DNA of 64,000 nucleotides, taken from the NCBI GenBank assembly GCA_930633525.1, contig CAKNFP010000001.1, positions 2,396,001 to 2,460,000 of the forward strand, written 5' to 3'. Positions within the stretch are counted from its first letter, which is position 1. Each line of letters begins with the position of its first letter. Below, in pieces: positions 1 through 64,000 of this stretch. The stretch comes from Hyphomicrobiales bacterium (GTDB taxonomy: Bacteria; Pseudomonadota; Alphaproteobacteria; Rhizobiales; Beijerinckiaceae). The position numbers were made by a program, and so were the translations under genes. The notes beneath the pieces are model-generated. The model saw nothing but the letters and a program-made list of their open reading frames with translations, searched no databases and was not told the DNA's origin.

Positions 1-178
1 GCCGGAAATTGGCGAGACCGACAAAGGTGGTGGCAAGACCGAAGGGGTCCTCGCGCAAGGCCGACTGCCGAAGCGCCTGGGACGCCGGCCAGTAGAAAAA
101 GACCAGCGTGATGGCGATCTGCGGCACCAGCAGCAGATAGGGCAGCACCTTGTGGGGAAAGATCACTCGTGACGTCAC
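1..178 (-). CDS. ugpA: sn-glycerol-3-phosphate ABC transporter permease UgpA (partial, N-terminus only)
   Basis: Only the first 59 codons are inside the window; the gene runs off the left edge. Translation from a GTG at 178 gives [20 protein letters not shown] and then a hydrophobic stretch followed by [12 protein letters not shown], the usual first transmembrane segment and periplasmic start of UgpA-type permeases. An ATG at 190 runs into a stop after four codons, so the GTG is preferred. It lies 75 bases downstream of the binding-protein gene ugpB on the same strand, the standard ugpB-ugpA order. The role (inner membrane permease for glycerol-3-phosphate or its diesters) is inferred from family and neighbour. 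Confidence 0.82.
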
Positions 179-211
179 GCGGGCTCCATGGTCGGCAGCT
201 CCTGACGACGA

Positions 212-238
212 TCCGCCCGCGACAGCGTCGCGGGCGGA
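212..238 (-). promoter_or_regulatory. Intercistronic hairpin between ugpB and ugpA
   Basis: A perfect 12-bp inverted repeat (TCCGCCCGCGAC and its complement) is separated by three bases and lies between the ugpB stop and the ugpA start. No U-run follows on the transcribed strand, so it is unlikely to be a full terminator. Such structures after a binding-protein gene often protect the upstream mRNA and raise binding-protein expression over permease expression; that role is inferred. Confidence 0.7.
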
Positions 239-253
239 CTGAACGGGCCGAAT

Positions 254-1564
254 TTACTGGCCGATCGCCTGCTTGATGGCGGCGTTGCCACGCTTCACGG
301 CATTGTCGAGAGCCTGCTGCGCGGTCTGCTGGCCGGCGAGCATCTTCTCGAACTCCTCGTTCTCGATATCACGGACCTGCGGCAGGTTGACGAGCCGCAC
401 GCCCTTGGAATTTTCCGTCGGCGCCTTACCCATCATCTGCAGGATCGGCGTCTCACGGCCGGGGTTCTTCTCATAGAAGCCCGACTTCTTGGTCGCGTCA
501 TAGGCCGCGAGTGTAACCGGCAGATAGCCGGACACCTGGTGCAGGCGCGCCTGAATGTCGGTCTTCGACAGGAACTGGAAGAAGGCGGCAACGCCTTTGT
601 ACTCTTCCGGCTTGTGGCCCGCGAAAACCCAGAGGCTCGCGCCACCGGGGATGGTGTTCTGCGGAGCGCCCTGCGCCGTGGAATCATAAGGCAGTTGGCC
701 GGTGCCGAAATTCAGGCCGGACTTCAGCACATCGCCGAGACCGCCCGATGATTCCGTCATGATGGCGCATTCGCCCGAGAGAAAGAGATTCTTGGCTTCC
801 GAGGTGCGGCCGCCATACCGGAACACGCCTTCCTTGGCGAGGTCGGCAATCGTCTGGAAATGGTTGACGAAGATCGGGGCGTTGATCTTCAGCTCGACAT
901 CGAGGCCAGCGAGGCCGTTCTCCTTGGTGCCGTAGGAAACGTTGTTCCAAGCCGAGAAGGTCTCGAGCTGAATCCACGTCAGCCAGGTGGAGGTGAAGCC
1001 GCAAGGGGCCGCGCCGCTCGACTTGATCTTGCGGGCCGCCTCGAACACCTCCTTCCAGGTCTTCGGCGGGGCGTTGGCGTCAAGGCCCGCCTTCTGGAAC
1101 GCGTCCTTATTGTAATAGAGGATCGACGAGGAGGAGTTGTAGGGGAACGACAGCATGGTGCCGTCGGGCTTGGAATAATAGGCGACGATGCCCGGCAGGT
1201 ACTGGCTCTTGTCGAACTTGGCGCCAGCCTCGGTCAGCACATCCGCCACCGGCTTCACGGCGCCCTGCGCGCCCATCATGACGCCCGTGCCGGCATCGAA
1301 CACCTGCATGATGTGGGGCGGCTGCTTGGCGCGGAAGGCGGCGATGCCGGCATTCAGCGTCTCGGGATAGGTGCCCTTGAAGACCGGCACCACCTTATAA
1401 TCGCTCTGGCTCTCGTTGAATTCCTTCGCGAGGGTCTCGACCACCTGGTTGTTGGCGCCAGTCATGGCATGCCACCAGGAAATTTCAGTCGCCGCAAGGG
1501 CCGGACCGGATACGGTCAGCGCAAGCGCCGTCGCGAAGCCCGGAATGAAACCGCGCAGTGTCAT
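254..1564 (-). CDS. ugpB: sn-glycerol-3-phosphate ABC transporter periplasmic binding protein UgpB
   Basis: A 436-residue family 1 extracellular solute-binding protein. Residues 1-24 form a signal peptide ending ALA. The mature start, TEISWWHAMTGANNQVVETL, matches UgpB proteins closely, as do the segments MQVFDAGTGVMM and FPYNSSSSILYYNKDAF. Length equals the E. coli protein (438). It binds sn-glycerol-3-phosphate or glycerophosphodiesters in the periplasm and delivers them to UgpA/UgpE/UgpC; ugpA follows on the same strand. It is the first gene of the operon as seen here. Upstream, 1565-1850 carries a TTTCGAT/ATCGAAA inverted repeat that may be an operator. glpK lies in the same window but 50 kb away. 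Confidence 0.93.
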   Translation of the reverse strand: MTLRGFIPGFATALALTVSGPALAATEISWWHAMTGANNQVVETLAKEFNESQSDYKVVPVFKGTYPETLNAGIAAFRAKQPPHIMQVFDAGTGVMMGAQGAVKPVADVLTEAGAKFDKSQYLPGIVAYYSKPDGTMLSFPYNSSSSILYYNKDAFQKAGLDANAPPKTWKEVFEAARKIKSSGAAPCGFTSTWLTWIQLETFSAWNNVSYGTKENGLAGLDVELKINAPIFVNHFQTIADLAKEGVFRYGGRTSEAKNLFLSGECAIMTESSGGLGDVLKSGLNFGTGQLPYDSTAQGAPQNTIPGGASLWVFAGHKPEEYKGVAAFFQFLSKTDIQARLHQVSGYLPVTLAAYDATKKSGFYEKNPGRETPILQMMGKAPTENSKGVRLVNLPQVRDIENEEFEKMLAGQQTAQQALDNAVKRGNAAIKQAIGQ

Positions 1565-1638
1565 GTTCGTCTCCCTTGATCGGCCACGCGGATGTCCGCC
1601 GGCCGTGCCACAGTTCCGTGGTTCTGGACATGACGTTA

Positions 1639-1667
1639 TTTCGATTTCAGTTTTGCGACAATCGAAA
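1639..1667 (-). promoter_or_regulatory. Possible operator upstream of ugpB
   Basis: TTTCGAT at 1639-1645 and its complement ATCGAAA at 1661-1667 form a 7-bp inverted repeat with a 15-base spacer, about 75 bases upstream of the ugpB start. TTTCG-type half sites are known for DeoR/GlpR-family regulators, which often control glycerol-3-phosphate genes. No clear Pho box was seen. The assignment is tentative. Confidence 0.3.
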
Positions 1668-1850
1668 GCCTTGGCCTCTCTTGGCGTTGGACGTTAGACT
1701 TTTGCACGAGAACCGGACTTGAGGCTCCGTCAGCAGGGCGCGGCCAGCCCCCATCATGGCGGCCCCCGCACGGTCCGTGCTACGGATATTCCCGAAATCA
1801 GCGTCGGATGCGCAAGCAGCGCGACGCCTTGCATCACAGGAGATTATTTC

Positions 1851-2702
1851 GTGGGTGATTTTCCGGCTCTCGTCAGCACAGCATGGCTCGCCGATAACCT
1901 GGGCGCGGCTGATCTCGTGGTTATCGACGGCTCCTGGTATTTGCCGACAGAGGGCCGTGACGCGGATGCCGAATATCAGGCCGGCCACATTCCCGGTGCC
2001 GTCCGCTTCGATGTCGACGCGATCAGCGACACCACGTCGAACCTGCCGCATATGCTGCCGACCCCGGAGAATTTCGCCAAGGCAATGGGTGCGCTTGGCG
2101 TCTCCAACGCCGCGCGCATCGTCGTTTATGACGGCGCCGGGCTGTTCTCGGCAGCGCGCGTCCGCTGGACGCTGAAAGTCTTCGGCGCCGACAAGGTCGC
2201 CGTGCTCGATGGCGGACTGCCGCAGTGGAAGGCGGAGAACCGACCGCTCGAAACTGGCGTCGCCAAGCGGGCGGCAGCGAGCTTCGCTGCCACGTTCGAT
2301 GCGGGACAGGTCGCGGACGCATCCCGTGTGCTCGGCAGTCTCAAGACCAAAACGGCCCAGGTCGTCGATGCCCGCGCTGCCGCCCGCTTCCGTGGCGACG
2401 CTCCGGAGCCGCGCCCGGGTGTCCGGGCCGGCCACATGCCGGGAGCCCGCAACGTCCCGTTCAGCGATCTCATCGAGAACGGCCGGCTCAAGGCCCCGGA
2501 GGCGATCACCGCCACCTTCGCCAAGGCTGGCGTCGATCTCGACAAGCCGGTGATCACGAGTTGCGGCTCGGGCGTCACCGCAGCCGTTCTGGCGCTGGCA
2601 CTGGAGACCGCCGGCAAGCCCGTGGCCGGGCTCTATGACGGCTCATGGTCGGAATGGGGCAGCCGCGAGGATCTGCCGATCGCCACCGGCGAGGCGGAAT
2701 AA
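1851..2702 (+). CDS. sseA: 3-mercaptopyruvate sulfurtransferase
   Basis: A two-rhodanese-domain sulfurtransferase of 283 residues from a GTG at 1851; an AGGAGA ribosome binding site lies just upstream. This start gives a length like E. coli SseA (281), and an earlier in-frame start at 1719 adds 44 residues with no family match. The C-terminal domain has the active-site loop CGSGVTA with Cys238, the form found in 3-mercaptopyruvate sulfurtransferases; thiosulfate rhodaneses have CRKGVTA. It would transfer sulfur from 3-mercaptopyruvate to acceptors such as cyanide or thiols in the cytoplasm. The acetyltransferase gene follows after 24 bases, so the two may be cotranscribed. Confidence 0.88.
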   Translation: MGDFPALVSTAWLADNLGAADLVVIDGSWYLPTEGRDADAEYQAGHIPGAVRFDVDAISDTTSNLPHMLPTPENFAKAMGALGVSNAARIVVYDGAGLFSAARVRWTLKVFGADKVAVLDGGLPQWKAENRPLETGVAKRAAASFAATFDAGQVADASRVLGSLKTKTAQVVDARAAARFRGDAPEPRPGVRAGHMPGARNVPFSDLIENGRLKAPEAITATFAKAGVDLDKPVITSCGSGVTAAVLALALETAGKPVAGLYDGSWSEWGSREDLPIATGEAE

Positions 2703-2726
2703 TCTCAACCGGCACAGGAGCGGCCC

Positions 2727-3494
2727 GTGAAGCCGACCTCGCGTGACATCGAGGCGTTGGAGCAGCGCGCCTTCAATGCCTGGCCAGCGCGCCAGTCCGT
2801 CATGTCCGGCGGCTGGCTGTTCCGTCTCGCAGACGGCTACACCAAGCGCGCCAACTCCGCCAACGCGCTCGTCTCCGGAGCCGCCTTCGATGGCGTGATG
2901 GCGGAAGCCGAGGCCGTCTACCGAAGGCACGGGCTGCCGGCGGTTTTCCGCCTGTCGCCGCTCGCTCCGCCCGAGGCCGACAGGCAACTCGAGGCCGCAG
3001 GTTATCTGCATTTCGACCCGTCGCTCGTCCTGCACATGCCGCTGGATGCGGCGACCGCAAACGCGGCCGGCTTCAGCACCCATGATGGCCCTCCGCAGAT
3101 CGACGGGAGGCCGACGGCCGCATGGCTTGCCGGCTTCGCTGCCGCGAACGGCGTCTCCGCATCACGACGGCGAAGCCACGACGCTATCATCGAATCCATC
3201 GCTATGCCGGCCGCCTTCGCGACCCTGCGTGATCGCGGGGAGCCGGTCGGCTTCGGGCTTGCGGTCTATGAACGCGCGGCCGTGGGGTTGTTCGATATCG
3301 TCATCGCCCCCGAACACCGTGGACGGGGATATGGTCGCGCACTCGTCGCGGCGCTGATGGCTTGGGGACGGAAGGCTGGTGCTGACCGCGCCTATCTGCA
3401 GGTTCGCGCCGAAAATGACGGCGCGCGCCGCCTCTATGATCGCATCGGCTTCCGGGAAGCCTATCGCTACCACTACCGGATGCCCGGCTCTTAA
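2727..3494 (+). CDS. GNAT family N-acetyltransferase
   Basis: A 255-residue protein whose C-terminal half (about residues 165-250) is a GNAT domain: the acetyl-CoA loop is VIAPEHRGRGYGRALV (consensus RGxGxG/A), followed by YLQVRAENDGARRLYDRIGF, the typical beta5-alpha4 end. The N-terminal half (SGGWLFRLADGYTKRANS) is the degenerate GNAT-like part common in this subfamily. The acceptor cannot be deduced. It lies 24 bases downstream of sseA on the same strand, and its stop codon sits inside a hairpin shared with the convergent era gene. Confidence 0.85.
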   Translation: MKPTSRDIEALEQRAFNAWPARQSVMSGGWLFRLADGYTKRANSANALVSGAAFDGVMAEAEAVYRRHGLPAVFRLSPLAPPEADRQLEAAGYLHFDPSLVLHMPLDAATANAAGFSTHDGPPQIDGRPTAAWLAGFAAANGVSASRRRSHDAIIESIAMPAAFATLRDRGEPVGFGLAVYERAAVGLFDIVIAPEHRGRGYGRALVAALMAWGRKAGADRAYLQVRAENDGARRLYDRIGFREAYRYHYRMPGS

Positions 3495-3501
3495 GCCGGG
3501 C
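3482..3501. terminator. Hairpin between convergent acetyltransferase and era genes
   Basis: GCCCGGCT and AGCCGGGC form an 8-bp stem with a 4-base loop. The stop codon of the acetyltransferase lies in the loop and stem. There is no clear T-run, so termination in either direction is inferred from the convergent arrangement and the stable GC stem. Confidence 0.45.
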
Positions 3502-3518
3502 GTCCCCGGCCCCACGCT

Positions 3519-4475
3519 TCAACCGCCCCGGGGGAACTCCAGCCCCATCTCGCGATAGCGCTCGGGGTCATCGCCCCAGTTCTCGCGCACCTTCACGAAC
3601 AGGAAGAGGTGGACCTTGGTCTCGGCCGCCTCCGTGATGTCGTGGCGCGCCGCCGAGCCGATCGACTTGATGGTCTGTCCGCCCTTGCCGAGCACGATCT
3701 TGCGCTGGCTTTCGCGCTCAACGAATATCGTCTGCTCAATACGCGCCGAGCCGTCCTTCTGCACCTTCCACTGGTCGGTTTCGACGGTGACTGCGTAAGG
3801 CAGTTCGTCGTGCAGGCGCTCGAACAGCTTCTCGCGCGTGATCTCGGCCGCGAGCATCCTGAGCGGCGCATCCGAGATCTGGTCCTCCGGATAGAGCCAG
3901 GGCCCGGCGGGCATCAGGCCACCGAGGGTCGAGCGCAGATGGGGCACGCCGTCGCCGGTCAGCGCCGAGACCATGAAAGTCTCGTCGAACTTGACGCGGG
4001 CGTTGAGATCGGCAGCCAATGCCAGCAGCGATTGCCGGGCGATCAGATCGATCTTGTTGAGGATGAGCATCTTCGGCTGCCGCAGGTCCGGCAGCTTATC
4101 CAAGATGGCGGAGCTCTCCTCGTCGAGCCCCTTGCGGGCATCGAGCAGCAGCGCCAACACGTCGGCATCGCCCGCGCCGCCCCATGCCGAGGTCACCATC
4201 GCCCGGTCGAGACGGCGCTTCGGCTTGAAGATGCCGGGCGTGTCGACGAAGATGAGCTGCGCGGCGCCGTCGATGGTTATGCCGCGCACCAGCGCCCGCG
4301 TCGTCTGCACCTTGCGCGAGACGATCGACACCTTGGCACCGACGAGCTGGTTGAGCAGCGTCGATTTGCCGGAATTGGGCGAACCGATGAGGGCGACGAA
4401 GCCGCAGCGCGTTGCCTCCTGGCCCGCGTTGTCCGGGCTATCGTTCACTGCGCCACTTTCGTTCTCAGGTACCAT
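3519..4475 (-). CDS. era: GTPase Era
   Basis: A GTPase of 318 residues from the ATG at 4475 (MVPENESG); an ATG seven codons earlier is also possible. The G domain shows G1 GSPNSGKST, G3 DTPG and G4 NKID, and the RNA-binding KH domain follows with IVLGKGGQTIKSIGSAAR, the hallmark of Era. It binds the 3' end of 16S rRNA and helps mature the small ribosomal subunit. The start overlaps the end of rnc by 11 bases, so the two are translationally coupled, the usual rnc-era arrangement. recO, which often follows era, is absent; the next gene is on the opposite strand. Confidence 0.96.
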   Translation of the reverse strand: MVPENESGAVNDSPDNAGQEATRCGFVALIGSPNSGKSTLLNQLVGAKVSIVSRKVQTTRALVRGITIDGAAQLIFVDTPGIFKPKRRLDRAMVTSAWGGAGDADVLALLLDARKGLDEESSAILDKLPDLRQPKMLILNKIDLIARQSLLALAADLNARVKFDETFMVSALTGDGVPHLRSTLGGLMPAGPWLYPEDQISDAPLRMLAAEITREKLFERLHDELPYAVTVETDQWKVQKDGSARIEQTIFVERESQRKIVLGKGGQTIKSIGSAARHDITEAAETKVHLFLFVKVRENWGDDPERYREMGLEFPRGG

Positions 4476-5169
4476 CAGTCGTCCAGATCTGTTCACGCAC
4501 GAGAAATTCCCGTGCCGCGGCCTGTTCAGCCACGCGTTTCGAGGTGCCGGCGCCTTCGGCCGGCGTCATGCCGCGTACCATGACCGCGATACGGAAATGC
4601 GGAGCATGATCCGGTCCGGACCGGCTTGCAACGACGTAGCTCGGCGTCGGCAGCCCACGCCCTTGCGCCCATTCCTGCAAGGCGGTCTTGGCATCGCGCA
4701 GCGGGCGGCGCGGCGCATGCAGGCGTTCGCCGAAGGCGCGCTCCACGATACCTTGCGCGGCTGCCGCCCCGCCGTCCACAAAGGCCGCGCCGACGATGGC
4801 CTCACAGATATCGGCAAGGATGGCCGCGTTTTGCTGGGCGCCCGCGGCAATCTCGCCATCGCCGAGCCGCACATGGTCGCTCACGCCCCACGTGACGGCG
4901 ACTTCCGCGCAGCTCTCACGACGGACGAGTTCAGCCAAACGGCGCGAAAGCTCTCCCTCCTCGGCATCGGGAAATGCGCGGAACAGCATATCCGAAACCG
5001 CCAGGCCGAGCACGCGGTCACCGAGAAACTCCAGGCGCTGATAGGTGTGCGCCTTGTCGGACGGCACGGCGCTGATGTGGGTCAATGCCTGGACCAGAAG
5101 ATCACGGCGGCCGAAGCGATAGCCGATGCGATCCTCGATGGCGCCGAGACCTGCGTTCTTTGTCTTCAT
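4465..5169 (-). CDS. rnc: Ribonuclease III
   Basis: An RNase III of 234 residues from the ATG at 5169, which shares one base with the lepB stop (TGATG). An upstream ATG at 5217 would overlap lepB by 49 bases and is less likely. The endonuclease domain carries the signature RLEFLGDRVL with the catalytic Glu/Asp residues, and ADICEAIVGAAFVDGG with the second acidic cluster. The C-terminal double-stranded-RNA-binding domain begins near DAKTALQEWAQGRGLPTPSY. It processes rRNA precursors and other structured RNAs. Coupled to lepB upstream and era downstream. Confidence 0.96.
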   Translation of the reverse strand: MKTKNAGLGAIEDRIGYRFGRRDLLVQALTHISAVPSDKAHTYQRLEFLGDRVLGLAVSDMLFRAFPDAEEGELSRRLAELVRRESCAEVAVTWGVSDHVRLGDGEIAAGAQQNAAILADICEAIVGAAFVDGGAAAAQGIVERAFGERLHAPRRPLRDAKTALQEWAQGRGLPTPSYVVASRSGPDHAPHFRIAVMVRGMTPAEGAGTSKRVAEQAAAREFLVREQIWTTDGT

Positions 5170-5939
5170 CACTTCACAGGCGTGAACAGCCGGCTCCACC
5201 GGACTGTCCAGGGCCATTCCCAGAACTTCCAGCCTGAAGCCCCCTCTTCCACCGAGAAGAAGATGACCTCGGCCCGACCCACGAAATTCTCGAAGGGGAC
5301 GAAGCCGACGACGTTTTCGTCACGCGAATCCGTGGAATTGTCGCGGTTGTCGCCCATCATGAAATAATGGCCGGGCGGAACCTTGTAGGCGTAGGTGTTG
5401 TCCCAGTAGCCCGTATCGCCCTCGCGCTCGATGACGACATGGCTGACGCCGTTGGGCAATGTTTCCATGAAGCGGGGCACCGAGACCTCGCGCCCCCACA
5501 GATCCTGGGACTTGTAGTCCGGCAGCGGCTCGCGCGGCACGATCTTCCCGTTGATGTAAAGCCGGCCGGAGATCATCTGGACGGTATCGCCGGGCAAGCC
5601 AATCACACGCTTGATATAATCCGTCGAATTGTCCTTCGGCAGCTTGAAGACCGCGACATCGCCACGCTGCGGTTCGGAGCCGAAGACGCGGCCGGAGAAC
5701 GGCGGCAGGCCGAAGGGGAAGGAATAGCGCGAATAGCCGTAAGCGTATTTCGAGACGAAAAGGTAATCGCCGATCAGAAGCGTCGGGATGAGTGATCCCG
5801 AGGGAATATTGAACGGTTGAAAGAGGAAAGTGCGGACCACGAGGGCGATGAGCAGGGCCTGCACGATAACCTTGACGGTATCCCAGATTCCGCCGTCGGC
5901 CCGCTTGTTTTCCGCTTGCTTCACTGTGCCCTGATCCAT
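5169..5939 (-). CDS. lepB: Signal peptidase I
   Basis: A signal peptidase of 256 residues from the ATG at 5939 (MDQGTVKQ); the reading frame is open further upstream but without family similarity. One transmembrane helix (about residues 19-40) is followed by the catalytic serine in FNIPSGSLIPTLLIGD and the catalytic lysine in DYIKRVIGLPGD. The box MGDNRDNSTDSRD is also intact. It cleaves Sec and Tat signal peptides on the outer face of the inner membrane. The serine-box Met before the loop, common as PSxSM, is Leu here (PSGSLIPT), as in many alphaproteobacteria. First of the lepB-rnc-era block; acpS is 267 bases upstream. Confidence 0.96.
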   Translation of the reverse strand: MDQGTVKQAENKRADGGIWDTVKVIVQALLIALVVRTFLFQPFNIPSGSLIPTLLIGDYLFVSKYAYGYSRYSFPFGLPPFSGRVFGSEPQRGDVAVFKLPKDNSTDYIKRVIGLPGDTVQMISGRLYINGKIVPREPLPDYKSQDLWGREVSVPRFMETLPNGVSHVVIEREGDTGYWDNTYAYKVPPGHYFMMGDNRDNSTDSRDENVVGFVPFENFVGRAEVIFFSVEEGASGWKFWEWPWTVRWSRLFTPVK

Positions 5940-6206
5940 GTCTGGCCTTTCCGCCGATCGGAGCCGGCACGCCGTGTGGTCTACCTTACTGTTCCCAATC
6001 CCGCAACGCGACGCATCAACGTCCCATCGCAAGGCGAAAATATGCTTGGGCTGCGCCGATCACGCCAACGTGTCACCCGAACCCCGCCTTGAACCGCGCC
6101 GGGACATTCATGTCCTCGCCGCTATCGCTCTGCGGTCCTCCGGTTGGAGCATATGGGAAAGACGCTGCGGTGTTTCCAGCAGCATCCTGCGCGGCTCGAT
6201 CAAGGC

Positions 6207-6605
6207 TCACCGGGGACGCGCCTCGATGATGACGAACGCCTGGGCCATGGGCGGGTCATCGGTCAAGGACACATGGATGAAAGCCTCATGCCCGGGCGGC
6301 AGGATCGCCGCCAGCCGCCTTGCCGCACCACCGGTGAGACGCATGGTCGGCTGGCCGCTTGGCAGGTTGGCCACCTCCATATCCCGCCAGAACACGCCTT
6401 GCGAAAGCCCGGTGCCGAGGGCCTTGGCGCAAGCCTCCTTGGCAGCGAAGCGCCGTGCGTAGGTCGGGGCGCGCGCCTTGCGCGCATCGGCCTTCGCCCG
6501 TTCGCCCGCCGTGAAGATGCGGTGCGTGAACCGGTCCCCGAAGCGCGCGAGGGAACGGCTGATGCGGTCGATATCGCAGAGGTCGGAGCCGATGCCGATG
6601 ATCAT
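6207..6605 (-). CDS. acpS: Holo-[acyl-carrier-protein] synthase
   Basis: A 132-residue phosphopantetheinyl transferase of AcpS type. The Mg-binding Asp lies in [15 protein letters not shown] and the conserved Glu in [16 protein letters not shown]. It transfers the 4'-phosphopantetheine arm of coenzyme A to a serine of apo-ACP, which activates fatty acid synthesis. Its ATG overlaps the pdxJ stop by four bases (ATGA), so it is translationally coupled to pdxJ. Length fits the family (120-135). Confidence 0.96.
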
Positions 6606-7369
6606 GACGCGGGACGCGGGACGTCCATCGCCGCGCGCATGGTGCGAATGGCCTGATCGAGGCCGACGAAAATGGCATCCGAGATGAGTGAATGACCAAT
6701 GTTCAGCTCGGCAATCTCCGGAAGGGCCGCGACCGGCGCGACCGAGGCTACCGTCAAGCCATGGCCTGCGTGGATTTCAAGGCCGAGCGAGGTGCCGTAG
6801 CGGGCCGCTGTCGCGAGCCGCTCGACTTCCGCCGCCACGCGCCCTGCCACGCCGTCTATGACGGCGTGGCAATAGGTGCCGGTGTGCAGCTCGACGACCG
6901 GCGCGCCGAGCGCGGCCGCCGCCTCCATCACCGCCCGCTCGGGCTCGACGAATAGCGACACGCGGATGCCGGCCGCTTTCAGCTCGGCGATCACCGGCGC
7001 CAGATGCGCCCGGCCCGCGATGATATCAAGCCCGCCCTCGGTCGTCCGCTCCTCGCGCTTCTCGGGCACGAGGCAGACGGCGTGCGGCTTCACCCGCAGC
7101 GCGATCGAGACCATTTCGGATGTTGCGGCCATCTCGAAATTGAGCGGCAGGGCCACGGCGGCGCGCAGCTCGACGATATCCTCGTCGCGGATATGCCGGC
7201 GATCCTCGCGCAGATGTGCGGTGATGCCATCCGCCCCGGCGGCGGCCGCGACCTTGGCGGCGGCAACGGGACTTGGATAGGAGCCGCCGCGCGCATTTCG
7301 CAGCGTCGCGACGTGGTCGATATTGACGCCGAGCCGCAGGTTGGATCGGGCCGTTGTATATATGGACAT
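6602..7369 (-). CDS. pdxJ: Pyridoxine 5'-phosphate synthase
   Basis: A 255-residue TIM-barrel Pdx[23 protein letters not shown] is the strongly conserved start, followed by [20 protein letters not shown], the catalytic and phosphate-binding residues, and [10 protein letters not shown] near the end. It condenses 1-deoxy-D-xylulose 5-phosphate with 3-amino-2-oxopropyl phosphate to make pyridoxine 5'-phosphate, the last step of de novo vitamin B6 synthesis. First gene of the pdxJ-acpS pair. The region upstream is shared with a divergent gene and holds a perfect 20-bp palindrome. Confidence 0.96.
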
Positions 7370-7468
7370 CGGTCGATAAATCTCACGCGTGAAGGCCTGG
7401 ACGCGAATCTGTCGCGCTCCAGCCTTGTCACTTCAGACGTTTATCCCAGTCGCACGGGAACGCCAAAG

Positions 7469-7488
7469 GTTGAACCGCGGTTCAACCG
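7469..7488. promoter_or_regulatory. Perfect 20-bp palindrome in divergent promoter region
   Basis: GGTTGAACCG at 7469-7478 is followed directly by its exact complement at 7479-7488. It lies 100 bases upstream of pdxJ and 103 bases upstream of the divergent gene at 7591. A perfect palindrome of this length without spacer is typical of a dimeric repressor operator. The regulator is not identifiable from this window. Confidence 0.6.
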
Positions 7489-7590
7489 ACGACGGACCAT
7501 CGCTGGCTCTGATGCAACGATACAGAAGCCGCTCAGCCTCGCGCGGACGCTGATGCAGATCGATATATCACGGCAAAAGGACATCGGACG

Positions 7591-8712
7591 ATGGGGCGGC
7601 TTTCAGGTTTATCGATCGCAGGTTTATCAGTTCTGGCGCTGTCCGCGATCGCCGGTCCGACCCTTGCCGCAGGCCCCTTCGCGGCCCCTGTCAAGGACTG
7701 CCGTCCCTGCCGATTCTCGCCGGCGCCCGGCCAGCCGGAATTCGCGCTGACCTTTGTCTTCACGGGGAGTGGCCAGCAACGGCAACTGACAGCCCTCGAG
7801 ATCGCCCGCGCGGATGGCGGCCAGCCCCAGCGGCTGCGCATCAACAAGCGTGATGCCGGAGAGTTTCCCATCGCCGCGGCCGATTTCCCCGACGGATTCA
7901 TCCTCGATACCGCCGACATGAATTTCGACAAGCTCGGCGATCTGGCCATCACCACGCAGATCGCGGCCAACAACACGAATGCGCTCTATTGGATCTACCA
8001 GCCGGACACGCAAAGCTTCGTGCCGTTGGAACGCCTCAATGACGACGGCATCGAGACCACCTTGACCGTGGGGCCGGATAACCGGCTGGTCAGCCACATC
8101 ATGGGGAGCGCGGTCGAATATACGGACTACGACTACGCGGTGACGGGCCATCGCGCCGTTGCGGTGCGCAGCGAGAGCCGTGAGATCGACGGTAATCTTG
8201 TTGTCGAGATCGTCTCGGATCTCACCACCAAACCCGGCAAGACCGTCAGCCGCAGGGTGGTCGGATTTAGCGGCAGTTCCCCAGATCGACAGAAGTTCAT
8301 ACGGCAGCTCGATACGGCGGCGACCCAGGCGCAGGCGCTCTACAAGAATGGAGACGCGGCTGGCGCGGCGGCGGCCATGAAGGCCGCGATTCAAGATATC
8401 CAGCTCGGCCTCGTGGTGAGCAGCTATCCCATCACGAATGATGCCGGTGACCTGAAGCTCGCTCGCCAGTTCAACGATTTCGGATTCTACCTGGCGCAGT
8501 CGAACCAACTGACACCCGCGATCGCGGTGCTGAAGGACATTACGGACGCAGCCCCCGATCGGACCGTCGCCTATCTCAATCTCGGCGATGCCCAATATGC
8601 CGCCGGAGACACGGCGGACGCCAAGGCGAGCTATGCCGAATTCCGCAAGCGTATGGCGGCGTCGGGCAAATCGGCTGACATTCCGTCACGGGTGGTGGAG
8701 CGCCTGCGCTAG
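7591..8712 (+). CDS. Secreted XAC2610-like / tetratricopeptide-repeat protein
   Basis: A 373-residue protein with a signal peptide (cleavage likely after TLAA, about residue 27). Residues about 95-130 (DTADMNFDKLGDLAITTQI ... NALYWIYQP) look like the XAC2610 family, in which a DxNFDGxxDL calcium-loop-like motif precedes an aromatic-rich strand. Residues about 245-365 form helical pairs with a TPR-type pattern (VAYLNLGDAQYAAGDTADAKASYAEF). It is probably periplasmic. No enzyme motif is visible and its function is unknown. It is transcribed alone and divergently from pdxJ, sharing the palindrome region. Confidence 0.7.
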   Translation: MGRLSGLSIAGLSVLALSAIAGPTLAAGPFAAPVKDCRPCRFSPAPGQPEFALTFVFTGSGQQRQLTALEIARADGGQPQRLRINKRDAGEFPIAAADFPDGFILDTADMNFDKLGDLAITTQIAANNTNALYWIYQPDTQSFVPLERLNDDGIETTLTVGPDNRLVSHIMGSAVEYTDYDYAVTGHRAVAVRSESREIDGNLVVEIVSDLTTKPGKTVSRRVVGFSGSSPDRQKFIRQLDTAATQAQALYKNGDAAGAAAAMKAAIQDIQLGLVVSSYPITNDAGDLKLARQFNDFGFYLAQSNQLTPAIAVLKDITDAAPDRTVAYLNLGDAQYAAGDTADAKASYAEFRKRMAASGKSADIPSRVVERLR

Positions 8713-9200
8713 AATCAATCGTCATTCAGTTCCAGCACACACGCACCGGTCATCCCCGGGACAAGCCACCGGCCTCGCCCCTGCGATCCAGAACCGATGC
8801 GATAGGGGCTGGCCACCACCTTTCCACAAGGTGTCCTTTTGTTTCAAACTCATAGGTTATGCATCCCGTGGAGCGTTCCGGGACGACGCGGTGTGTTCTT
8901 TACCCTCCCTCGTGGGGAAGGCATCAGCCGACACGCGGCGGTGAACGTGCGCTTCGCAAAAAGACGACGGCAGGCCGCCACGCCATCACAGCTTGCATTT
9001 CCGGACCTGATGCGCTAACGAGCAGCCTTCGCGTTCGCCTGGCCGGGGGCTGAACGGACGGTGTGGCCTTGAATGAGGCCATGCAAGGGGTCATTCCCCA
9101 GCGTCCCGTGTTCCCGCCTTCGAACATTCCGCTCGGGCCTTGGCAGGCTCGAAGGGCTTGGCGCCGGCGGCAACGCGAGGGATGAACAGAAAGGCCAGTC
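8713..9200. other. Intergenic region upstream of rpsF, with a REP-like fragment
   Basis: There is no convincing gene in these 488 bases. Around 8748-8800 is a segment starting GGTCATCCCCGGGAC and ending in GATCCAGAACCGATG, similar to the GTCATCCCGGG-type dispersed repeats of Hyphomicrobiales. The last 150 bases should hold the rpsF promoter and mRNA leader, where an S6:S18-binding leader could reside; I could not identify that motif with certainty. Confidence 0.45.
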
Positions 9201-9674
9201 ATGCCACTTTACGAGCACGTTTTCCTGGCGCGCCAGGATGTAACGTCGCAGCAGGTCGAGGCCCTTGTCGAGCAGTACAAGGGTATCATCGAAGCCGGCG
9301 GCGGTTCGGTTCCGAAGGTCGAGCCGTGGGGCGTCAAGTCCCTCGCCTTCCGGATCAAGAAGAACCGCAAGGCACATTTCACGCTCCTGAACATCGATGC
9401 CCCTCCGGCCGCCGTCGCCGAGATGGAGCGCCAGATGAGCCTGAGCGAAGACGTCCTGCGCTTCATGACGCTGCGCGTCGAGGAGCTCGAGGAAGGCCAG
9501 TCGGTCATGCTGCAGAAGCGCGATCGCGATGATCGCCGCGAAGGCGGTGGCCGCTTCGATCGTGAAGGCGGTGGCCGCTTCGATCGTGGTGACCGCGGCG
9601 ATCGTGGAGACCGCGGTGATCGTGGCCCGCGCCGCGACCGTCCCACTGACGACGAAGCTTCTGACGAGGCCTGA
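9201..9674 (+). CDS. rpsF: 30S ribosomal protein S6
   Basis: A 157-residue S6. Residues 1-100 are the ferredoxin-like S6 fold ([20 protein letters not shown] ... [18 protein letters not shown]). The remaining tail is unusual in composition: two copies of REGGGRFD encoded by a 24-base tandem repeat near 9537-9584, then four RGD repeats, and an acidic end. S6 binds 16S rRNA with S18. Arg/Gly/Asp-rich extensions of S6 are seen in other alphaproteobacteria. rpsR follows after three bases. Confidence 0.97.
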
Positions 9675-9677
9675 TCC

Positions 9678-9920
9678 ATGAGCACGACATCTTCTCCCCG
9701 CCGTCCGTTCTTCCGCCGCCGCAAGACCTGCCCGTTCTCGGGCGTTAATGCGCCGAAGATCGACTACAAGGACACGCGCCTGCTCTCGCGCTACATCTCC
9801 GAGCGCGGCAAGATCGTGCCTTCGCGCATCACCGCCGTTTCGGCGAAAAAGCAGCGCGAACTGGCCCAGGCCATCAAGCGCGCCCGCTTCCTCGGCCTTC
9901 TGCCTTACGTGATCAAGTAA
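9678..9920 (+). CDS. rpsR: 30S ribosomal protein S18
   Basis: An 80-residue S18 with the typical [15 protein letters not shown] start and the [22 protein letters not shown] end. It binds next to S6 in the platform of the small subunit. It is three bases downstream of rpsF, so they are one operon. A strong stem-loop follows 14 bases after the stop. Confidence 0.98.
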
Positions 9921-9934
9921 GATCCGTTTCTGCC

Positions 9935-9961
9935 GGTCATGGCGTCACAAACGCCATGACC
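9935..9961 (+). promoter_or_regulatory. Stem-loop downstream of rpsR
   Basis: GGTCATGGCGT and its complement form a perfect 11-bp stem with a 5-base loop (CACAA). There is no T-run. It may act as a partial terminator or as a processing or stabilising structure between rpsR and the downstream membrane protein gene. Confidence 0.6.
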
Positions 9962-10133
9962 GTGGACTGCCCGCCGGAGGTGCGGAGCCGAGGTTTCTCC
10001 AAAGAGATTCTCGAGGTTCCCTGCTCCGGCTTTGTCGTGAAACATTGCCCCGAACAGACTTGTCCGGGAACAATCAGTTGGGTTGGACTTTGATCCTTCC
10101 CTAACCCTGCAGGACGCAGCGGGACAGCAGACG

Positions 10134-11108
10134 ATGGCCATACCCTTCCTGGTCGGCATTGGCGCCGGCATCGTATCGGCGTTGCTCTTCGCGGTCGTGA
10201 TCTCTGGATCCGTGCTGGCGTTGCTGCTGTCCTATATCGCTCCCTTACCCATTCTCGTTGCAGCGCTCGGCTGGAATCACCGGGCCGGCCTTGTTGCCGT
10301 CGCCACGGGCGCCGCGAGCCTTGCCGTCATCTTCGCCCCAATGAGCGGCCTCGCCTATGCCATCGGCATCGGCCTGCCAGCCTGGTGGCTGGGTTATCTC
10401 ACGCTGCTCGCCCGTCCTGGCGAGAACGGCCCGCTCTGGTATCCCATCGGGCGGGTACTCGCCTGGGCCGCAGGCATCGCCGCCGGCGTCACATTCGCAG
10501 GCGCCTGGGGGATAGGCGGGAGCTACGCCGATTTTGAAGCGACCATGGGCCGTGCCATCCGCGCGTTCCTCACCATGGAGAGCGCGCCCGGCGGACAACC
10601 AGCCCCCTCACCCGACGCGCTCGGCCTGCCCTCGGGAATAGCGGTCGACGACCTGGTCGACGCCATTATCACGGCGGTTCCGCCGCTGGCCGCCGCCTCC
10701 TTCGTCCTCATGCTGGCCCTGAACCTGTGGCTCGCGGCGAAGACCGTCTCGATATCGCAGCGCCTGCCGCGTCCATGGCCCGCTATCGCCGATACCGCGA
10801 TGCCGCGCTCGATGCTTCCGGCATTCGTCGTCGCCGCCGTGCTCGCGGTGGTCGGCAGCGGCTTCATCGGCCTCATCGCCGCGGCCCTCGCCGGCTCCTT
10901 GATATGCGCCTATGCGCTGCAGGGACTGGCGACGCTGCATGCGCTCACGCGCGGCAAGCCGGGACGCCCGTTCATCCTCGGCCTCACCTACGCCATTCTG
11001 GTGATCTTCCTCGTGTGGATCCTGCCAGTCCTGGCGCTTTTCGGAATCATCGACACGCTCATGGGACTGCGGGCGCGCCGAGCAGGTATCGCGGGCTCGC
11101 CCCGTTAA
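10134..11108 (+). CDS. DUF2232 family membrane protein
   Basis: A very hydrophobic protein of 324 residues from the ATG at 10134; a TTG start 17 codons earlier is possible. About eight membrane helices can be picked out, starting at MAIPFLVGIGAGIVSALLF and ending with LGLTYAILVIFLVWILPVLA. It fits the YybS/DUF2232 group of proteins found between rpsR and rplI in Hyphomicrobiales. Function is unknown. It lies 51 bases upstream of rplI. Confidence 0.8.
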   Translation: MAIPFLVGIGAGIVSALLFAVVISGSVLALLLSYIAPLPILVAALGWNHRAGLVAVATGAASLAVIFAPMSGLAYAIGIGLPAWWLGYLTLLARPGENGPLWYPIGRVLAWAAGIAAGVTFAGAWGIGGSYADFEATMGRAIRAFLTMESAPGGQPAPSPDALGLPSGIAVDDLVDAIITAVPPLAAASFVLMLALNLWLAAKTVSISQRLPRPWPAIADTAMPRSMLPAFVVAAVLAVVGSGFIGLIAAALAGSLICAYALQGLATLHALTRGKPGRPFILGLTYAILVIFLVWILPVLALFGIIDTLMGLRARRAGIAGSPR

Positions 11109-11159
11109 GTCCCGTTTCGTTCGATCCAAAGCATTCAAACGTTCTACAAGGAGACTGAC

Positions 11160-11723
11160 ATGGAAGTTATTTTGCTCGAGCGCGTCGCCAAGCTCGGCCA
11201 GATGGGCCAGACCGTTCGCGTCCGCGACGGCTATGCCCGCAACTACCTCCTGCCTCAGGGCAAGGCTCTGCGCGCCACCAAGGCCAATGCGTCGCGCTTC
11301 GAATCGCAGCGCGCCCAGCTCGAGGCCCGCAACCTCGAGCTGAAGACCGAGGCGGAAGCCGTCGGCGCGAAACTCGATGGTGAGAGCGTGCTCATCGTCC
11401 GCCAGGCCGGCGAGTCCGGCGTGCTCTACGGCTCCGTGTCGCCGCGCGACATCGCCGAGGCGCTCACCGCCGGTGGCTTCAGCGTCAGCCGCCAGCAGAT
11501 CGTGCTGCACACACCGATCAAGTCGCTCGGCCTGCACAGCGTTCCGGTTGCGCTGCACCCGGAAGTCGAGGTCACCGTGACCGTCAACGTCGCCCGTAGC
11601 CCGGAGGAAGCCGAGCGCCAGGCCCGTGGCGAGAGCGTCTCGACCCGTGAGGAGACCAACCTTGATGACCTCGGCCTCGAAGTGGGCGCTGCCCTCGCCG
11701 AAGCCGCAGGCGACGACGAGTAA
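11160..11723 (+). CDS. rplI: 50S ribosomal protein L9
   Basis: A 187-residue L9. The N-terminal rRNA-binding domain is [37 protein letters not shown], followed by the long helix and the C-terminal domain ([14 protein letters not shown]). An acidic tail of about 40 residues after position 148 is longer than in E. coli L9 (149) and is usual in alphaproteobacteria. An AAGGAGA ribosome binding site precedes the ATG. Last gene of the rpsF-rpsR-DUF2232-rplI group; a terminator follows. Confidence 0.98.
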
Positions 11724-11768
11724 GTAATTCGTTATCCTACACAGGCGCTTGGCATGCGCTGAGGTAGA

Positions 11769-11803
11769 GGGTGCCAGTCCGCTGGCACCCGTTGCGCTTT
11801 TTG
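11769..11803 (+). terminator. Rho-independent terminator after rplI
   Basis: GGGTGCCAG and CTGGCACCC form a 9-bp stem with loop TCCG, followed by GTTGCGCTTTTTGG. It lies 46 bases after the rplI stop and ends the ribosomal protein operon. Confidence 0.82.
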
Positions 11804-11877
11804 GCGTTGCTTCTTAGCTTATCCTTATCTGATCACGGCGGCCGCGGCAGCGGCGCCTTGGTACGACGAGGCAGGTA

Positions 11878-13131
11878 ATGGAAGCATTACTTCGATTTGT
11901 GCTTGGTCGGCTCATTCAGCGAGGGGCGCTGACGCTCGCCGTCACAGACGGGCCGCCCCTGGTCCTCGGCGATGGGACAGGAGATCCCGTCCACATCCGC
12001 CTGACCGATCGGTGGGCCGCCATCCACCTTCTTCTCGATCCCGATACGGCACTCGGCGAACTCTACATGAACGGCCGCCTTGTGATCGAGCGCGGCGATA
12101 TCGCCGATCTGCTCGCCCTAGGGATGATCAATCTCCGCGACCATGGCGAGAATTTGCCCATCAGGCTGCTCCGCGGCTGGCGCCGGCTGCGACGCGGGCT
12201 GACCCAGCGCAATATCGCGTCGCGGTCCCAGCGCAATGTCGCCCATCACTATGATCTCGATGGCCGGCTCTATGCGCTGTTCCTCGATTCCGACAGGCAA
12301 TATTCCTGCGCCTATTTCGAGGAACCGGGCTATTCGCTCGACGATGCCCAGTTGGCCAAGAAGCGGCATCTGGCGGCCAAGCTCCTTGTGGAGCCAGGCC
12401 AGAAAGTCCTCGATATCGGCTCGGGCTGGGGCGGACTTGCGCTTTATCTCGCCGAGCGTTGCGGCGCCAAGGTGACCGGCGTGACGCTTTCGCAGGAACA
12501 GTTGGGCGTCGCGCGCAACCGCGCCACCGAAGGCGGGCTTGGCAACCAGGTGGAATTTCGCCTGCAGGACTATCGCTCCCTGACGGAGACTTTCGATCGC
12601 ATCATCTCCGTCGGCATGTTCGAGCATGTCGGCGTGCCCTACTACAGGACCTATTTCGAGACGCTCAGAGATCGCCTGGCCGACGATGGCGTGGCCGTGA
12701 TCCACTCGATCGGACGGATGGGACCGCCGGGCAGCACGAACTCCTGGATCGACAAGTATATTTTCCCGGGCGGCTATATCCCGGCCCTCTCGGAGGTCCT
12801 GCCGCATATCGAGAAGGCCGGCCTCATCGTCACGGATATCGAGATCCTGCGCCTGCATTACGCGGAGACACTGAAGGCCTGGCGTCAGCGTTTCCATGCC
12901 CATCGGGAGGAGGTTCTCGCTCTCTATGACGAGCGATTCGTGCGCATGTGGGATTTCTATCTCGCCGCTTCCGAGATGTCCTTCCGTCACGACGGCATGA
13001 TGATATTCCAGATCCAGCTCGCCAGGCAGCAGGACAGCGTGCCACTGACCCGAGACTATATCGCACGCCGGGAGACGGCACTGCGTGCACGGGAAGGCAA
13101 GCCCCACGACCTGCGCCTCGCGGGCGAATGA
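11878..13131 (+). CDS. Cyclopropane-fatty-acyl-phospholipid synthase family methyltransferase
   Basis: A 417-residue protein of the CFA synthase family. The SAM-binding motif is KVLDIGSGWGGLALYLAE, preceded by HHYDLDGRLYALFLDSDRQYSCAYF, the conserved approach to the active site, and followed by SVGMFEHVG with the bicarbonate-ligand Glu. The late motif is WIDKYIFPGGYIP. It would add a methylene group from SAM across the double bond of unsaturated membrane lipid acyl chains. The N-terminal lipid-binding domain (about 1-115) is complete. It sits alone between rplI and dnaB, after a terminator. Confidence 0.9.
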   Translation: MEALLRFVLGRLIQRGALTLAVTDGPPLVLGDGTGDPVHIRLTDRWAAIHLLLDPDTALGELYMNGRLVIERGDIADLLALGMINLRDHGENLPIRLLRGWRRLRRGLTQRNIASRSQRNVAHHYDLDGRLYALFLDSDRQYSCAYFEEPGYSLDDAQLAKKRHLAAKLLVEPGQKVLDIGSGWGGLALYLAERCGAKVTGVTLSQEQLGVARNRATEGGLGNQVEFRLQDYRSLTETFDRIISVGMFEHVGVPYYRTYFETLRDRLADDGVAVIHSIGRMGPPGSTNSWIDKYIFPGGYIPALSEVLPHIEKAGLIVTDIEILRLHYAETLKAWRQRFHAHREEVLALYDERFVRMWDFYLAASEMSFRHDGMMIFQIQLARQQDSVPLTRDYIARRETALRAREGKPHDLRLAGE

Positions 13132-13361
13132 CCTCGCGCCCGGTTCCAGCGCGGAATCCGCCGCGCTGGGCCCTTTATCCCGACGGAGACCTGCACGCCG
13201 CTCCGCGAGCGGAGCCGTCAACGGGCAATCGGGCAACAGTGGACAATATTTGTCAGCTGCTTGTGAATCGAGTGAGTTGCGGGACTCCCCCAGCCGCCGC
13301 GTAGGCCCACCCCTCGTCCGTGCTAGAGTGGCCCGAGCGACTCACGAGTTAGGGCGGTACG

Positions 13362-14849
13362 GTGGCGGTGAATAGTCTGGTAGCGCGGCTTGAGACGGCG
13401 AATGAGGCACAATTCCGCCTCGCGCCGCATAATATCGATGCCGAGCAGGCGCTCCTTGGGGCCGTTCTCGTCAACAATGACGCCTATTTCCGCGTCTCCG
13501 ACTTCCTGGAGGCAGAGCACTTCCAGGAGGAGGTGCACCGGCGCATCTACGAAGTCGCGACCAGCCTCATCAAGGCCGGCAAGATCGCGACGCCGATCAC
13601 CCTCAAGACCTTCCTCGGCGATCAGGATCTCGGCGGCGTCACCATTCCGCAATATCTGGCGCGACTCGCGGCCGAAGCCACCACCATCATCAACGCCGAG
13701 GACTACGGCCGGACCATCCACGACCTCGCCGTCCGCCGCCGCCTGATCGAGATCGGCGAGGACATGGTCAACGAGGCCTATGATTCGGCCGTGGACGTCC
13801 CGCCACGCGACCAGATCGAGGAAGCCGAGCGACGCCTATATGAACTGGCCGAGACCGGCCGCTACGACGGTGGGTTCCAGAATTTCGCGACGGCGCTGAC
13901 TGCCGCCGTCGATGTGGCGGCCGCGGCCTACAAGCGCGAGGGCAAGCTCTCCGGCCTCGCCACCGGGCTCCACGACCTCGACCGGATGATGGGTGGCCTG
14001 CAGGCGTCGGATCTCGTCATCCTCGCCGGCCGCCCGGCCATGGGCAAGACTTCGCTCGCCACCAACATCGCCTTCAACATCGCCAAGGCCTATCGCGGCG
14101 AAAAGCAGCCCGACGGTGCGATGAAGACCATGAATGGCGGCATCGTCGGCTTCTTCTCGCTGGAAATGTCGTCCGAACAGCTCGCCAATCGTATCATTGC
14201 CGAGCAGGCGGGCATTCCTTCCTACAAGATCCGCCGCGGCGACATCCGCGAGGACGAGTTCTACAAGATCAGCGATGTCGCACGCGAGATGCAGACCATT
14301 CCGTTCTACATCGACCAGACGGGTGGCCTGTCGATCGCCCAGCTCGCCGCCCGCGCGCGCCGTCTGAAACGCCAGCGCGGCCTCGATCTCCTCGTGGTGG
14401 ACTATCTGCAGCTCCTCTCCGGCTCATCCAAGAAGGGCGAGAACCGCGTGCAGGAGCTCACCGAGATCACCACGGGCATGAAGGCCCTGGCCAAGGAGCT
14501 GGCCGTGCCGATCGTGGCCCTATCCCAGCTCTCGCGCCAGGTGGAAAACCGGGACGACAAGCGGCCACAGCTATCTGACCTGCGCGAATCGGGCTCGATC
14601 GAGCAGGATGCCGACGTGGTCATGTTCGTCTATCGTGACGAGTATTATCTGAAGAACAAGGAGCCCAAGATGGGCACCGAGGAGCACTTCAAGTGGCAGG
14701 CCGAGATGGACCAGGCCCACGGCAAGGCTGAAGTGATCATCGGCAAGCAGCGCCACGGGCCGACCGGCACCGTCCAGCTCTCGTTCCAGGCGGATGTGAC
14801 CCGCTTCGGCAATCTGGCGCAGGAAGACCACCTGCCTGAGCAATACTGA
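13362..14849 (+). CDS. dnaB: Replicative DNA helicase DnaB
   Basis: A 495-residue DnaB from GTG at 13362. The N-terminal domain (RLAPHNIDAEQALLGAVLVNNDAYFRVSDFL) binds primase and scaffolds the hexamer. The C-terminal RecA-like domain has Walker A GRPAMGKTSLA and Walker B LLVVDYLQLL, and the arginine-finger region LRESGSIEQDADVVMFVYRDEYY. No intein interrupts it. It unwinds DNA at the replication fork. alr begins 49 bases downstream. Confidence 0.97.
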   Translation: MAVNSLVARLETANEAQFRLAPHNIDAEQALLGAVLVNNDAYFRVSDFLEAEHFQEEVHRRIYEVATSLIKAGKIATPITLKTFLGDQDLGGVTIPQYLARLAAEATTIINAEDYGRTIHDLAVRRRLIEIGEDMVNEAYDSAVDVPPRDQIEEAERRLYELAETGRYDGGFQNFATALTAAVDVAAAAYKREGKLSGLATGLHDLDRMMGGLQASDLVILAGRPAMGKTSLATNIAFNIAKAYRGEKQPDGAMKTMNGGIVGFFSLEMSSEQLANRIIAEQAGIPSYKIRRGDIREDEFYKISDVAREMQTIPFYIDQTGGLSIAQLAARARRLKRQRGLDLLVVDYLQLLSGSSKKGENRVQELTEITTGMKALAKELAVPIVALSQLSRQVENRDDKRPQLSDLRESGSIEQDADVVMFVYRDEYYLKNKEPKMGTEEHFKWQAEMDQAHGKAEVIIGKQRHGPTGTVQLSFQADVTRFGNLAQEDHLPEQY

Positions 14850-14898
14850 ACGATGGGCACATCGCGCCATCGCCCGTTGAGATGAGGTTCCCCTCATT

Positions 14899-16056
14899 GT
14901 GACCACTTCCACTCTCTCCAACGCTTCCTTTGCCGGTGTCCGCGAAGCAGACGCCGGCGCCCTGCTGACCATCGACCTCAAGGCCCTGGTGAAGAATTGG
15001 CGCACGCTCGCCGGAGAGGCCCCGGACGCGGAATGCGCCGCGGTCATCAAAGCCGATGCTTACGGCATCGGGCTGGAGCAGGCGGCACGCGCGCTCTCGG
15101 ATGCGGGCTGCACGACATTCTTCGTCGCCCATCTGAGCGAGGCCGAGCGCTTCCGGGCCGTCAACAGCACCGCGACGCTTTACGTGCTCAACGGCCTCCT
15201 GCCGGGAACCGCCGCCCATCTCGCCGCGATCAATGCGCGACCGGTCCTTGGCTCGCGCGAGGAAATCGAGGAATGGGGCGCCTATTGCGCCGGCGTCGGG
15301 AGCAAACTGGCGGCGGCCGTCCACATCGATACGGGCATGAACAGGCTGGGCCTCAGGCTGGACAGCGCGGCGAAGCTCGTTAGCGAGACCTCGCTGATGG
15401 AGGCCTTCACGCCGTCCCTCGTGATGAGCCATCTGGTGTCCGCCGAAGTTCCGGCCCTGCCCGTCAACGCCAAGCAGATCAAGGCGTTCCAGGCAGCGCG
15501 CGCGCTGTTTCCGGGCGTTCCCGCCTCCCTCTGCAATTCATCCGGAATCTATCTGCCGGAACCGCCGCATTTCGATCTGCTGCGCCCGGGCTACGCGCTC
15601 TATGGCGGCAATCCCCGCCCGGGTCGCGACAATCCCATGGCGCCGGTCGTCCGGCTCGCGGCCAGGATCATCCAGATCCGGACTGTGCCGGACGCTGAAA
15701 CCGTCGGTTACAGCGGCCATTGGACCGCCGAGGGACGCAGGCGGATTGCCACGGTGAGCCTCGGCTATGCCGATGGCTTCCTGCGCAGCCTGAGCGGCAC
15801 CAATCTGAAGCCCGGCGGAGACGCTGTCGTCGGCGGCGTGCGCTGCCCGATCGCCGGCCGGATCTCCATGGATCTCGTTACGCTCGATATCTCGGCCCTC
15901 GCCGAGGATGCGGTGAAGCGAGGCGACTACGCCACCTTCATCGGGGACGGCATCAGCATCGATGAAGTCGGAACGCGCGCCGGCACCATCGGCTACGAAA
16001 TCCTGACCAGTCTCGGCCATCGGTTCGCGCGCAGTTACAAGGGACTGGAAAACTAG
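14899..16056 (+). CDS. alr: Alanine racemase
   Basis: A 385-residue fold-type III PLP enzyme from GTG at 14899. The PLP lysine is in AAVIKADAYGIGLE and the catalytic tyrosine region is in SLGYADGFLRSL. GRISMDLVTLDIS and SLGHRFARSYKG complete the family pattern. It converts L-alanine to D-alanine for peptidoglycan. The racemase stop TAG overlaps the radA GTG by one base, so the genes are coupled. Confidence 0.95.
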   Translation: MTTSTLSNASFAGVREADAGALLTIDLKALVKNWRTLAGEAPDAECAAVIKADAYGIGLEQAARALSDAGCTTFFVAHLSEAERFRAVNSTATLYVLNGLLPGTAAHLAAINARPVLGSREEIEEWGAYCAGVGSKLAAAVHIDTGMNRLGLRLDSAAKLVSETSLMEAFTPSLVMSHLVSAEVPALPVNAKQIKAFQAARALFPGVPASLCNSSGIYLPEPPHFDLLRPGYALYGGNPRPGRDNPMAPVVRLAARIIQIRTVPDAETVGYSGHWTAEGRRRIATVSLGYADGFLRSLSGTNLKPGGDAVVGGVRCPIAGRISMDLVTLDISALAEDAVKRGDYATFIGDGISIDEVGTRAGTIGYEILTSLGHRFARSYKGLEN

Positions 16057-17474
16057 TGGCGCGTGGGTCTGTCAGCTACATCTGCCAAAGCTGTGGCGCG
16101 GTCTACAACCGCTGGCAGGGCAAATGCGACGCTTGCGGCGGCTGGAACACACTGGCGCAGGAGGCCTCCGGCCCGCCCGTTCCCGTTCCAGGCGCAAGCC
16201 GGGCGGCGGCGCGCGGCAAGGGTCGCATCTTTCCGCTGGAGGGCCTGCAGGGCTCCAGCATGGACGCGCCGCGCGTGCCTTCCGGAATCGGCGAGCTCGA
16301 TCGTGTCACCGGCGGGGGCTTCGTGCCCGGCTCGGTCATTCTCATCGGCGGCGATCCCGGTATCGGCAAATCCACGCTGTTGACCCAGGCAGGGGCCGTC
16401 ATGGCCCGTTCCGGCCACCGCGTCGCCTATATCTCCGGCGAAGAGGCGGTCGCGCAGGTGCGCCTGCGCGCGGAGCGGCTCGGCCTCAACGACGCGCCTG
16501 TCGAGCTCGCGGCCGAGACCCATGTCGAGGACATCATCGCCACCCTGTCGCATGGCACCGTGCCCCGCCTCGCCATCATCGATTCGATCCAGACCATGTG
16601 GACGTCGAGCGTCGAGGCGGCGCCCGGCACCGTGACGCAGGTCCGCGGCAGCGCTCAGGCGCTCATCCGCTTTGCCAAGACCTCCGGCACCACGGTCATC
16701 CTGGTCGGCCACGTCACCAAGGACGGCCAGATCGCGGGTCCCCGCGTCGTCGAGCACATGGTCGATGCCGTCGTTTCCTTCGAGGGCGACAGCGGCTACC
16801 ACTTCCGCATCCTGCGCGCAGTCAAAAATCGCTTCGGCCCGACCGACGAGATCGGCGTGTTCGAGATGACCGGGCGCGGCCTCGCCGAGGTGTCGAACCC
16901 CTCTGCCCTGTTTCTGTCCGGGCGGGATCTTTCGGCGGCCGGCACCGCGGTCTTCGCCGGGATGGAAGGCACACGGCCCCTGCTCGTCGAAATCCAGGCG
17001 CTGGTCGCGCCATCGAGCCTCGGCACCCCCCGCCGCGCTGTCATCGGCTGGGACCCGAGCCGGTTGTCCATGGTGCTGGCGGTGCTGGAAGCCCACGGCG
17101 GGCTGAAGCTCGGCCAGCACGACGTCTATCTCAATGTCGCCGGCGGCCTGAAGATCACCGAGCCCGCGGCCGATCTCGCGGCGGCTGCCGCGCTCGTCTC
17201 CTCGCTCGCGGGCGTCGCCCTGCCGCCGGATACGGTCCATTTCGGCGAAATCGGCCTGTCCGGTGCTGTGCGGCCGGTATCTCAGGCCCAGGCGCGCCTC
17301 AAGGAGGCCGCAAAGCTCGGATTTCATCGCGCTGTGGCCCCGCCGCCAGCCCGCGACCAGGGCGAGAAGGCGCCGCTTGCCGTCACGCCCGCAGGTCATA
17401 TCGTCGATCTCGTGGCGCGCATTGCGGCCGGCGGATCACGCGACCGGCGCGATCAGCGTCTTTCCAAAGGTTAA
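16056..17474 (+). CDS. radA: DNA repair protein RadA
   Basis: A 472-residue RadA/Sms. An N-terminal zinc finger (CQSCGAVYNRWQGKCDACGGW) precedes the RecA-like ATPase with Walker A GGDPGIGKSTLL and the RadA-specific KNRFG motif (AVKNRFGPTDEIGVFEM). A Lon-protease-like C-terminal domain runs from about residue 300 (ALVAPSSLGTPRRAV ... LSGAVRPVSQAQARLKEA). It drives branch migration in recombinational repair. The GTG start overlaps the alr stop by one base. Confidence 0.96.
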   Translation: MARGSVSYICQSCGAVYNRWQGKCDACGGWNTLAQEASGPPVPVPGASRAAARGKGRIFPLEGLQGSSMDAPRVPSGIGELDRVTGGGFVPGSVILIGGDPGIGKSTLLTQAGAVMARSGHRVAYISGEEAVAQVRLRAERLGLNDAPVELAAETHVEDIIATLSHGTVPRLAIIDSIQTMWTSSVEAAPGTVTQVRGSAQALIRFAKTSGTTVILVGHVTKDGQIAGPRVVEHMVDAVVSFEGDSGYHFRILRAVKNRFGPTDEIGVFEMTGRGLAEVSNPSALFLSGRDLSAAGTAVFAGMEGTRPLLVEIQALVAPSSLGTPRRAVIGWDPSRLSMVLAVLEAHGGLKLGQHDVYLNVAGGLKITEPAADLAAAAALVSSLAGVALPPDTVHFGEIGLSGAVRPVSQAQARLKEAAKLGFHRAVAPPPARDQGEKAPLAVTPAGHIVDLVARIAAGGSRDRRDQRLSKG

Positions 17475-17594
17475 CAAGTTTTATTGGACAGAGCTTTGCG
17501 AGAGGTGACGACCGCCGTAACGCGAGCTATACCAACCTGCTAGTACGTTACGCCCCCGTACACCCGCCCCGATTCGCGGTTTCCAGGCTCGATC

Positions 17595-18248
17595 ATGCCC
17601 GTCGCACTTCTTGACCTTATCGTTATCGGCGTCGTGCTGCTGTCCGCCCTTTTGGCAGCAGTGAGAGGCTTCACCCGCGAGGTCCTCGCCATCGCCTCTT
17701 GGGTCGCCGCCGCCGTCGCTGCCCTCTTCCTGCACGCGCAGGTGCTTCCCTATGTGAAGCCGCATATCGCGAATCCGACGATCGCACTGGTCGTTGCCAT
17801 AGCGGCGGTGTTTCTTGTCACGCTGATCATCGTGTCCTTCATCACGGTTCAGTTGTCCGACCTGGTGCTGGATTCCCGCATCGGCGCCGTGGATCGCTCG
17901 CTGGGCTTCATTTTCGGCGCGGCTCGCGGCTTTCTGATTTGCGTCGTCGGCTTTCTGTTCTTCAATTGGCTCGTGAAGCCAGACATGCAACCTGACTGGG
18001 TGCAGCAGGCCAGGACGCGGCCTCTTCTGCAATCGACGGGTGATCGTCTGGTCGCGATGTTGCCGGATGACCCTGAAAGCACCATCTTGCAGAAGTTGCG
18101 CCGTCCGAGCCCGGATGGGGATTCCGATGTCCCGGCCGAACCCGAGACATCACCGCAGGCGCCTGCCAATGGGCAGCCTGCGCCGCAACGCCGCAGCGAG
18201 GCTCCGGTTAGAAACGGTGCCACTGGTGCTACAGGTGCGTCCCGGTAA
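17595..18248 (+). CDS. cvpA: CvpA family protein
   Basis: A 217-residue membrane protein. Four hydrophobic segments fill residues 1-135, with the conserved RGFTREVLAIASWV and LGFIFGAARGFLICVV. A hydrophilic Pro/Ala-rich tail of about 70 residues follows. E. coli CvpA is linked to colicin V production and envelope stress. It is directly upstream of purF with a 41-base gap, the usual cvpA-purF arrangement. Confidence 0.92.
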   Translation: MPVALLDLIVIGVVLLSALLAAVRGFTREVLAIASWVAAAVAALFLHAQVLPYVKPHIANPTIALVVAIAAVFLVTLIIVSFITVQLSDLVLDSRIGAVDRSLGFIFGAARGFLICVVGFLFFNWLVKPDMQPDWVQQARTRPLLQSTGDRLVAMLPDDPESTILQKLRRPSPDGDSDVPAEPETSPQAPANGQPAPQRRSEAPVRNGATGATGASR

Positions 18249-18289
18249 ACCGCGGTTGCGGTCGCGTTCGGTTACCGGCGGGAGACTAG

Positions 18290-19762
18290 ATGATGGAAGA
18301 TAGCCGCGGATTCGACGATTTCGATTCCGAAGCTGATACCCTGCATGAGGAATGCGGGGTATTCGGCATTTATGGCCACCCCGATGCCGCTGCAATCACC
18401 GCGCTCGGCATGCATGCGCTGCAGCACCGCGGCCAGGAGGCCGCTGGCATCGTGTCCTTCGATGGCACCCGCTTCCAGTCGGAGCGGCATCTCGGCCTCG
18501 TCGGGGACAATTTCTCCGATCCCGCCACGATCGATCGGCTCCAAGGCCATATAGCCATCGGTCACACGCGCTATTCGACCACCGGCGCAACGATTTTGCG
18601 GAACGTGCAGCCCTTGTTCGCGGAACTCGCGAGCGGCGGTTTCGCTGTCGCGCATAACGGCAATCTCACCAATGGCCTCACGCTGCGGCGACGGCTAGTC
18701 GCCGAAGGCGCGATCTGCCAGTCGACCTCCGACACGGAAGCGATCCTCCACTTGGTGGCCCGCTCGCGCCGCACGCGCTTCCTGGAGCGTTTCATCGACG
18801 CGTTGCGCCAGATCGAGGGTGGCTATGCCATCGTCAGCCTGACCAACAAGAAGCTCATCGGCGCGCGTGACCCGCTCGGGATCCGCCCGCTCGTGCTTGG
18901 CGAACTCGACGGCCACTACATTCTCGCCTCCGAGACCTGCGCGCTCGATATTATCGGCGCCCGCTTCGTCCGCGATGTCGAAAACGGTGAGGTCGTGGTC
19001 ATTTCGGAGACCGGCATCGAGAGCCATCGGCCCTTCCCGGCCCAGCCGGCCCGGCCTTGCATCTTCGAATACGTGTATTTTTCCCGGCCGGATTCGGTGG
19101 TGAATGGCCGCTCGGTCTATGCCGTGCGCAAGGCGATCGGCGCGACGCTGGCGCAGGAAGCCCCCGTCGAGGCCGATATCGTGGTGCCCGTTCCCGATTC
19201 CGGTGTGCCGGCGGCACTCGGCTTCGCCCAGGCCGCAGGCCTTCCCTACGAGCTCGGCATCATCCGCAATCACTATGTCGGCCGCACCTTCATCGAGCCG
19301 ACCCAGGCCATCCGCGCGCTCGGCGTGCGCCTGAAGCATTCGGCCAACCGTGCCCTTGTCGAAGGCAAGCGCATCGTGCTGATCGACGATTCGATCGTGC
19401 GCGGCACGACATCGGTCAAGATCGTGCAGATGATGCGTGATGCCGGCGCCACGGAAGTGCATTTCCGCATCGCCTCGCCGCCGATCATGTATCCCGACTA
19501 CTACGGCATCGACATGCCCGACCGGGAGAAGCTGCTCGCGGCCCGCATGAGCCTGGAGGAGATGCGGGAGTTCACCGGCGTCGACAGCCTGGCTTTCGTA
19601 TCCGTCGATGGGCTTTACCGGGCGCTCGGGGAGAAGGATGGGCGCAATCCGGCCCAGCCGCAGTTCACCGATCACTATTTCACCGGTGATTATCCGACTA
19701 CGCTGACGGACCTCATGGGGGAGCGCACGTCGCAGTTGTCGCTCCTTGCCGAAGCCGGCTGA
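18290..19762 (+). CDS. purF: Amidophosphoribosyltransferase
   Basis: A 490-residue PurF. A short propeptide precedes the nucleophilic cysteine in LHEECGVFGIYGHP, which is exposed after autocleavage. The glutaminase domain includes IGHTRYSTTG. The PRPP loop is RIVLIDDSIVRGTTS in the phosphoribosyltransferase domain. It makes 5-phosphoribosylamine, the first step of purine synthesis. A GGGAG ribosome binding site precedes tandem ATGs at 18290 and 18293; either could be used. A strong terminator follows. Confidence 0.97.
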   Translation: MMEDSRGFDDFDSEADTLHEECGVFGIYGHPDAAAITALGMHALQHRGQEAAGIVSFDGTRFQSERHLGLVGDNFSDPATIDRLQGHIAIGHTRYSTTGATILRNVQPLFAELASGGFAVAHNGNLTNGLTLRRRLVAEGAICQSTSDTEAILHLVARSRRTRFLERFIDALRQIEGGYAIVSLTNKKLIGARDPLGIRPLVLGELDGHYILASETCALDIIGARFVRDVENGEVVVISETGIESHRPFPAQPARPCIFEYVYFSRPDSVVNGRSVYAVRKAIGATLAQEAPVEADIVVPVPDSGVPAALGFAQAAGLPYELGIIRNHYVGRTFIEPTQAIRALGVRLKHSANRALVEGKRIVLIDDSIVRGTTSVKIVQMMRDAGATEVHFRIASPPIMYPDYYGIDMPDREKLLAARMSLEEMREFTGVDSLAFVSVDGLYRALGEKDGRNPAQPQFTDHYFTGDYPTTLTDLMGERTSQLSLLAEAG

Positions 19763-19774
19763 ACGGCGTCCAGC

Positions 19775-19825
19775 GCTTTTCCGGCGAGATCCGGTTCGCC
19801 GGAAAAGCTCTATCTCTTTGTTTTT
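19775..19825 (+). terminator. Terminator-like hairpin after purF
   Basis: GCTTTTCCGGCGA and its exact complement form a 13-bp stem with an 8-base loop, followed by a T-rich stretch ending TTTGTTTTT. It resembles a dispersed Hyphomicrobiales palindrome of the CTTTTCCGGCGA type that often sits behind genes. It lies 12 bases after the purF stop. Confidence 0.75.
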
Positions 19826-19883
19826 ACGCAATTCCGGACACGGAGCCGCTACATAAGCCCGTGTGAAATTGCTCTAGAACGGA

Positions 19884-20630
19884 ATGCCCATGTCCCGTCC
19901 CCTTGAGGATCGCATCGCGCTGGTCACCGGCGCATCGCGCGGCATCGGCCGCGCCGCTGCTTTGGCCTATGCCCGTGCCGGTGCCCATGTGGTGGCGCTG
20001 GCCCGCACGGTCGGCGCTCTTGAGGAACTCGATGACGAGATCCGCGCTGCGGGCGGGAGCGCCACTCTCGTCCCCATCGACCTCAACGACTTTGAGGGGT
20101 TGGACCGCCTCGGCGCTGCCATTCACGAGCGGTGGGGGAAACTGGACATCCTGCTGGCGAACGCCGGTGTTCTTGGCGTGCTCTCGCCTCTTGGCCATGT
20201 GGAGCCGAAGGTGTGGGATAATGTCATGACGATCAACGTCACTGCCAACTGGCGGCTGATCCGATCGCTCGACCCGCTGCTGCGCGCCTCCGACGCGGGC
20301 CGCGCCATCTTCCTGTCGTCGGGCGCCGCCCATTCCTGCCGTGCCTTCTGGGGCGCCTATGCCACCTCCAAGGCGGCGGTCGAGGCCATGGCGCGCAGCT
20401 ATGCGGCGGAGACGGAAAAAACGCCCCTGCGGGTCATGCTGGTCAATCCCGGACCGCTGCGTACCGCCATGCGCCGTGCTGCCATGCCCGGAGAGGATCC
20501 GGAGACGCTCAAGACGCCGGAGGATCTGGCACCGCATCTCGTGGAGCTGGCGTCACCCGCATGGACTGAGACCGGCAAGATTTTTGATTTTCCTCAAGGC
20601 CGGGTGCTCACACCGCGCATGCCGGACTGA
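19884..20630 (+). CDS. SDR family NAD(P)-dependent oxidoreductase
   Basis: A 248-residue classical short-chain dehydrogenase. The cofactor motif is TGASRGIGRAAALAYARAG, NANAG is seen as LLANAGV, and the catalytic Ser-Tyr-Lys are in FLSSGAAHSCRAFWGAYATSKAA. It resembles the YciK-like SDRs that often follow purF in Hyphomicrobiales. The substrate is not known. It is separated from purF by a terminator, so it probably has its own promoter. Confidence 0.88.
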   Translation: MPMSRPLEDRIALVTGASRGIGRAAALAYARAGAHVVALARTVGALEELDDEIRAAGGSATLVPIDLNDFEGLDRLGAAIHERWGKLDILLANAGVLGVLSPLGHVEPKVWDNVMTINVTANWRLIRSLDPLLRASDAGRAIFLSSGAAHSCRAFWGAYATSKAAVEAMARSYAAETEKTPLRVMLVNPGPLRTAMRRAAMPGEDPETLKTPEDLAPHLVELASPAWTETGKIFDFPQGRVLTPRMPD

Positions 20631-20712
20631 GAGCCGCAACGGACCGGTCATCCAAACTGGGGATTACGCTCCAGGATCAGCCCGCATTGAGTGCTTCGGC
20701 CGGGACACCCGG

Positions 20713-20747
20713 CGTCATCCCGGCAACGGCGAAGCCGCTGTCCGGGA
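20713..20747. repeat. REP-like hairpin between convergent SDR and der genes
   Basis: CGTCATCCCGG followed by a CGGC-GAA-GCCG core and CCGGGACCC forms an imperfect hairpin between two convergent genes. The GTCATCCCGG...CCGGGACCC pattern is that of dispersed palindromic repeats common in this order. It may also terminate transcription. Confidence 0.5.
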
Positions 20748-20782
20748 CCCGAAACCATGCCGTTCTGAATAGCGATGGGCCC

Positions 20783-22156
20783 CTAGCTCCGGCGCTTGTA
20801 GATGCGTCCGGACGGCTTGCCATGTTCGGCATAAGGGTTGTTGCCCTGGCGCATCGATAGCCGGATCGGCGTACCCGGCAGATCAAAACTCTCGCGCAAG
20901 CCATTGACAAGGTAGCGTGAATAGGAGGCCGGCAGTGCCGCAAGCTGGTTGCCGAATACCGCGAAATGCGGCGGACGGCTCTTCACTTGCGTCATGTAGC
21001 GGATCTTGATGCGGCGGCCGGAAACGGCCGGCGGCGGATGCGCCGCAACCACTTCAGCCAGCCACTTGTTGAGCTGCGCCGTCGCGATACGGCTGTTCCA
21101 GACCTCGTGCGCCGCCACGACCGCTTCCATAAGCTGGTCGATGCCGCGCCCGGCAAGTCCGGAGAGCGGGACGATCGTCACGCCCTTCACCTGGGACAGA
21201 AGCCGTGCGGCCTCTTCCTTCAGCGTCTTCAGCAAGCCCGGTTGATCCGCGACCAGATCCCACTTGTTGAGCCCGATGACCAGCGCCCGCCCCTCCCGCT
21301 CGATGAGGTCGACGATGGTGAGATCCTGCTTCTCGAAGGGAATGGTGGCGTCGAGCAGCACGACGACGACCTCCGCGAACCGCGCGGCGCGTAAGCCGTC
21401 GGCGACGGAAAGCTTCTCGAGCTTGTCATCGATGCGGGCGCGCTTGCGCAGCCCCGCCGTGTCGAACAGCTTGATGGGGCGGTCACGCCACTCCCAGTCG
21501 AGAGAAATGGAATCACGCGTAATGCCGGCTTCGGGACCCGTGAGCAGACGGTCCTCACCGACCATACGGTTGATGAGCGTGGACTTGCCGGCATTGGGAC
21601 GGCCGACGATGGCGATGCGGATGGACCGCGATGCCTCGTCCTCGTCCTCCTCGTCCTCGGGGGCGGGAAGATGGGCCGCGAGCGCGTCATAGAGATCGCT
21701 CGTGCCTTCGCCATGCTCGGCCGAGATCGGCACGGGATCACCGAGGCCGAGCGTGAAGGCCTCGTAGGAGGCTTCGACGCCGCTGCGCCCCTCGGCCTTG
21801 TTGGCAAGGAGCACCACGGGCTTGCCGGACTTGCGGACGAGATCGGCGAACTGCCGATCCGTGGGCGTGATGCCGGTGCGGACATCGATCACGAAAAGAA
21901 TGACGTCGGACGCCATCACGGCCGCTTCGGTCTGGGCGCGCATGCGACCGGTCAGGCTGTCGGCATCAGCCTCCTCAAGCCCCGCGGTATCGACGACGGT
22001 GAAGGTCAGGTCGCCAAGATGCGCCTCGCCCTCGCGGCGATCACGGGTGACGCCCGGACGATCGTCGACGAGCGCGAGCTTCTTGCCGACAAGCCGGTTG
22101 AAAAGGGTCGACTTGCCCACATTGGGACGACCGACGATTGCGACTGTGGCGACCAT
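20783..22156 (-). CDS. der: GTPase Der
   Basis: A 457-residue protein with two tandem G domains, from the ATG at 22156 ([17 protein letters not shown]). An earlier in-frame start would add 58 residues that overlap the preceding gene. The second G domain begins [13 protein letters not shown]. An acidic linker ([10 protein letters not shown]) separates them. The C-terminal KH-like domain includes [24 protein letters not shown]. Der is needed for 50S subunit assembly. It follows a YfgM-like gene by 52 bases. Confidence 0.97.
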
Positions 22157-22208
22157 GATCTCGACTGACAAAAACGAATAATGAAGCGGAGAGAAGGCTC
22201 TGTGTTGG

Positions 22209-22868
22209 CTACTTGACGGTGACGGGACCGCCTTGCACGAGCGCAAGATAGATTTCGGCACGCTGGCGCAACGCGGGTGGCGCTTCGGCATCGGCGGCGA
22301 TCTGATCGAGCCAACGCCCGGCGGCCTCATAATTGCCCGCCTTCAGCGCAGCGAGGCCGAGGAGTTCGCGGGCCGAATTCCGCCAGGCTTGGCCGGGGGC
22401 GGCAAGCGGGGTCAGCTTTGCCTCGATTGCCGCCGTGTCACCAGCATTGAGCCGCAGCATCGCCGCTCGCAGCGTCGCGAGCTGCTGCATCGTCGCGGGC
22501 ACGCTCGCATCGCTGGACAGTGCATCGAAGGCGCTGGCGCCGGCGGTCGCGTCCCGTCGACCGATCTCGGCCGCGAGGCGAAAACGGGCAAGATCACGGT
22601 AGCCGGGGGGAGCGGTCTTTGCGAGCTCCTGCAGAACCGCCTCCGATTCCGCGTCCTTGTCGTCGCGCGACAGATCGATCGCCTGCTCGAACTGGTTGCC
22701 GGCCGCCTTCGCCGTCTCCACCTGGCGATATCGCCAGAAGCTCCACCCGCCGGCCGCGAGCGCGATGAGAACGGCCAGAACCACCAGCAGCGGGCCAAAG
22801 CGCCCCCACAGTTTGAGATATCTGTCGCGCTTCAGATCGTCTTCGATCTCACGGAAAATGTCGGTCAT
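22209..22868 (-). CDS. YfgM-like tetratricopeptide membrane protein
   Basis: A 219-residue protein from the ATG at 22868 ([23 protein letters not shown]). One membrane helix lies at about residues 27-47 ([19 protein letters not shown]). The rest is a helical TPR_21-type periplasmic domain. The pattern of cytoplasmic tail, helix and TPR, plus the position just upstream of der, matches YfgM, an ancillary subunit of the SecYEG translocon with a chaperone role. In E. coli bamB separates yfgM and der; here it is missing. Confidence 0.82.
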
Positions 22869-23347
22869 GAATAGGTGGCCGTCCCAAGCTTCGATCTCAG
22901 CCCGCGCCAATCGCAACAGGCCCACGGGTCGCCTAGCATAGTCGCCGCCTCCTGTCCCGGAAAAGTCGTTTCCCGACCTCAACAGCGCGTGTCCATGTAG
23001 GCCGCGCTGCCGGCCTTGCAACATGGGCCGGGACATGAGCAGACCGATCGACTGACGCTCCCGAATGCGCAGGAAGTGGCCTGATGCTGATCGGCAGGAC
23101 CTTGATGGTCAACGCGACTGTGGCCGCGACAGCGCCAACCTGCGACGCGCGTCCATAACTTAGTTTATGATTCGTAAACACTTACAGACTGTGCAATCAT
23201 TCCTGCGCTCAATGCGAGCCGAGAGAGGCCAGGGGAAGGGGAAAATCTGCGGGTGTAAGCTTGCCACAGTCATCGATTTCTGATGATTTACACGCATTGG
23301 TTGAATTTGATTTCAATATCTAATTTCAAGCGTGGAGCTTTCAGCAC
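22869..23347. other. Divergent intergenic region, AT-richer than surroundings
   Basis: These 479 bases separate two divergent genes and must hold both promoters. The half nearest the methyltransferase gene (about 23150-23345) is clearly richer in A and T than the local coding DNA and includes GTTTATGATTCGTAAAC, a short inverted repeat at 23163-23179. No gene is supported. Confidence 0.5.
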
Positions 23348-24880
23348 ATGCACTGGACCCGAGGTTACGTAACCGATGTCGGTTACACTGCGCATTTCTA
23401 TAGAGAAATGGCACCCGCACATCTGGCGTTTGCTGCCTTGGTATCTGGCCGCTCACCCGGCGGAGCTTTCGCCCCACGGCGCGTTGTCGAACTGGGATGT
23501 GGACAAGGCTTCGGTCTTGCCTTGCTCGCCGCGGCGAACCCGCAGATCGACTTCGAGGGCTACGACTTCAACCCCGCGCATGTCGCCCACGCCTCGCGCC
23601 TGATTGCCAGTGCCGAACTCTCGAATATCGAGGTCATCGAGGCGAGTTTTCAGGAACAGGCGGTCGCCGGGCAGCGGGAACCGGCCGATATCGTCTCCCT
23701 TCATGGCATCTGGAGCTGGGTTTCACCGGATGCCCGTGAAGCTATCCTGTCGATCATCCGGCAACGTCTTCGGCCAGAGGGGCTTGTCTATATCTCCTAC
23801 AATTGCCAGCCGGGATGGGCCTCCCTCTTGCCCATGCGTCAGTTCATGTGTGACACGCGCCAGCGCAACCCCGGCCACTCCGACACACAGGTCGGCCTTG
23901 CGCTCGACCAGTTGACACAATTGCGCAACGGAGGCGCCGCCTATTTCACAGCCAACCCGCCGGCTGCCGCTCATCTCGACCATCTGCTGAAGCAGGACAA
24001 AACCTATCTCGCGCACGAGTACTTCGGGGCGGACTGGGAAATCATGCCCTTCGCCACAGTCGCCACGATGCTTGACGAGGCCAAGCTGGGCTATGTCGGC
24101 TCCGCGACGATCGCGGAGAACCTCGATCAATATGCCGTACCTCAAGCCCTTCATGAGATGGTGGCAAGCGCCCATGATGTGGGGCTCAGGGAGACGATAC
24201 GCGACTACGCCGCCAACAAGCGCTTCCGCCGGGACATATTCTCCCGGGGTCTGACGCCGCTCACCAAGGCGGAACACCGCGAGCTTCTTGAACGTGTTCG
24301 CTTTGTCGGCGTGCGGCCGCGCGAAGAGTTCAAATTCACCTTCCAGGGTCCCCTCGGAGAACTGACCGGAAAGGAGGAACTTTACAAGCCCGTCGCGGAT
24401 CTCGTCGCGCAGAAGCCTGCAACGATCGAGGAGCTGCGCGCCCTGCCCGCTTTCCGCAACGAGAGCCTCGGCACGTTGCTCGATTGCCTGGCGCTGCTCA
24501 TCCAATCCCATCAGGTCTTCGCGCTGACGCCTGGCATCCCGATCGATCCCGCCCCTTCACAGCGCTTCAACCGATGGATAACGGAGCGATTGAAAATTGG
24601 GCGTGTCTATCATTCCATCGCTTCGCCGGTCCTGGGCAGCGGGTTGCCCGTCGACGACTTCGACCTGCTTGCCTTGAGCGCCGTCTTCGACGGTTGCCAT
24701 GAAGATATATCCAACATCACCCGGCATGCTCTGAACATCTTCAAGTTGCTGGACCGACGCCCGCAACGCGAAGGAAACGCCCTCACGGATGATGATGAAG
24801 CCACCCGTTTTCTGGAGAGCCAGATGCGCCCAATAATAGAAAATAAATTTCCTCTCTGGCGAAGACTTGGAATAATTTAA
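23348..24880 (+). CDS. SAM-dependent methyltransferase with methyltransferase regulatory domain
   Basis: A 510-residue protein. The N-terminus WTRGYVTDVGYTAHFYREMAP and the SAM-binding segment VVELGCGQGFGLALLAAANP fit the group with a methyltransferase regulatory domain (PF10119 type), which covers about residues 215-300. The C-terminal part (about 330-510) is a helical region (LVAQKPATIEELRALPAF) seen in the same group. The substrate is unknown. The downstream border is very AT-rich and the LysR gene follows on the same strand after 56 bases. Lower GC at both flanks suggests possible acquisition as a unit. Confidence 0.82.
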   Translation: MHWTRGYVTDVGYTAHFYREMAPAHLAFAALVSGRSPGGAFAPRRVVELGCGQGFGLALLAAANPQIDFEGYDFNPAHVAHASRLIASAELSNIEVIEASFQEQAVAGQREPADIVSLHGIWSWVSPDAREAILSIIRQRLRPEGLVYISYNCQPGWASLLPMRQFMCDTRQRNPGHSDTQVGLALDQLTQLRNGGAAYFTANPPAAAHLDHLLKQDKTYLAHEYFGADWEIMPFATVATMLDEAKLGYVGSATIAENLDQYAVPQALHEMVASAHDVGLRETIRDYAANKRFRRDIFSRGLTPLTKAEHRELLERVRFVGVRPREEFKFTFQGPLGELTGKEELYKPVADLVAQKPATIEELRALPAFRNESLGTLLDCLALLIQSHQVFALTPGIPIDPAPSQRFNRWITERLKIGRVYHSIASPVLGSGLPVDDFDLLALSAVFDGCHEDISNITRHALNIFKLLDRRPQREGNALTDDDEATRFLESQMRPIIENKFPLWRRLGII

Positions 24881-24936
24881 TATTTTACTATAGAACTATA
24901 TATTATTTTTTATTCTTAGAGAAGAAATGAATTTCC

Positions 24937-25902
24937 ATGATGATCACATTTAGACACCTTCGTTATTTCGAAGCTCTTTCTCGGCATCGGCATTTTGGAC
25001 GCGCCGCCGAGGAATGCTCGGTGACGCAGCCAGCGCTCTCGATGCAGATGCGTGAGCTGGAAACCTTGCTGGGGACCCCTCTGATCGAACGCCGGCGCGG
25101 CGACGTTCAATTGACGGAGGTCGGCCATGAGGTCGCACGGCGTGCTCGCGATATTCTGGCGACCGTGCTTGATCTCACTGAGTTCACCCGGCGGACAAGC
25201 GGCCCGCTGTCGGGCCCCTTCGTTCTTGGCGCCGAGCCCTCAATCGCCCGGTACCTCATTCCCGATACCCTGCCCCAGATCAAGGCAGGCTTCCCGGCAT
25301 TGGAACTGACGCTGCGTGAAACGATGACGGGCGCCCTCGTGGGCGAATTGATCTCAGGCCGGATCGACGCGATCCTCGTCTCCCTCCCGCTCGAACATCC
25401 CGACGTTGAGACCCTGCCGCTGTTCGACGAGCACCTGCTCTACGTCACGCCGACACAGAACCACGGCAACCCGCCATCGCACATGCTTACACCGAGCCTG
25501 GTGGCCGCGGACCAGCTTGTCCTTCTGGAAGACGGCCACGGCCTGCGCGAACAGGTTCTCAGTTATTGCAACGTGCCACCAGCGCTTGTCCGCCAGCAAA
25601 ATGGCGCCAGCAATCTCTCGACGCTGGTGCAACTGATTGCCAACGGCTATGGCGTGACGCTCCTGCCCGAGATGGCGGCAGCCGTCGAGGTGGCCGAGGA
25701 GAGCCGCGTAAGCCTGTCGCGTTTCAGGGACCCGGTTCCATTACGCACGATCGGGCTTGCCTGGCGACGCAGTTCCCCTCGCACCAACGATTTCCACGCC
25801 CTCGGCGAAATCATAGGGTCCGCCGGTCAGCAGCTGATCGAGCGTTGCCGTCGCCGCCTGCCGCTCGTCGAGGACATGCAGCCCACGCGCATCGCGTCAT
25901 GA
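24937..25902 (+). CDS. LysR-family regulator, OxyR-like but lacking the peroxidatic cysteine
   Basis: A 321-residue LTTR. The winged HTH is in residues 5-65 (LRYFEALSRHRHFGRAAEECSVTQPALSMQMRELE). The effector domain follows OxyR closely: LVLLEDGHGLREQVLSYC and LIANGYGVTLLPEMA align with LLLLEDGHCLRDQ...FC and GSGITLLP of E. coli OxyR. The peroxidatic Cys199 is replaced by Gly202 here while the resolving Cys208 equivalent is kept as Cys211. It therefore should not sense peroxide by the OxyR disulfide. Tandem ATGs at 24937 and 24940. No divergent target such as katG or ahpC is adjacent. Confidence 0.85.
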   Translation: MMITFRHLRYFEALSRHRHFGRAAEECSVTQPALSMQMRELETLLGTPLIERRRGDVQLTEVGHEVARRARDILATVLDLTEFTRRTSGPLSGPFVLGAEPSIARYLIPDTLPQIKAGFPALELTLRETMTGALVGELISGRIDAILVSLPLEHPDVETLPLFDEHLLYVTPTQNHGNPPSHMLTPSLVAADQLVLLEDGHGLREQVLSYCNVPPALVRQQNGASNLSTLVQLIANGYGVTLLPEMAAAVEVAEESRVSLSRFRDPVPLRTIGLAWRRSSPRTNDFHALGEIIGSAGQQLIERCRRRLPLVEDMQPTRIAS

Positions 25903-25905
25903 GCC

Positions 25906-25931
25906 AATGCCCTCCATGACTGGAGGGCATT
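25906..25931. terminator. Bidirectional hairpin between convergent genes
   Basis: AATGCCCTCCA and its complement TGGAGGGCATT form a perfect 11-bp stem with loop TGAC, directly after the stop of the LysR gene and before the end of the convergent DUF6717 gene. The AATG/CATT ends supply short A/T tracts for both directions. Confidence 0.65.
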
Positions 25932-25962
25932 CGCCCCCAAGGCCACATCGGGCGGGAACACC

Positions 25963-26361
25963 TCAAGAAAGCCAGCGCTCGGCCCAACGACCAAGCAAGC
26001 TGCGCGAACGTGCGGTCCGCTCCCGCTCTTTGATCTGGACATGGATCCTGGCCGGGGGGCTGACGAAATAACGCAGCAGGGCCGGGCAAAGCCATCCCTC
26101 CTGCTGGAACTCCTGACTGTAGTAGACGTTTCCGTCGCCCTCAGCCCGGCGCCACTCCAACGTAAATTGATGACCGGGGAAAGCGACTGCGGAAAAGACC
26201 ATGACAAAGCCACGCGCTGCGTCCGGGATGCTCGCCGTTGCAAAGTCGATCATACGATCGGCGCCAGCTACAAACGGCTCATGCTTCAAACCGACCTCGG
26301 GGTCATCGAACACCCACATCCCGAGATGTTTGTACGGCGCGATGACATTGATGCTGTTCAT
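25963..26361 (-). CDS. DUF6717 family protein
   Basis: A 132-residue protein from the ATG at 26361 (MNSINVIAPYKHLGMWVFDD); a longer frame from 26403 lacks similarity. PFVAGADRMIDFATASIPDA, FSAVAFPGHQFTLEWRR and EGWLCPALLRYF are conserved family blocks as I recall them. There is no signal peptide. Function is unknown. It is convergent with the LysR gene and precedes a tRNA gene on the same strand. Confidence 0.72.
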   Translation of the reverse strand: MNSINVIAPYKHLGMWVFDDPEVGLKHEPFVAGADRMIDFATASIPDAARGFVMVFSAVAFPGHQFTLEWRRAEGDGNVYYSQEFQQEGWLCPALLRYFVSPPARIHVQIKERERTARSRSLLGRWAERWLS

Positions 26362-26587
26362 GCGTCTGCTCCAGTCTCCCGACACCATGCGATGAGGGCC
26401 CACGAAGGAGGCTGATTTTTAGGCATGACCTTCATGTCGCTCGGTCAGCAGAACATCGCGCAGCTGACTAGACACATCAAAGGATGTTGCCGGTCACGAT
26501 GAAGAAAATGACGAAGGGAATTTAACGGCACCAGCGGTCAAAGTTCGATCGAACTTGCATCACATCTGGCTAAGCCATTGAAATCAA

Positions 26588-26664
<77 letters not shown>

Positions 26665-27149
26665 GTGGCAAGCCAGCAGCTCGCTGCGGTGTGAAGGGGT
26701 GATTAATGGGGGCCCCGTCCGCTGTCAAGCGGCCTTGTGGATATCTCATCCCAAATCGCGATGCTTACGGCCGGATAGTTCATTAGCCGCCTTGGATTTG
26801 GCCGGAAAAGGCAGCTGACAAGGCCCAAAAACATTTTCTAAGAGCCAGGCCTTACCCTCGCCGCGGCCGCGCCCTTGAGATCATCGACTCTTCTTCGCGC
26901 CCTTCGTTGCCAAGCTCTGTGGGCGAATCCTTGCGCCGCCCGACCATCGAATCATCGCGGGACCAACGCGCAACGCCTCAGGCCCGTCGCACATGTCCAA
27001 ATGAATCGCCGTGAGGTAGCTGCGCCATGAAATAATATACCTATAGTTGTAAAGACGAGAAAACAAACCCTAAGGCGGGCATCGTACTCGTCTTTTCGTC
27101 GGAACAGCCTTCCGAGATGCGACGAAGTCGAGCAAACGTAATCATGACG
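26665..27149. other. Intergenic region between tRNA-Asp and the KGG-protein gene
   Basis: No convincing gene was seen. A 61-codon minus-strand frame at 26881-27066 has no recognisable similarity and its upstream half is AT-rich. tRNA 5' flanks often carry the tRNA promoter, which would lie just above 26665 on the minus strand. Confidence 0.4.
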
Positions 27150-27175
27150 GGAACCTCACCTACTCCAGCGCGTTT
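27150..27175 (+). promoter_or_regulatory. EcfG-type (general stress response) promoter
   Basis: GGAAC at 27150-27154, a 16-base spacer, and CGTTT at 27171-27175 match the GGAAC-N16/17-CGTT consensus of the alphaproteobacterial sigma factor EcfG. It lies 48 bases upstream of the start of the KGG stress-protein gene, correctly oriented. The KGG family is a stress-induced family in other bacteria, so the match makes biological sense. Confidence 0.78.
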
Positions 27176-27222
27176 ATCCCTCGACGTCGCCGAGCGCCGG
27201 GATCAACGCTGAGGAGAGGCGT

Positions 27223-27477
27223 ATGCCAAAAGAGAAATCATCGACCCGAGGCTTTGCCTCCATGGACGAGGCGAAACAGCGCGCAATTGCGTCAAAAGGC
27301 GGACAAAGCGTGCCCAACGAGAAGCGAAGCTTCTCCCAGAATCGCGAGCTTGCCGCCAAGGCAGGACGCAAGGGAGGACGCAGCGTTCCGGATGAGAAGC
27401 GCAGCTTCTCGCAGAACCCGGATCTGGCGGCACAAGCAGGTCGCAAGGGCGGCCAAGCCTCGCACAGCACACGGTAG
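27223..27477 (+). CDS. KGG repeat-containing stress-induced protein
   Basis: An 84-residue hydrophilic protein with repeated KGG motifs (PF10685 type). Three copies of the motif occur: SKGGQSVP, GRKGGRSVP and GRKGGQAS. Two 25-residue units with NEKRSFSQN / DEKRSFSQN are encoded by 75-base tandem repeats. The family is found in stress-responsive proteins such as GsiB and YciG and is probably disordered. A GAGGAG-like ribosome binding site (27210-27219 area) precedes the ATG. Expression under EcfG control is predicted from the promoter. Confidence 0.85.
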   Translation: MPKEKSSTRGFASMDEAKQRAIASKGGQSVPNEKRSFSQNRELAAKAGRKGGRSVPDEKRSFSQNPDLAAQAGRKGGQASHSTR

Positions 27478-27593
27478 GCCCGAATGACCGCCGTCCGGCT
27501 GATCGTGATGCCGGGCATGCATTCGTCCTTTGGAAGCCCGCCCTTCCAGAGGACGCTGTTGCAAAAGCAAGCTAACACTCAAGGGAGAAACGG

Positions 27594-27818
27594 ATGCGTC
27601 AGCAACCAACCCCTGACTCCCCCCGGAAGGGGACGGAGCGCAAGGAAACGACTCGCGCCATTGAGGACAAGCTGGATCAAAGTCTTGAGGATAGTTTTCC
27701 CGCGAGCGATCCGCCAAGTATGACGCGGGCTCCTGCCGATAAATCGTCGACCAAATATCCGCCGCCAACCGGTGCCAACCGTAAGACACCAGCGCAAACC
27801 CCGCCGAAACGGCACTGA
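27594..27818 (+). CDS. Small hydrophilic protein with a SLEDSFPASDPPS motif
   Basis: A 74-residue charged, Pro-rich protein. The core DQSLEDSFPASDPPS is a motif I know from many small alphaproteobacterial proteins of unknown role, often near stress genes. An AAGGGA ribosome binding site lies eight bases before the ATG. It follows the KGG gene by 116 bases on the same strand, so coexpression with that stress gene is plausible. No EcfG promoter of its own is convincing. Confidence 0.68.
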   Translation: MRQQPTPDSPRKGTERKETTRAIEDKLDQSLEDSFPASDPPSMTRAPADKSSTKYPPPTGANRKTPAQTPPKRH

Positions 27819-28076
27819 ATACCTACCAGCCAGGATCTGATTGTGTCCTGAATGCATCACTCGCAACAGATGCATCCTGTGGGCCGATTTTCCTGATCGT
27901 GCCATCCCCTCGCCGCTTTTTGCCCTTCTTTTGGCACATAACGATAGCTCATAAGCAGTTCTGAGAGGGTCGGGATTGCTTATCTGGGATCAGCAGTAGG
28001 AAATCTTAGCTGCTGATCTTCTTTGCATTGGGCGGAAAGCCTGACCCATGCGCTTATGGTATAAATGGAGTTGATC

Positions 28077-28856
28077 ATGAAAGGCGCCACTTTTCTCGCA
28101 GCAGTCGCGGCATCCGCGGTCATAGCGAGCGCTGGGCTTGCAACTGGGGCTCTCGCTGCCGATCTACCCTCTCGCACGGTGGCCCCGATAGCCCCCATTG
28201 CGCCCATCGTGCCGATATTCACTTGGACCGGCTTCTATGTCGGTGTGAACGCCGGTTACGGCTGGAACACGAATAACAACAACAACAACGTTGTCTATGT
28301 CCCGGGCTCCGGCTACGTCGGCACCGGCAGCAGCGGCAGCGATGGTGGCTTCGTCGGTGGTGGTCAGATCGGCTACAACTATCAGTTCGGTCAGTTCGTT
28401 GCGGGCGTCGAAGCTGATATCCAGTACGCTGATATGAAGTCGAACAACAACAACGGCGGCTTCTATGCCGGCACCGGCTACGTCGGTTCGCAGAGCAACG
28501 GCGTCGATTGGTTCGGCACCGTGCGCGCACGTCTCGGCTTCGCCATTGACCGTGCGTTGATCTACGGTACCGGTGGTTTCGCCTACGGCGGCGGAAACAA
28601 CAACGGCTACTACTACAACGGCCTGTACGCCAAGAACGGCGACAGCACCCGCACGGGCTGGACGCTCGGCGCTGGTGTTGAATATGCCTTCACCGACAAC
28701 ATCACGGCCCGCATCGAGGGCCTCTATGTGAACCTCGGCAAGAGCGGCAACAACGCCTACGTGTACAACGCAGCCGCCTTCGGGGGCAGCAATCGCAAGG
28801 ACACGGAGTTCGGCGTGGTTCGCGCTGGTCTGAACTACAAGTTCTCGAGCTTCTGA
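28077..28856 (+). CDS. Outer membrane beta-barrel protein (Omp25/31-like)
   Basis: A 259-residue porin-like protein from the ATG at 28077, with a GGAG site 7 bases upstream; an ATG four codons earlier lacks such a site. A signal peptide ends ALA (about residue 27). TWTGFYVGVNAGYGWN and the terminal Phe (YKFSSF) are typical of Omp25/Omp31 eight-stranded barrels of Hyphomicrobiales. Asn-rich loops (NNNNNNVV, SNNNNGG) are notable. A terminator follows. Confidence 0.88.
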   Translation: MKGATFLAAVAASAVIASAGLATGALAADLPSRTVAPIAPIAPIVPIFTWTGFYVGVNAGYGWNTNNNNNNVVYVPGSGYVGTGSSGSDGGFVGGGQIGYNYQFGQFVAGVEADIQYADMKSNNNNGGFYAGTGYVGSQSNGVDWFGTVRARLGFAIDRALIYGTGGFAYGGGNNNGYYYNGLYAKNGDSTRTGWTLGAGVEYAFTDNITARIEGLYVNLGKSGNNAYVYNAAAFGGSNRKDTEFGVVRAGLNYKFSSF

Positions 28857-28917
28857 TCGGGTTATCGTCCGGGCGCAGCCTTTCCAGGTCAAACGCGCCC
28901 GGGCAAACAGTCCAGAG

Positions 28918-28951
28918 AAAGCGGAGCGGTGCTTGCACCCTCCGCTTTTTT
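28918..28951 (+). terminator. Rho-independent terminator after the Omp25/31-like gene
   Basis: AAAGCGGAG and CTCCGCTTT form a 9-bp stem enclosing a GGTGC-TT-GCACC inner stem, and six T residues follow. It lies 61 bases after the stop, between convergent genes. Confidence 0.85.
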
Positions 28952-28977
28952 GTTAGGGTAGACCTGTCTTCAGCCGG

Positions 28978-29619
28978 TCAACGCTCACCGAGCAGACTTT
29001 CCACATAGGCCGGCAGGCCCGTGCGACGCTGGCGCTTCAGGCGCTCAGCGGTCAGAATAGCGACAAGCTGCTTGAAGGCCTGATTGAGATCGTCGTTAAT
29101 CAGGACGTAGTCGTACGCTTCCCACCGCTCAATTTCAGCGCGGGCGTTTTCCAGACGCTTGGCGATCACATCCGCTGCATCCTCGGCGCGACGGTCCAGG
29201 CGATTGCGCAGTTCGGCGAAGGACGGCGGCAGGATGAACACCGTCACCACATCGTCGCGCATCTTCTCGACGATCTGCTGGGTCCCCTGCCAATCGATGT
29301 CGAACACCATGTCGTGTCCCTCGGAAAGGGCCTTTTCGACCGGTTGCCGCGGCGTTCCGTAGAAATTGCCATGAACTTCGGCCCATTCGAGCAGGTCGCC
29401 TCGATCGCGCCGGAATATGAACTGGTCTTTCTCGATGAAGTGATAGTGGACGTCGCCCACCTCCGACGGACGCCGCGCACGGGTCGTCACGGAGATCGAC
29501 AATTGCAGCTCAAGCTCTTTCTGCTCGATCAGGGTGCGGGTCAGCGTCGTCTTGCCGGCACCGGACGGCGACGACAGAATGAGCATCAAACCACGGCGGG
29601 AAATATCAGCGGGAGCCAT
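28978..29619 (-). CDS. gmk: Guanylate kinase
   Basis: A 213-residue enzyme from the ATG at 29619 (MAPADISRRGLMLILSSPSGAGKTTL). A longer frame upstream overlaps yicC and is unlikely. The P-loop is SSPSGAGKTT, the GMP-binding segment is SVTTRARRPSEVGDVHYHF, and the lid region is NRLDRRAEDAADVIAKRL. It phosphorylates GMP to GDP. The start is four bases after the yicC stop. Confidence 0.96.
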   Translation of the reverse strand: MAPADISRRGLMLILSSPSGAGKTTLTRTLIEQKELELQLSISVTTRARRPSEVGDVHYHFIEKDQFIFRRDRGDLLEWAEVHGNFYGTPRQPVEKALSEGHDMVFDIDWQGTQQIVEKMRDDVVTVFILPPSFAELRNRLDRRAEDAADVIAKRLENARAEIERWEAYDYVLINDDLNQAFKQLVAILTAERLKRQRRTGLPAYVESLLGER

Positions 29620-29623
29620 CAGC

Positions 29624-30511
29624 CTACTCGACGTTCTGGGACTGCTCACGGAACTGATCGATTGTCGCCTTGAGATCAAGCCCAATCGTCGTGAGCGACA
29701 CGTCATTGGCCTTCGCGCACAGGGTGTTCGCCTCGCGCCCGAACTCCTGGGCGAGAAAATCGAGCTTGCGCCCGCAGGCCCCTCCCTCGACAAGCAGGGC
29801 GCGAGCCGCCGCGACATGGGCCATCAGACGATCCAGTTCCTCGCGAATATCCGCCTTGGCTGCGAGCAATGCCGCTTCCTGGTGCAGACGCGCGGCATCA
29901 AGAGCCTGGGACGCATCAAGCAGAAGCGCGACCTGCTCAGCCAGGCGGGCGCGGACAGCCTCCGGCTGCCGCGCCGGGTTGGCCTCTGCGGCCGCAGCCG
30001 ACGCGCCGATTCGATCAAGCTGCTCATTGAGAACCGCGGAGAGCGCAACCCCCTCCCGCGACCTGGCGGCGGCAAGGCCGGCGACAGCCCGGGCGAGTCC
30101 CGCCTTGAGATCGGCCTCCAGCGCTTCCTGAACCTCGGGAGCATCATCTTCGACGCTCGCCTCGATAACACCCCGAATCGTCAGAAGCCCGTCGAGCGAA
30201 GCCGGGCGAATACCGTCGGGCAGGTCCACACGGCCGATGGCGGCGAGCACGGCAGCAAGCGCCGCTTCGTTGATCCGGATGGTCGGTTCGGCCTCAACCT
30301 TGCTGATAACGAGGCCGACATGGCAAGTACCACGCGTCACGGCCTTGGTCAGTGCCAGGCGCGCCTCCTCACCAAACGCTTCATAGCCCATCGGTGTCTT
30401 GAGGCGCATATCGAGGCCGCGCCCATTGACACTGCGGATTTCCCACGCCCAGCGAAACGGCCCGCTGACGCCTGTCTCACGGGAAAACCCGGTCATGCTC
30501 GCAATTGTCAT
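29624..30511 (-). CDS. yicC: YicC family endoribonuclease-like protein
   Basis: A 295-residue YicC. The start MTIASMTGFSRETG and the end DVSLTTIGLDLKATIDQFREQSQNVE (given here in part as GLDLKATIDQFREQ) are family hallmarks; E. coli YicC is an endoribonuclease that targets the small RNA RyhB and others. It is directly upstream of gmk and 240 bases downstream of mltG, the usual mltG-yicC-gmk order of this group. Confidence 0.93.
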   Translation of the reverse strand: MTIASMTGFSRETGVSGPFRWAWEIRSVNGRGLDMRLKTPMGYEAFGEEARLALTKAVTRGTCHVGLVISKVEAEPTIRINEAALAAVLAAIGRVDLPDGIRPASLDGLLTIRGVIEASVEDDAPEVQEALEADLKAGLARAVAGLAAARSREGVALSAVLNEQLDRIGASAAAAEANPARQPEAVRARLAEQVALLLDASQALDAARLHQEAALLAAKADIREELDRLMAHVAAARALLVEGGACGRKLDFLAQEFGREANTLCAKANDVSLTTIGLDLKATIDQFREQSQNVE

Positions 30512-30718
30512 CGAACGATCCGCCTTCCTTCAACCCGTCTAACGCAACACGCGAAAGGCGGCACCTTATCCTATCAGCTGGTGATGTGCAGAAGGTTTGC
30601 GGAAAATACCACGCATCGACAACAGGATAGAGCAGGCGGCCAAAGTGGCCAGCCAAGCGTCCCAGCAATGCAAATCGCCGGCCATGGCCATGGCTCCGCA
30701 TGCCGGCAAGGGCCTCTT

Positions 30719-30745
30719 CAGGCCCTCCCCCAGGATGAGGGCCTG
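30719..30745 (-). terminator. Inverted repeat just downstream of mltG
   Basis: CAGGCCCTC and GAGGGCCTG form a perfect 9-bp stem with a 9-base loop, seven bases after the mltG stop. It lacks a T-run and resembles dispersed palindromes of this order. It may stabilise or end the mltG mRNA. Confidence 0.5.
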
Positions 30746-30751
30746 CTGCGA

Positions 30752-32107
30752 TCAGCGCTTCAGGAGAGCCGGCGGCACCGTCTTCGCCGAATTCAGATCA
30801 TAAGTGGTATTGCGCAGGGGATCGAAGGCCTTGCCTTCAGAGGCGTCGAAACCTGGCCCGTTGTTCCCCTGGGCAAGAGCCCTTTGCATGTCTCCGGAGC
30901 CAGCAGGCGCCGCGTCGCCGCGCGTCTCATCCTTCGGCGGCTCGATGTGGTCCACAGCCGGTGTCGCCGCACGCCCGCTCGCCTCGATCTGGCGCCAGCG
31001 TGCAACATTGCGGTTATGCTGCTCAAGCGTCTCGGCGAAGGCATGGCCGCCGGTGCCATCCGCGACGAAATAAAGGTCCTTGCTCGCCAGGGGTTTGGCG
31101 ACGGCTTCCAGCGCGGCGCGCCCGGGATTGGCGATCGGACCGGGCGGAAGTCCATCGATGACATAGGTATTGTAGGGCGTCGCCTGGGTGATTTCCGAGC
31201 GCTGGATCGGGCGTCCAAGCGTGCCTTTGCCGCCAACAAGGCCATAAACGATGGTCGGATCCGACTGCAGACGCATCTTCTTCTGCAATCGATTGACGAA
31301 GACGCCAGCGACTCGGGGGCGCTCATCAGCCTGCCCAGTCTCTTTTTCGACGATCGACGCCAGGACGACGAGTTGCTCCGGCGATGTAATCAGCGAGCTT
31401 GGTGCGCGCGCCTGCCACACCTCCTGTAGCGTCCGCTGCTGGTCAGCCAACATCTTGTCGAGAATCTGCCGACGCGATGTCCCGCGCGGCACGCGATAGG
31501 TCTCCGGCAAGAGACTGCCCTCGGGCGGAATAGTCTTGATCTCGCCGGTCAGGAGATCGTTCTCCATCAAGCGCGCAACGATCTGCTCGCTTGTGAGCCC
31601 CTCAGGCACCGTAATGGGATGGAGCACGCTTTTGCCCGTGACCATCACGTCCATGACGTCCTTGAGGCTCGAGCGCTGCTTGAACAGATATTCGCCAGCC
31701 TTGATATCGTCTTTCACGCCATAGAGATGGAGACCGATCACGAACATCAGCGGATTGGAAATAACCCCTTCCCGCTCGAGCGTCTGGGCAACCGTCTGGC
31801 TGCCCCCCCGCACGGTGATGATCTTGTCCTCCTGCAGGGGGCCGGGCAGCTGGTACTCGAGCCGTCCGATATAGAACGCCCCGCCGACGACGACGGCAGC
31901 GACGAGAAGGAAGGTCAAGGCCCCACTCAGGCGTGATATCAGGCCACTGCGGCGGCGTTCACGTCGAATCTGCGGCGGAGGCGGAGGTGCGGCCATAGGC
32001 TTAATCGATTCGCTTGGGCTACGGGGAGCGATGCGCAGAGCCCGCATGGGCGCAGACAACGGTTTAGACCTGGGCTGGCGATCGTCCTTGCGATCATCGC
32101 TGTTCAT
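30752..32107 (-). CDS. mltG: Endolytic murein transglycosylase MltG
   Basis: A 451-residue protein. A cytoplasmic Pro-rich tail (about 1-58) precedes one membrane helix (ALTFLLVAAVVVGGAFYIG), then a LysM-like subdomain, then the YceG catalytic domain with the catalytic Glu in VVLASIVEKETGQADERP, followed by LQSDPTIVYGL and YNTYVIDGLPPGPIANPG. It cuts nascent glycan strands and sets their length. In many relatives acpP and fabF precede mltG; here a divergent gene follows instead. Confidence 0.95.
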   Translation of the reverse strand: MNSDDRKDDRQPRSKPLSAPMRALRIAPRSPSESIKPMAAPPPPPQIRRERRRSGLISRLSGALTFLLVAAVVVGGAFYIGRLEYQLPGPLQEDKIITVRGGSQTVAQTLEREGVISNPLMFVIGLHLYGVKDDIKAGEYLFKQRSSLKDVMDVMVTGKSVLHPITVPEGLTSEQIVARLMENDLLTGEIKTIPPEGSLLPETYRVPRGTSRRQILDKMLADQQRTLQEVWQARAPSSLITSPEQLVVLASIVEKETGQADERPRVAGVFVNRLQKKMRLQSDPTIVYGLVGGKGTLGRPIQRSEITQATPYNTYVIDGLPPGPIANPGRAALEAVAKPLASKDLYFVADGTGGHAFAETLEQHNRNVARWRQIEASGRAATPAVDHIEPPKDETRGDAAPAGSGDMQRALAQGNNGPGFDASEGKAFDPLRNTTYDLNSAKTVPPALLKR

Positions 32108-32503
32108 GCGGAGGCTCTGCTCTTCCTCAAGCGACGGGCCTCACGCCCGACGACCAAATTACCAAAAATTGTGGCGAAAGCGCGCCTGTCCCTCGCCAAT
32201 TCGCAACGGCAAGAGCAATGGTGTCCACCTTGCCGGGCCCATCGAGCCGCGACTCCGACCGCCATCTATCCGCGGATAGTACCTGTCCTTGCCCCGACGA
32301 TCAATTCCGATAGCCGTCCGCGTCTTTTCGCATGCATGTGGCGCATATATTTTCGACAGCGCGCGAAACGAGCGGCGGAAGGAGTTGCGCCCAGCCACGA
32401 TGGCCGCGATACCTAAGGGGCACAGATCCGACGTCGTCGATCAACGTCCGCGCCGATCGACGATCGGCTACACAATCACGAAGACGGGACAAGGGGGAAA
32501 CTC
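32108..32503. other. Divergent promoter region between mltG and the lactonase gene
   Basis: No gene is supported. The region has short palindromes near the right end, including GCCGAT-N5-ATCGGC at 32452-32468, about 36 bases before the lactonase start. An AGGGGGAA ribosome binding site precedes that start. Confidence 0.45.
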
Positions 32504-33427
32504 ATGCTGACGGAAGCCTTTGAAGTTCTCGACGAACGTTTCGAATCTCTCGTTCTGGGCAATGTGCATCTTGAAAAATTATGGACCGGCAGCCGCTGGG
32601 CCGAAGGCCCGGCCTATTTCCCGGCCGGCCGATATCTGGTGTGGTCCGATATCCCGAACGACCGCCTGATGCGCTTCGACGAAACCGACGGCTCAGTGTC
32701 TGTCTTCCGCTCGCCCGCCAACAATGAAAACGGCCATACTGTGGACCGTGAGGGGCGCCTCGTCTCCTGCGAGCATCGGGGGCGGTGCGTGTCGCGCACC
32801 GAGCATGACGGCAGCCGCACCGTGCTCGCCAGCCACCATGACGGCAAGCGCCTGAACTCCCCCAACGATGTCGTTGTGAAATCGGACGGCAGCGTCTGGT
32901 TCACCGACCCAACCTACGGCATTGATTCCGAATATGAAGGTGATGCCGCCCCATCGGAGATCGGTGGATCCCACCTCTATCGCCTGTCGGTGGATGGCCA
33001 CCTCACCGCCGTCGGCACCGACTTCGTGAAGCCGAACGGCCTGGCCTTCACGCCGGACGAACGCACACTCTATGTCGCCGACACCGGCGCCACCCACGTG
33101 AAGAACGGACCGCGCCATATCAGGCGCTTCGCCGTCTCTCCCGATGGCGCGCTCTCCGGAGGCGAGATCTTCGCGACGGCGACCGTGGGACTGTTCGACG
33201 GTCTGCGCCTCGACACCGCCGGCCATATCTGGACGAGCGCGGGTGATGGCGTGCATTGCTACCATCCCGACGGCACGCTCATCGGCAAGATCAAGGTGCC
33301 CGAGGTCGTGGCCAACCTGTGCTTCGGCGGGCAGAAACGCAACAGGCTTTATATTTGCGCCACAACCTCGCTCTACGCTGTCTATCTCCGCGCGCATGGT
33401 GCGCTGCGGCCCGACGCCGCGCGTTGA
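32504..33427 (+). CDS. SMP-30/gluconolactonase/LRE family protein
   Basis: A 307-residue six-bladed beta-propeller hydrolase. The metal-binding Glu is in WAEGPAYFPAGRYLVWSDIP, and the Asn/Asp ligands are in RLNSPNDVVVKSDGSVWFTDPTYGI and TLYVADTGATH. It would hydrolyse an aldonolactone such as gluconolactone to the acid, using a divalent metal. No signal peptide is visible. It is followed after 116 bases by a glucose 1-dehydrogenase-like gene on the same strand, which would supply the lactone. Confidence 0.88.
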   Translation: MLTEAFEVLDERFESLVLGNVHLEKLWTGSRWAEGPAYFPAGRYLVWSDIPNDRLMRFDETDGSVSVFRSPANNENGHTVDREGRLVSCEHRGRCVSRTEHDGSRTVLASHHDGKRLNSPNDVVVKSDGSVWFTDPTYGIDSEYEGDAAPSEIGGSHLYRLSVDGHLTAVGTDFVKPNGLAFTPDERTLYVADTGATHVKNGPRHIRRFAVSPDGALSGGEIFATATVGLFDGLRLDTAGHIWTSAGDGVHCYHPDGTLIGKIKVPEVVANLCFGGQKRNRLYICATTSLYAVYLRAHGALRPDAAR

Positions 33428-33543
33428 TGCAACTGCAGGTGTCGAAAGCAAGCCGCGCTTCGCACAGGCCCGACGGCAAGAGTTAGCATTGCTAAGTATC
33501 GGTTGATCATGGCGCCCCACCATCAAGACAGTTTGGACAATCC

Positions 33544-34362
33544 ATGCACGCGACTCCACAGCGCCTGAAAGACCGCTTTGCCCTGATCACCGGCTCGTCA
33601 CGCGGCATCGGCCGCGCCGTCGCCCTGCAATATGCTCGCGAGGGAGCAACGGTCGCCATCAACGCCGTCTCCCACGGCCAGGCAGCGGACGAGACCCTTG
33701 CGGCTGTCCAGGCGGCGAGCGCGGAGGCCGGATTCGGTACCCGTGATCACCGCGTGGTTCTCGCCGACGTTGGATCAAGCAGCGCGGTCGAAGCCATGAT
33801 CGCGGCACTGGTGGAGGGCTGGGGGCGCCTCGACATCCTCGTGAACAACGCCGGCATTCAGGCGCCCGCACCGAGCGACACGGTCAGCGATGACGATCTC
33901 CAGCGAATCCTCAGCGTCAATCTACTGGGCGCGGCGTATTGCGCGCGCAATGCCATACACCATTTCCTGTCCAGGCCGGGTGGCGGCGTCGTCATCAACA
34001 CCTCCAGTGTGCATCAAATTATTCCAAAACCGACCTATCTCGCTTATTCCATGAGCAAGGGCGGCATGGCCAACCTCACGCGCACGCTGGCGCTTGAATT
34101 CGCGGACAAGAATGTGCGGGTCAACGCGGTGGCCCCAGGCGCCATCACCACCGACATCAATGAAGCCTGGGTGGACGATCCCCGGAAAAGAGCGGATGTC
34201 GAGCGCCACATTCCCATGGGCTATGCTGCCAGCTCGGAGGAAATTGCCCCGGTCTTTGCCTTTCTCGCCTCAGAAGAGGCGCGTTACATAACCGGACAGA
34301 CCATTTATGCCTGCGGCGGTCTGACGCTGTTTGGCGAATTCAAGACGAACTGGTCGTCATAG
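33544..34362 (+). CDS. SDR family oxidoreductase, glucose 1-dehydrogenase-like
   Basis: A 272-residue SDR. The cofactor motif is TGSSRGIGRAVALQYAREG, and the catalytic Ser-Tyr-Lys lie in INTSSVHQIIPKPTYLAYSMSKGG. The stretch SSVHxxIPxP, MSKGGM, RADVERHIPMGY and ITGQTIYACGGLTLF follow bacterial glucose 1-dehydrogenases more closely than 3-oxoacyl-ACP reductases. It would oxidise an aldose to its lactone with NAD(P). It lies downstream of a lactonase gene, supporting a sugar-oxidation role. Sugar specificity is not visible. Confidence 0.83.
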   Translation: MHATPQRLKDRFALITGSSRGIGRAVALQYAREGATVAINAVSHGQAADETLAAVQAASAEAGFGTRDHRVVLADVGSSSAVEAMIAALVEGWGRLDILVNNAGIQAPAPSDTVSDDDLQRILSVNLLGAAYCARNAIHHFLSRPGGGVVINTSSVHQIIPKPTYLAYSMSKGGMANLTRTLALEFADKNVRVNAVAPGAITTDINEAWVDDPRKRADVERHIPMGYAASSEEIAPVFAFLASEEARYITGQTIYACGGLTLFGEFKTNWSS

Positions 34363-34814
34363 ATCCCCAAAAATCGGCGATCTCGGCTCGTTGCCAGCCA
34401 TCCGCCTGCGGCAAGACTGCCATGCGTCTCACGGGGAGCAACAGAGGTGACACATATGAACCAGCGACGGGGGCAACCGTATTAACGCACGACGATACAT
34501 AGTGTTTTTTACAACCATCAGGGATCGCTCTGCGCGCTCGGTTCGCGCGGCGGAGAGATCCCGAATGCATCGAAAACATCGATTAACGGTACTATAGTAA
34601 TCAGAAGTAAAGCCCCTTCGAATCCGTATAGCGCTTACACTACGATCGGACGCCGACTTGCCACGATTGGCTTTCGCCGATATATGAACCTACATACAGC
34701 TTATTGAGCTGGTCCGCCTAGCACTTGAATTTGCTAGGAGATTTCCGGAGCTTGATCTGGACTAATTGGTGTGGGGGGAGGGTCGCGCGTAAGTAAACAA
34801 ATGGATTCCGATGA
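34363..34814. other. Intergenic region with imperfect hairpin
   Basis: No gene is supported in these 452 bases. An imperfect inverted repeat, GGGATCGCTCTGCGCGC to GCGCGGCGGAGAGATCCC, spans 34521-34562. The stretch 34580-34720 is AT-richer than the surroundings and probably carries the promoter of the following regulator gene. Confidence 0.45.
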
Positions 34815-35378
34815 ATGGCTGGCAATAAAAGCCTGAATGATGAGGCTCTCGAACTACGACGTCGTGGCGGGCGTTGGCTGAAGTCACTTCGTGAAAGCGC
34901 CGGTCTTTCGCAGCGGGATTTCGCGCGACTGATCGATATCGAATATTATACGTTCATCTCACAGATCGAGATCGGACGCGGTCGGATTCCGACCGAAAAA
35001 TACGCGGTATGGGCTAAAGCCCTCAACGTCGATGTGAACGAGTTCATCGTACAGGTTCTTCAGTTTTATGAACCGCTTATCCATAAGCACCTGTTTTCGG
35101 GCTCCACGGGTAGGGCGCCAGCTCCGTCGCCGGCAGAAACCGATACGGACCAGGATAAGTATCTGGCCCTGAAAAGGGAAATCCGCGAGCTGCAGCGCCT
35201 CCTCGGCAAGAAGACGCTTGAGAACGAGCTGCTGCGTGAGAAACTCACCCAGCGCAATATCGGTCTGCCCCAGATGGTCAGCCCGGCGCCCGCACTCGCG
35301 GTCGCGGATAACGACGTCACCAAGATTTCGGACAACGGTCAGGCCAGCACACAGCGCTTCGAAGATACGAGCGTCTGA
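34815..35378 (+). CDS. XRE-family regulator with transposase-like C-terminal helix
   Basis: A 187-residue protein. Residues about 18-72 are an HTH_3 domain (WLKSLRESAGLSQRDFARLIDIEYYTFISQIEIGRGRIP), a form I know from Hyphomicrobiales. Residues about 114-142, KREIRELQRLLGKKTLENEL and onward, are a Leu-rich helix that closely resembles the end of IS3-family OrfA proteins (RLLGRKTMENEILKEAL type). The joint is a Pro-rich linker. No transposase catalytic part follows. The target is unknown; the neighbouring operon is on the opposite strand. Confidence 0.75.
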   Translation: MAGNKSLNDEALELRRRGGRWLKSLRESAGLSQRDFARLIDIEYYTFISQIEIGRGRIPTEKYAVWAKALNVDVNEFIVQVLQFYEPLIHKHLFSGSTGRAPAPSPAETDTDQDKYLALKREIRELQRLLGKKTLENELLREKLTQRNIGLPQMVSPAPALAVADNDVTKISDNGQASTQRFEDTSV

Positions 35379-35635
35379 CGCGAGCACCGCGTTCTTAACA
35401 CTGGCCTGAGCAGCAGCGCACCCGCCGTGCGTCGTACTGGCGCCGTCGCGTCCGCCGGTCGCGGATGAACTTCCACGCGGGCCGAGGGACACCGCCTCTG
35501 GCAGGCCCGCCAGAAGACAGGGTGTGAGGGCGGCCCTTGCGCGTCCCGATCTGGCAGCGCCCCGCGAATGACCGATCGCGGCCGGGCGTCCGCAACTCGA
35601 CCATTCACGATGTCGAACACATTGTTGTCCGCCGC

Positions 35636-35668
35636 CCAAAAGAAAAGCCAGCCCACCGGGCTGGCTTT
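35636..35668 (-). terminator. Terminator of the BMP-type transporter operon
   Basis: AAAGCCAGCCC and GGGCTGGCTTT form a perfect 11-bp stem with a 3-base loop. On the minus strand it is followed by TCTTTTGGG, a short U-rich tail. It lies 52 bases after the stop of the binding-protein gene, and may also act on the plus strand. Confidence 0.8.
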
Positions 35669-35719
35669 CTTGATCCGGAGATACCGGACGAGCGGTCAGT
35701 TGGATATCGGACAAACCGC

Positions 35720-36793
35720 TTATTGCGGCAGCTTGTCGTCGATGCCCTTGACGAAGAAGTTCATGCCAAGGATCTGCTCGTCCGAGAGAGCCTTGCCGCC
35801 CTTGCACTCCACTTCCGAGCCGTCCTGCTTGTAGACGGGGCACGCGAAGGGGTTGATGGCGCCGGACTTGATGCCCTCTTCAGTCTCCTTGGCGAGTTTC
35901 ACCACATCCTCCGGCATGTTGGCGTAAGGCGCCATCCACACCATGCCCTCTTTCATGCCGCCCCAGGTATCCTGCGACTTCCAGCCTCCATCGAGCGCCG
36001 CCTTGACCCGGTCGATATAGTAGTCGTCCCAATGATCGACGACGGCCGTGAGCTGTGTCTTGGGCGCGAAGCGCGCCATGTCGGAGGCCTGGCCGAAGGC
36101 GAGTTTGCCACGGGCTTCGGCGGCCTGCAGAGGAGCCGGGCTGTCGGTGTGCTGGGTGATGACATCCACGCCCTGATCAAGCAGAGCCTTGGCGGCGTCA
36201 GCCTCCTTGCCCGGATCGTACCAGGTGTTGGCGAAGACGACCTTCAGCTTGATGTTGGGATTGACGGACTGCGCGCCCAGAAAATAGGCATTCATGCCCG
36301 CCACGACCTCGGGGATCGGATAGGCGCCGACATAGCCGATCATCCCCGATTTGGACATCTTGGCGGCGATTTGCCCCTGGATGTAACGCCCCTCATGGAA
36401 CTTGGCGCCATAGGTCGACACGTTGTCGGCCCGCTTGTAGCCGGTGGCGTGCTCGAAGCGCACTTTCGGGTACTTCTTGGCCACCTTCAAAGTCGGCTCC
36501 ATGAAGCCGAAGGAGGTCGTGAAGATCAGGTTATGGCCGGTACGCGCCAGCTGTTCGATAGCCCGCTCGGAATCAGCCTCCGGCACGCTCTCCACATAGG
36601 TCGTCTCGACCTTGTCGCCGAGAGCCTTCTCGACTGCCTTTCGACCGACATCATGCTGATAGGTCCAGCCGTGATCCCCGACCGGTCCCACATAGATGAA
36701 CCCGACTTTGAGCTTCTCCTGCGCCGAGGAGGAAACTGGCGAGAGGCCAAGCGCGAGACCCGCCGCCAAGGCCAATGACATCAAATGCTTCAT
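35720..36793 (-). CDS. BMP family ABC transporter substrate-binding protein
   Basis: A 357-residue basic-membrane-protein-type binding protein from the ATG at 36793 (MKHLMSLALAAGLALGLSPV, signal peptide to about residue 25). KLKVGFIYVGPVGDHGWTYQHDVGRK, TTSFGFMEPTLKVAKKYP and TWYDPGKEADAAKALLDQGVDVITQHTDSP (quoted in part) follow the family. Such proteins bind nucleosides or related compounds. Last gene of the operon; a terminator follows. Confidence 0.9.
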   Translation of the reverse strand: MKHLMSLALAAGLALGLSPVSSSAQEKLKVGFIYVGPVGDHGWTYQHDVGRKAVEKALGDKVETTYVESVPEADSERAIEQLARTGHNLIFTTSFGFMEPTLKVAKKYPKVRFEHATGYKRADNVSTYGAKFHEGRYIQGQIAAKMSKSGMIGYVGAYPIPEVVAGMNAYFLGAQSVNPNIKLKVVFANTWYDPGKEADAAKALLDQGVDVITQHTDSPAPLQAAEARGKLAFGQASDMARFAPKTQLTAVVDHWDDYYIDRVKAALDGGWKSQDTWGGMKEGMVWMAPYANMPEDVVKLAKETEEGIKSGAINPFACPVYKQDGSEVECKGGKALSDEQILGMNFFVKGIDDKLPQ

Positions 36794-36874
36794 GAGGGTG
36801 CCGTCCCCGTGTTCCCGAGCTGGAAATGATTGCGGGACACTACATGCGAGCCTCGTGCCACACAATTATTGATG

Positions 36875-36908
36875 CCGGCTCTCCTGGCCGCGGAACCGGC
36901 GGAGCCGG
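36875..36908 (-). promoter_or_regulatory. Intercistronic stem-loop before the BMP binding-protein gene
   Basis: CCGGCTC and GAGCCGG form a 7-bp stem in the 157-base gap between the second permease gene and the binding-protein gene. The gap is long compared with the overlaps elsewhere in the operon and could hold an internal promoter or an mRNA processing site. Confidence 0.4.
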
Positions 36909-36950
36909 GACTTTCCCCAGCTGTTGTGATGCTTCGCCGCTGCGCCCGCT

Positions 36951-37868
36951 TCATCTGTCCGGCGCGAAGGGCTGTCCCAGCGAACCGGGTGCCGCGGTGG
37001 CCCCCTTCCGGCGCAGTGACAGCAGCACCAGCGCGACGATGGTCGCAAGATAGGGCAAAGCCGCCAGTGCCTGGGACGGCAGGCCGAAGCCGGCAGCCTG
37101 GGCATGGAGCTGCAGCACCGTCGCCGCGCCGAACAGATAGGCCCCGATGAGCAGGACGCCAGGCCGCCAGCCGGCGAAGACGACGAGGGCAACGGCGATC
37201 CATCCCCGGCCGGCCGTCATGCCCGGCGACCAGAAGCGGGTGTAGACGAGCGACAGATAGACCCCGGCGAGCCCGGCCATGGCCCCCCCGAAGAGGATGG
37301 CGATGAGGCGCGTCCTGATGACCGGCAGTCCGAGCGCATGGGCGGAGCCCTGATTTTCGCCGATTGCCCGCAGGCTCAGTCCCGCGCGATTGCGCGCCAG
37401 GAACCACGCTACCGCGAGGGTTACGGCGAGCGAGATATAGACGAAGGCATCCTGGCCGAAGAAGAGACGCCCGACGACCGGCAGATCGGTCAGTACCGGC
37501 AGTCTGAGATGCGCGATCACGTCCCGCTGCGCGCCCACGAAGGGCTGGCCGATGAGGCCAGAGAGCCCGAGGCCCAGGATGGTCAGGGCCAGCCCGGCCG
37601 CGACCTGGTTGACCGCCAGCCCGAGGACGGCGATCGCGAAAACGAGGGCGAGCACCATCCCGGCGAGGATGCCGCACAGGATGCCCGCGATGGTCGAATC
37701 GAACGTCACGGCGCCTGCGAAGCCGCAGGCCGCGCCCATCACCATCATGCCCTCGACACCGAGGTTCAGCACCCCTGCCCGCTCCACCACGAGCTCTCCG
37801 AGGGCAGCAAGCAGCAGCGGGGTCGATGCCGTGACGATGGTGAGAAGGATGGCCTCGAAAATGGTCAT
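36951..37868 (-). CDS. ABC transporter permease (BMP/nucleoside type, second permease)
   Basis: A 305-residue inner membrane permease with about eight to ten helices, from MTIFEAILLTIVTASTPLLLAALG. GVLNLGVEGMMVMGAACGF and GRGWIAVALVVFAGWRPG are signatures of branched-chain/nucleoside-type permeases (NupQ/YufQ-like). It pairs with the preceding permease, whose stop overlaps its start by four bases (ATGA). Confidence 0.9.
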   Translation of the reverse strand: MTIFEAILLTIVTASTPLLLAALGELVVERAGVLNLGVEGMMVMGAACGFAGAVTFDSTIAGILCGILAGMVLALVFAIAVLGLAVNQVAAGLALTILGLGLSGLIGQPFVGAQRDVIAHLRLPVLTDLPVVGRLFFGQDAFVYISLAVTLAVAWFLARNRAGLSLRAIGENQGSAHALGLPVIRTRLIAILFGGAMAGLAGVYLSLVYTRFWSPGMTAGRGWIAVALVVFAGWRPGVLLIGAYLFGAATVLQLHAQAAGFGLPSQALAALPYLATIVALVLLSLRRKGATAAPGSLGQPFAPDR

Positions 37869-38944
37869 GCAACTGCCCGGCGGCCCGCCGAAATGCGCAG
37901 GCGATAGGTGACGAGGGAATCGGCGACGAGAATGGCTATCAGCAGGATGCCCTGGAAAGCCCGGGTGAAGTCGAAGGGCACGCGCAGGGCGATCTGCGCT
38001 GCCTCGCCGCCGAGGATCGTGAGCGCCATGGCGAGGCTCGCGACAAGGATGCCGATGGGATCGAGCCGGCCGAGAAAGGCCACGATGATCGCGGTGAATC
38101 CGTAGCCCGGCGAGATGCTCGGCTTGAGCTGGCCGATCGAGCCGCTCACCTCGATGACACCAGCCAGCCCCGCGAGCCCGCCGGATATGGCGAAGACCGC
38201 AAGCGTGGTCGCGGCGGGCGAGAAACCGGCGAAACGCGCGGCGCGCGGCGCTTCGCCCGTAACGCGCAAACGATAGCCGAACAGGCTGAAACGCAGGACG
38301 AAGGCCGCGGCCAGAACGACCGCGATGGCAATCACGACACCCGCGTGCAACGTCAGATCCCCGCCGAGCATCGGCAGCGTGGCGGAGGGATCGAAGGTGA
38401 CGGTCTGGGGAAAGTTAAATCCCTTTGGATCGCGCCAGGGCCCCCGGACAAGATAATCGAGCCAGTATTCCGCGACATAGACAAGCATGAGGCTCGTCAG
38501 GATCTCGCTGACGCCGAACGCGACCTTCAAACCCGCCGCGATCAGCGCCCAGAGCGCGCCGCCCACGATCCCCGCCAGCAGCATCGCCGGCAACACCCAC
38601 GCACCTGCGTCGCTGCCATGGGTGACCAGCGCGACCCATCCGCCGCACAACGCGCCGACGACATATTGCCCCTCAGCGCCGATATTCCAGAGATTGGCCC
38701 GGAAGCAGAACGACAGACCGACGGCGATAATCACCAGCGGGGTCGCCTTAAGCGCCAACTGCTGGAGCGCCCAGGCATCCGACAGCGACTGCACCACATA
38801 GACGTCGAAAGCCCCCACGGGCGAGCGTCCCATCGCGGCAAGGATGAGACCGCCGATCAGGAAGGAGACCGCCAGCGCCGCGAGGGGAGCAAGAATGCGC
38901 GCCACAGGCGAGACATTGCGCCGTGGCAGAAGTTCAATGCGCAT
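37865..38944 (-). CDS. ABC transporter permease (BMP/nucleoside type, first permease)
   Basis: A 359-residue permease from the ATG at 38944; a start 13 codons earlier is possible but lies within the ATPase gene. It carries the family stretch FRANLWNIGAEGQYVVGALC and GYGFTAIIVAFLGRLDPIG, as in NupP/YufP-like proteins. The start overlaps the ATPase end by 11 bases and its stop overlaps the second permease by four. It forms the other half of the channel. Confidence 0.9.
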   Translation of the reverse strand: MRIELLPRRNVSPVARILAPLAALAVSFLIGGLILAAMGRSPVGAFDVYVVQSLSDAWALQQLALKATPLVIIAVGLSFCFRANLWNIGAEGQYVVGALCGGWVALVTHGSDAGAWVLPAMLLAGIVGGALWALIAAGLKVAFGVSEILTSLMLVYVAEYWLDYLVRGPWRDPKGFNFPQTVTFDPSATLPMLGGDLTLHAGVVIAIAVVLAAAFVLRFSLFGYRLRVTGEAPRAARFAGFSPAATTLAVFAISGGLAGLAGVIEVSGSIGQLKPSISPGYGFTAIIVAFLGRLDPIGILVASLAMALTILGGEAAQIALRVPFDFTRAFQGILLIAILVADSLVTYRLRISAGRRAVA

Positions 38945-40529
38945 GTGTCGAACCTTTTTGCGCCGCGCCCGTATCCCCGACATGCTTTTGGGCGCCGGCC
39001 ATCGCGAGGCCGATCGCCTCGCGCGTCAGGCGCGAGGTGGGCTCCGGCACGGTGAGTTCGCCAGCGTGGATGACAGCAATGCGGTCGGCGATCTCGAACA
39101 GCTCATCGAGATCCTGGCTGATGACAACGACTGCCGAGCCCTTGGCCGCCAGATCGATCAGCGCCTGGCGCAGGGTGGTCGCGGCGCCGGCATCGACGCC
39201 CCAGGTCGGCTGGTTGACCACGAGCACCGCCGGATCGCGCAAGATTTCGCGACCCATGACGAATTTCTGGAGATTGCCACCCGAGAGTGTCTCGGCGCGC
39301 GGGTCGAGGCCCTCCTTGCGGACGTCGAAGGCCTTGATGATGCGGGCCGCCCATCGGCGCGCAAGGCCAGTGTGGATAACCCCTCCCGTCACGAAGCCGT
39401 CCGCGCCATGCAGGGACAAGAGGGTGTTTTCACCCAACCTGTGCGAGGGCACGGAACCATGGCCGAGGCGTTCCTCGGGCACGAAGGCTCCACCCCGGTC
39501 GCGCCGGGCGGTGATGCCGCGGTGGCCCACCGCCTCGCCATCGAGCAGGATGGCGCGGTCCTCGCAGAGGCGCTCGCCTGAAAGCGCGGCGAACAGTTCG
39601 CTCTGGCCATTGCCCGCAACGCCCGCGATGCCGACGATCTCGCCTCCCCGCACGGCGAGCGCGACATCCCGGAGATCGATGCCGTGCGGCTCCTCCGAAC
39701 GGAGCGACAAGCTCGTCACGGTCAACCGCTCGATGCTCATGTCATGGGCCGGCGCGGGTTTCACGTCGCCGACCTCGGAGCCAACCATCAACCCGGCGAG
39801 ATGCCGCGCGGAGACCGAGGATGGATCGAGCGTCGCGACGACCCGCCCGGCGCGCAACACAGTGGCGCGATGGCAAAGCCGCCGGACCTCTTCCAGCCGG
39901 TGGGAAATATAGAGAATGGCGCAACCGCGCGCGGCCAGACGATGCAAGGTGCCGAAAAGGTCCTCCGCCTCCTGTGGCGTGAGAACCGAGGTCGGCTCGT
40001 CGAGTATGAGAAGCTTGGGGTCCTGCAAAAGGCAGCGCACGATTTCGATGCGCTGTCGCTCGCCGGCGGACAGGGTCCACACGGGCCGGTCGAGATCAAG
40101 CGCGAGATCGAATGTGCCCCCGAGTTCGCGGATCCGGCCGGCGATGGTGCCGAGAGAAAGCTCAGGCGACAACGCCACGGCGACATTCTCGATGACGCTG
40201 AGATTGTCGAAGAGTGAAAAGTGCTGGAACACCATGCCGATGCCGAGCGCGCGCGCCGCCATCGGCCCGTCGAGGGAAACGATCTCGCCCTTCCAGCGGA
40301 TCTCGCCCTCCGTCGGTTCGATCAGCCCATAGAGAATCTTGACGAGCGTGGATTTTCCCGCGCCATTCTCGCCGAGCAGCGCATGGATCTCCCCGGGCCC
40401 GATGGTGAGATCGACCGCGTCATTGGCCAAGAGGTCGCCGAAGCGCTTGGTGATGCGCTCCAGCGAGACGAGCGAGGGCGACGAGGACTGCGGCAGGCCG
40501 TCGGTGAGCGACGACGCATCCTCCATCAC
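38934..40529 (-). CDS. ABC transporter ATP-binding protein (two fused nucleotide-binding domains)
   Basis: A 531-residue double ATPase of the RbsA/NupO type. The first domain has Walker A GENGAGKSTL, the signature LSAGERQRIEI and Walker B LLILDEPTS. The second domain begins around residue 270 with GVAGNGQSELF in place of a canonical Walker A and has the signature LSGGNLQKFVMGREI. That asymmetry is normal in this family. Its ATG overlaps the qor stop by four bases. It energises the BMP-type transporter. Confidence 0.92.
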   Translation of the reverse strand: MMEDASSLTDGLPQSSSPSLVSLERITKRFGDLLANDAVDLTIGPGEIHALLGENGAGKSTLVKILYGLIEPTEGEIRWKGEIVSLDGPMAARALGIGMVFQHFSLFDNLSVIENVAVALSPELSLGTIAGRIRELGGTFDLALDLDRPVWTLSAGERQRIEIVRCLLQDPKLLILDEPTSVLTPQEAEDLFGTLHRLAARGCAILYISHRLEEVRRLCHRATVLRAGRVVATLDPSSVSARHLAGLMVGSEVGDVKPAPAHDMSIERLTVTSLSLRSEEPHGIDLRDVALAVRGGEIVGIAGVAGNGQSELFAALSGERLCEDRAILLDGEAVGHRGITARRDRGGAFVPEERLGHGSVPSHRLGENTLLSLHGADGFVTGGVIHTGLARRWAARIIKAFDVRKEGLDPRAETLSGGNLQKFVMGREILRDPAVLVVNQPTWGVDAGAATTLRQALIDLAAKGSAVVVISQDLDELFEIADRIAVIHAGELTVPEPTSRLTREAIGLAMAGAQKHVGDTGAAQKGSTHAH

Positions 40530-41494
40530 GGCAGCAAAACCGTGGCGCCAGTGGTCGCCCGGCTCTCCAGAGCCCGGTGAGCGGCTTCCGCGTCAGCGAG
40601 CGCATAACGCTTCTCGATACGCACCTGCACCGCACCGTTCTGCACGACATGAAACAGGTCCGCCGCCATGTCGAGCAGATCGGAACGTCGGGCGGTATAG
40701 GCGTTCAAGGTGGGGCGGGTCGCGAACAATGAACCCTTCTGCGCCAGGATATTGATGTTGAACGCATCGATCTGCCCGGAGGACGACCCGAAGCTGACGA
40801 ACATGCCGAGCGGCGCGAGGCAATCAAGCGAGGCCGGGAAGGTCGCCTTGCCGACGCCGTCATAAACCACCGCGCAACCCTGTCCGTCGGTGATTTCCCT
40901 GACGCGCTTCGCGAAATCCTCTTCGCGATAAAGAATGACGTGGTCACAGCCATGGGCCTTGGCAATCTCGGCCTTTTCCGGCGATCCGACCGTACCGATA
41001 ACGGTGGCGCCGAGATGCTTGGCCCATTGCGTCGCGATGAGACCGACGCCGCCCGCCGCCGCGTGGAACAGGATGGTCTGCCCCGCTTCCACCTTGAACG
41101 TACGCCGCAGCAGATATTGCGCGGTCAGGCCTTTCAGCATGATGGCGGCGGCCGTCTCGAAATCGATGGCGCCCGGCAGGTTCACCAGCACCGATGCGGG
41201 AACGAGGCGCTCCTCGGCATAGGCTCCGATAGCGCCCGCATAGGCCACCCGATCTCCAGGCACGAACTCATCAACGCCCTCGCCCACGGAGACAACTTCA
41301 CCAGCCCCCTCGGAGCCCGGAATAAAGGGCGTCGCCAGGGGATAAAGGCCCATGCGATGATAAACGTCGAGAAAATTCAAGCCTATCGCGAGTTGGCGAA
41401 TACGCACCTCGCCCGGGCCGGGCTGGCCGACCTCGACATCCTCAAAACGCAAGGTCTCGGGCCCGCCGGGGGCGTGAACGCGTATGGCCTTCAT
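40526..41494 (-). CDS. qor: Quinone oxidoreductase (zinc-independent MDR family)
   Basis: A 322-residue NADPH:quinone reductase from the ATG at 41494, with AAGGAG 6-7 bases upstream. The substrate-binding part includes LNFLDVYHRMGLYPLATPFIPGSEGAG and the cofactor motif is HAAAGGVGLIATQWAK. No structural zinc cysteines are present. It reduces quinones or enals with NADPH. It is first in the transporter operon (four-base overlap with the ATPase gene), which is unusual for qor. Confidence 0.9.
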   Translation of the reverse strand: MKAIRVHAPGGPETLRFEDVEVGQPGPGEVRIRQLAIGLNFLDVYHRMGLYPLATPFIPGSEGAGEVVSVGEGVDEFVPGDRVAYAGAIGAYAEERLVPASVLVNLPGAIDFETAAAIMLKGLTAQYLLRRTFKVEAGQTILFHAAAGGVGLIATQWAKHLGATVIGTVGSPEKAEIAKAHGCDHVILYREEDFAKRVREITDGQGCAVVYDGVGKATFPASLDCLAPLGMFVSFGSSSGQIDAFNINILAQKGSLFATRPTLNAYTARRSDLLDMAADLFHVVQNGAVQVRIEKRYALADAEAAHRALESRATTGATVLLP

Positions 41495-41604
41495 GATCAA
41501 CTCCTTATGGCGCGCGCATGTTAGCTATGCAAGTGGCGCCGGAGCAACGATTTCGCAAACAGCATATATTACAAACCCGCCCTGTAATTTAGCCCTGAAA
41601 TGCC

Positions 41605-43323
41605 ATGAACCCGCTCCCATCTCCGGCCACCACACCCTCCAACCTTTTCACGCCGAAGCTCGTCACCGTGTGGCGCGAAGGCTATACGCTTTCGCGCCTT
41701 CGCGCCGACGCGGTGGCGGGGCTCACAGTGGCTGTCGTCGCCCTGCCCCTGTCAATGGCGATCGCCATCGCAAGCGGCGCCTCGCCGGACCGCGGTCTGG
41801 TGACGGCGATCATCGGCGGTTTCATCATCTCCGCCTTCGGAGGCAGTCGGTTTCAGATCGGCGGCCCGGCTGGCGCCTTCATCGTGCTCGTCGCCGCGAC
41901 CATCACGCGCCACGGCTACGACGGCTTCCTGCTTGCCACCATCATGGCCGGCGTCATCCTGATGCTCGTCGGCGCCTTGCGGCTCGGAACTTATATCAAG
42001 TTTATCCCGCATCCGGTGACAGTGGGCTTTACCAGCGGCATCGCCATCATCATTTTCGCGAGCCAGATCCGCGACTTGCTGGGCCTGACGCTTCCAGGCG
42101 CGGAGCCGGCGGCGCTCATCCCCAAGCTCGAGGCCCTGGGCGAAAGCATCAGCACGATCAACCCCGCAGCCGCCCTCCTCTCCTTCGGTGCGATCGCCCT
42201 CATCGTCGGGCTGCGAAAGCTGCGTCCGAGCTGGCCGGGCTTCCTGATCGCCGTGGTTCTGGCAGCCGTCGTCACATCGCTGCTCGGCCTTCCCGTCGAG
42301 ACGATCGGCACGCGCTTCGGTGCCATCCCGGACGGTCTGCCGGCCCCGCGCCTGCCCGACATCAGTCTTGATACCGTCGTCGCGGTGATGCCGGACGCCT
42401 TTGCCATGGCGCTGCTCGGCGGTATTGAGTCGCTGCTCTCGGCCGTCGTCGCCGATACCATGACGGGCCGCCGGCATCGCTCCAATTGCGAGCTAGTTGC
42501 CCAAGGCGCCGCCAATATCGTCACCGCGCTGTTCGGCGGGTTGATTGCGACAGGCACAATCGCCCGTACCGCCACGAATATCCGGGCGGGAGCCACGAGC
42601 CCCGTGTCGGGCATCCTGCATTCGATATTCCTGTTCCTGTTTCTCCTCTTCGCGGCATCGCTGATCGCCTATGTGCCCCTCGCGGCGCTCGCCGCGGTGC
42701 TCGCGGTCGTCTGCTGGAACATGGCGGAGCGCCATGTCTTCGTGCAGATCCTCAGGCAATCCCGCGGTGAGGCGCTGGTGCTGCTCGCGACCTTCCTGGT
42801 CACGATTCTCCACGACCTCGCCATGGGCATCGCGGTCGGTGTCGTCATGGGCAGCTTCCTGTTCATGCACAGGATGGCCGATCTCGTCTCCGTGTCGACG
42901 GGCGGCGCCAGCATTGCCGCCGGCAGTGCCGATATACCCGACAGCGAAGTGGAGGCCCCTTCGTACAGCGCATCCGGCGATGGCGATGTGCAGGTCTACC
43001 AGATCTCCGGCCCACTCTTCTTCGGCGCGGCCTCGACGATCGGGTCGGTCCTCGAGCGGATGGGCGTCTTCCCCAAGGCGGTGGTGCTTGATCTGTCACC
43101 GGTCCCGCTCGCCGATTCCACTGCGGCGCTATCCTTGAAGCTGGCCGTCGACACCCTCAGGAGCAACGGCGCCACAGTCATCGTCTGCGGCGCGAAACCC
43201 GAGGTGCGCCACATCCTGAAACAGGAAGGGCTGAAGCCGCCGATCGTTTCCTATGCGCCTGACGTCGAGAGCGCCCGTGTTCTCGCGGTGAAGGCGATCG
43301 GAATACCGGCCCCCGCCGCCTGA
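41605..43323 (+). CDS. SulP family inorganic anion transporter
   Basis: A 572-residue SulP/SLC26-type carrier. About 10-12 membrane helices cover residues 30-430, beginning LRADAVAGLTVAVVALPLSMAIAIASG, with the FGGSRFQIGGPAGAFIVLVA and GGLIATGTIARTATNIRAG segments conserved. A C-terminal STAS domain (about 460-570) has LDLSPVPLADSTAALSL. Such carriers move sulfate, bicarbonate or other anions; specificity is not evident. It is transcribed divergently from the qor operon and converges with terC. Confidence 0.93.
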   Translation: MNPLPSPATTPSNLFTPKLVTVWREGYTLSRLRADAVAGLTVAVVALPLSMAIAIASGASPDRGLVTAIIGGFIISAFGGSRFQIGGPAGAFIVLVAATITRHGYDGFLLATIMAGVILMLVGALRLGTYIKFIPHPVTVGFTSGIAIIIFASQIRDLLGLTLPGAEPAALIPKLEALGESISTINPAAALLSFGAIALIVGLRKLRPSWPGFLIAVVLAAVVTSLLGLPVETIGTRFGAIPDGLPAPRLPDISLDTVVAVMPDAFAMALLGGIESLLSAVVADTMTGRRHRSNCELVAQGAANIVTALFGGLIATGTIARTATNIRAGATSPVSGILHSIFLFLFLLFAASLIAYVPLAALAAVLAVVCWNMAERHVFVQILRQSRGEALVLLATFLVTILHDLAMGIAVGVVMGSFLFMHRMADLVSVSTGGASIAAGSADIPDSEVEAPSYSASGDGDVQVYQISGPLFFGAASTIGSVLERMGVFPKAVVLDLSPVPLADSTAALSLKLAVDTLRSNGATVIVCGAKPEVRHILKQEGLKPPIVSYAPDVESARVLAVKAIGIPAPAA

Positions 43324-43340
43324 TCGCGCGGCGGTGCTCC

Positions 43341-44072
43341 TCAGCGCTGGGCGGCGCGGCGCTTGCGCCGATTGCGCCCGGCCCAGATATTGAAGGCCTC
43401 CACGACGGCGGCGAAGGCCATCGCCGAATAGATGTAGCCACGCGGCACGTGCAGGCCTCCGCCATCCGCGACGAGCGACACTCCGATCAGAATCAGGAAG
43501 CTCAACGCCAGCATCTTGGTCGTCGGATGGCGAGAGATGAAGCCGCTGACGGCACCGGCAGCCACGTACATCACGGCCATTGAGATGACCACCGCGGTCA
43601 CCATGATCGAGATATCCTGTGCCATGCCGATCGCCGTCACGATCGAATCGACCGAAAAGACAAGATCGATGATGGCGATCTGCAGGATCGCCATCCCCAT
43701 TCCGCCGGGCACGGCCGTCTCATCGTCGTTCTCGTCCCCTTCGATCTCCGCATGGATCTCGTGGGTCGCCTTGGCGATGAGGAAGAGCCCACCGGCCAGG
43801 AGAATGATATCTCGCCAAGACACGCCATGGCCGAAGACGGTGAATACCGGCTGCGTCAGGGTTAGGATGAAGGTGAGCGTGAAGAGCAGCAGCACACGAA
43901 AGACGAGGGCGAGCAGCAGGCCTATGCGCCGCGCGCGCTCCGCCTGCGTCGCCGGCAGGCGCGAGACCAGCACCGAAATAAAGACGACATTGTCGATGCC
44001 GAGCACGATCTCCATCGCACTCAACGTGACAAGAGCCGCCCAGCCACTCGGGTCCGTCATCCATGCAAACAT
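43341..44072 (-). CDS. TerC family integral membrane protein
   Basis: A 243-residue protein with about seven helices. The TerC motifs are LSAMEIVLGIDNVVFISVLVSRLP and AIIDLVFSVDSIVTAIGMAQD, with the acidic residues in the membrane that bind metal. A His/acid-rich cytoplasmic loop (THEIHAEIEGDENDDETA) lies between the halves. Relatives (Alx, YceF type) export manganese or assist metal loading of exoenzymes. A leader hairpin precedes it; a yybP-ykoY riboswitch was not recognised. Confidence 0.9.
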   Translation of the reverse strand: MFAWMTDPSGWAALVTLSAMEIVLGIDNVVFISVLVSRLPATQAERARRIGLLLALVFRVLLLFTLTFILTLTQPVFTVFGHGVSWRDIILLAGGLFLIAKATHEIHAEIEGDENDDETAVPGGMGMAILQIAIIDLVFSVDSIVTAIGMAQDISIMVTAVVISMAVMYVAAGAVSGFISRHPTTKMLALSFLILIGVSLVADGGGLHVPRGYIYSAMAFAAVVEAFNIWAGRNRRKRRAAQR

Positions 44073-44102
44073 GCCCGGCGCTCCATTATTGCGGAGATAT
44101 CA

Positions 44103-44139
44103 CGATGACTTTTGAAACAATTCGCAAGCCAAGTCATCG
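44103..44139 (-). promoter_or_regulatory. Hairpin in the terC mRNA leader
   Basis: CGATGACTT at 44103-44111 pairs with AAGTCATCG at 44131-44139 (9 bp) around a 19-base loop, ending 31 bases upstream of the terC start. A shared metal-responsive element is conceivable, but the yybP-ykoY consensus is not visible. Confidence 0.4.
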
Positions 44140-44359
44140 TTGTCCAGTTTTGTGAAACTCCAAAGAACAAACCCCAGGCCGCACGCGTATCTTCTCAACC
44201 TGCTCTCTGTTTCGGCGAAAAATGCCTGTCGTGGCGGACGTCCACAGGCTGTATCATGCTGTGCGACGAAGTTCGAACTGGCGCATGATGGGCGAGAACG
44301 CTACCACCACAGCGCCCGATGAGACACCGTGCCGATGTGATGTGTTTGGATCGACTGAG

Positions 44360-45700
44360 ATGAAAACAGATAGGGTCAACAGCGACTTGGCAAGTGCCGA
44401 CTTGGCAAGTGCCGACTCGGCAAGTGACTTGGCAAACGCCTCGGCAACTGACCTGGCAAACGAGTTGGCCGGGACGCGCGAGCCACGACATTTCGATATC
44501 GTCGTCGTCGGTGCGGGTCCCATAGGCCTCGCCGGCGGAATGGCTTTTGCCCGTGAGGGACTATCGGTCGCCGTCGTCGGTCCGACTCAGGCGCCGCCCG
44601 CCCCCGGCCGCACGACCGCCCTTCTCGACGGATCGGTGCGCTTCCTCTCGGCGATCGGCGCCTGGGACGAGGACACGCTCGGCCAGTCGCCACTTGCCGA
44701 ACTCGGCATCATCGACGACACGGGGAGCCTGTTCCGGATACCGCCCGTCATCTTCCGCGCGGGTGAACTCGACCTGCCGGCCTTTGGCTATAACGTCGAG
44801 AACAAGGATCTCGTGGCTTTCCTGATGGACAAGGCCGCGCGCGATCCGGGCCTCACCCTCATCCCGCGTCTCGCGACGGAATTCCACGCCGGCGATGGCG
44901 ACGCCAGCGCCACCGTCATCCAGGATGACGGATCTGCGGTGCAGGCCAGACTTGTCGTGGCCGCCGACGGCCGCCACTCCCGGATGCGCGCGGAGGCCGG
45001 AATAACCTGCCATGAGCGCGCCTACCCGCAGGTCGCGATCACGGCCATCCTGAACCACGATCGGCCACATCGTGACCGGTCCACGGAGTTCCATACCCGC
45101 CAGGGACCCTTCACGCTCGTGCCGCTTCCCGGCAACCGTTCAAGCCTCGTCTGGGTCTGCGCGGACAAGGAAGCGGAGGCTCTCCAGACCCTCGATGCAG
45201 CCGCATTCGGACGCGCAGTCGAGCGCCAGGCGCAATCGATGCTCGGGGCCATGTGGCCAGAGGGCGAGCGCGGAGCCTTCCCGCTGACGATGCTGACGGC
45301 CGACCGCCTGTTTTCCCAGCGTCTGGCGCTGGTTGGGGAGACGGCCCATGTCCTGCCGCCGATTGGCGCTCAGGGCCTCAATTTGGGATTGCGGGATATC
45401 GCGGCGCTGCGGGATATCATTATGGAGGCTCGCAGGCGCGGCGACGACATCGGCGCGGCGGCCACCCTCGCCCTTTATGCCCGTGACCGCAGGGCGGACA
45501 TAGCTTTGCGCACCGGAGCGATCGATCTGATGAACAGGTCGCTCATGACCGATCTGCTGCCGGTCGACGGCCTTCGCGGGGCGGCCCTCCTTGCCCTCGC
45601 CAGCGTCACCCCGATCCGCCGGCTTGCGATGCGGGAAGGGTTGCGGCCGTCGCTCCTGCCATCGCGCTTGGCGCGGATGACGTCGAAGGCTGGATTGTAG
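44360..45700 (+). CDS. UbiH/UbiF/VisC/COQ6 family FAD-dependent hydroxylase
   Basis: A 446-residue flavoprotein from the ATG at 44360; earlier in-frame ATGs at 44222 and 44288 remain possible and none has a good ribosome binding site. FDIVVVGAGPIGLAGGMAF is the FAD-binding fold, LVVAADGRHSRMRAEAG the DG motif, and LVGETAHVLPPIGAQGLNLG the flavin-ribityl motif. The family hydroxylates the ubiquinone ring. Upstream of the fold is a tandem repeat peptide (about residues 9-37) not found in standard UbiH. It is divergent from terC. Confidence 0.88.
   Translation: MKTDRVNSDLASADLASADSASDLANASATDLANELAGTREPRHFDIVVVGAGPIGLAGGMAFAREGLSVAVVGPTQAPPAPGRTTALLDGSVRFLSAIGAWDEDTLGQSPLAELGIIDDTGSLFRIPPVIFRAGELDLPAFGYNVENKDLVAFLMDKAARDPGLTLIPRLATEFHAGDGDASATVIQDDGSAVQARLVVAADGRHSRMRAEAGITCHERAYPQVAITAILNHDRPHRDRSTEFHTRQGPFTLVPLPGNRSSLVWVCADKEAEALQTLDAAAFGRAVERQAQSMLGAMWPEGERGAFPLTMLTADRLFSQRLALVGETAHVLPPIGAQGLNLGLRDIAALRDIIMEARRRGDDIGAAATLALYARDRRADIALRTGAIDLMNRSLMTDLLPVDGLRGAALLALASVTPIRRLAMREGLRPSLLPSRLARMTSKAGL
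44384..44470 (+). repeat. Imperfect tandem repeat in the start of the hydroxylase gene
   Basis: Units of 9-15 bases related to GACTTGGCAAGTGCC occur seven times, two of them identical. They encode DLASA, DLASA, DSAS, DLANA, SAT, DLAN, ELA. The reading frame is kept, so the array is coding and may vary in copy number by slippage. Confidence 0.85.
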
Positions 45701-45864
45701 GCCGCTCACAAATCAAATCATTGATACCGACGCGCACCGCTGATTGAAAGGAAACGGCACCTCACCCAAAACACGCAATCATGGCTGTGGATGGGGTGGG
45801 CCACATCCAGGATCATGGAGCTATAGAAATCGTCGGCGCCTCGGCTTTTTTGGAAAGCGCATCC

Positions 45865-45884
45865 GGAACGCGCAGGCGCGTTCC
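45865..45884. promoter_or_regulatory. Perfect inverted repeat upstream of hspQ
   Basis: GGAACGCGC and GCGCGTTCC flank a 2-base centre. The site lies 55 bases upstream of the hspQ ATG. A two-base centre suits a DNA-bound dimer better than an RNA hairpin, so an operator is possible. No known heat-shock element (CIRCE) is seen. Confidence 0.5.
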
Positions 45885-45938
45885 AACGGCGCTGCCCGTT
45901 TCCTGCAGAGGCCTCAGAATTTCGGAACGACCAGCCTG

Positions 45939-46268
45939 ATGAAACATCACACTGCAAAATTCTCGATCGGCCAAGTCGTCAAGCACCGCATCTATCCGTT
46001 TCGCGGTGTCATTTTCGACGTCGATCCAACATTCAGCAATACCGAGGAATGGTGGCAGGCAATTCCTGAGGATCGCCGCCCGTCCAAAGACCAGCCGTTC
46101 TACCACCTCTATGCCGAGAATGCGGATTCGGAATATGTGGCCTATGTCTCGGAGCAGAATCTCGTGCCCGACACCTCAGGCGATCCCGTCCGTCACCCCC
46201 AGGTCGACGAGACCTTCGAGCGAGACAATGACGGGCTCTACCATATGCGCCGCAGCCATCGGAACTAG
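45939..46268 (+). CDS. hspQ: Heat shock protein HspQ
   Basis: A 109-residue HspQ from the ATG at 45939 (MKHHTAKFSIGQVVKHRIYPFRGVIFDVDP, quoted in part). NTEEWWQAIP and DQPFYHLYAENADSEYVAYV are the family blocks. It is a hemimethylated-DNA-binding-fold protein that in E. coli regulates DnaA levels and Lon activity. The ribosome binding site is weak. It is convergent with the ialB-like gene. Confidence 0.94.
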   Translation: MKHHTAKFSIGQVVKHRIYPFRGVIFDVDPTFSNTEEWWQAIPEDRRPSKDQPFYHLYAENADSEYVAYVSEQNLVPDTSGDPVRHPQVDETFERDNDGLYHMRRSHRN

Positions 46269-46348
46269 AGCTGGTCCGCCTTTTGCTGACGTGCTCAGTT
46301 CACCACCGGACGGGCAGCACCCACATGGTACGAGCGGGCCTTAATCCC

Positions 46349-46383
46349 CAAAAAAATAGCCGCCCGATCCAGGTCAGGCGGCC
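46349..46383 (-). terminator. Terminator of the ialB-like gene
   Basis: On the minus strand GCCGCC ... GGCGGC forms the stem with a 12-base loop, followed by TATTTTTTTGGGG. It lies 50 bases after the stop of the IalB-like gene. Confidence 0.72.
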
Positions 46384-46432
46384 ATTCCGATGATGGGTGA
46401 CCGGCGGAAGGACGCCGGTCCCGTCGTTTCGA

Positions 46433-47212
46433 TCAGCGCGCGGGCGCCGCCGGGGCTGCCGGAGCCGGCGCCACCCCAGGAGCCGGAACGGCACCGGTCG
46501 CCGCGCCCTGCTCCATGTTCTTGCGCATCTCTTCAGACCGCTTCTGCAGCTCTTCCTGCAACTTGCGCTGTTGCTCCTCAAGGACCTTCGGATCGATCGG
46601 CGCGCCGTCGAAGGCCTTCGTGAAGCCCGCCAGCGGCACTGAGAAGGTGACTTCGTTGCCGACCTGATTCTGCACGCTGACGTTGAGGGAATTGCCCTTT
46701 TTCAGCGAGTTGATGAAATCGTCCTTCACCTGCGCCTCGGCAAAACAGCCGTTCGGGAAGCAGATGGCGTAAGCGCCGGGCGTCGCCGCGCCCTGATCCA
46801 CGGTGAAGCGGATGCCCGGGCGCAGCAGCAGGCCAAGCGGCATCAGGAAGCGGACGATACGCGTTGGGTCGCCCTTCACGTCATAGACCGCGAGCGCCAG
46901 AACGGGCTGGCCCTGGTCCGAGACGAAATCACGTGTCGTGTAGCAGATTTCCTTGTTATTGGCCGGGTCCTTGCCGCAAACCTTCGTCCAGTCGGTCTGC
47001 GACGGCTCCGGCTTCACCTGCACCAGCGTAGGGCTGCCTTGCTGCTGCGGCGCCTGCGGCGCGGGCTGCTGCTGTTGCTGCGCCTGGGGCCGCTGCGGCT
47101 GCCGGGCCTGAGCAAAAGCCGCGACAGGGGCGAGCGCGGTGATGCCGGCCAGCAGTGTCGCTGTGACGCTGACCGACAACCGGATCGGCGTCGATTTTCT
47201 CACGCGGGGCAT
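46433..47212 (-). CDS. Invasion-associated locus B (IalB) family protein
   Basis: A 259-residue secreted protein from the ATG at 47212, with AGAGGA upstream. A signal peptide ends AFA (about residue 34), then a Gln/Pro-rich stretch (about 36-60). The core TDWTKVCGKDPANNKEICYTTRD, GIRFTVDQG and ICFPNGCFAEAQV matches IalB proteins, including the cysteines. The coiled-coil tail (LEEQQRKLQEELQKRSEEMRK) and a Pro/Ala end are extensions. IalB of Bartonella is linked to erythrocyte invasion; a general periplasmic role is likely here. Confidence 0.88.
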   Translation of the reverse strand: MPRVRKSTPIRLSVSVTATLLAGITALAPVAAFAQARQPQRPQAQQQQQPAPQAPQQQGSPTLVQVKPEPSQTDWTKVCGKDPANNKEICYTTRDFVSDQGQPVLALAVYDVKGDPTRIVRFLMPLGLLLRPGIRFTVDQGAATPGAYAICFPNGCFAEAQVKDDFINSLKKGNSLNVSVQNQVGNEVTFSVPLAGFTKAFDGAPIDPKVLEEQQRKLQEELQKRSEEMRKNMEQGAATGAVPAPGVAPAPAAPAAPAR

Positions 47213-47578
47213 CAAATAATCCTCTTTAGCGTTGACCAAGCTCGATACGCGAACAGCGGCTCCTGCGCAGAACTCATCGATCCGGATCGATGAGGCAGCT
47301 TGCTGCATCTGCGTCGAATGCGGCTATTGAATGACCTTACTGCTGTCTCTTTAGCGAGTTCGCAATGATGTTTCCAGAGCATGGTTGCCCTGGCTCATGG
47401 TGAAATTGCGCATCCTGCACCAAGCAACGCGCTATTCCCCATCAGGCCAGGGTTCCGGTTGCCGCGCTCCCGCGAATAACATCCGCTATTGTGATGCGAA
47501 GCGGGTATATCCGACGAATCCACATACACTATTATGCGGCCGAATCGGATCACGCGAGCCCACAAGCAGCCAGTAAAA
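47213..47578. other. Divergent intergenic region without a gene
   Basis: These 366 bases hold the promoters of the IalB-like gene (minus) and the YejA-like gene (plus). No repeat, hairpin or reading frame of note was recognised. Confidence 0.4.
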
Positions 47579-49435
47579 ATGAGTGTCATGCCGTACCGCT
47601 GCCTTGAGCGTATCCTGATGATCGTGGCCCTGCTGGTCGCGGCGTTTGGTTCGGACCAGGCTGTGGCGGGCGAATCGCGCACGGCGATCTCGGCCTACGG
47701 CGAGCCCGCACTTCCAGCCGGCTTCCAAGCATTTCCCTACGCCAATCCCGATGCGCCCAAGGGCGGCACCCTGCGCCTGAGCATTCTCGGCACCTTCGAC
47801 AACCTCAACCCATTCGTGCCGAAGGGAATCGCCGCGCAGGGCATCTGGCTCGGCAACCGCCAGATCGGCGCGCCCGCGATGCTCGTCTTCCAGGGGTTGA
47901 TGGCACGATCGGAAAACGAGAGCTTCTCGCTTTACGGCCTCATCGCCAAGGCTGTCGAGTTACCAGACGACCGCAGCTTTATCGTCTTCCGTCTCGATCC
48001 GCGGGCCCATTTTTCTGACGGCACAGCGATCACCGCCGACGACGTGGAATTCTCTTGGGCACTCCTGAAAGAAAAAGGCCAGCTGTATCAACGCGGCTAC
48101 TACGGCAACGTCACCAAAGTCACCATCAAGGACTCCCACACGATTCGGTTTGACCTCGTCGCCGGGAATCGCGAAACGGCGCTCGTCATCGCACAGATGC
48201 CGGTGCTGCCCAAACACGCCATCAATCCGGATACCTTCGAGACGACGACCTTCACCACGCCGATCGGTTCGGGGCCTTATGTCGTCGCAAACGTCGATGC
48301 CGGCCGCAGCATCACCTTCCGCCGCGACCCGAACTTCTGGGCCAGGGATCTCCCCACCACCCGTGGGCTCTACAATTTCGATGAGATCAGGCTGACCTAT
48401 ATCCGGGACGTGAACACACAGTTCGAGGCGTTCAAGGCCGGGGCCTACGATCTGCGCATGGAACAAAGCGCCAGCCGCTGGGCGACGGGTTATGATTTTC
48501 CCGCGCTCAAAGACGGCCGCGTAATCCGGGAGCATCTGCCGACTGGCACGCCGAAGCCTATGTCCGGTTTCGTCTTCAACACGCGCCGGCCGCCATTCGC
48601 GGACATCAGGGTCCGGGAAGCCCTCACCCAGGTGCTCGATTTCGAATGGATCAACCAGAACCTGTTCTTCGACCTCTACAAGCGCAGTAACAGCTATTTT
48701 GCGGCCTCCGAATTGTCGTCTCACGGCCGACCGGCCACCCAACGGGAGCGCGCCCTCCTCGCTCCATTTCCCGATGTCGTCACCCCGGACGTAATGGAGG
48801 GACGCTGGTCGCCACCGCAATCCGACGGCTCCGGTGGCGATCGCCAGAGCGCCCGTCTCGCCATCGATGGTCTGGCCATGGCCGGTTATGAGCTCAACGG
48901 CTCCCGCATGGTTCGCTCCACTGCGCAGGGGCCGGGCGAGGAAGCCCTGAACTTCGAGATCATGGTGGTCTCTCGTGACCAGGAGCGGCTCGCGCTCAAC
49001 TACGCCCGCTCGCTGCAACGGATTGGCGTCACGGCCAGCGGGCGCCTCGTCGACGAGGCGCAATACTGGAAGCGTCTGAAGTCGTTCGACTTCGACATGA
49101 TCCTCAACATATGGAACGTCGTTGCCTCACCGGGCAGCGAGCAGATGAATCGCTGGATCGCGGCGTCGGCCGACCGCGAGGGATCGCTTAATTACGCCGG
49201 GGTCCGCGAGCCTGCGGCGGAGGCCATGATCCGGGCGATGCTCGCGGCCAAATCCTGGGAAGACTACGTCGCTGCGGTGCGTGCGCTCGATCGTGTCCTC
49301 ATTTCAGGCAACTATGTGGTGCCGCTGTTCTATGCGCCGGATCAGTGGATCGCACGCCGCGCCGACGTGAAACGCCCGAATTATACCCCGCTAACGGGCG
49401 CCGCGATCGAAAGCTGGTGGCACGCCGTGCCCTGA
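47579..49435 (+). CDS. YejA-like oligopeptide ABC transporter substrate-binding protein
   Basis: A 618-residue family 5 solute-binding protein from the ATG at 47579; a signal peptide runs to about residue 31 (DQAVAGES). PYANPDAPKGGTLRLSILGTFDNLNPF, WGNVASPGSEQ-like NIWNVVASPGSEQMNRWIA and VPLFYAPDQWIARR are characteristic of the YejA type, which takes up peptides such as microcin C in E. coli. The permease and ATPase genes yejBEF are not adjacent; the next gene is a degenerate AMP-binding protein. Confidence 0.9.
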   Translation: MSVMPYRCLERILMIVALLVAAFGSDQAVAGESRTAISAYGEPALPAGFQAFPYANPDAPKGGTLRLSILGTFDNLNPFVPKGIAAQGIWLGNRQIGAPAMLVFQGLMARSENESFSLYGLIAKAVELPDDRSFIVFRLDPRAHFSDGTAITADDVEFSWALLKEKGQLYQRGYYGNVTKVTIKDSHTIRFDLVAGNRETALVIAQMPVLPKHAINPDTFETTTFTTPIGSGPYVVANVDAGRSITFRRDPNFWARDLPTTRGLYNFDEIRLTYIRDVNTQFEAFKAGAYDLRMEQSASRWATGYDFPALKDGRVIREHLPTGTPKPMSGFVFNTRRPPFADIRVREALTQVLDFEWINQNLFFDLYKRSNSYFAASELSSHGRPATQRERALLAPFPDVVTPDVMEGRWSPPQSDGSGGDRQSARLAIDGLAMAGYELNGSRMVRSTAQGPGEEALNFEIMVVSRDQERLALNYARSLQRIGVTASGRLVDEAQYWKRLKSFDFDMILNIWNVVASPGSEQMNRWIAASADREGSLNYAGVREPAAEAMIRAMLAAKSWEDYVAAVRALDRVLISGNYVVPLFYAPDQWIARRADVKRPNYTPLTGAAIESWWHAVP

Positions 49436-49478
49436 CAGGGCAAACTCGCAACATCCGAATCGCAACAAGGAGTTGAGG

Positions 49479-50765
49479 TTGGTCGCGCCCCATGCGCCCC
49501 TCGATGCGGGCCGGCCTAACGTGCCGACACCACAGTTAAGGCTGGGCCGCCTCCTGGCCGGCGCCGCCTCGCGCGAGCCAGGCCGCATGGCCTTTTCGTC
49601 GCCGCCTGCGGACATGGTGACCGCCTGGTCCCGCCACGGGCTGACGACCACCGCTGCCTATGCGCAGGTGCGGCGCCTCGCTTCTTTCCTGCAGCACCTG
49701 CCGCTTGAGCGCGGTGGTCCGCTGGGTATTCTGCTGCCGAACGGCGCGGAGGCCTGCGTGACCATCCTCGCGGCGCTGCGGGCCGGCTATGCGCCCTGCC
49801 TTCTGTCCCTGGGCTGGGGCAGCGATGAGCTGGCGGCGGCGGTGGAAGCCGCCAAGGTGCCGGCCATCATCACCCTTGATCGTCTTGGTGAGGTGCGCCC
49901 CGCCCACCTCGCTTGTGCGATTGCCGCAGACAATGTCGGTCTGCGCTTCATCTGCTCATTTGGCCATGAGATCCCGGATGGGGTCATCTCGCTGGACCAG
50001 GCACTCAACGATCAGGTGCTGAAAGATTTCGAGGAACTCGGCGACATCGGTGGCCCACCTCCCTCGCCCGGACTGATCACCTTTGAGCGGTATGGCGACA
50101 GCTTCCTGCCGCTGTTGAGGCCTGAGTCGACACTGATCGCAGCGACATTGCCGCTGGTGCTCGCCGCCCGGCTCGGCAGCGAGAGCCGTGTCGTCAGCCT
50201 TCTCCCGCCCGACGATCTCGGCGGCCTCGCAAGCGGCCTCGTCGCGGCGCTCGCCGCCGACTGCCCCTTGGCCATGCAGGCCTTGTTCGACGGCGACGAA
50301 CTCGTGCGGGACTTGAGCGCCGACCCGCCGGCAACTCTGGTGGCGCCCGGATGGATCGAGGATCTGCTCGCCGAGGCGGGGTTTTTGGACAACGACCAGC
50401 TCACATGCGTCCTGGTGCACAAAGCGCCGGTTGATCTGCCGCTCGGCAGGGCCCATGCCGCGCGCATCGTGGACATGCTGACGGTCGGCGAGGTCGCGCT
50501 CATGGCGTCGGCGCGCGACGCCCAGGGCCCCACACTGAAGCTGGGCGCCTTCGGCGCGCTGGCTCCTGGCGGGGTTCCGTTGCTTGAAGTCGACGTGACG
50601 CGCGATGGATCCGTCATGGCGCGCGGGGCTGGGACAGGCTCGATCCCACTGGCCGACGACACCACCTCTCCATCGTCCGGCACCTCCGAGAACGACTGGC
50701 ACCATCTCCCTTATAAGGCCAAGCTGGCGGATGGCCTTATCGCGGCTGTCGATCCAACCCCTTGA
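49479..50765 (+). CDS. Degenerate AMP-binding (ANL superfamily) protein
   Basis: A 428-residue protein from TTG at 49479, six bases after AAGGAG. Residues 60-135 (LASFLQHLPLERGGPLGILLPNGAEACVTILAALRAGYAP, quoted in part, and LLSLGWGSDELAAAVEAAKVPAIIT) clearly follow the N-terminal fold of acyl-CoA synthetases. The P-loop (TSGTTGxPK) expected after GLITF is missing: the sequence is GLITFERYGDSFLPLLRPES. The YGxTE and TGD motifs and the C-terminal domain with its lysine are absent. It is probably not an adenylating enzyme. It follows the YejA-like gene by 43 bases. Confidence 0.75.
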   Translation: MVAPHAPLDAGRPNVPTPQLRLGRLLAGAASREPGRMAFSSPPADMVTAWSRHGLTTTAAYAQVRRLASFLQHLPLERGGPLGILLPNGAEACVTILAALRAGYAPCLLSLGWGSDELAAAVEAAKVPAIITLDRLGEVRPAHLACAIAADNVGLRFICSFGHEIPDGVISLDQALNDQVLKDFEELGDIGGPPPSPGLITFERYGDSFLPLLRPESTLIAATLPLVLAARLGSESRVVSLLPPDDLGGLASGLVAALAADCPLAMQALFDGDELVRDLSADPPATLVAPGWIEDLLAEAGFLDNDQLTCVLVHKAPVDLPLGRAHAARIVDMLTVGEVALMASARDAQGPTLKLGAFGALAPGGVPLLEVDVTRDGSVMARGAGTGSIPLADDTTSPSSGTSENDWHHLPYKAKLADGLIAAVDPTP

Positions 50766-50886
50766 CGACGGCGCGCCCCGGCCGACTTCCGCTGTCCCTC
50801 GGGGTCTTTCGCCGGCATCCCCCACGTGCTTTAACAGCCAATACAGCGGGCGCGCGGACGTGGGCCCGATCGACAGGGATCCGCAG

Positions 50887-51213
50887 ATGGACGAGGCTGA
50901 CCTCGACGAACTCGACAGACTCGCCGCGCGGGCGACCCCCGGTCCCTGGTTCGTGCGCTTCCTCGACGACGTTCATGCGATGAATGCCGTCGTCGTCGCA
51001 ACGACCCCCGATACGGGAGGCGGCGAAAGCATGCGCTTCGGCGAATGGCCCCTAGGCGAGGTCGTTGCCGCCTGCCTGATCCAGGAGCCGCCCTATGTGG
51101 TTCCCGCCGACGAACGCTATGATGAGAACGCCGACTTGATCGCCGCGATGCGCAACGCTCTTCCCGAACTGCTGCGCCTCGCCCGACTGGGGTTGGCCGA
51201 CAATCGGCCCTAA
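50887..51213 (+). CDS. Small hypothetical protein
   Basis: A 108-residue acidic protein from the ATG at 50887 (MDEADLDELDRLAARATPGPWFVRFLDD). TPGPWF near the start and ENADLIAAMRNALPELL near the end recall the Ead/Ea22-like phage proteins, which share the pattern of TPGPW ... NAxxIAAxRNxLPxLL. No phage genes surround it. The stop is four bases from the convergent glpK end. No function can be assigned. Confidence 0.6.
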   Translation: MDEADLDELDRLAARATPGPWFVRFLDDVHAMNAVVVATTPDTGGGESMRFGEWPLGEVVAACLIQEPPYVVPADERYDENADLIAAMRNALPELLRLARLGLADNRP

Positions 51214-51217
51214 GCCC

Positions 51218-52723
51218 CTACTCCACCCATCCGAATGACCGCTCCACGGCTTTGCTCCAGGCGGCGAGCAATGTCCGCCGCGCCTCAGCCGGCATTGTCG
51301 GCTCCCAGCGCCGGTCCACGCCCCAGTTGCGCCTGAGATCCTCGAGGCTTGTCCAGTAGCCCGTCGCCAACCCGGCGGCATAGGCTGCACCAAGCGCTGT
51401 CGTTTCCACGACCTTGGGACGCACGACCGGCACGCCCAGCACATCGGACTGGAATTGCATCAAAAGTTCATTGGCCGCCATGCCGCCGTCGGCGCGCAAC
51501 TCGGTGATCTCGATGCCTGAATCCTCAGCCATCGCCTTCAGGACGTCGTGGGTCTGATAGGCCGAGGCCTCAAGGGCGGCGCGGGCGATGTGTCCCTTGT
51601 TGGCGAAACGTGTCAGCCCGCAGATCACGCCGCGCGCGTCGGGACGCCAATGGGGAGCATAAAGGCCGGAAAACGCCGGCACGATATAGACATCGCCGTT
51701 GTTGTCGACGGAACGCGCCAGGGGCTCGATCTCGCTGCTCGACGGGATGAGCCCCAGATTGTCACGCAGCCACTGCACCAGGGCTCCCGTCACCGCGATG
51801 GAGCCCTCCAGCGCATAGGCCGCCTTGGCCTGACCAAACTGATAGGCGACCGTCGTGATCAGCCCGCAGGTCGACTGAAACGGCCGCTCGCCCGTGTTGA
51901 TCAGGGTGAAGGAGCCGGTGCCATAGGTGTTCTTGGCCTCGCCCGGCGCGAAACAGGTCTGGCCGACGAGCGCCGCCTGCTGGTCGCCGAGAATGCCGGC
52001 GACCGGCACTCCGGCAAGGCTGCCGCGCGCCTCGCCATAGACCTCGCTGGACGATGCAAGACGGGGCAGCATCGCCGCGGGAATGGTGAAGAGATCGAGG
52101 ATCTCCTCGTCCCAGGCCAGGCGGTTGATATCGAGCAGCTGGGTGCGGCTGGCATTGGTCACATCGGTGACATGGCGGCCACCATCGGGGCCGCCGGTGA
52201 GGTTCCAGACAATCCAGCTGTCGATGGTACCGAACAAGGCATTGCCGGCCTCCGCCTTCGCCCGGAGGCCGGGGACGTTGTCGAGAAGCCAGCGCAGCTT
52301 CAATCCCGAGAAATAGGACGCAAGCGGCAACCCGGTCTTGGCGCGCAGACGATCGCGACCGCCGGCCCCCGCGTCGCTCGCCAACGCATTCGCCATCGCA
52401 TCGACGCGCGTATCCTGCCAGACGAGTGCGTTATGGAGAGGAACCCCGGTCCTGGGGTCCCACACCAGGGTGGTCTCACGCTGGTTGGCGACGCCGACGC
52501 TCATGATATCCGCCGGCTTCAGCCGCGCCGAAGCGAGGGCCTCATCTATGACGGCTTGCGTATTGCGCCAGATCTCAGTGGCGTCATGCTCGACCCAGCC
52601 CGGCCTCGGATAGATCTGCGCGTGCTCCTTCTGGGCCTGCGCGACGATATCCCCTTGCCGGTCGAACAGAATGAAGCGGGAACTCGTCGTTCCCTGGTCG
52701 ATTGCTCCCACATAGCGCCCCAT
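51218..52723 (-). CDS. glpK: Glycerol kinase
   Basis: A 501-residue FGGY kinase from the ATG at 52723 ([21 protein letters not shown]); a longer frame upstream has no similarity. [27 protein letters not shown] and [21 protein letters not shown] are the family signatures. It phosphorylates glycerol to glycerol-3-phosphate. No glpF or glpD gene is adjacent. It is convergent with the small hypothetical gene. Confidence 0.96.
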
Positions 52724-53160
52724 CCCATTTCCCCTGTCGTCGACCGCCCGGCGAGCCCGGATCGAAGGATCGTCAGCTTGCCAATCCGCATCCCGATGTA
52801 AAGCCCTGCCCGACCACAAAGCGCGCCGCGTGCCCCTCGCACATGCTGAGCGCAATATAATAATGAACACTGATATTTGACGCATCCTCATTTAGAGTAA
52901 CTGATCACCGTCAGGCCCGACACACCGGCGTCGACAGTCTCCCTTTCACAAGGCAGCGCTTTCCGTGGAAAATTTTATCTATTATAATCAAATGGTTATA
53001 AAAACCTCATGATGTAGACTGTCATCGTCCCGGTGATTGCATCCCCGCAATGCACGTCGCATCGAAGACTATCTGAATTATTTCTCTTAAATCATATCGC
53101 CTGTAGACATCTAATCTGTTACCGTCAGGTATTGCTGCTGATTTTTTATTGGAGAGTTCA
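52724..53160. other. AT-rich divergent region between glpK and a small gene
   Basis: No gene is supported. The stretch 52855-53150 is much richer in A and T than the rest, including TTATAA...TTATAA near 52983-53002. It should contain both promoters. The base composition suggests DNA of different origin or a strong regulatory region. Confidence 0.45.
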
Positions 53161-53433
53161 TTGTCCGATGATGAGATTGCCGGCCGGCTGGCCGTGCTTG
53201 AGGTCATTGCACGTGGCGCCATGTGGATGCTCTGCGGCAGAGCCGTAGAGGAAGGGCGAACTGACCTAGCGGTCGTTTTTCTCGCCGAAATGCGCCGACA
53301 GGCCTATGAGAAGAGCGGTCAACTGCCCGGCAGAGCCGCACTTGAGGGGCGTCGCTATGCTGACAGCGTGATCTGGACGTTGGCCGACGATGTCGAGAGC
53401 ATGTCTCCTGCCTTGAGCACCAGCGCCCATTGA
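53161..53433 (+). CDS. Small hypothetical protein
   Basis: A 90-residue protein from TTG at 53161, preceded by GGAGAG; an upstream TTG at 53149 is in frame. The middle (VLEVIARGAMWMLCGRAVEEGRTDLAVVFLAEMRRQAYE) is predicted helical and amphipathic. I do not recognise the family. There is no signal peptide. It stands alone between AT-rich DNA and an unassigned stretch. Expression is uncertain. Confidence 0.5.
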   Translation: MSDDEIAGRLAVLEVIARGAMWMLCGRAVEEGRTDLAVVFLAEMRRQAYEKSGQLPGRAALEGRRYADSVIWTLADDVESMSPALSTSAH

Positions 53434-53933
53434 AGCATCACGCGATGGCCGGTTTCAGCCAAGGGCCAGTCAGCCTGAGGCGAGCGGGCCAGACAATCTG
53501 ATGGTCGTGCCCGCCTCTGGACAGGCTGGGCGAGGGTTGCCAATTCGCCGGGAAGCAAACGTCCCGGCGCGTGCCTTAGACCGGCCGCTATCGGCGCGGG
53601 TGCACTCGCACGCCACTTTAACCTTGAAGAGCGGCAGTCTCACCTTGGATATGAGCCGGCTCACCTTTGGCCCGCGCGGCTCGTCCCGCTTTGGCCGAAA
53701 GATGATCGGCTCCCGTCTCAGGGAAGCCTCGCCTGGATTCTGACCCGTCCGCACCATGGCCTCCGCGCCGGGCAAGTATTCGGGGCGACGATCATGGGGG
53801 CGAAGGCCAGCGTATTCGTGGACTGGTCCGCAGCAGATCGCCTTGGCGGCGCCTGGCGGGTATGCTCGCCTCACGCTTGTCGCATTTCTTGCGTCAAGCT
53901 CTCGCTGCATATCTCTTTTGTCAGGACAATCTC
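53434..53933. other. Unassigned GC-rich stretch
   Basis: Open frames exist on both strands but none has a recognisable product or a good ribosome binding site. It could contain a decayed gene. The SIMPL gene promoter should lie near its right end. Confidence 0.35.
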
Positions 53934-54662
53934 ATGAACATCTCTGCTCCTCTTGTCTTTGCTCTTGCCCTCATCGGCGCGGTCAGCGCTGCGGATGCAC
54001 AGGACAGCGGAGCGAATGCCGGGCGCGCACGGCCCGGCCAGATCACGATCACAGGCGAAGGAAGCGTTTCCGCCGCCCCGGACATCGCCACGCTGTCGAC
54101 CAATGTCGTGACGGCCGCGAAGTCCGCGCGCGAGGCGACGGAAGCCAACAGCAAGGCCATGACGACCGTGATCGAGCGCTTCAAGGCGGCGGGCATCGAA
54201 TCCCGCGATCTTTCCACCTCGGGCTTCTCGGTGCAGCCCCGCTATGTGCAATCCAAGCAGCAGGACGAAGCGCCGCGCATCGATGGCTACGAGGTCCGCA
54301 ACGGCGTCACCGTGCGGGTCCGGGACCTGAGCAAGCTGGGAGCCATCCTCGACACGGCGATTACGGCCGGCGCCAACCAGATCAATGGCATCAGCTTTGA
54401 CGTGGCGGAGCCAACCGAACTTCTGGATAAGGCGGGTACAGCCGCGGTCAAGGATGCACACCGTCGCGCGGAACTCTACGCCAACGCGGCGGGCGTGAAG
54501 CTCGGCCGGGTCATCGCCATCGCCGAGCCGTCCATGGATGGGCCGCGCCCGATGATGATGGCGGCCCGCGCTGATTTTGCGAAGGGGTCCGCCGTCCCGG
54601 TCGAGGCCGGCGAGCGTGATTTCTCCGTGCGTATCCGCGTCACCTATGAAATCGCGCAGTAA
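53934..54662 (+). CDS. SIMPL domain-containing protein
   Basis: A 242-residue secreted protein from the ATG at 53934. The signal peptide MNISAPLVFALALIGAVSAADA ends near residue 22. QITITGEGSVSAAPDIATLSTNV and SFDVAEPTELLDKAGTAAVKDAHRRAELYANAAG (quoted in part) follow the DUF541/SIMPL family, as does the end FSVRIRVTYEI. Members occur in periplasms and outer membranes; the role in bacteria is not clear. The upstream frame to 53862 is not needed. Confidence 0.85.
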   Translation: MNISAPLVFALALIGAVSAADAQDSGANAGRARPGQITITGEGSVSAAPDIATLSTNVVTAAKSAREATEANSKAMTTVIERFKAAGIESRDLSTSGFSVQPRYVQSKQQDEAPRIDGYEVRNGVTVRVRDLSKLGAILDTAITAGANQINGISFDVAEPTELLDKAGTAAVKDAHRRAELYANAAGVKLGRVIAIAEPSMDGPRPMMMAARADFAKGSAVPVEAGERDFSVRIRVTYEIAQ

Positions 54663-55373
54663 CGCGATTTCCCCCGGCTACAGGCCTTGGAGCGGCGGAT
54701 GCGCGCATGGAAGCGGGTGCGCCGCCCCATCTGTTGAAGTGGGCATTACAATTGTCCAAAAACCGCATCCACGTTCCAGCCCGACGCTCTGACACCGGCC
54801 CGGCGGCCGACGCAGATCTGGATGGCGGCCGCCCTATCGCTTCGTAACGGCTCCCGACATCGTAGCTGCCTTGTCGCCATCGGAATGCGTCAGTAGTGGC
54901 GTCGTGAGGACATTGCCAATCCGGCACGTCCCTGGTGCCTGCGAAGCGCGCGGGCGCCTCCCCGACGCCTCTCTTTCCGGCCTTTCCGGCTGAAGCCCCC
55001 CTCTTGACCGCAGCCGCCAAGCGGCCCGGTCGGTCCGGCACACGCCTCTCCAAGCCAGAGGCGATCAAGAGCACCGCCAAACCTATCGCGCGTTTGATAC
55101 CCCCGGTTTGAGGCTCGGTCATCGCCACCGCGCATCGCGGGCCATCGGTGTTCAACGCGATCACCCCCCTATTGGTCCAGCACACTGTCCTCGCGTGGAG
55201 GCAAAGCTTCTGCCTGGGGCGGGCTTCATCGCAAAGTATTACAATATGGAAACAAAATGTCCGGATTGCGCGTTGTCTCAGCAAGGTCCTGCAGCGATCG
55301 ACTTCCCAATGAGGGCAGAGAGCAGCAGCATGGGCTTCGAAAGCAGAGAATTTCAATTAATTGCGAGAATATG
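54663..55373. other. Unassigned stretch of 711 bases
   Basis: A long minus-strand frame (54640-55356) and shorter overlapping frames exist, but the translations are Arg/Ala/Gly-rich without a recognisable domain. A possible EcfG-like promoter for the DUF3309 gene lies at 55249-55274: GAAAC, 17 bases, CGTT, one mismatch to consensus. A degraded gene is possible. Confidence 0.35.
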
Positions 55374-55526
55374 ATGTCAACCATACTCCTCATCATACTC
55401 ATTCTACTTGTTGTCGGCGCGCTACCTACCTGGCCATACAGTTCAGGATGGGGCTATTATCCGAGCGGTGGACTGGGATTGATTCTCATCGTTCTGCTCA
55501 TTCTCCTTCTTATGGGGCGAATATAG
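55374..55526 (+). CDS. DUF3309 family small membrane protein
   Basis: A 50-residue protein. MSTILLIILILLVVGALPTW is a membrane helix, then PYSSGWGYYPSGGLG, then a second helix ending LLMGRI. This two-helix pattern with WPYSxxWGYxPSGGLG is diagnostic of DUF3309. Tandem ATGs at 55371 and 55374; family members usually begin MSTILL. Function is unknown, but members are often linked to stress. Confidence 0.85.
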   Translation: MSTILLIILILLVVGALPTWPYSSGWGYYPSGGLGLILIVLLILLLMGRI

Positions 55527-55582
55527 CCGCCTAAACATGGGAGGATGGGTTCTATTCTGGCAAAGTGCCAAGGAGGCTTGAG

Positions 55583-56017
55583 ATGCTCACGACCGTAACT
55601 CCATCGCTGCGGTGGCGGCGCGCAGGTCTCTTCTTGGGTTTTCTCGCCTTTTCCTCCATGGCCCCGACCTTTTCATCAATGGCGCAGGCTCCGTCGGCAC
55701 CGAGTACCGCCACGTTGCCTGCGCCAAGCGTTTCAGCGCCAAGCGTTTCAGAACCCCGCGTTTCAGCCCCGAATGCGCCGGCGCCGGGAGCGCCAACCGC
55801 TGGAGCGATCGTCCCCGCGCCGTCGCCGTCCGGTGAACAGATCGGCCGGCCGGCAGGCGGTCATCATCAACCGTCAGTGTCTTCCCGGGCCCCTTCCGGT
55901 CTCATTGGCCAGAATATCGCTGAGGGTCGTGTGGTCGAGGATCGCGCGGCCGTTCTTGACGAACGTCTGAACAAAAGCAGCCGTCGCGCCATCAACAGTA
56001 TCTGCCGCGGATGCTGA
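55583..56017 (+). CDS. Secreted Pro/Ser/Ala-rich protein
   Basis: A 144-residue protein from the ATG at 55583 with a perfect AAGGAGG six bases upstream. A signal peptide (AGLFLGFLAFSSMAPTFSSMAQA, quoted as its core) is followed by repeats of APSVS / EPRVS / APNAP at about residues 46-70. The C-terminal third (RVVEDRAAVLDERLNKSSRRAINSICRGC) ends in two cysteines. No family was recognised. It ends 17 bases before the extensin-like gene, so the two are probably cotranscribed and both are secreted. Confidence 0.6.
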   Translation: MLTTVTPSLRWRRAGLFLGFLAFSSMAPTFSSMAQAPSAPSTATLPAPSVSAPSVSEPRVSAPNAPAPGAPTAGAIVPAPSPSGEQIGRPAGGHHQPSVSSRAPSGLIGQNIAEGRVVEDRAAVLDERLNKSSRRAINSICRGC

Positions 56018-56034
56018 CCGGTTCGTGCGGTTGA

Positions 56035-57012
56035 ATGAGCAAGTTCCGCCATCTCGTACTGGCCGCAGCTGTTGGCTGCTGCAGTCTCTCCAGTTTGAAA
56101 GCGGGGCCACTTGATCTCGCGGCGAAGCCCGACAGGCGGAACGCCGGCCAGGTCGCGCGACATCTGCCAGCAACCGCTCCGTTGCCACCTCCACGCCCGC
56201 TTCAGGGCCCAGTCCCTCCCGCGCAGCCGTCAGCGGACGCTCCCAATCCGGATAAGCAACCCGGCAAAGGGGTGGCGGACCGTCCCTCGCCTTCCATCCC
56301 CCTCGTCCATATCCCCGCGCCGCCACGACGGCCGTCTCAGTTCGGGTCGCCCTCCGGTGAACCAGCGCCCGCACCCGAGGGTCCTGACTTGCCACCGCCT
56401 GCATCGCCCATGCCGACCCCATCCGCGGAGCAGCCTGTCGCGGCGGATCACGCGATGGCATGCGATGGCGCCGCCGCCCATATGGTCGTCAAACCAGCGG
56501 TCCGCGTGCCCATGGCGGGCACTTGCGCCGTGGCGCGCCCCGTTCAGCTGGAAGCAGTCCTGATCGGCGACAACAGACGCGTCACACTCAGTCCTGCCGC
56601 TGTCCTCTCTTGCTCGACGGCCGCGGCTATCGCTGCCTGGGTCAGGGATGATCTCGTCCCCATTGCTGATGCCACCGGCTCGCCGCTTACCGCGATCGCG
56701 GTCGCTGATTCCTATAACTGCCGACCACGCAACCGGCAGGCCGGCGCGAAGCCTTCCGCTCACGGCAACGGCCTGGCCTTCGATCTCGGGCCGATGACCC
56801 TCGCGAACAAGCGCAGCCTGACGATCCGCGGGGAAGGGCTGACGATTGCTGCGCGTCAGCTTCTGAAAGCCAGCGCCTGCCGGCGTTTCGGCACCGTTCT
56901 CGGCCCCGGATCAGATGGCTATCACGAGGATCATCTGCATGTGGACCTGATCGCCAGGCGCCCCGGGCGCGGCATCTGCCAGTGGACCCTGCCCGGCGGC
57001 GACAAGAACTGA
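56035..57012 (+). CDS. Extensin-like family protein
   Basis: A 325-residue protein. A signal peptide precedes a long Pro-rich region (about 35-135). The C-terminal extensin-like domain (about 165-320) has LSPAAVLSCSTAAAIAAWV, SAHGNGLAFDLG (His243) and SDGYHEDHLHVDL (about 296-308), plus the cysteines CAVARP and CRRFG. The His/Asp pattern resembles LAS/D-Ala-D-Ala-peptidase-like metal sites (HxxxxAxD and HxH), so a murein-related activity is conceivable. It follows the Pro/Ser-rich secreted protein. Confidence 0.85.
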   Translation: MSKFRHLVLAAAVGCCSLSSLKAGPLDLAAKPDRRNAGQVARHLPATAPLPPPRPLQGPVPPAQPSADAPNPDKQPGKGVADRPSPSIPLVHIPAPPRRPSQFGSPSGEPAPAPEGPDLPPPASPMPTPSAEQPVAADHAMACDGAAAHMVVKPAVRVPMAGTCAVARPVQLEAVLIGDNRRVTLSPAAVLSCSTAAAIAAWVRDDLVPIADATGSPLTAIAVADSYNCRPRNRQAGAKPSAHGNGLAFDLGPMTLANKRSLTIRGEGLTIAARQLLKASACRRFGTVLGPGSDGYHEDHLHVDLIARRPGRGICQWTLPGGDKN

Positions 57013-57119
57013 GAGCCCATCCTGGCGATGATCCTCCGGACGGCAGGAAGAGGCCGTTTCCAGCATGAATGCGTCCTGTCATCGGGAAAAGCAGTTCATG
57101 CTGCTGCCCGCATACTCTA

Positions 57120-57147
57120 GAGTGACGTCACTCCGATCACATCGGAG
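57120..57147. promoter_or_regulatory. Overlapping palindromes upstream of the 2-hydroxyacid dehydrogenase gene
   Basis: GAGTGACGTCACTC at 57120-57133 is a perfect 14-bp palindrome. It overlaps CTCCGAT-CAC-ATCGGAG at 57131-57147, a 7-bp inverted repeat. They lie about 122 bases upstream of the dehydrogenase start, a plausible operator position. Confidence 0.5.
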
Positions 57148-57268
57148 CAAAGCCCTGTCTCCTTGTGCGAGCGCCGCTCCGGATTGGAAGTCCGCACTGC
57201 GAACATCGTCCTCGTTTCGCATTGCGCGGCGTTAGCGCCTGCTCGCCACCGCAAAAGGACCGATCCGC

Positions 57269-58192
57269 GTGAAGGCCGTTTTTGTCGATGCCAGCCCCAC
57301 CCTTGCCGCCGTCGCCGAGCGACTTCATCGCCCTGATGACATCCCGCTGCAGATCAACCGCCAGCCCGATATCCGCCCGCCGGCGCTGCCGGATGTCATC
57401 GCAGATGCCGAAATCGCGCTGGTCGACCATACGCATTTTCCCACGGATATCGCCCGCCAGTGCACGGGGCTAAAGCACGTGGTCTTCCTCGGCACGGGCG
57501 CGCGGTCCTACATGAATGTGGAGGAACTCGCCGCCCTCGGGATCACCGTGCATCTCATCCGCGGCTATGGCGACACGGCGGTGGCTGAATGTGCCTTTGC
57601 CCTCATGTGGACTGCGGCCAAGGGCTTCACGCTCATGGATCGCGGCATCCGCGCCGGGCAATGGCGCCTGACGAACGGCGTGCAACTCACGGGCAAGACC
57701 CTTGGGCTGATCGGCTTCGGCGGCATCGCGGCGGAAATGGCGCGCCTCTCCGCGGGCGCCGGCATGCGGGTATTGGCCTGGAATCGCAGCGTGAAAAGCT
57801 CTCCCGGCGTCACCTTCGTCGACTTGGACACCTTGCTCGCGGAGAGCCATGTCCTGTCGCTGCATCTTCTGCTCAACGACGAAACCCGCGGGTTCCTCTC
57901 GCGTGAGCGGCTGGCCAAGGTGCGGGACGGCGCCATTCTGGTGAATACGGCGCGTGGCGCGCTCGTCGACGAGGCCGCGATGATCGAGGCGCTCAAATCA
58001 GGCAAGCTCGCCCATGCGGCGCTCGACGTCTATGAGACGGAGCCCCTGCCCGGCACTCACCCACTGACCGGCCTCGACAATGTGACCCTCTCCGCCCATT
58101 CGGCTTTCCGTACGCCGGAGGCGAGCGACAATCTGATCGAGGCGGCGTTGAACCACTGCCGCCGCATCGCGGGCCGTCACGCGCCGTCGTAA
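57269..58192 (+). CDS. D-isomer-specific 2-hydroxyacid dehydrogenase family protein
   Basis: A 307-residue enzyme from GTG at 57269. The NAD-binding motif is LGLIGFGGIAAEMARL. Catalytic Arg is in VNTARGALVDEAAM, Glu in DVYETEPLPGTHPLTG and His in LSAHSAFRTPEA. The N-terminal catalytic lid is complete. It reduces a 2-keto acid to a D-2-hydroxy acid or the reverse; hydroxypyruvate or glyoxylate are likely substrates of the family. It stands between secreted-protein genes and the glycan cluster and has its own upstream palindromes. Confidence 0.88.
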   Translation: MKAVFVDASPTLAAVAERLHRPDDIPLQINRQPDIRPPALPDVIADAEIALVDHTHFPTDIARQCTGLKHVVFLGTGARSYMNVEELAALGITVHLIRGYGDTAVAECAFALMWTAAKGFTLMDRGIRAGQWRLTNGVQLTGKTLGLIGFGGIAAEMARLSAGAGMRVLAWNRSVKSSPGVTFVDLDTLLAESHVLSLHLLLNDETRGFLSRERLAKVRDGAILVNTARGALVDEAAMIEALKSGKLAHAALDVYETEPLPGTHPLTGLDNVTLSAHSAFRTPEASDNLIEAALNHCRRIAGRHAPS

Positions 58193-58230
58193 AAAAGTTA
58201 TCCACGTATTATTTTTTACTACCGCCGGCA

Positions 58231-59439
58231 TCAGGACGTTGCCGCCTCGATATAGACGTCCCGCGTGATGCGGGCCGTCTCCCGCCAATTGCGAGTCGCG
58301 GCAGCGGTACGGCGGACATCCCGCATCGCCTCGGTTTCACCGCCCGCCTCGTCGCTGACCTGCTCGAAAGCCCGCGTCCACGCGGGCGTATCGAGCGGAT
58401 CGACCAGCAGTCCCTGGCCGAGCGCTGCCTCTTCCACGGCTCCGCCGCTGGCGACGACGACCCGAGACCCACAGGCGAGAGCTTCGGTGACGGGCATCCC
58501 GTATCCCTCGTAGATCGAGGGATAGAAGAAGCCCGCTGCGCCCCTATAGAGCGTGCGCAACACCACGTCATCGACATAGCCGGTAAAGCGGATCTGTCCG
58601 TCGCGCACCAGGGCCTCGGTGGCCGCCGGCCAATGCATCTCGCCCCATCCGGCCCCCCCGACCAGGACAAGCGGCATGGATGCACGACGCTCCGCAGGCA
58701 GGCGGCAATAGGCATCGACAAGCGTGCGCAGGTTCTTGCGGGGCTCAAGCGTCGATACGCTTAGGGCATACTGGCCTCGAGTGATCCCGAAGCGTGACAG
58801 CACAGCGCTATCCTCAGCCTGCGCCCGCTCGAAAAAGCGCGCATCGACGCCCGGATAGGCAACGCGAATGCGCTCCGGCGGAATCCCGATCAGATCGGTG
58901 ATTTCCCGGGCGGAAAACTCCGAAATCGTGAGCACGCGCGGGGCCTCCGCGATGGACCCGAGCCGGTTGTTGAACCACCGCACACGCTCCTCCGGATGGA
59001 GGTTCGGATGGCGCAGGACAGACATGTCGTAGATCTCGGGGATCGTCACCCGCCCGAGCGGCGCCGGCGCGAAGAAGTTCATGGCATGGAACACGTCGTA
59101 GCGCCCCTTGCCGACGCGGCCATGGTAGCGCCGCGCCAAGGCCCCGCCATAGCGCTCGAACACGGCGCGTGCGCGGATACCTATCTGCTTCTCAAGCCTA
59201 TCACCCCAATACTGGGCATTCCCGTTTTCGCGCGCCTTTGAAAAAGATACGAACTCCTCGATAGACCTCACCCGAAAGCCATCGAATACGTCAATCCTTA
59301 CCTCTTCATTATTACTGCCGAACGACGATTCACTCTGAGAAATATCAAAAACCGCCTTGACGACCTCAAGCGTATAGTGACCAATTCCGGTGAGGCGCGA
59401 TCGCACCGGTGTCACATCCACGCATACTGAAACAACCAT
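58231..59439 (-). CDS. Glycosyltransferase family 4 protein
   Basis: A 402-residue GT-B glycosyltransferase (VCVDVTPVRSRLTGIGHYTLEV at the start). VSTLEPRKNLRTLVDAYCRLP and the E-x7-E motif FYPSIYEGYGMPVTEALACG mark the GT4 nucleotide-sugar site. It resembles WbaZ-type mannosyl- or rhamnosyltransferases of O-antigen clusters. It is divergent from the methyltransferase gene with 265 bases between. Confidence 0.9.
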   Translation of the reverse strand: MVVSVCVDVTPVRSRLTGIGHYTLEVVKAVFDISQSESSFGSNNEEVRIDVFDGFRVRSIEEFVSFSKARENGNAQYWGDRLEKQIGIRARAVFERYGGALARRYHGRVGKGRYDVFHAMNFFAPAPLGRVTIPEIYDMSVLRHPNLHPEERVRWFNNRLGSIAEAPRVLTISEFSAREITDLIGIPPERIRVAYPGVDARFFERAQAEDSAVLSRFGITRGQYALSVSTLEPRKNLRTLVDAYCRLPAERRASMPLVLVGGAGWGEMHWPAATEALVRDGQIRFTGYVDDVVLRTLYRGAAGFFYPSIYEGYGMPVTEALACGSRVVVASGGAVEEAALGQGLLVDPLDTPAWTRAFEQVSDEAGGETEAMRDVRRTAAATRNWRETARITRDVYIEAATS

Positions 59440-59704
59440 GAGAATCTCAATTTTCCTGTCGCGGCAGCGCGAATGAAGGTTCTTAACAAAACAGTGTCAA
59501 AGCGGGGTAAACATGCGTCCCCGCCTTGATCGCAAGACCCATATCGGGCGTTGCTTAGGCAGGCGCAGTCATATAGCTAGGCCAACAGGCGCCATCTGCT
59601 GGAAACGGCAAGCTGTGCAATATCCAGAATGTGGCGCTGATATGGACCTGCTTTCCGATCGCAGAGCCATTGTCAGTATCGAGCGGCAGTCGAGGTAGCA
59701 ATAC

Positions 59705-60898
59705 GTGTCCCTACTCTTGAAACTTAAGATTGGCGTCGCACGCGTTCCATTCTTCGGCCCCCTCATTCGGCGCACATATCAGATGGCCACCGCGCCGGTG
59801 GCGATGGCACGCGCGGCTCGCCAGGAATTGCCGCGGCTTGGCCATGACATGGCCGACCTCGCCGAGCGTCTCACCCGTGTCGAGTATGAAGTACGCGATA
59901 TGCGCGCGGTCATCGAAAACGAGATTCGCTCAGTCATCGACCCCCGACGCATAGACCAACGTTTCGCCGAATTGCAGGCCCGCTCGGAGGCGAGCATTCA
60001 GGGAACTGTCGGCCAGACGGTGCAACGGCTGGACATGCGCATGCAGGGGCTGGAGCAGCGGGTGGCCGATGTCATGGACCGAGGCGACCACGAGTGGGGA
60101 GCCTCCCGGCGCTCGTATACGGAGCTTGCCCACCGACTCTCGCTGCTGCTCGAGGACGTGCGGAAGCTGCCGGCCGGCACATCCCGGTCTGATTTACAGG
60201 ATAAGGCCGATAGCATCCCGGATCCGCTCCTGACGACGTTCTATGCCACGTTCGAGGACCGCTTTCGCGGCTCTCGCGAGGACATCCGGGAACGCGTTTC
60301 GGTCTTCCTGCCGGAAGCGCAGGAGACTGTTGGCGCGGTCGGCAGCACGGGTCCTGTGGTGGATCTCGGCTGCGGCCGCGGAGAATGGCTGGAGGTGCTG
60401 TCGCGGGCGGGGATCCGCTGCCTCGGTGTCGACAACAACGAGGCGCAGCTCGCCAGTGCACGCGCGCACGGGCTGCCGGTGCTGAACGCCGACGCGCTCG
60501 CCTGGCTGAAGGAGCAGCCTCCCGCGTCGATACCGATGATTTCCGCCTTTCACCTCATCGAGCACTTGCCCTTTGCGGTGCTGACACAGTTCGCGTCCGA
60601 AGTCATGCGGGTGCTTGCGCCGGGCGGACTGGCGCTTTTCGAGACACCAAATCCCGAGAGCCTGCTGGTGGGCGCCTTCAGCTTCCATCTTGACCCGACC
60701 CATATCAAGCCGCTGCCGCCCGAACTCACCACCTGCCTGATGGAAGTGATCGGTTTCACGCCGGTGAAGATCCGTCCGCTTCACCCCCATCCCTGGCGCG
60801 ACCGCTATCTGCGCGACGGTGGCTTGCCCCAGGACGTGGCGCGCCTGCTCTTCGGACCGCGTGACTACGCCGTCCTCGCCCGCAAGCCGGGGGTCTGA
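59705..60898 (+). CDS. Coiled-coil class I methyltransferase (WbdD-like)
   Basis: A 397-residue protein from GTG at 59705. Residues about 35-155 are a predicted coiled coil (heptads in MADLAERLTRVEYEVRDMRA). From about 218 a class I SAM domain begins VVDLGCGRGEWLEVL, with ISAFHLIEHLPF and VLAPGGLALFETPNPESL. The combination of coiled coil and methyltransferase recalls WbdD, the chain terminator that caps and measures O9 O-antigen length. The coiled coil here is N-terminal rather than C-terminal. The fusion gene follows after four bases. Confidence 0.82.
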   Translation: MSLLLKLKIGVARVPFFGPLIRRTYQMATAPVAMARAARQELPRLGHDMADLAERLTRVEYEVRDMRAVIENEIRSVIDPRRIDQRFAELQARSEASIQGTVGQTVQRLDMRMQGLEQRVADVMDRGDHEWGASRRSYTELAHRLSLLLEDVRKLPAGTSRSDLQDKADSIPDPLLTTFYATFEDRFRGSREDIRERVSVFLPEAQETVGAVGSTGPVVDLGCGRGEWLEVLSRAGIRCLGVDNNEAQLASARAHGLPVLNADALAWLKEQPPASIPMISAFHLIEHLPFAVLTQFASEVMRVLAPGGLALFETPNPESLLVGAFSFHLDPTHIKPLPPELTTCLMEVIGFTPVKIRPLHPHPWRDRYLRDGGLPQDVARLLFGPRDYAVLARKPGV

Positions 60899-60902
60899 GG
60901 TC

Positions 60903-63260
60903 ATGCGTATCGCGATTATCACGGCTCAGGTGCCATTCGTTCGCGGCGGCGCTGAGTTGCTCGCCGACAGGCTCCGGGACCAGCTGCGCCTCTACGGGCA
61001 CAACGCCGAAATCGTCTCCCTGCCCTTCAAGTGGTATCCGCCGTCGACCCTGCTGGATCACATGGTGGCGGCCACGCTGACGGATTTCAGCAACTACAAT
61101 GCTGTCCCGGTGGATCTTGCCATCGGTCTCAAATTCCCAGCCTATCTCGGGCAGCATCCCAATATGGTGATGTGGCTGCTCCACCAGTATCGCGGCGCCT
61201 ATGATGAATGGGATTCCGGCCATGGCGACCTCCTCTTCCACGAGGATGGCAAGCTGGCGCGGGATGCGATCCGGCAGGCCGATAACCTCGCCATGCGACG
61301 CGCCAAGGCCGTTTTCACCATCTCCGAGAACGTCACCAAGCGGCTGCAGCGCTATAACGGGGTGCCTTCGACGGCGCTCTATCATCCGCCGCCGCTCGCG
61401 GAACGCCATGATTGCCGCGGCTACGAGGACTACCTTTATTTCCCGAGTCGGCTTTCCCTCCCCAAGCGCCAGTCGCTCGTGGTCGAGGCCCTGGCGCGAA
61501 CGCGCGCGCCGGTCAAGGTCATGTTCGCCGGGGCTGCCGATAACCCGCAGCAGGAGCTGGAGCTTCACGCGCTTGCCGTGAAGCTTGGGGTCGCCGACCG
61601 CGTGATCTGGCGCGGCGCGATCAACGACGAAGGCATGGTGGACGCCTACGCCCGCGCGAGGGCTGTCGTCTACCCGCCGCGCGATGAGGACTATGGCTAC
61701 GTGACGCTCGAGGCGATGCTGTCGCGCAAGGCCGTGGTGACCTGCGCGGATTCTGGTGGTCCACTCGAATTCGTGGAGGACGGCGTGAGCGGTTTCATTA
61801 CCGCGCCCGATCCAACCTCCCTCGCCGCGGCGATGGACGAAATCTGGGAGGACCCCGCACAGGCCGAGCGGATGGGTTCCGCCGCCTGGGATCGCTATCA
61901 ATCGATGGGCATCTCCTGGCAGAACGTCATCGCGCAGCTCACGAACGAGCACACTGAGGCTGCCACCGTGATCGACGCGCCTCCTGTGGCGCATAGGCCA
62001 AGCCCGAGCGCGGTCGTCGCCAGCGCCGTGCTTCCAGACATCGCGCCTGTCATCGCGAAGACAGGGATCGACAGCATCGCCGAACTCAGCAAGATTTTCG
62101 AGCTCGACGATGCCTTCAATACGCCGGACGCGGTGATCTACTACCAGCGCCACTTCATCCGCTATCTCACGTCGCTTGCGATGCTCGATCTCAAGCCAGG
62201 GATGCGCGTGCTGGATATCGGCGCTTCCGAGCCCTACGTCTTTGGCGCACTGCTGAAGCGCTATGCGCCCGATGTGTGGATATCCGCCGTCGAGGAGCGC
62301 GGTTCGGCAGCGCCGATGAACTACACGATCAAATCCAAGGTCACTGGCGTTCCTGATTTCGACGTGCATCGCGTCAAATGCAACGTCGAGCGCGAGAGGC
62401 TGCCGTTCCCCGACGCGAGCTTCGATGTCGTCCTGGCGATGGAGATCCTTGAACATCTGCCGGTCAATCCCGCCTTCTTCGCGGAGGAGATCGCGCGCGT
62501 CACGCGCCCCGGCGGCCAGGTTCTGGTGACGACGCCCAACATCACCTCGCATCAGTCGGCCGCGCGTCTCCTCAACGGCCATTCGCCCTACTCATTCGGC
62601 ATCTTCATGCCGCTGATGGGAATTCATGGGCGCCATCAGCGGGAGTGGACCCCCCACGAGGTGGAGTTGCTGATGCGCACGGCGGGCTTTGACACCGACC
62701 GCCTGTGCACGGCCGATGTCTATGACCAGGCGGTCGAGGCCAAGACCGCGGATGTGCTGATGGCCTGGCGCCGCAACCCGGTTCTCCTGGGCGAGACGAC
62801 ACTCTATCGCGGCACGCGGAACCTGCGCCCCTCCGAGGCGCCGCTCGAGCTCTACAGCTCCGATCCGCGGCGGTATCGTGGAGGAATTCTGGCCACGCGC
62901 CGTCGTCCGACCGATGCGGATGTGCAGGTCTCGCTGACGAACAAGAGCCCGGTATCCTGGTTTCACGATGGGTCAGATCCCGTGCAGCTTGAGGTCCGTT
63001 GGCTCAACGACGATGGAGAGCTGTCTCAGGAGTTCGTCAGGCTCGCCCTGCCCCGCAGCGTCGAGCCGGGCGAGACGCTCGATGTCCGGCTGCGCTTGGG
63101 AGAAGAGCCGGAGCGTTACGAGGGCGCGGCGAGCATCCGGCTGTTCCATCTCGGGCATGGATGGTTCGACATACTCGACACGACGAACTCTGTGCTGCTT
63201 CCGCTCAACCGCGCGACCTTCGAAGCCTTCATGGCCTCGCCCGAGCTCCGGGAAGCGTGA
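60903..63260 (+). CDS. Glycosyltransferase-methyltransferase fusion protein
   Basis: A 785-residue protein from the ATG at 60903. Residues 1-370 are a GT4 glycosyltransferase: FPSRLSLPKRQSLVVEALAR and the E-x7-E motif EDYGYVTLEAMLSRKAVVTC (Glu near 262). After a Pro/Ala linker, residues about 425-640 are a class I methyltransferase (VLDIGASEPYVFGALL, MEILEHLPVNPAF, VTRPGGQVLVTTPN). Residues about 660-785 are a beta-sandwich with the Ig-like pattern of glycan-enzyme tails (VSLTNKSPVSW, VEPGETLDVRLRL, HGWFDIL). It probably adds and methylates sugars on one chain. The stop overlaps the next gene by one base (TGATG). Confidence 0.88.
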   Translation: MRIAIITAQVPFVRGGAELLADRLRDQLRLYGHNAEIVSLPFKWYPPSTLLDHMVAATLTDFSNYNAVPVDLAIGLKFPAYLGQHPNMVMWLLHQYRGAYDEWDSGHGDLLFHEDGKLARDAIRQADNLAMRRAKAVFTISENVTKRLQRYNGVPSTALYHPPPLAERHDCRGYEDYLYFPSRLSLPKRQSLVVEALARTRAPVKVMFAGAADNPQQELELHALAVKLGVADRVIWRGAINDEGMVDAYARARAVVYPPRDEDYGYVTLEAMLSRKAVVTCADSGGPLEFVEDGVSGFITAPDPTSLAAAMDEIWEDPAQAERMGSAAWDRYQSMGISWQNVIAQLTNEHTEAATVIDAPPVAHRPSPSAVVASAVLPDIAPVIAKTGIDSIAELSKIFELDDAFNTPDAVIYYQRHFIRYLTSLAMLDLKPGMRVLDIGASEPYVFGALLKRYAPDVWISAVEERGSAAPMNYTIKSKVTGVPDFDVHRVKCNVERERLPFPDASFDVVLAMEILEHLPVNPAFFAEEIARVTRPGGQVLVTTPNITSHQSAARLLNGHSPYSFGIFMPLMGIHGRHQREWTPHEVELLMRTAGFDTDRLCTADVYDQAVEAKTADVLMAWRRNPVLLGETTLYRGTRNLRPSEAPLELYSSDPRRYRGGILATRRRPTDADVQVSLTNKSPVSWFHDGSDPVQLEVRWLNDDGELSQEFVRLALPRSVEPGETLDVRLRLGEEPERYEGAASIRLFHLGHGWFDILDTTNSVLLPLNRATFEAFMASPELREA

Positions 63261-64000
63261 TGCCCGCGCAGCCCGCTCGCCCCCTGGTGGACTGGTTTTC
63301 GCCGCTGCCGCCAGCACGCAGTGATATCGCCCATTTCTCCGCGCGCATCCTGCCCGCCCTCGCGGCTCGTGCCGACGTCCGTCTGTGGACCGACCAGCCC
63401 GGATCGGACCCCGCGCTGGCCCGGCATGCGGAGGTCATTGTCTATGATCCGCGCAGCATCGACCTGGGCAAGCTGAACAAAAGCAATCTCATCTTTTACA
63501 ACATGGGCAACGACGGACGCTTCCACGCCGCGATCCGTGAGGTCATGTTCAAGGTGCCGGGCGTGCTCGTGGCGCACGAGCTGAGCTATCACCACTCCAT
63601 GTACTGGGACTACATGGTTCGCCGGAAGGATCCCGCGGCCTACCTTGCCTTGGTCGAGCAACGCTATGGCGCCGAGGGGCTGCTCGCCGCCAAGCAGCAC
63701 ATGGAGAAAGGCAAGCCGCATATCGATGATCTGGCGCGTCAGTACCCGTTCATCGACTATCTCGCCGATGCCTCGCTGGCCGTCGTGTGCCATACGGCGG
63801 CCGTCGAGGAAGCCGTGACGGCGCGCGGCGTCGGAGCACTGAGGTTGCCCCTCGCCTTCCAGGCTCCGCCGAACCCGCCCTCGAAATCCAGAACATCGGG
63901 TGTCCTGGAGTTCGTGCAATTCGGGTATATCGGCCCGCAACGCCGCCTCTTCAGCATACTCGGGGCGCTCGCTCGCTTTCGGGACAAGCATCCCTTTCGC
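63260..64000 (+). CDS. Glycosyltransferase (partial, cut by the window end)
   Basis: An open frame runs from the ATG at 63260 through the right edge, 247 codons. The N-terminus VDWFSPLPPARSDIAHFSAR and the stretch YNMGNDGRFHAAIREVMFKV, with HELSYHHSMYWDYM, are typical of the acceptor domain of GT4-type transferases, and EFVQFGYIGPQRRLFSILGA begins the donor domain. The ATG overlaps the fusion gene stop by one base, so the two are translationally coupled. The catalytic E-x7-E motif lies beyond the window. Confidence 0.82.
   Translation, partial: MPAQPARPLVDWFSPLPPARSDIAHFSARILPALAARADVRLWTDQPGSDPALARHAEVIVYDPRSIDLGKLNKSNLIFYNMGNDGRFHAAIREVMFKVPGVLVAHELSYHHSMYWDYMVRRKDPAAYLALVEQRYGAEGLLAAKQHMEKGKPHIDDLARQYPFIDYLADASLAVVCHTAAVEEAVTARGVGALRLPLAFQAPPNPPSKSRTSGVLEFVQFGYIGPQRRLFSILGALARFRDKHPFR

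Follow-up and report, generated by a model that had tools for sequence, protein, structure and literature searches.

The window analyzed here, a stretch of 64,000 nucleotides (C1:2396001-2460000 of a 7.16-Mb genome), holds a 785-codon gene that encodes a GT4 glycosyltransferase domain, a methyltransferase domain and a C-terminal tail on a single chain. The fused gene is genuine, with all three regions under purifying selection, and is the middle member of a conserved gene trio whose relatives are linked to type I secretion (T1SS) genes and to genes for DUF4214 proteins; its GT4 domain is also homologous to two proteins of an S-layer/O-antigen-type locus. We put at roughly 55% the probability that the trio builds or methylates an LPS-type surface glycan that anchors type I-secreted proteins.

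The open frame, carried by a soil bacterium, runs on the forward strand from 60903 to 63260, starts with ATG and encodes 785 residues. Residues 1-350 (60903..61952) make up the GT4 domain, which matches PF00534 (residues 175-328, E 1.9e-24, 86.6 bits versus a curated Pfam cut-off of 26.4) and PF13692 and aligns with 11 relatives, while residues 396-640 (62088..62822) make up the methyltransferase domain, which matches PF13489 (residues 417-598, E 1.8e-12, 47.8 bits versus a cut-off of 27) and PF08241. Between the two lies a fast-evolving linker (residues 351-395, 61953..62087), and the chain ends in a beta-rich tail (residues 641-785, 62823..63257) to which neither Pfam nor the AlphaFold model gives a named family. 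The E-x7-E site of the GT4 domain (E262/E270, 61686-61712) is kept in six of the six fused proteins aligned, at 262/270 or, in three relatives, at 263/271. The original prediction had read both enzymatic domains in one 785-residue frame, with the GT4 site intact, and on both points it is borne out by the Pfam matches and the alignment. The AlphaFold model of the whole protein, built on an alignment of two rows, has a pLDDT of 34.

Evidence that the fusion is real comes from orthologues. In Chelatococcus asaccharovorans DSM 6462, which the genome survey puts in one genus with the window genome and from which the genus name used here is taken, the same frame aligns over 785 of 785 residues without a gap and is 88% identical, with dN/dS values of 0.044 for the GT4 domain, 0.387 for the linker, 0.076 for the methyltransferase domain and 0.125 for the tail; the corresponding values versus G679 are 0.017, 0.254, 0.037 and 0.087. 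An assembly frameshift at the glycosyltransferase-methyltransferase junction, which the original prediction had named as one finding that would overturn it, does not occur in the independent DSM 6462 assembly and is ruled out by this gap-free orthologue together with the full-length copies in G678 and G679, and a chance or non-coding frame is ruled out by the dN/dS values. One further locus, L037, is from the same strain as L009 and hence is not independent of it. Read plainly, the fused protein consists of three constrained domains joined by a flexible linker.

The methyltransferase domain departs from the classical pattern in one motif. The G-x-G-x-G SAM-binding motif I, in its usual form [DE]xGxGxG, is absent from six of six fused proteins, and D/N-[IV]-G-x-x-x-P-x-[VA]-F stands in its place (D438-F447, 62214-62243, by alignment), so that the earlier statement of an intact SAM motif needs correction as far as the canonical form is concerned. 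Because motif I is unusual, the domain may be inactive. Within the same domain, the segment M-E-I-x-E-H-L is invariant among the aligned fused proteins, and the coiled-coil methyltransferase encoded just upstream has a canonical SAM motif, at residue 220.

An Ig-like fold, which had been proposed for the tail, is not established. The tail of the window protein has no Pfam match at E up to 10; those of two distant relatives match N_BRCA1_IG (E 0.12), NPCBM_assoc (E 0.047) and DUF2808 (E 0.0059) weakly, and one roseobacter tail matches TED, also weakly (E 0.19). A tail profile searched against the PDB yielded three chance-level matches (best E 0.27), two of which are designed Ig-like proteins. 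AlphaFold models the tail poorly (pLDDT 49.5), as an all-beta structure with a terminal helix, and Foldseek, run with this low-confidence model, gave no match at E up to 0.001; the Foldseek list contains carbohydrate-binding modules, other beta-sandwiches and unrelated proteins, and we draw no fold from it. The C-terminal glycan-binding domain of Wzt was rejected as a candidate, as five tails gave no PF14524 match at E up to 10. Searched against the class, the tail query matched four of 385 genomes, including its own, with the other three matches weak (E 8.9e-8, 2.5e-4 and 6.1e-4).

The neighbors of the fused gene place it among glycan genes. Upstream lies a class I methyltransferase with an N-terminal coiled coil, as the original prediction named it (59705..60898, forward strand; Pfam and synteny), and downstream lies GT3, a glycosyltransferase-like protein whose 440-residue frame begins on the forward strand at 63260 and extends past the window (63260..64000), scoring 24.5 bits in Pfam, just under the cut-off of 27. 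The predicted spacing of this trio holds: the stop of the upstream gene ends at 60898, leaving a four-base gap, and GT3 starts at 63260, overlapping the fused gene by one base (TGATG). In Chelatococcus, the trio is embedded in an island of seven genes, which run in the order divergent GT4 glycosyltransferase at the edge (58231..59439, reverse strand; Pfam), methyltransferase, fused enzyme, GT3, gmd, which is oppositely oriented, and two further glycosyltransferases; all seven keep this order in L009, L065 and L066, where the divergent GT4 gene occupies the same place. The gmd gene (447.6 bits versus a cut-off of 415) is the second gene downstream of the fused gene, on the opposite strand. No exporter or polymerase was seen among the seven island genes, and the island genes scanned include none of perA, perB or the rsa genes. 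T1SS and DUF4214 genes were not found in the island, the closest DUF4214 match being about 160 kb off, and neither Pfam nor hhalign detected DUF4214 in the Chelatococcus upstream methyltransferase. That a single GT4-methyltransferase chain sits inside a conserved glycan gene set is well supported by the Pfam domains, the orthologue, the synteny and the dN/dS values.

Full-length copies of the fused gene are rare in the genome surveys and recur on roseobacter plasmids. Full-length copies occur in four of the four genomes of the genus searched (the window genome, G677, G678 and G679). Among 41 relatives, seven match at E 1e-12, four with a full-length copy and three with the GT4 part only, and the survey of the order found, at E 1e-20, a full-length copy in one of 297 genomes, its own. 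With the GT4-part profile, a threshold of E 1e-40 gave a match in one of 385 class genomes and two of 398 phylum genomes, own included. These surveys scored the best candidates per genome only (three in the order survey, five in the class and phylum surveys with the GT4 profile), so that misses are possible. Among plasmid records, 74 match, of which 39, all from roseobacters, hold a copy that covers 80% or more of the query at 37.9-41.7% identity; these 39 include many near-identical strains and divide into Pseudosulfitobacter (31), Sulfitobacter (seven) and Ruegeria (one). On plasmids, the trio travels with exporters and DUF4214 genes.

We examined eight of the 39 roseobacter loci, and the trio order of methyltransferase, GT4-methyltransferase-tail protein and GT3 is shared by all of them, as judged by sequence in L015, L016, L017 and L019 and by annotation in L071, L072, L073 and L074. 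T1SS genes are present in seven of the eight (all except L071, where the stretch ends at the start of the record), a DUF4214 gene is annotated in seven (all except L017), and six loci, from three genera, have both. In L015, L019, L072, L073 and L074, genes for a T1SS ABC protein and HlyD immediately precede the trio, and a DUF4214 gene follows as the next gene or one gene further; the DUF4214 protein adjoining the trio in L015 also has RTX repeats. These roseobacter clusters are too small in gene number to make a glycan alone.

Elsewhere, the GT4 protein stands alone, without methyltransferase domain and tail, as in L018, Smac51, three rhizobial plasmids, G683 and G979. On the three rhizobial plasmids, the trio is flanked by DUF4214 genes, and the trio methyltransferase itself bears a DUF4214 domain, as in G683; this second type of fusion occurs in L021, L022, L023 and G683. 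Beside the second GT-core copy of G683, a DUF4214 neighbor falls just under the cut-off (21.3 versus 23.2). No T1SS match came from Smac51 or from any of the three rhizobial stretches; no DUF4214 neighbor is annotated in L017, L018 or Smac51, and in Smac51 gmd lies immediately upstream of the GT core. Past the P. flavum trio, at a distance of about 1 kb, lie genes for Wzt (PF14524, E 5e-37) and Wzm. In G641, which has no GT core at the threshold of the GT4-part profile (E 1e-40), an ABC-2 permease/ATPase pair that lacks the Wzt C-terminal domain stands between a DUF4214-methyltransferase and a methyltransferase with the tail. The window genome has a homologue of the G641 ABC ATPase at C1:4223560; in the 39 kb around it, no frame matched the trio when the longest non-overlapping frames were compared, and there was no DUF4214 match. 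A quick tree, which took in nine of ten fused proteins (L073 was left out) and raised long-branch warnings for both G979 copies, G683b and one outgroup, groups the nine with L018 (support 83), with L018 basal on the roseobacter side. This position fits one fusion followed by one loss; two separate fusions are a possible alternative.

The two stand-alone GT4 relatives in G979 are 38% and 36% identical to the window protein over the whole GT4 domain (E 2e-71 and 1e-60) and are flanked by a perosamine synthetase (E 1.4e-229 to PDB 3bn1) on one side and, after the pair, by a type I TolC protein (TIGR01844, 227.1 bits versus 225.15). Before the pair, in the same row, come a perosamine N-acetyltransferase (E 6e-106 to 4ea7) and T1SS genes for HlyD (TIGR01843) and a PrtD-type ABC protein (TIGR01842), and, likewise ahead of it, an RsaA-like S-layer protein that matches RsaA at both ends (5n8p, E 1.6e-89; 6t72, E 1.4e-31 over 2-250). 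No gmd was found in 38 kb around this locus. It resembles C. crescentus, where one operon is described as holding gmd1, perB, perA, two predicted O-antigen glycosyltransferases and rsaFa and where a gmd1 gmd2 double mutant sheds the S-layer (PMC5749776). A further account places perA and rsaFa in a single operon (PMC10746521), and another describes rsaD and rsaE as adjoining rsaA and a protease that shares the RsaA N-terminal region (PMC3034196). The N-terminal domain of RsaA recognizes an O-antigen that bears a 3-O-methyl-glucose branch (PMC6978808). Together, the T1SS genes, the DUF4214 genes and the Caulobacter-type S-layer locus near the relatives are a more telling context than that of the original prediction.

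DUF4214 domains are abundant in most of the GT-core genomes. The window genome has 44 matches at E up to 0.01, and we counted 34 in G677, 36 in G678, 41 in G679 and 16 in G683, so that five of the six GT-core genomes have many, four of those five being from one genus; the sixth, G979, has the GT core and no Pfam DUF4214. In the class sample at E 1e-5, DUF4214 occurs in 10 of 385 genomes, own included, and genomes with DUF4214 and without the GT core number nine of 384 in the class and three of 32 further genomes, some of which overlap the class sample (one of eight at the cut-off, G687, with a further weak match in G686, and two of 24, G136 and G691). The GT core is, therefore, mostly accompanied by DUF4214, and not the reverse. 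All ten Chelatococcus DUF4214 frames scanned carry the domain, some with GDPD, GH16, FG-GAP or RTX parts, and clear T1SS ABC and HlyD genes were found in two (L045 and L056) of 19 stretches around DUF4214 matches in the window genome. For comparison with structures, 48 DUF4214 matches were reduced by a length filter to 41 units, of which 34 entered a profile alignment. At E up to 1, this profile matched 47 distinct PDB sequences, namely three RsaA sequences, the best at E 0.034 over RsaA residues 59-102, and 44 phycobilisome chains, two of which are named only Glr2806 and Glr1262 and share their PDB entry with ApcE. A nine-row profile gave RsaA at E 0.05, followed by four unrelated PDB chains from E 0.15, and hhalign of DUF4214 with the N-terminus of the G979 S-layer protein was weak (probability 1.9%, E 0.026). 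A kinship between DUF4214 and RsaA is, on these profile matches, a lead only.

From these neighborhoods, we propose the following mechanism. The fused protein would be a cytoplasmic two-enzyme glycan builder, whose GT4 domain adds a hexose or 6-deoxyhexose to a surface glycan; the donor is perhaps a GDP sugar because gmd is so near the fused gene. The fused methyltransferase domain, together with the upstream methyltransferase and the downstream GT3, would methylate the sugar as a terminal or branch residue, with a methylated repeat or cap as a possible product, and the beta-rich tail may be where the acceptor is held. The resulting LPS-type glycan would then anchor DUF4214 proteins in roseobacters, rhizobia and Chelatococcus and the RsaA-like S-layer protein in the Caulobacter-type locus. 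We infer the donor, the acceptor, the methyl position and the anchoring, and likewise that the Chelatococcus gene acts as the neighbors of its relatives suggest. That the relatives often lie beside surface-protein export genes suggests a role in making a methylated sugar that holds such proteins on the cell.

Anchoring is suggested by the trio synteny, the six of eight loci with both T1SS and DUF4214 genes, the G979 locus, the binding of O-antigen by RsaA, the DUF4214-methyltransferase fusions, Wzt/Wzm in P. flavum, the ABC-2 pair in G641 and the many DUF4214 domains in five of six GT-core genomes. Against it stand the Chelatococcus island, where neither T1SS nor DUF4214 nor perosamine genes were found, the weak RsaA-DUF4214 similarity, the genomes with DUF4214 and no GT core, the G979 core without DUF4214, the loci without an annotated DUF4214 neighbor or a T1SS match, the small gene number of the roseobacter clusters and the odd motif I. 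The main rival is direct glycosylation of the secreted proteins, whereby the trio would place a methylated sugar or short glycan on DUF4214 proteins in the cytoplasm before type I export, comparably to serine-rich-repeat adhesins, which co-encoded Gtf enzymes glycosylate and the accessory Sec system exports. In roseobacters, one cluster often unites the exporter, the three glycan genes and the secreted protein, a DUF4214 domain on the trio methyltransferase could serve as a docking part, and the annotation of the five roseobacter stretches with this layout, whose gene table is incomplete, lists neither a polysaccharide polymerase nor a Wzm/Wzt-type exporter; we nevertheless consider this reading unlikely, given Wzt and Wzm near the P. 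flavum trio, the ABC-2 pair adjoining the DUF4214-methyltransferase in G641, the place of the GT4 relatives in an O-antigen-type operon and the lack of a consistent Ser+Thr-rich stretch in 32 DUF4214-type frames, whose richest 60-residue windows range from 12 to 40% Ser+Thr.

It is more improbable still that the fused gene is an ordinary LPS-core or exopolysaccharide gene with no link to secreted proteins, its plasmid neighbors being hitch-hikers. The Chelatococcus island, with gmd, four further glycosyltransferase-like genes and no T1SS or DUF4214 gene found, would suit such a role, as would a Sulfitobacter plasmid described in print with glycosyltransferases and rfbABCD (PMC13386836), but hitch-hiking sits poorly with the joint occurrence of T1SS and DUF4214 genes across three genera, with DUF4214 fused into the trio's own methyltransferase and with the S-layer locus in G979. 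A further alternative, compatible with the other readings, is that the methyltransferase domain does no catalysis and serves as a scaffold or for binding, leaving a protein that is a glycosyltransferase only. The unusual SAM motif makes this role possible under any of the functional readings, and the L018 relative, which keeps the trio without methyltransferase domain and tail, points the same way; the low dN/dS of the domain (0.076 versus C. asaccharovorans), its invariant M-E-I-x-E-H-L segment and Pfam scores above the cut-off speak against it, and we regard the scaffold as rather doubtful.

Structural detail on how type I-secreted proteins are retained on the surface of Gram-negative bacteria is available for few cases, of which RsaA is one (PMC6978808). 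If the trio does make an anchoring glycan, it would give orphan DUF4214 surface proteins a defined ligand, in a form testable in several genera, and the fused enzyme would be a compact means of adding and methylating a sugar on one chain. As a tentative extension, which we put clearly below even odds, DUF4214 may be a sorting module that binds LPS glycan and is remotely related to the O-antigen-binding domain of RsaA. In each genome, it would tie many different type I-secreted enzymes and adhesins to the outer membrane, and the methylated glycan recognized by it would come from the trio. Such a system would parallel, in Gram-negative bacteria, the SLH domains with their modified cell-wall polysaccharide, and the DUF4214-methyltransferase fusions would recognize their own product.

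Some of these elements have been described separately. DUF4214 proteins have been described as probable surface anchors in segmented filamentous bacteria (PMC12780176) and, in Dechloromonas, have been proposed to make up an enzyme anchored to the S-layer (PMC11970703); neither description draws a link to a glycan pathway, and our literature search, also for DUF4214 alone, returned no paper tying DUF4214 to glycosyltransferases and type I secretion. The glycosyltransferases of the Caulobacter rsa/per operon (CCNA_01065/01066, PMC5749776) are compared with our GT4 domain through the G979 copies, which come from a locus of like make-up and align at 36-38% identity, and the operon's neighbors have parallels here in gmd near the Chelatococcus fused gene and in T1SS genes near most roseobacter loci seen. 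The Caulobacter-type GT4 proteins stand alone, however, with no fused methyltransferase or tail, and no perosamine or rsa neighbors were found for the Chelatococcus gene.

Among cap enzymes, WbdD of E. coli O8/O9 combines a methyltransferase with a coiled coil and resembles the upstream methyltransferase in layout; WbdD also has a kinase domain. Surface-glycan glycosyltransferases and methyltransferases are, as a rule, separate proteins, as the original prediction held. The fusion is not the first of its sort, however, because WsaE of Geobacillus stearothermophilus, a methyltransferase fused to two glycosyltransferases with an assigned role in a 2-O-methyl cap, is a published exception to that rule (PMC2943079). 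The likeness lies in having glycosyltransferase and methyltransferase on one chain and in the tie to an S-layer-associated surface glycan; compared by description, WsaE has the methyltransferase first and then two rhamnosyltransferase domains (PMC2943079), whereas here the order is GT4, methyltransferase and tail. The WsaE-associated glycan is, moreover, transferred onto the S-layer protein, with export predicted to be by Wzm/Wzt (PMC2943079). The glycosyltransferase-methyltransferase fusion is thus known from WsaE, and what is new here is another domain order and, as proposed, another kind of attachment.

The beta-rich C-terminal tail of the fused enzyme also occurs in other protein settings. 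At locus L012 (1375-2058, minus strand) it is found within a separate 227-residue protein that adjoins a homologue-looking methyltransferase. At locus L013 (829-2223, minus strand) it lies N-terminal to another methyltransferase, with an ABC-2 permease and ATPase pair nearby.

In the rhizobial plasmid stretches, the product of the third trio gene is 793-799 residues long (L021, 13095-15476; L022, 13092-15491; L023, 13095-15476). A domain scan of the L021 protein, the one scanned of the three, identified two GT4 stretches, and the first part of this protein is related to the fused enzyme's own GT4 region. Single proteins joining DUF4214 and a methyltransferase domain are encoded in the same stretches (L021, 10511-11998; L022, 10505-11998; L023, 10490-11998), as well as at loci L062 (9218-10792) and L063 (9607-11412). 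The roseobacter clusters of type I secretion genes, trio and DUF4214 genes repeatedly have two further kinds of protein nearby, a helix-turn-helix regulator and small proteins of the DUF6447 family: both at L016, L017, L019, L072, L073, and L074, and the regulator at L015.

DUF4214 is present in 10 of the 385 genomes of the class sample. The Chelatococcus genome is rich in these domains, with 44 places in genome-wide matches, and some of the 10 frames scanned there also carry GDPD, GH16, FG-GAP, or RTX parts. When compared with the PDB (E up to 1), the 34-unit DUF4214 profile has a sole non-phycobilisome match, the Caulobacter S-layer protein RsaA; this match is weak and covers residues 59-102 of PDB 6t72, inside the O-antigen-binding domain.
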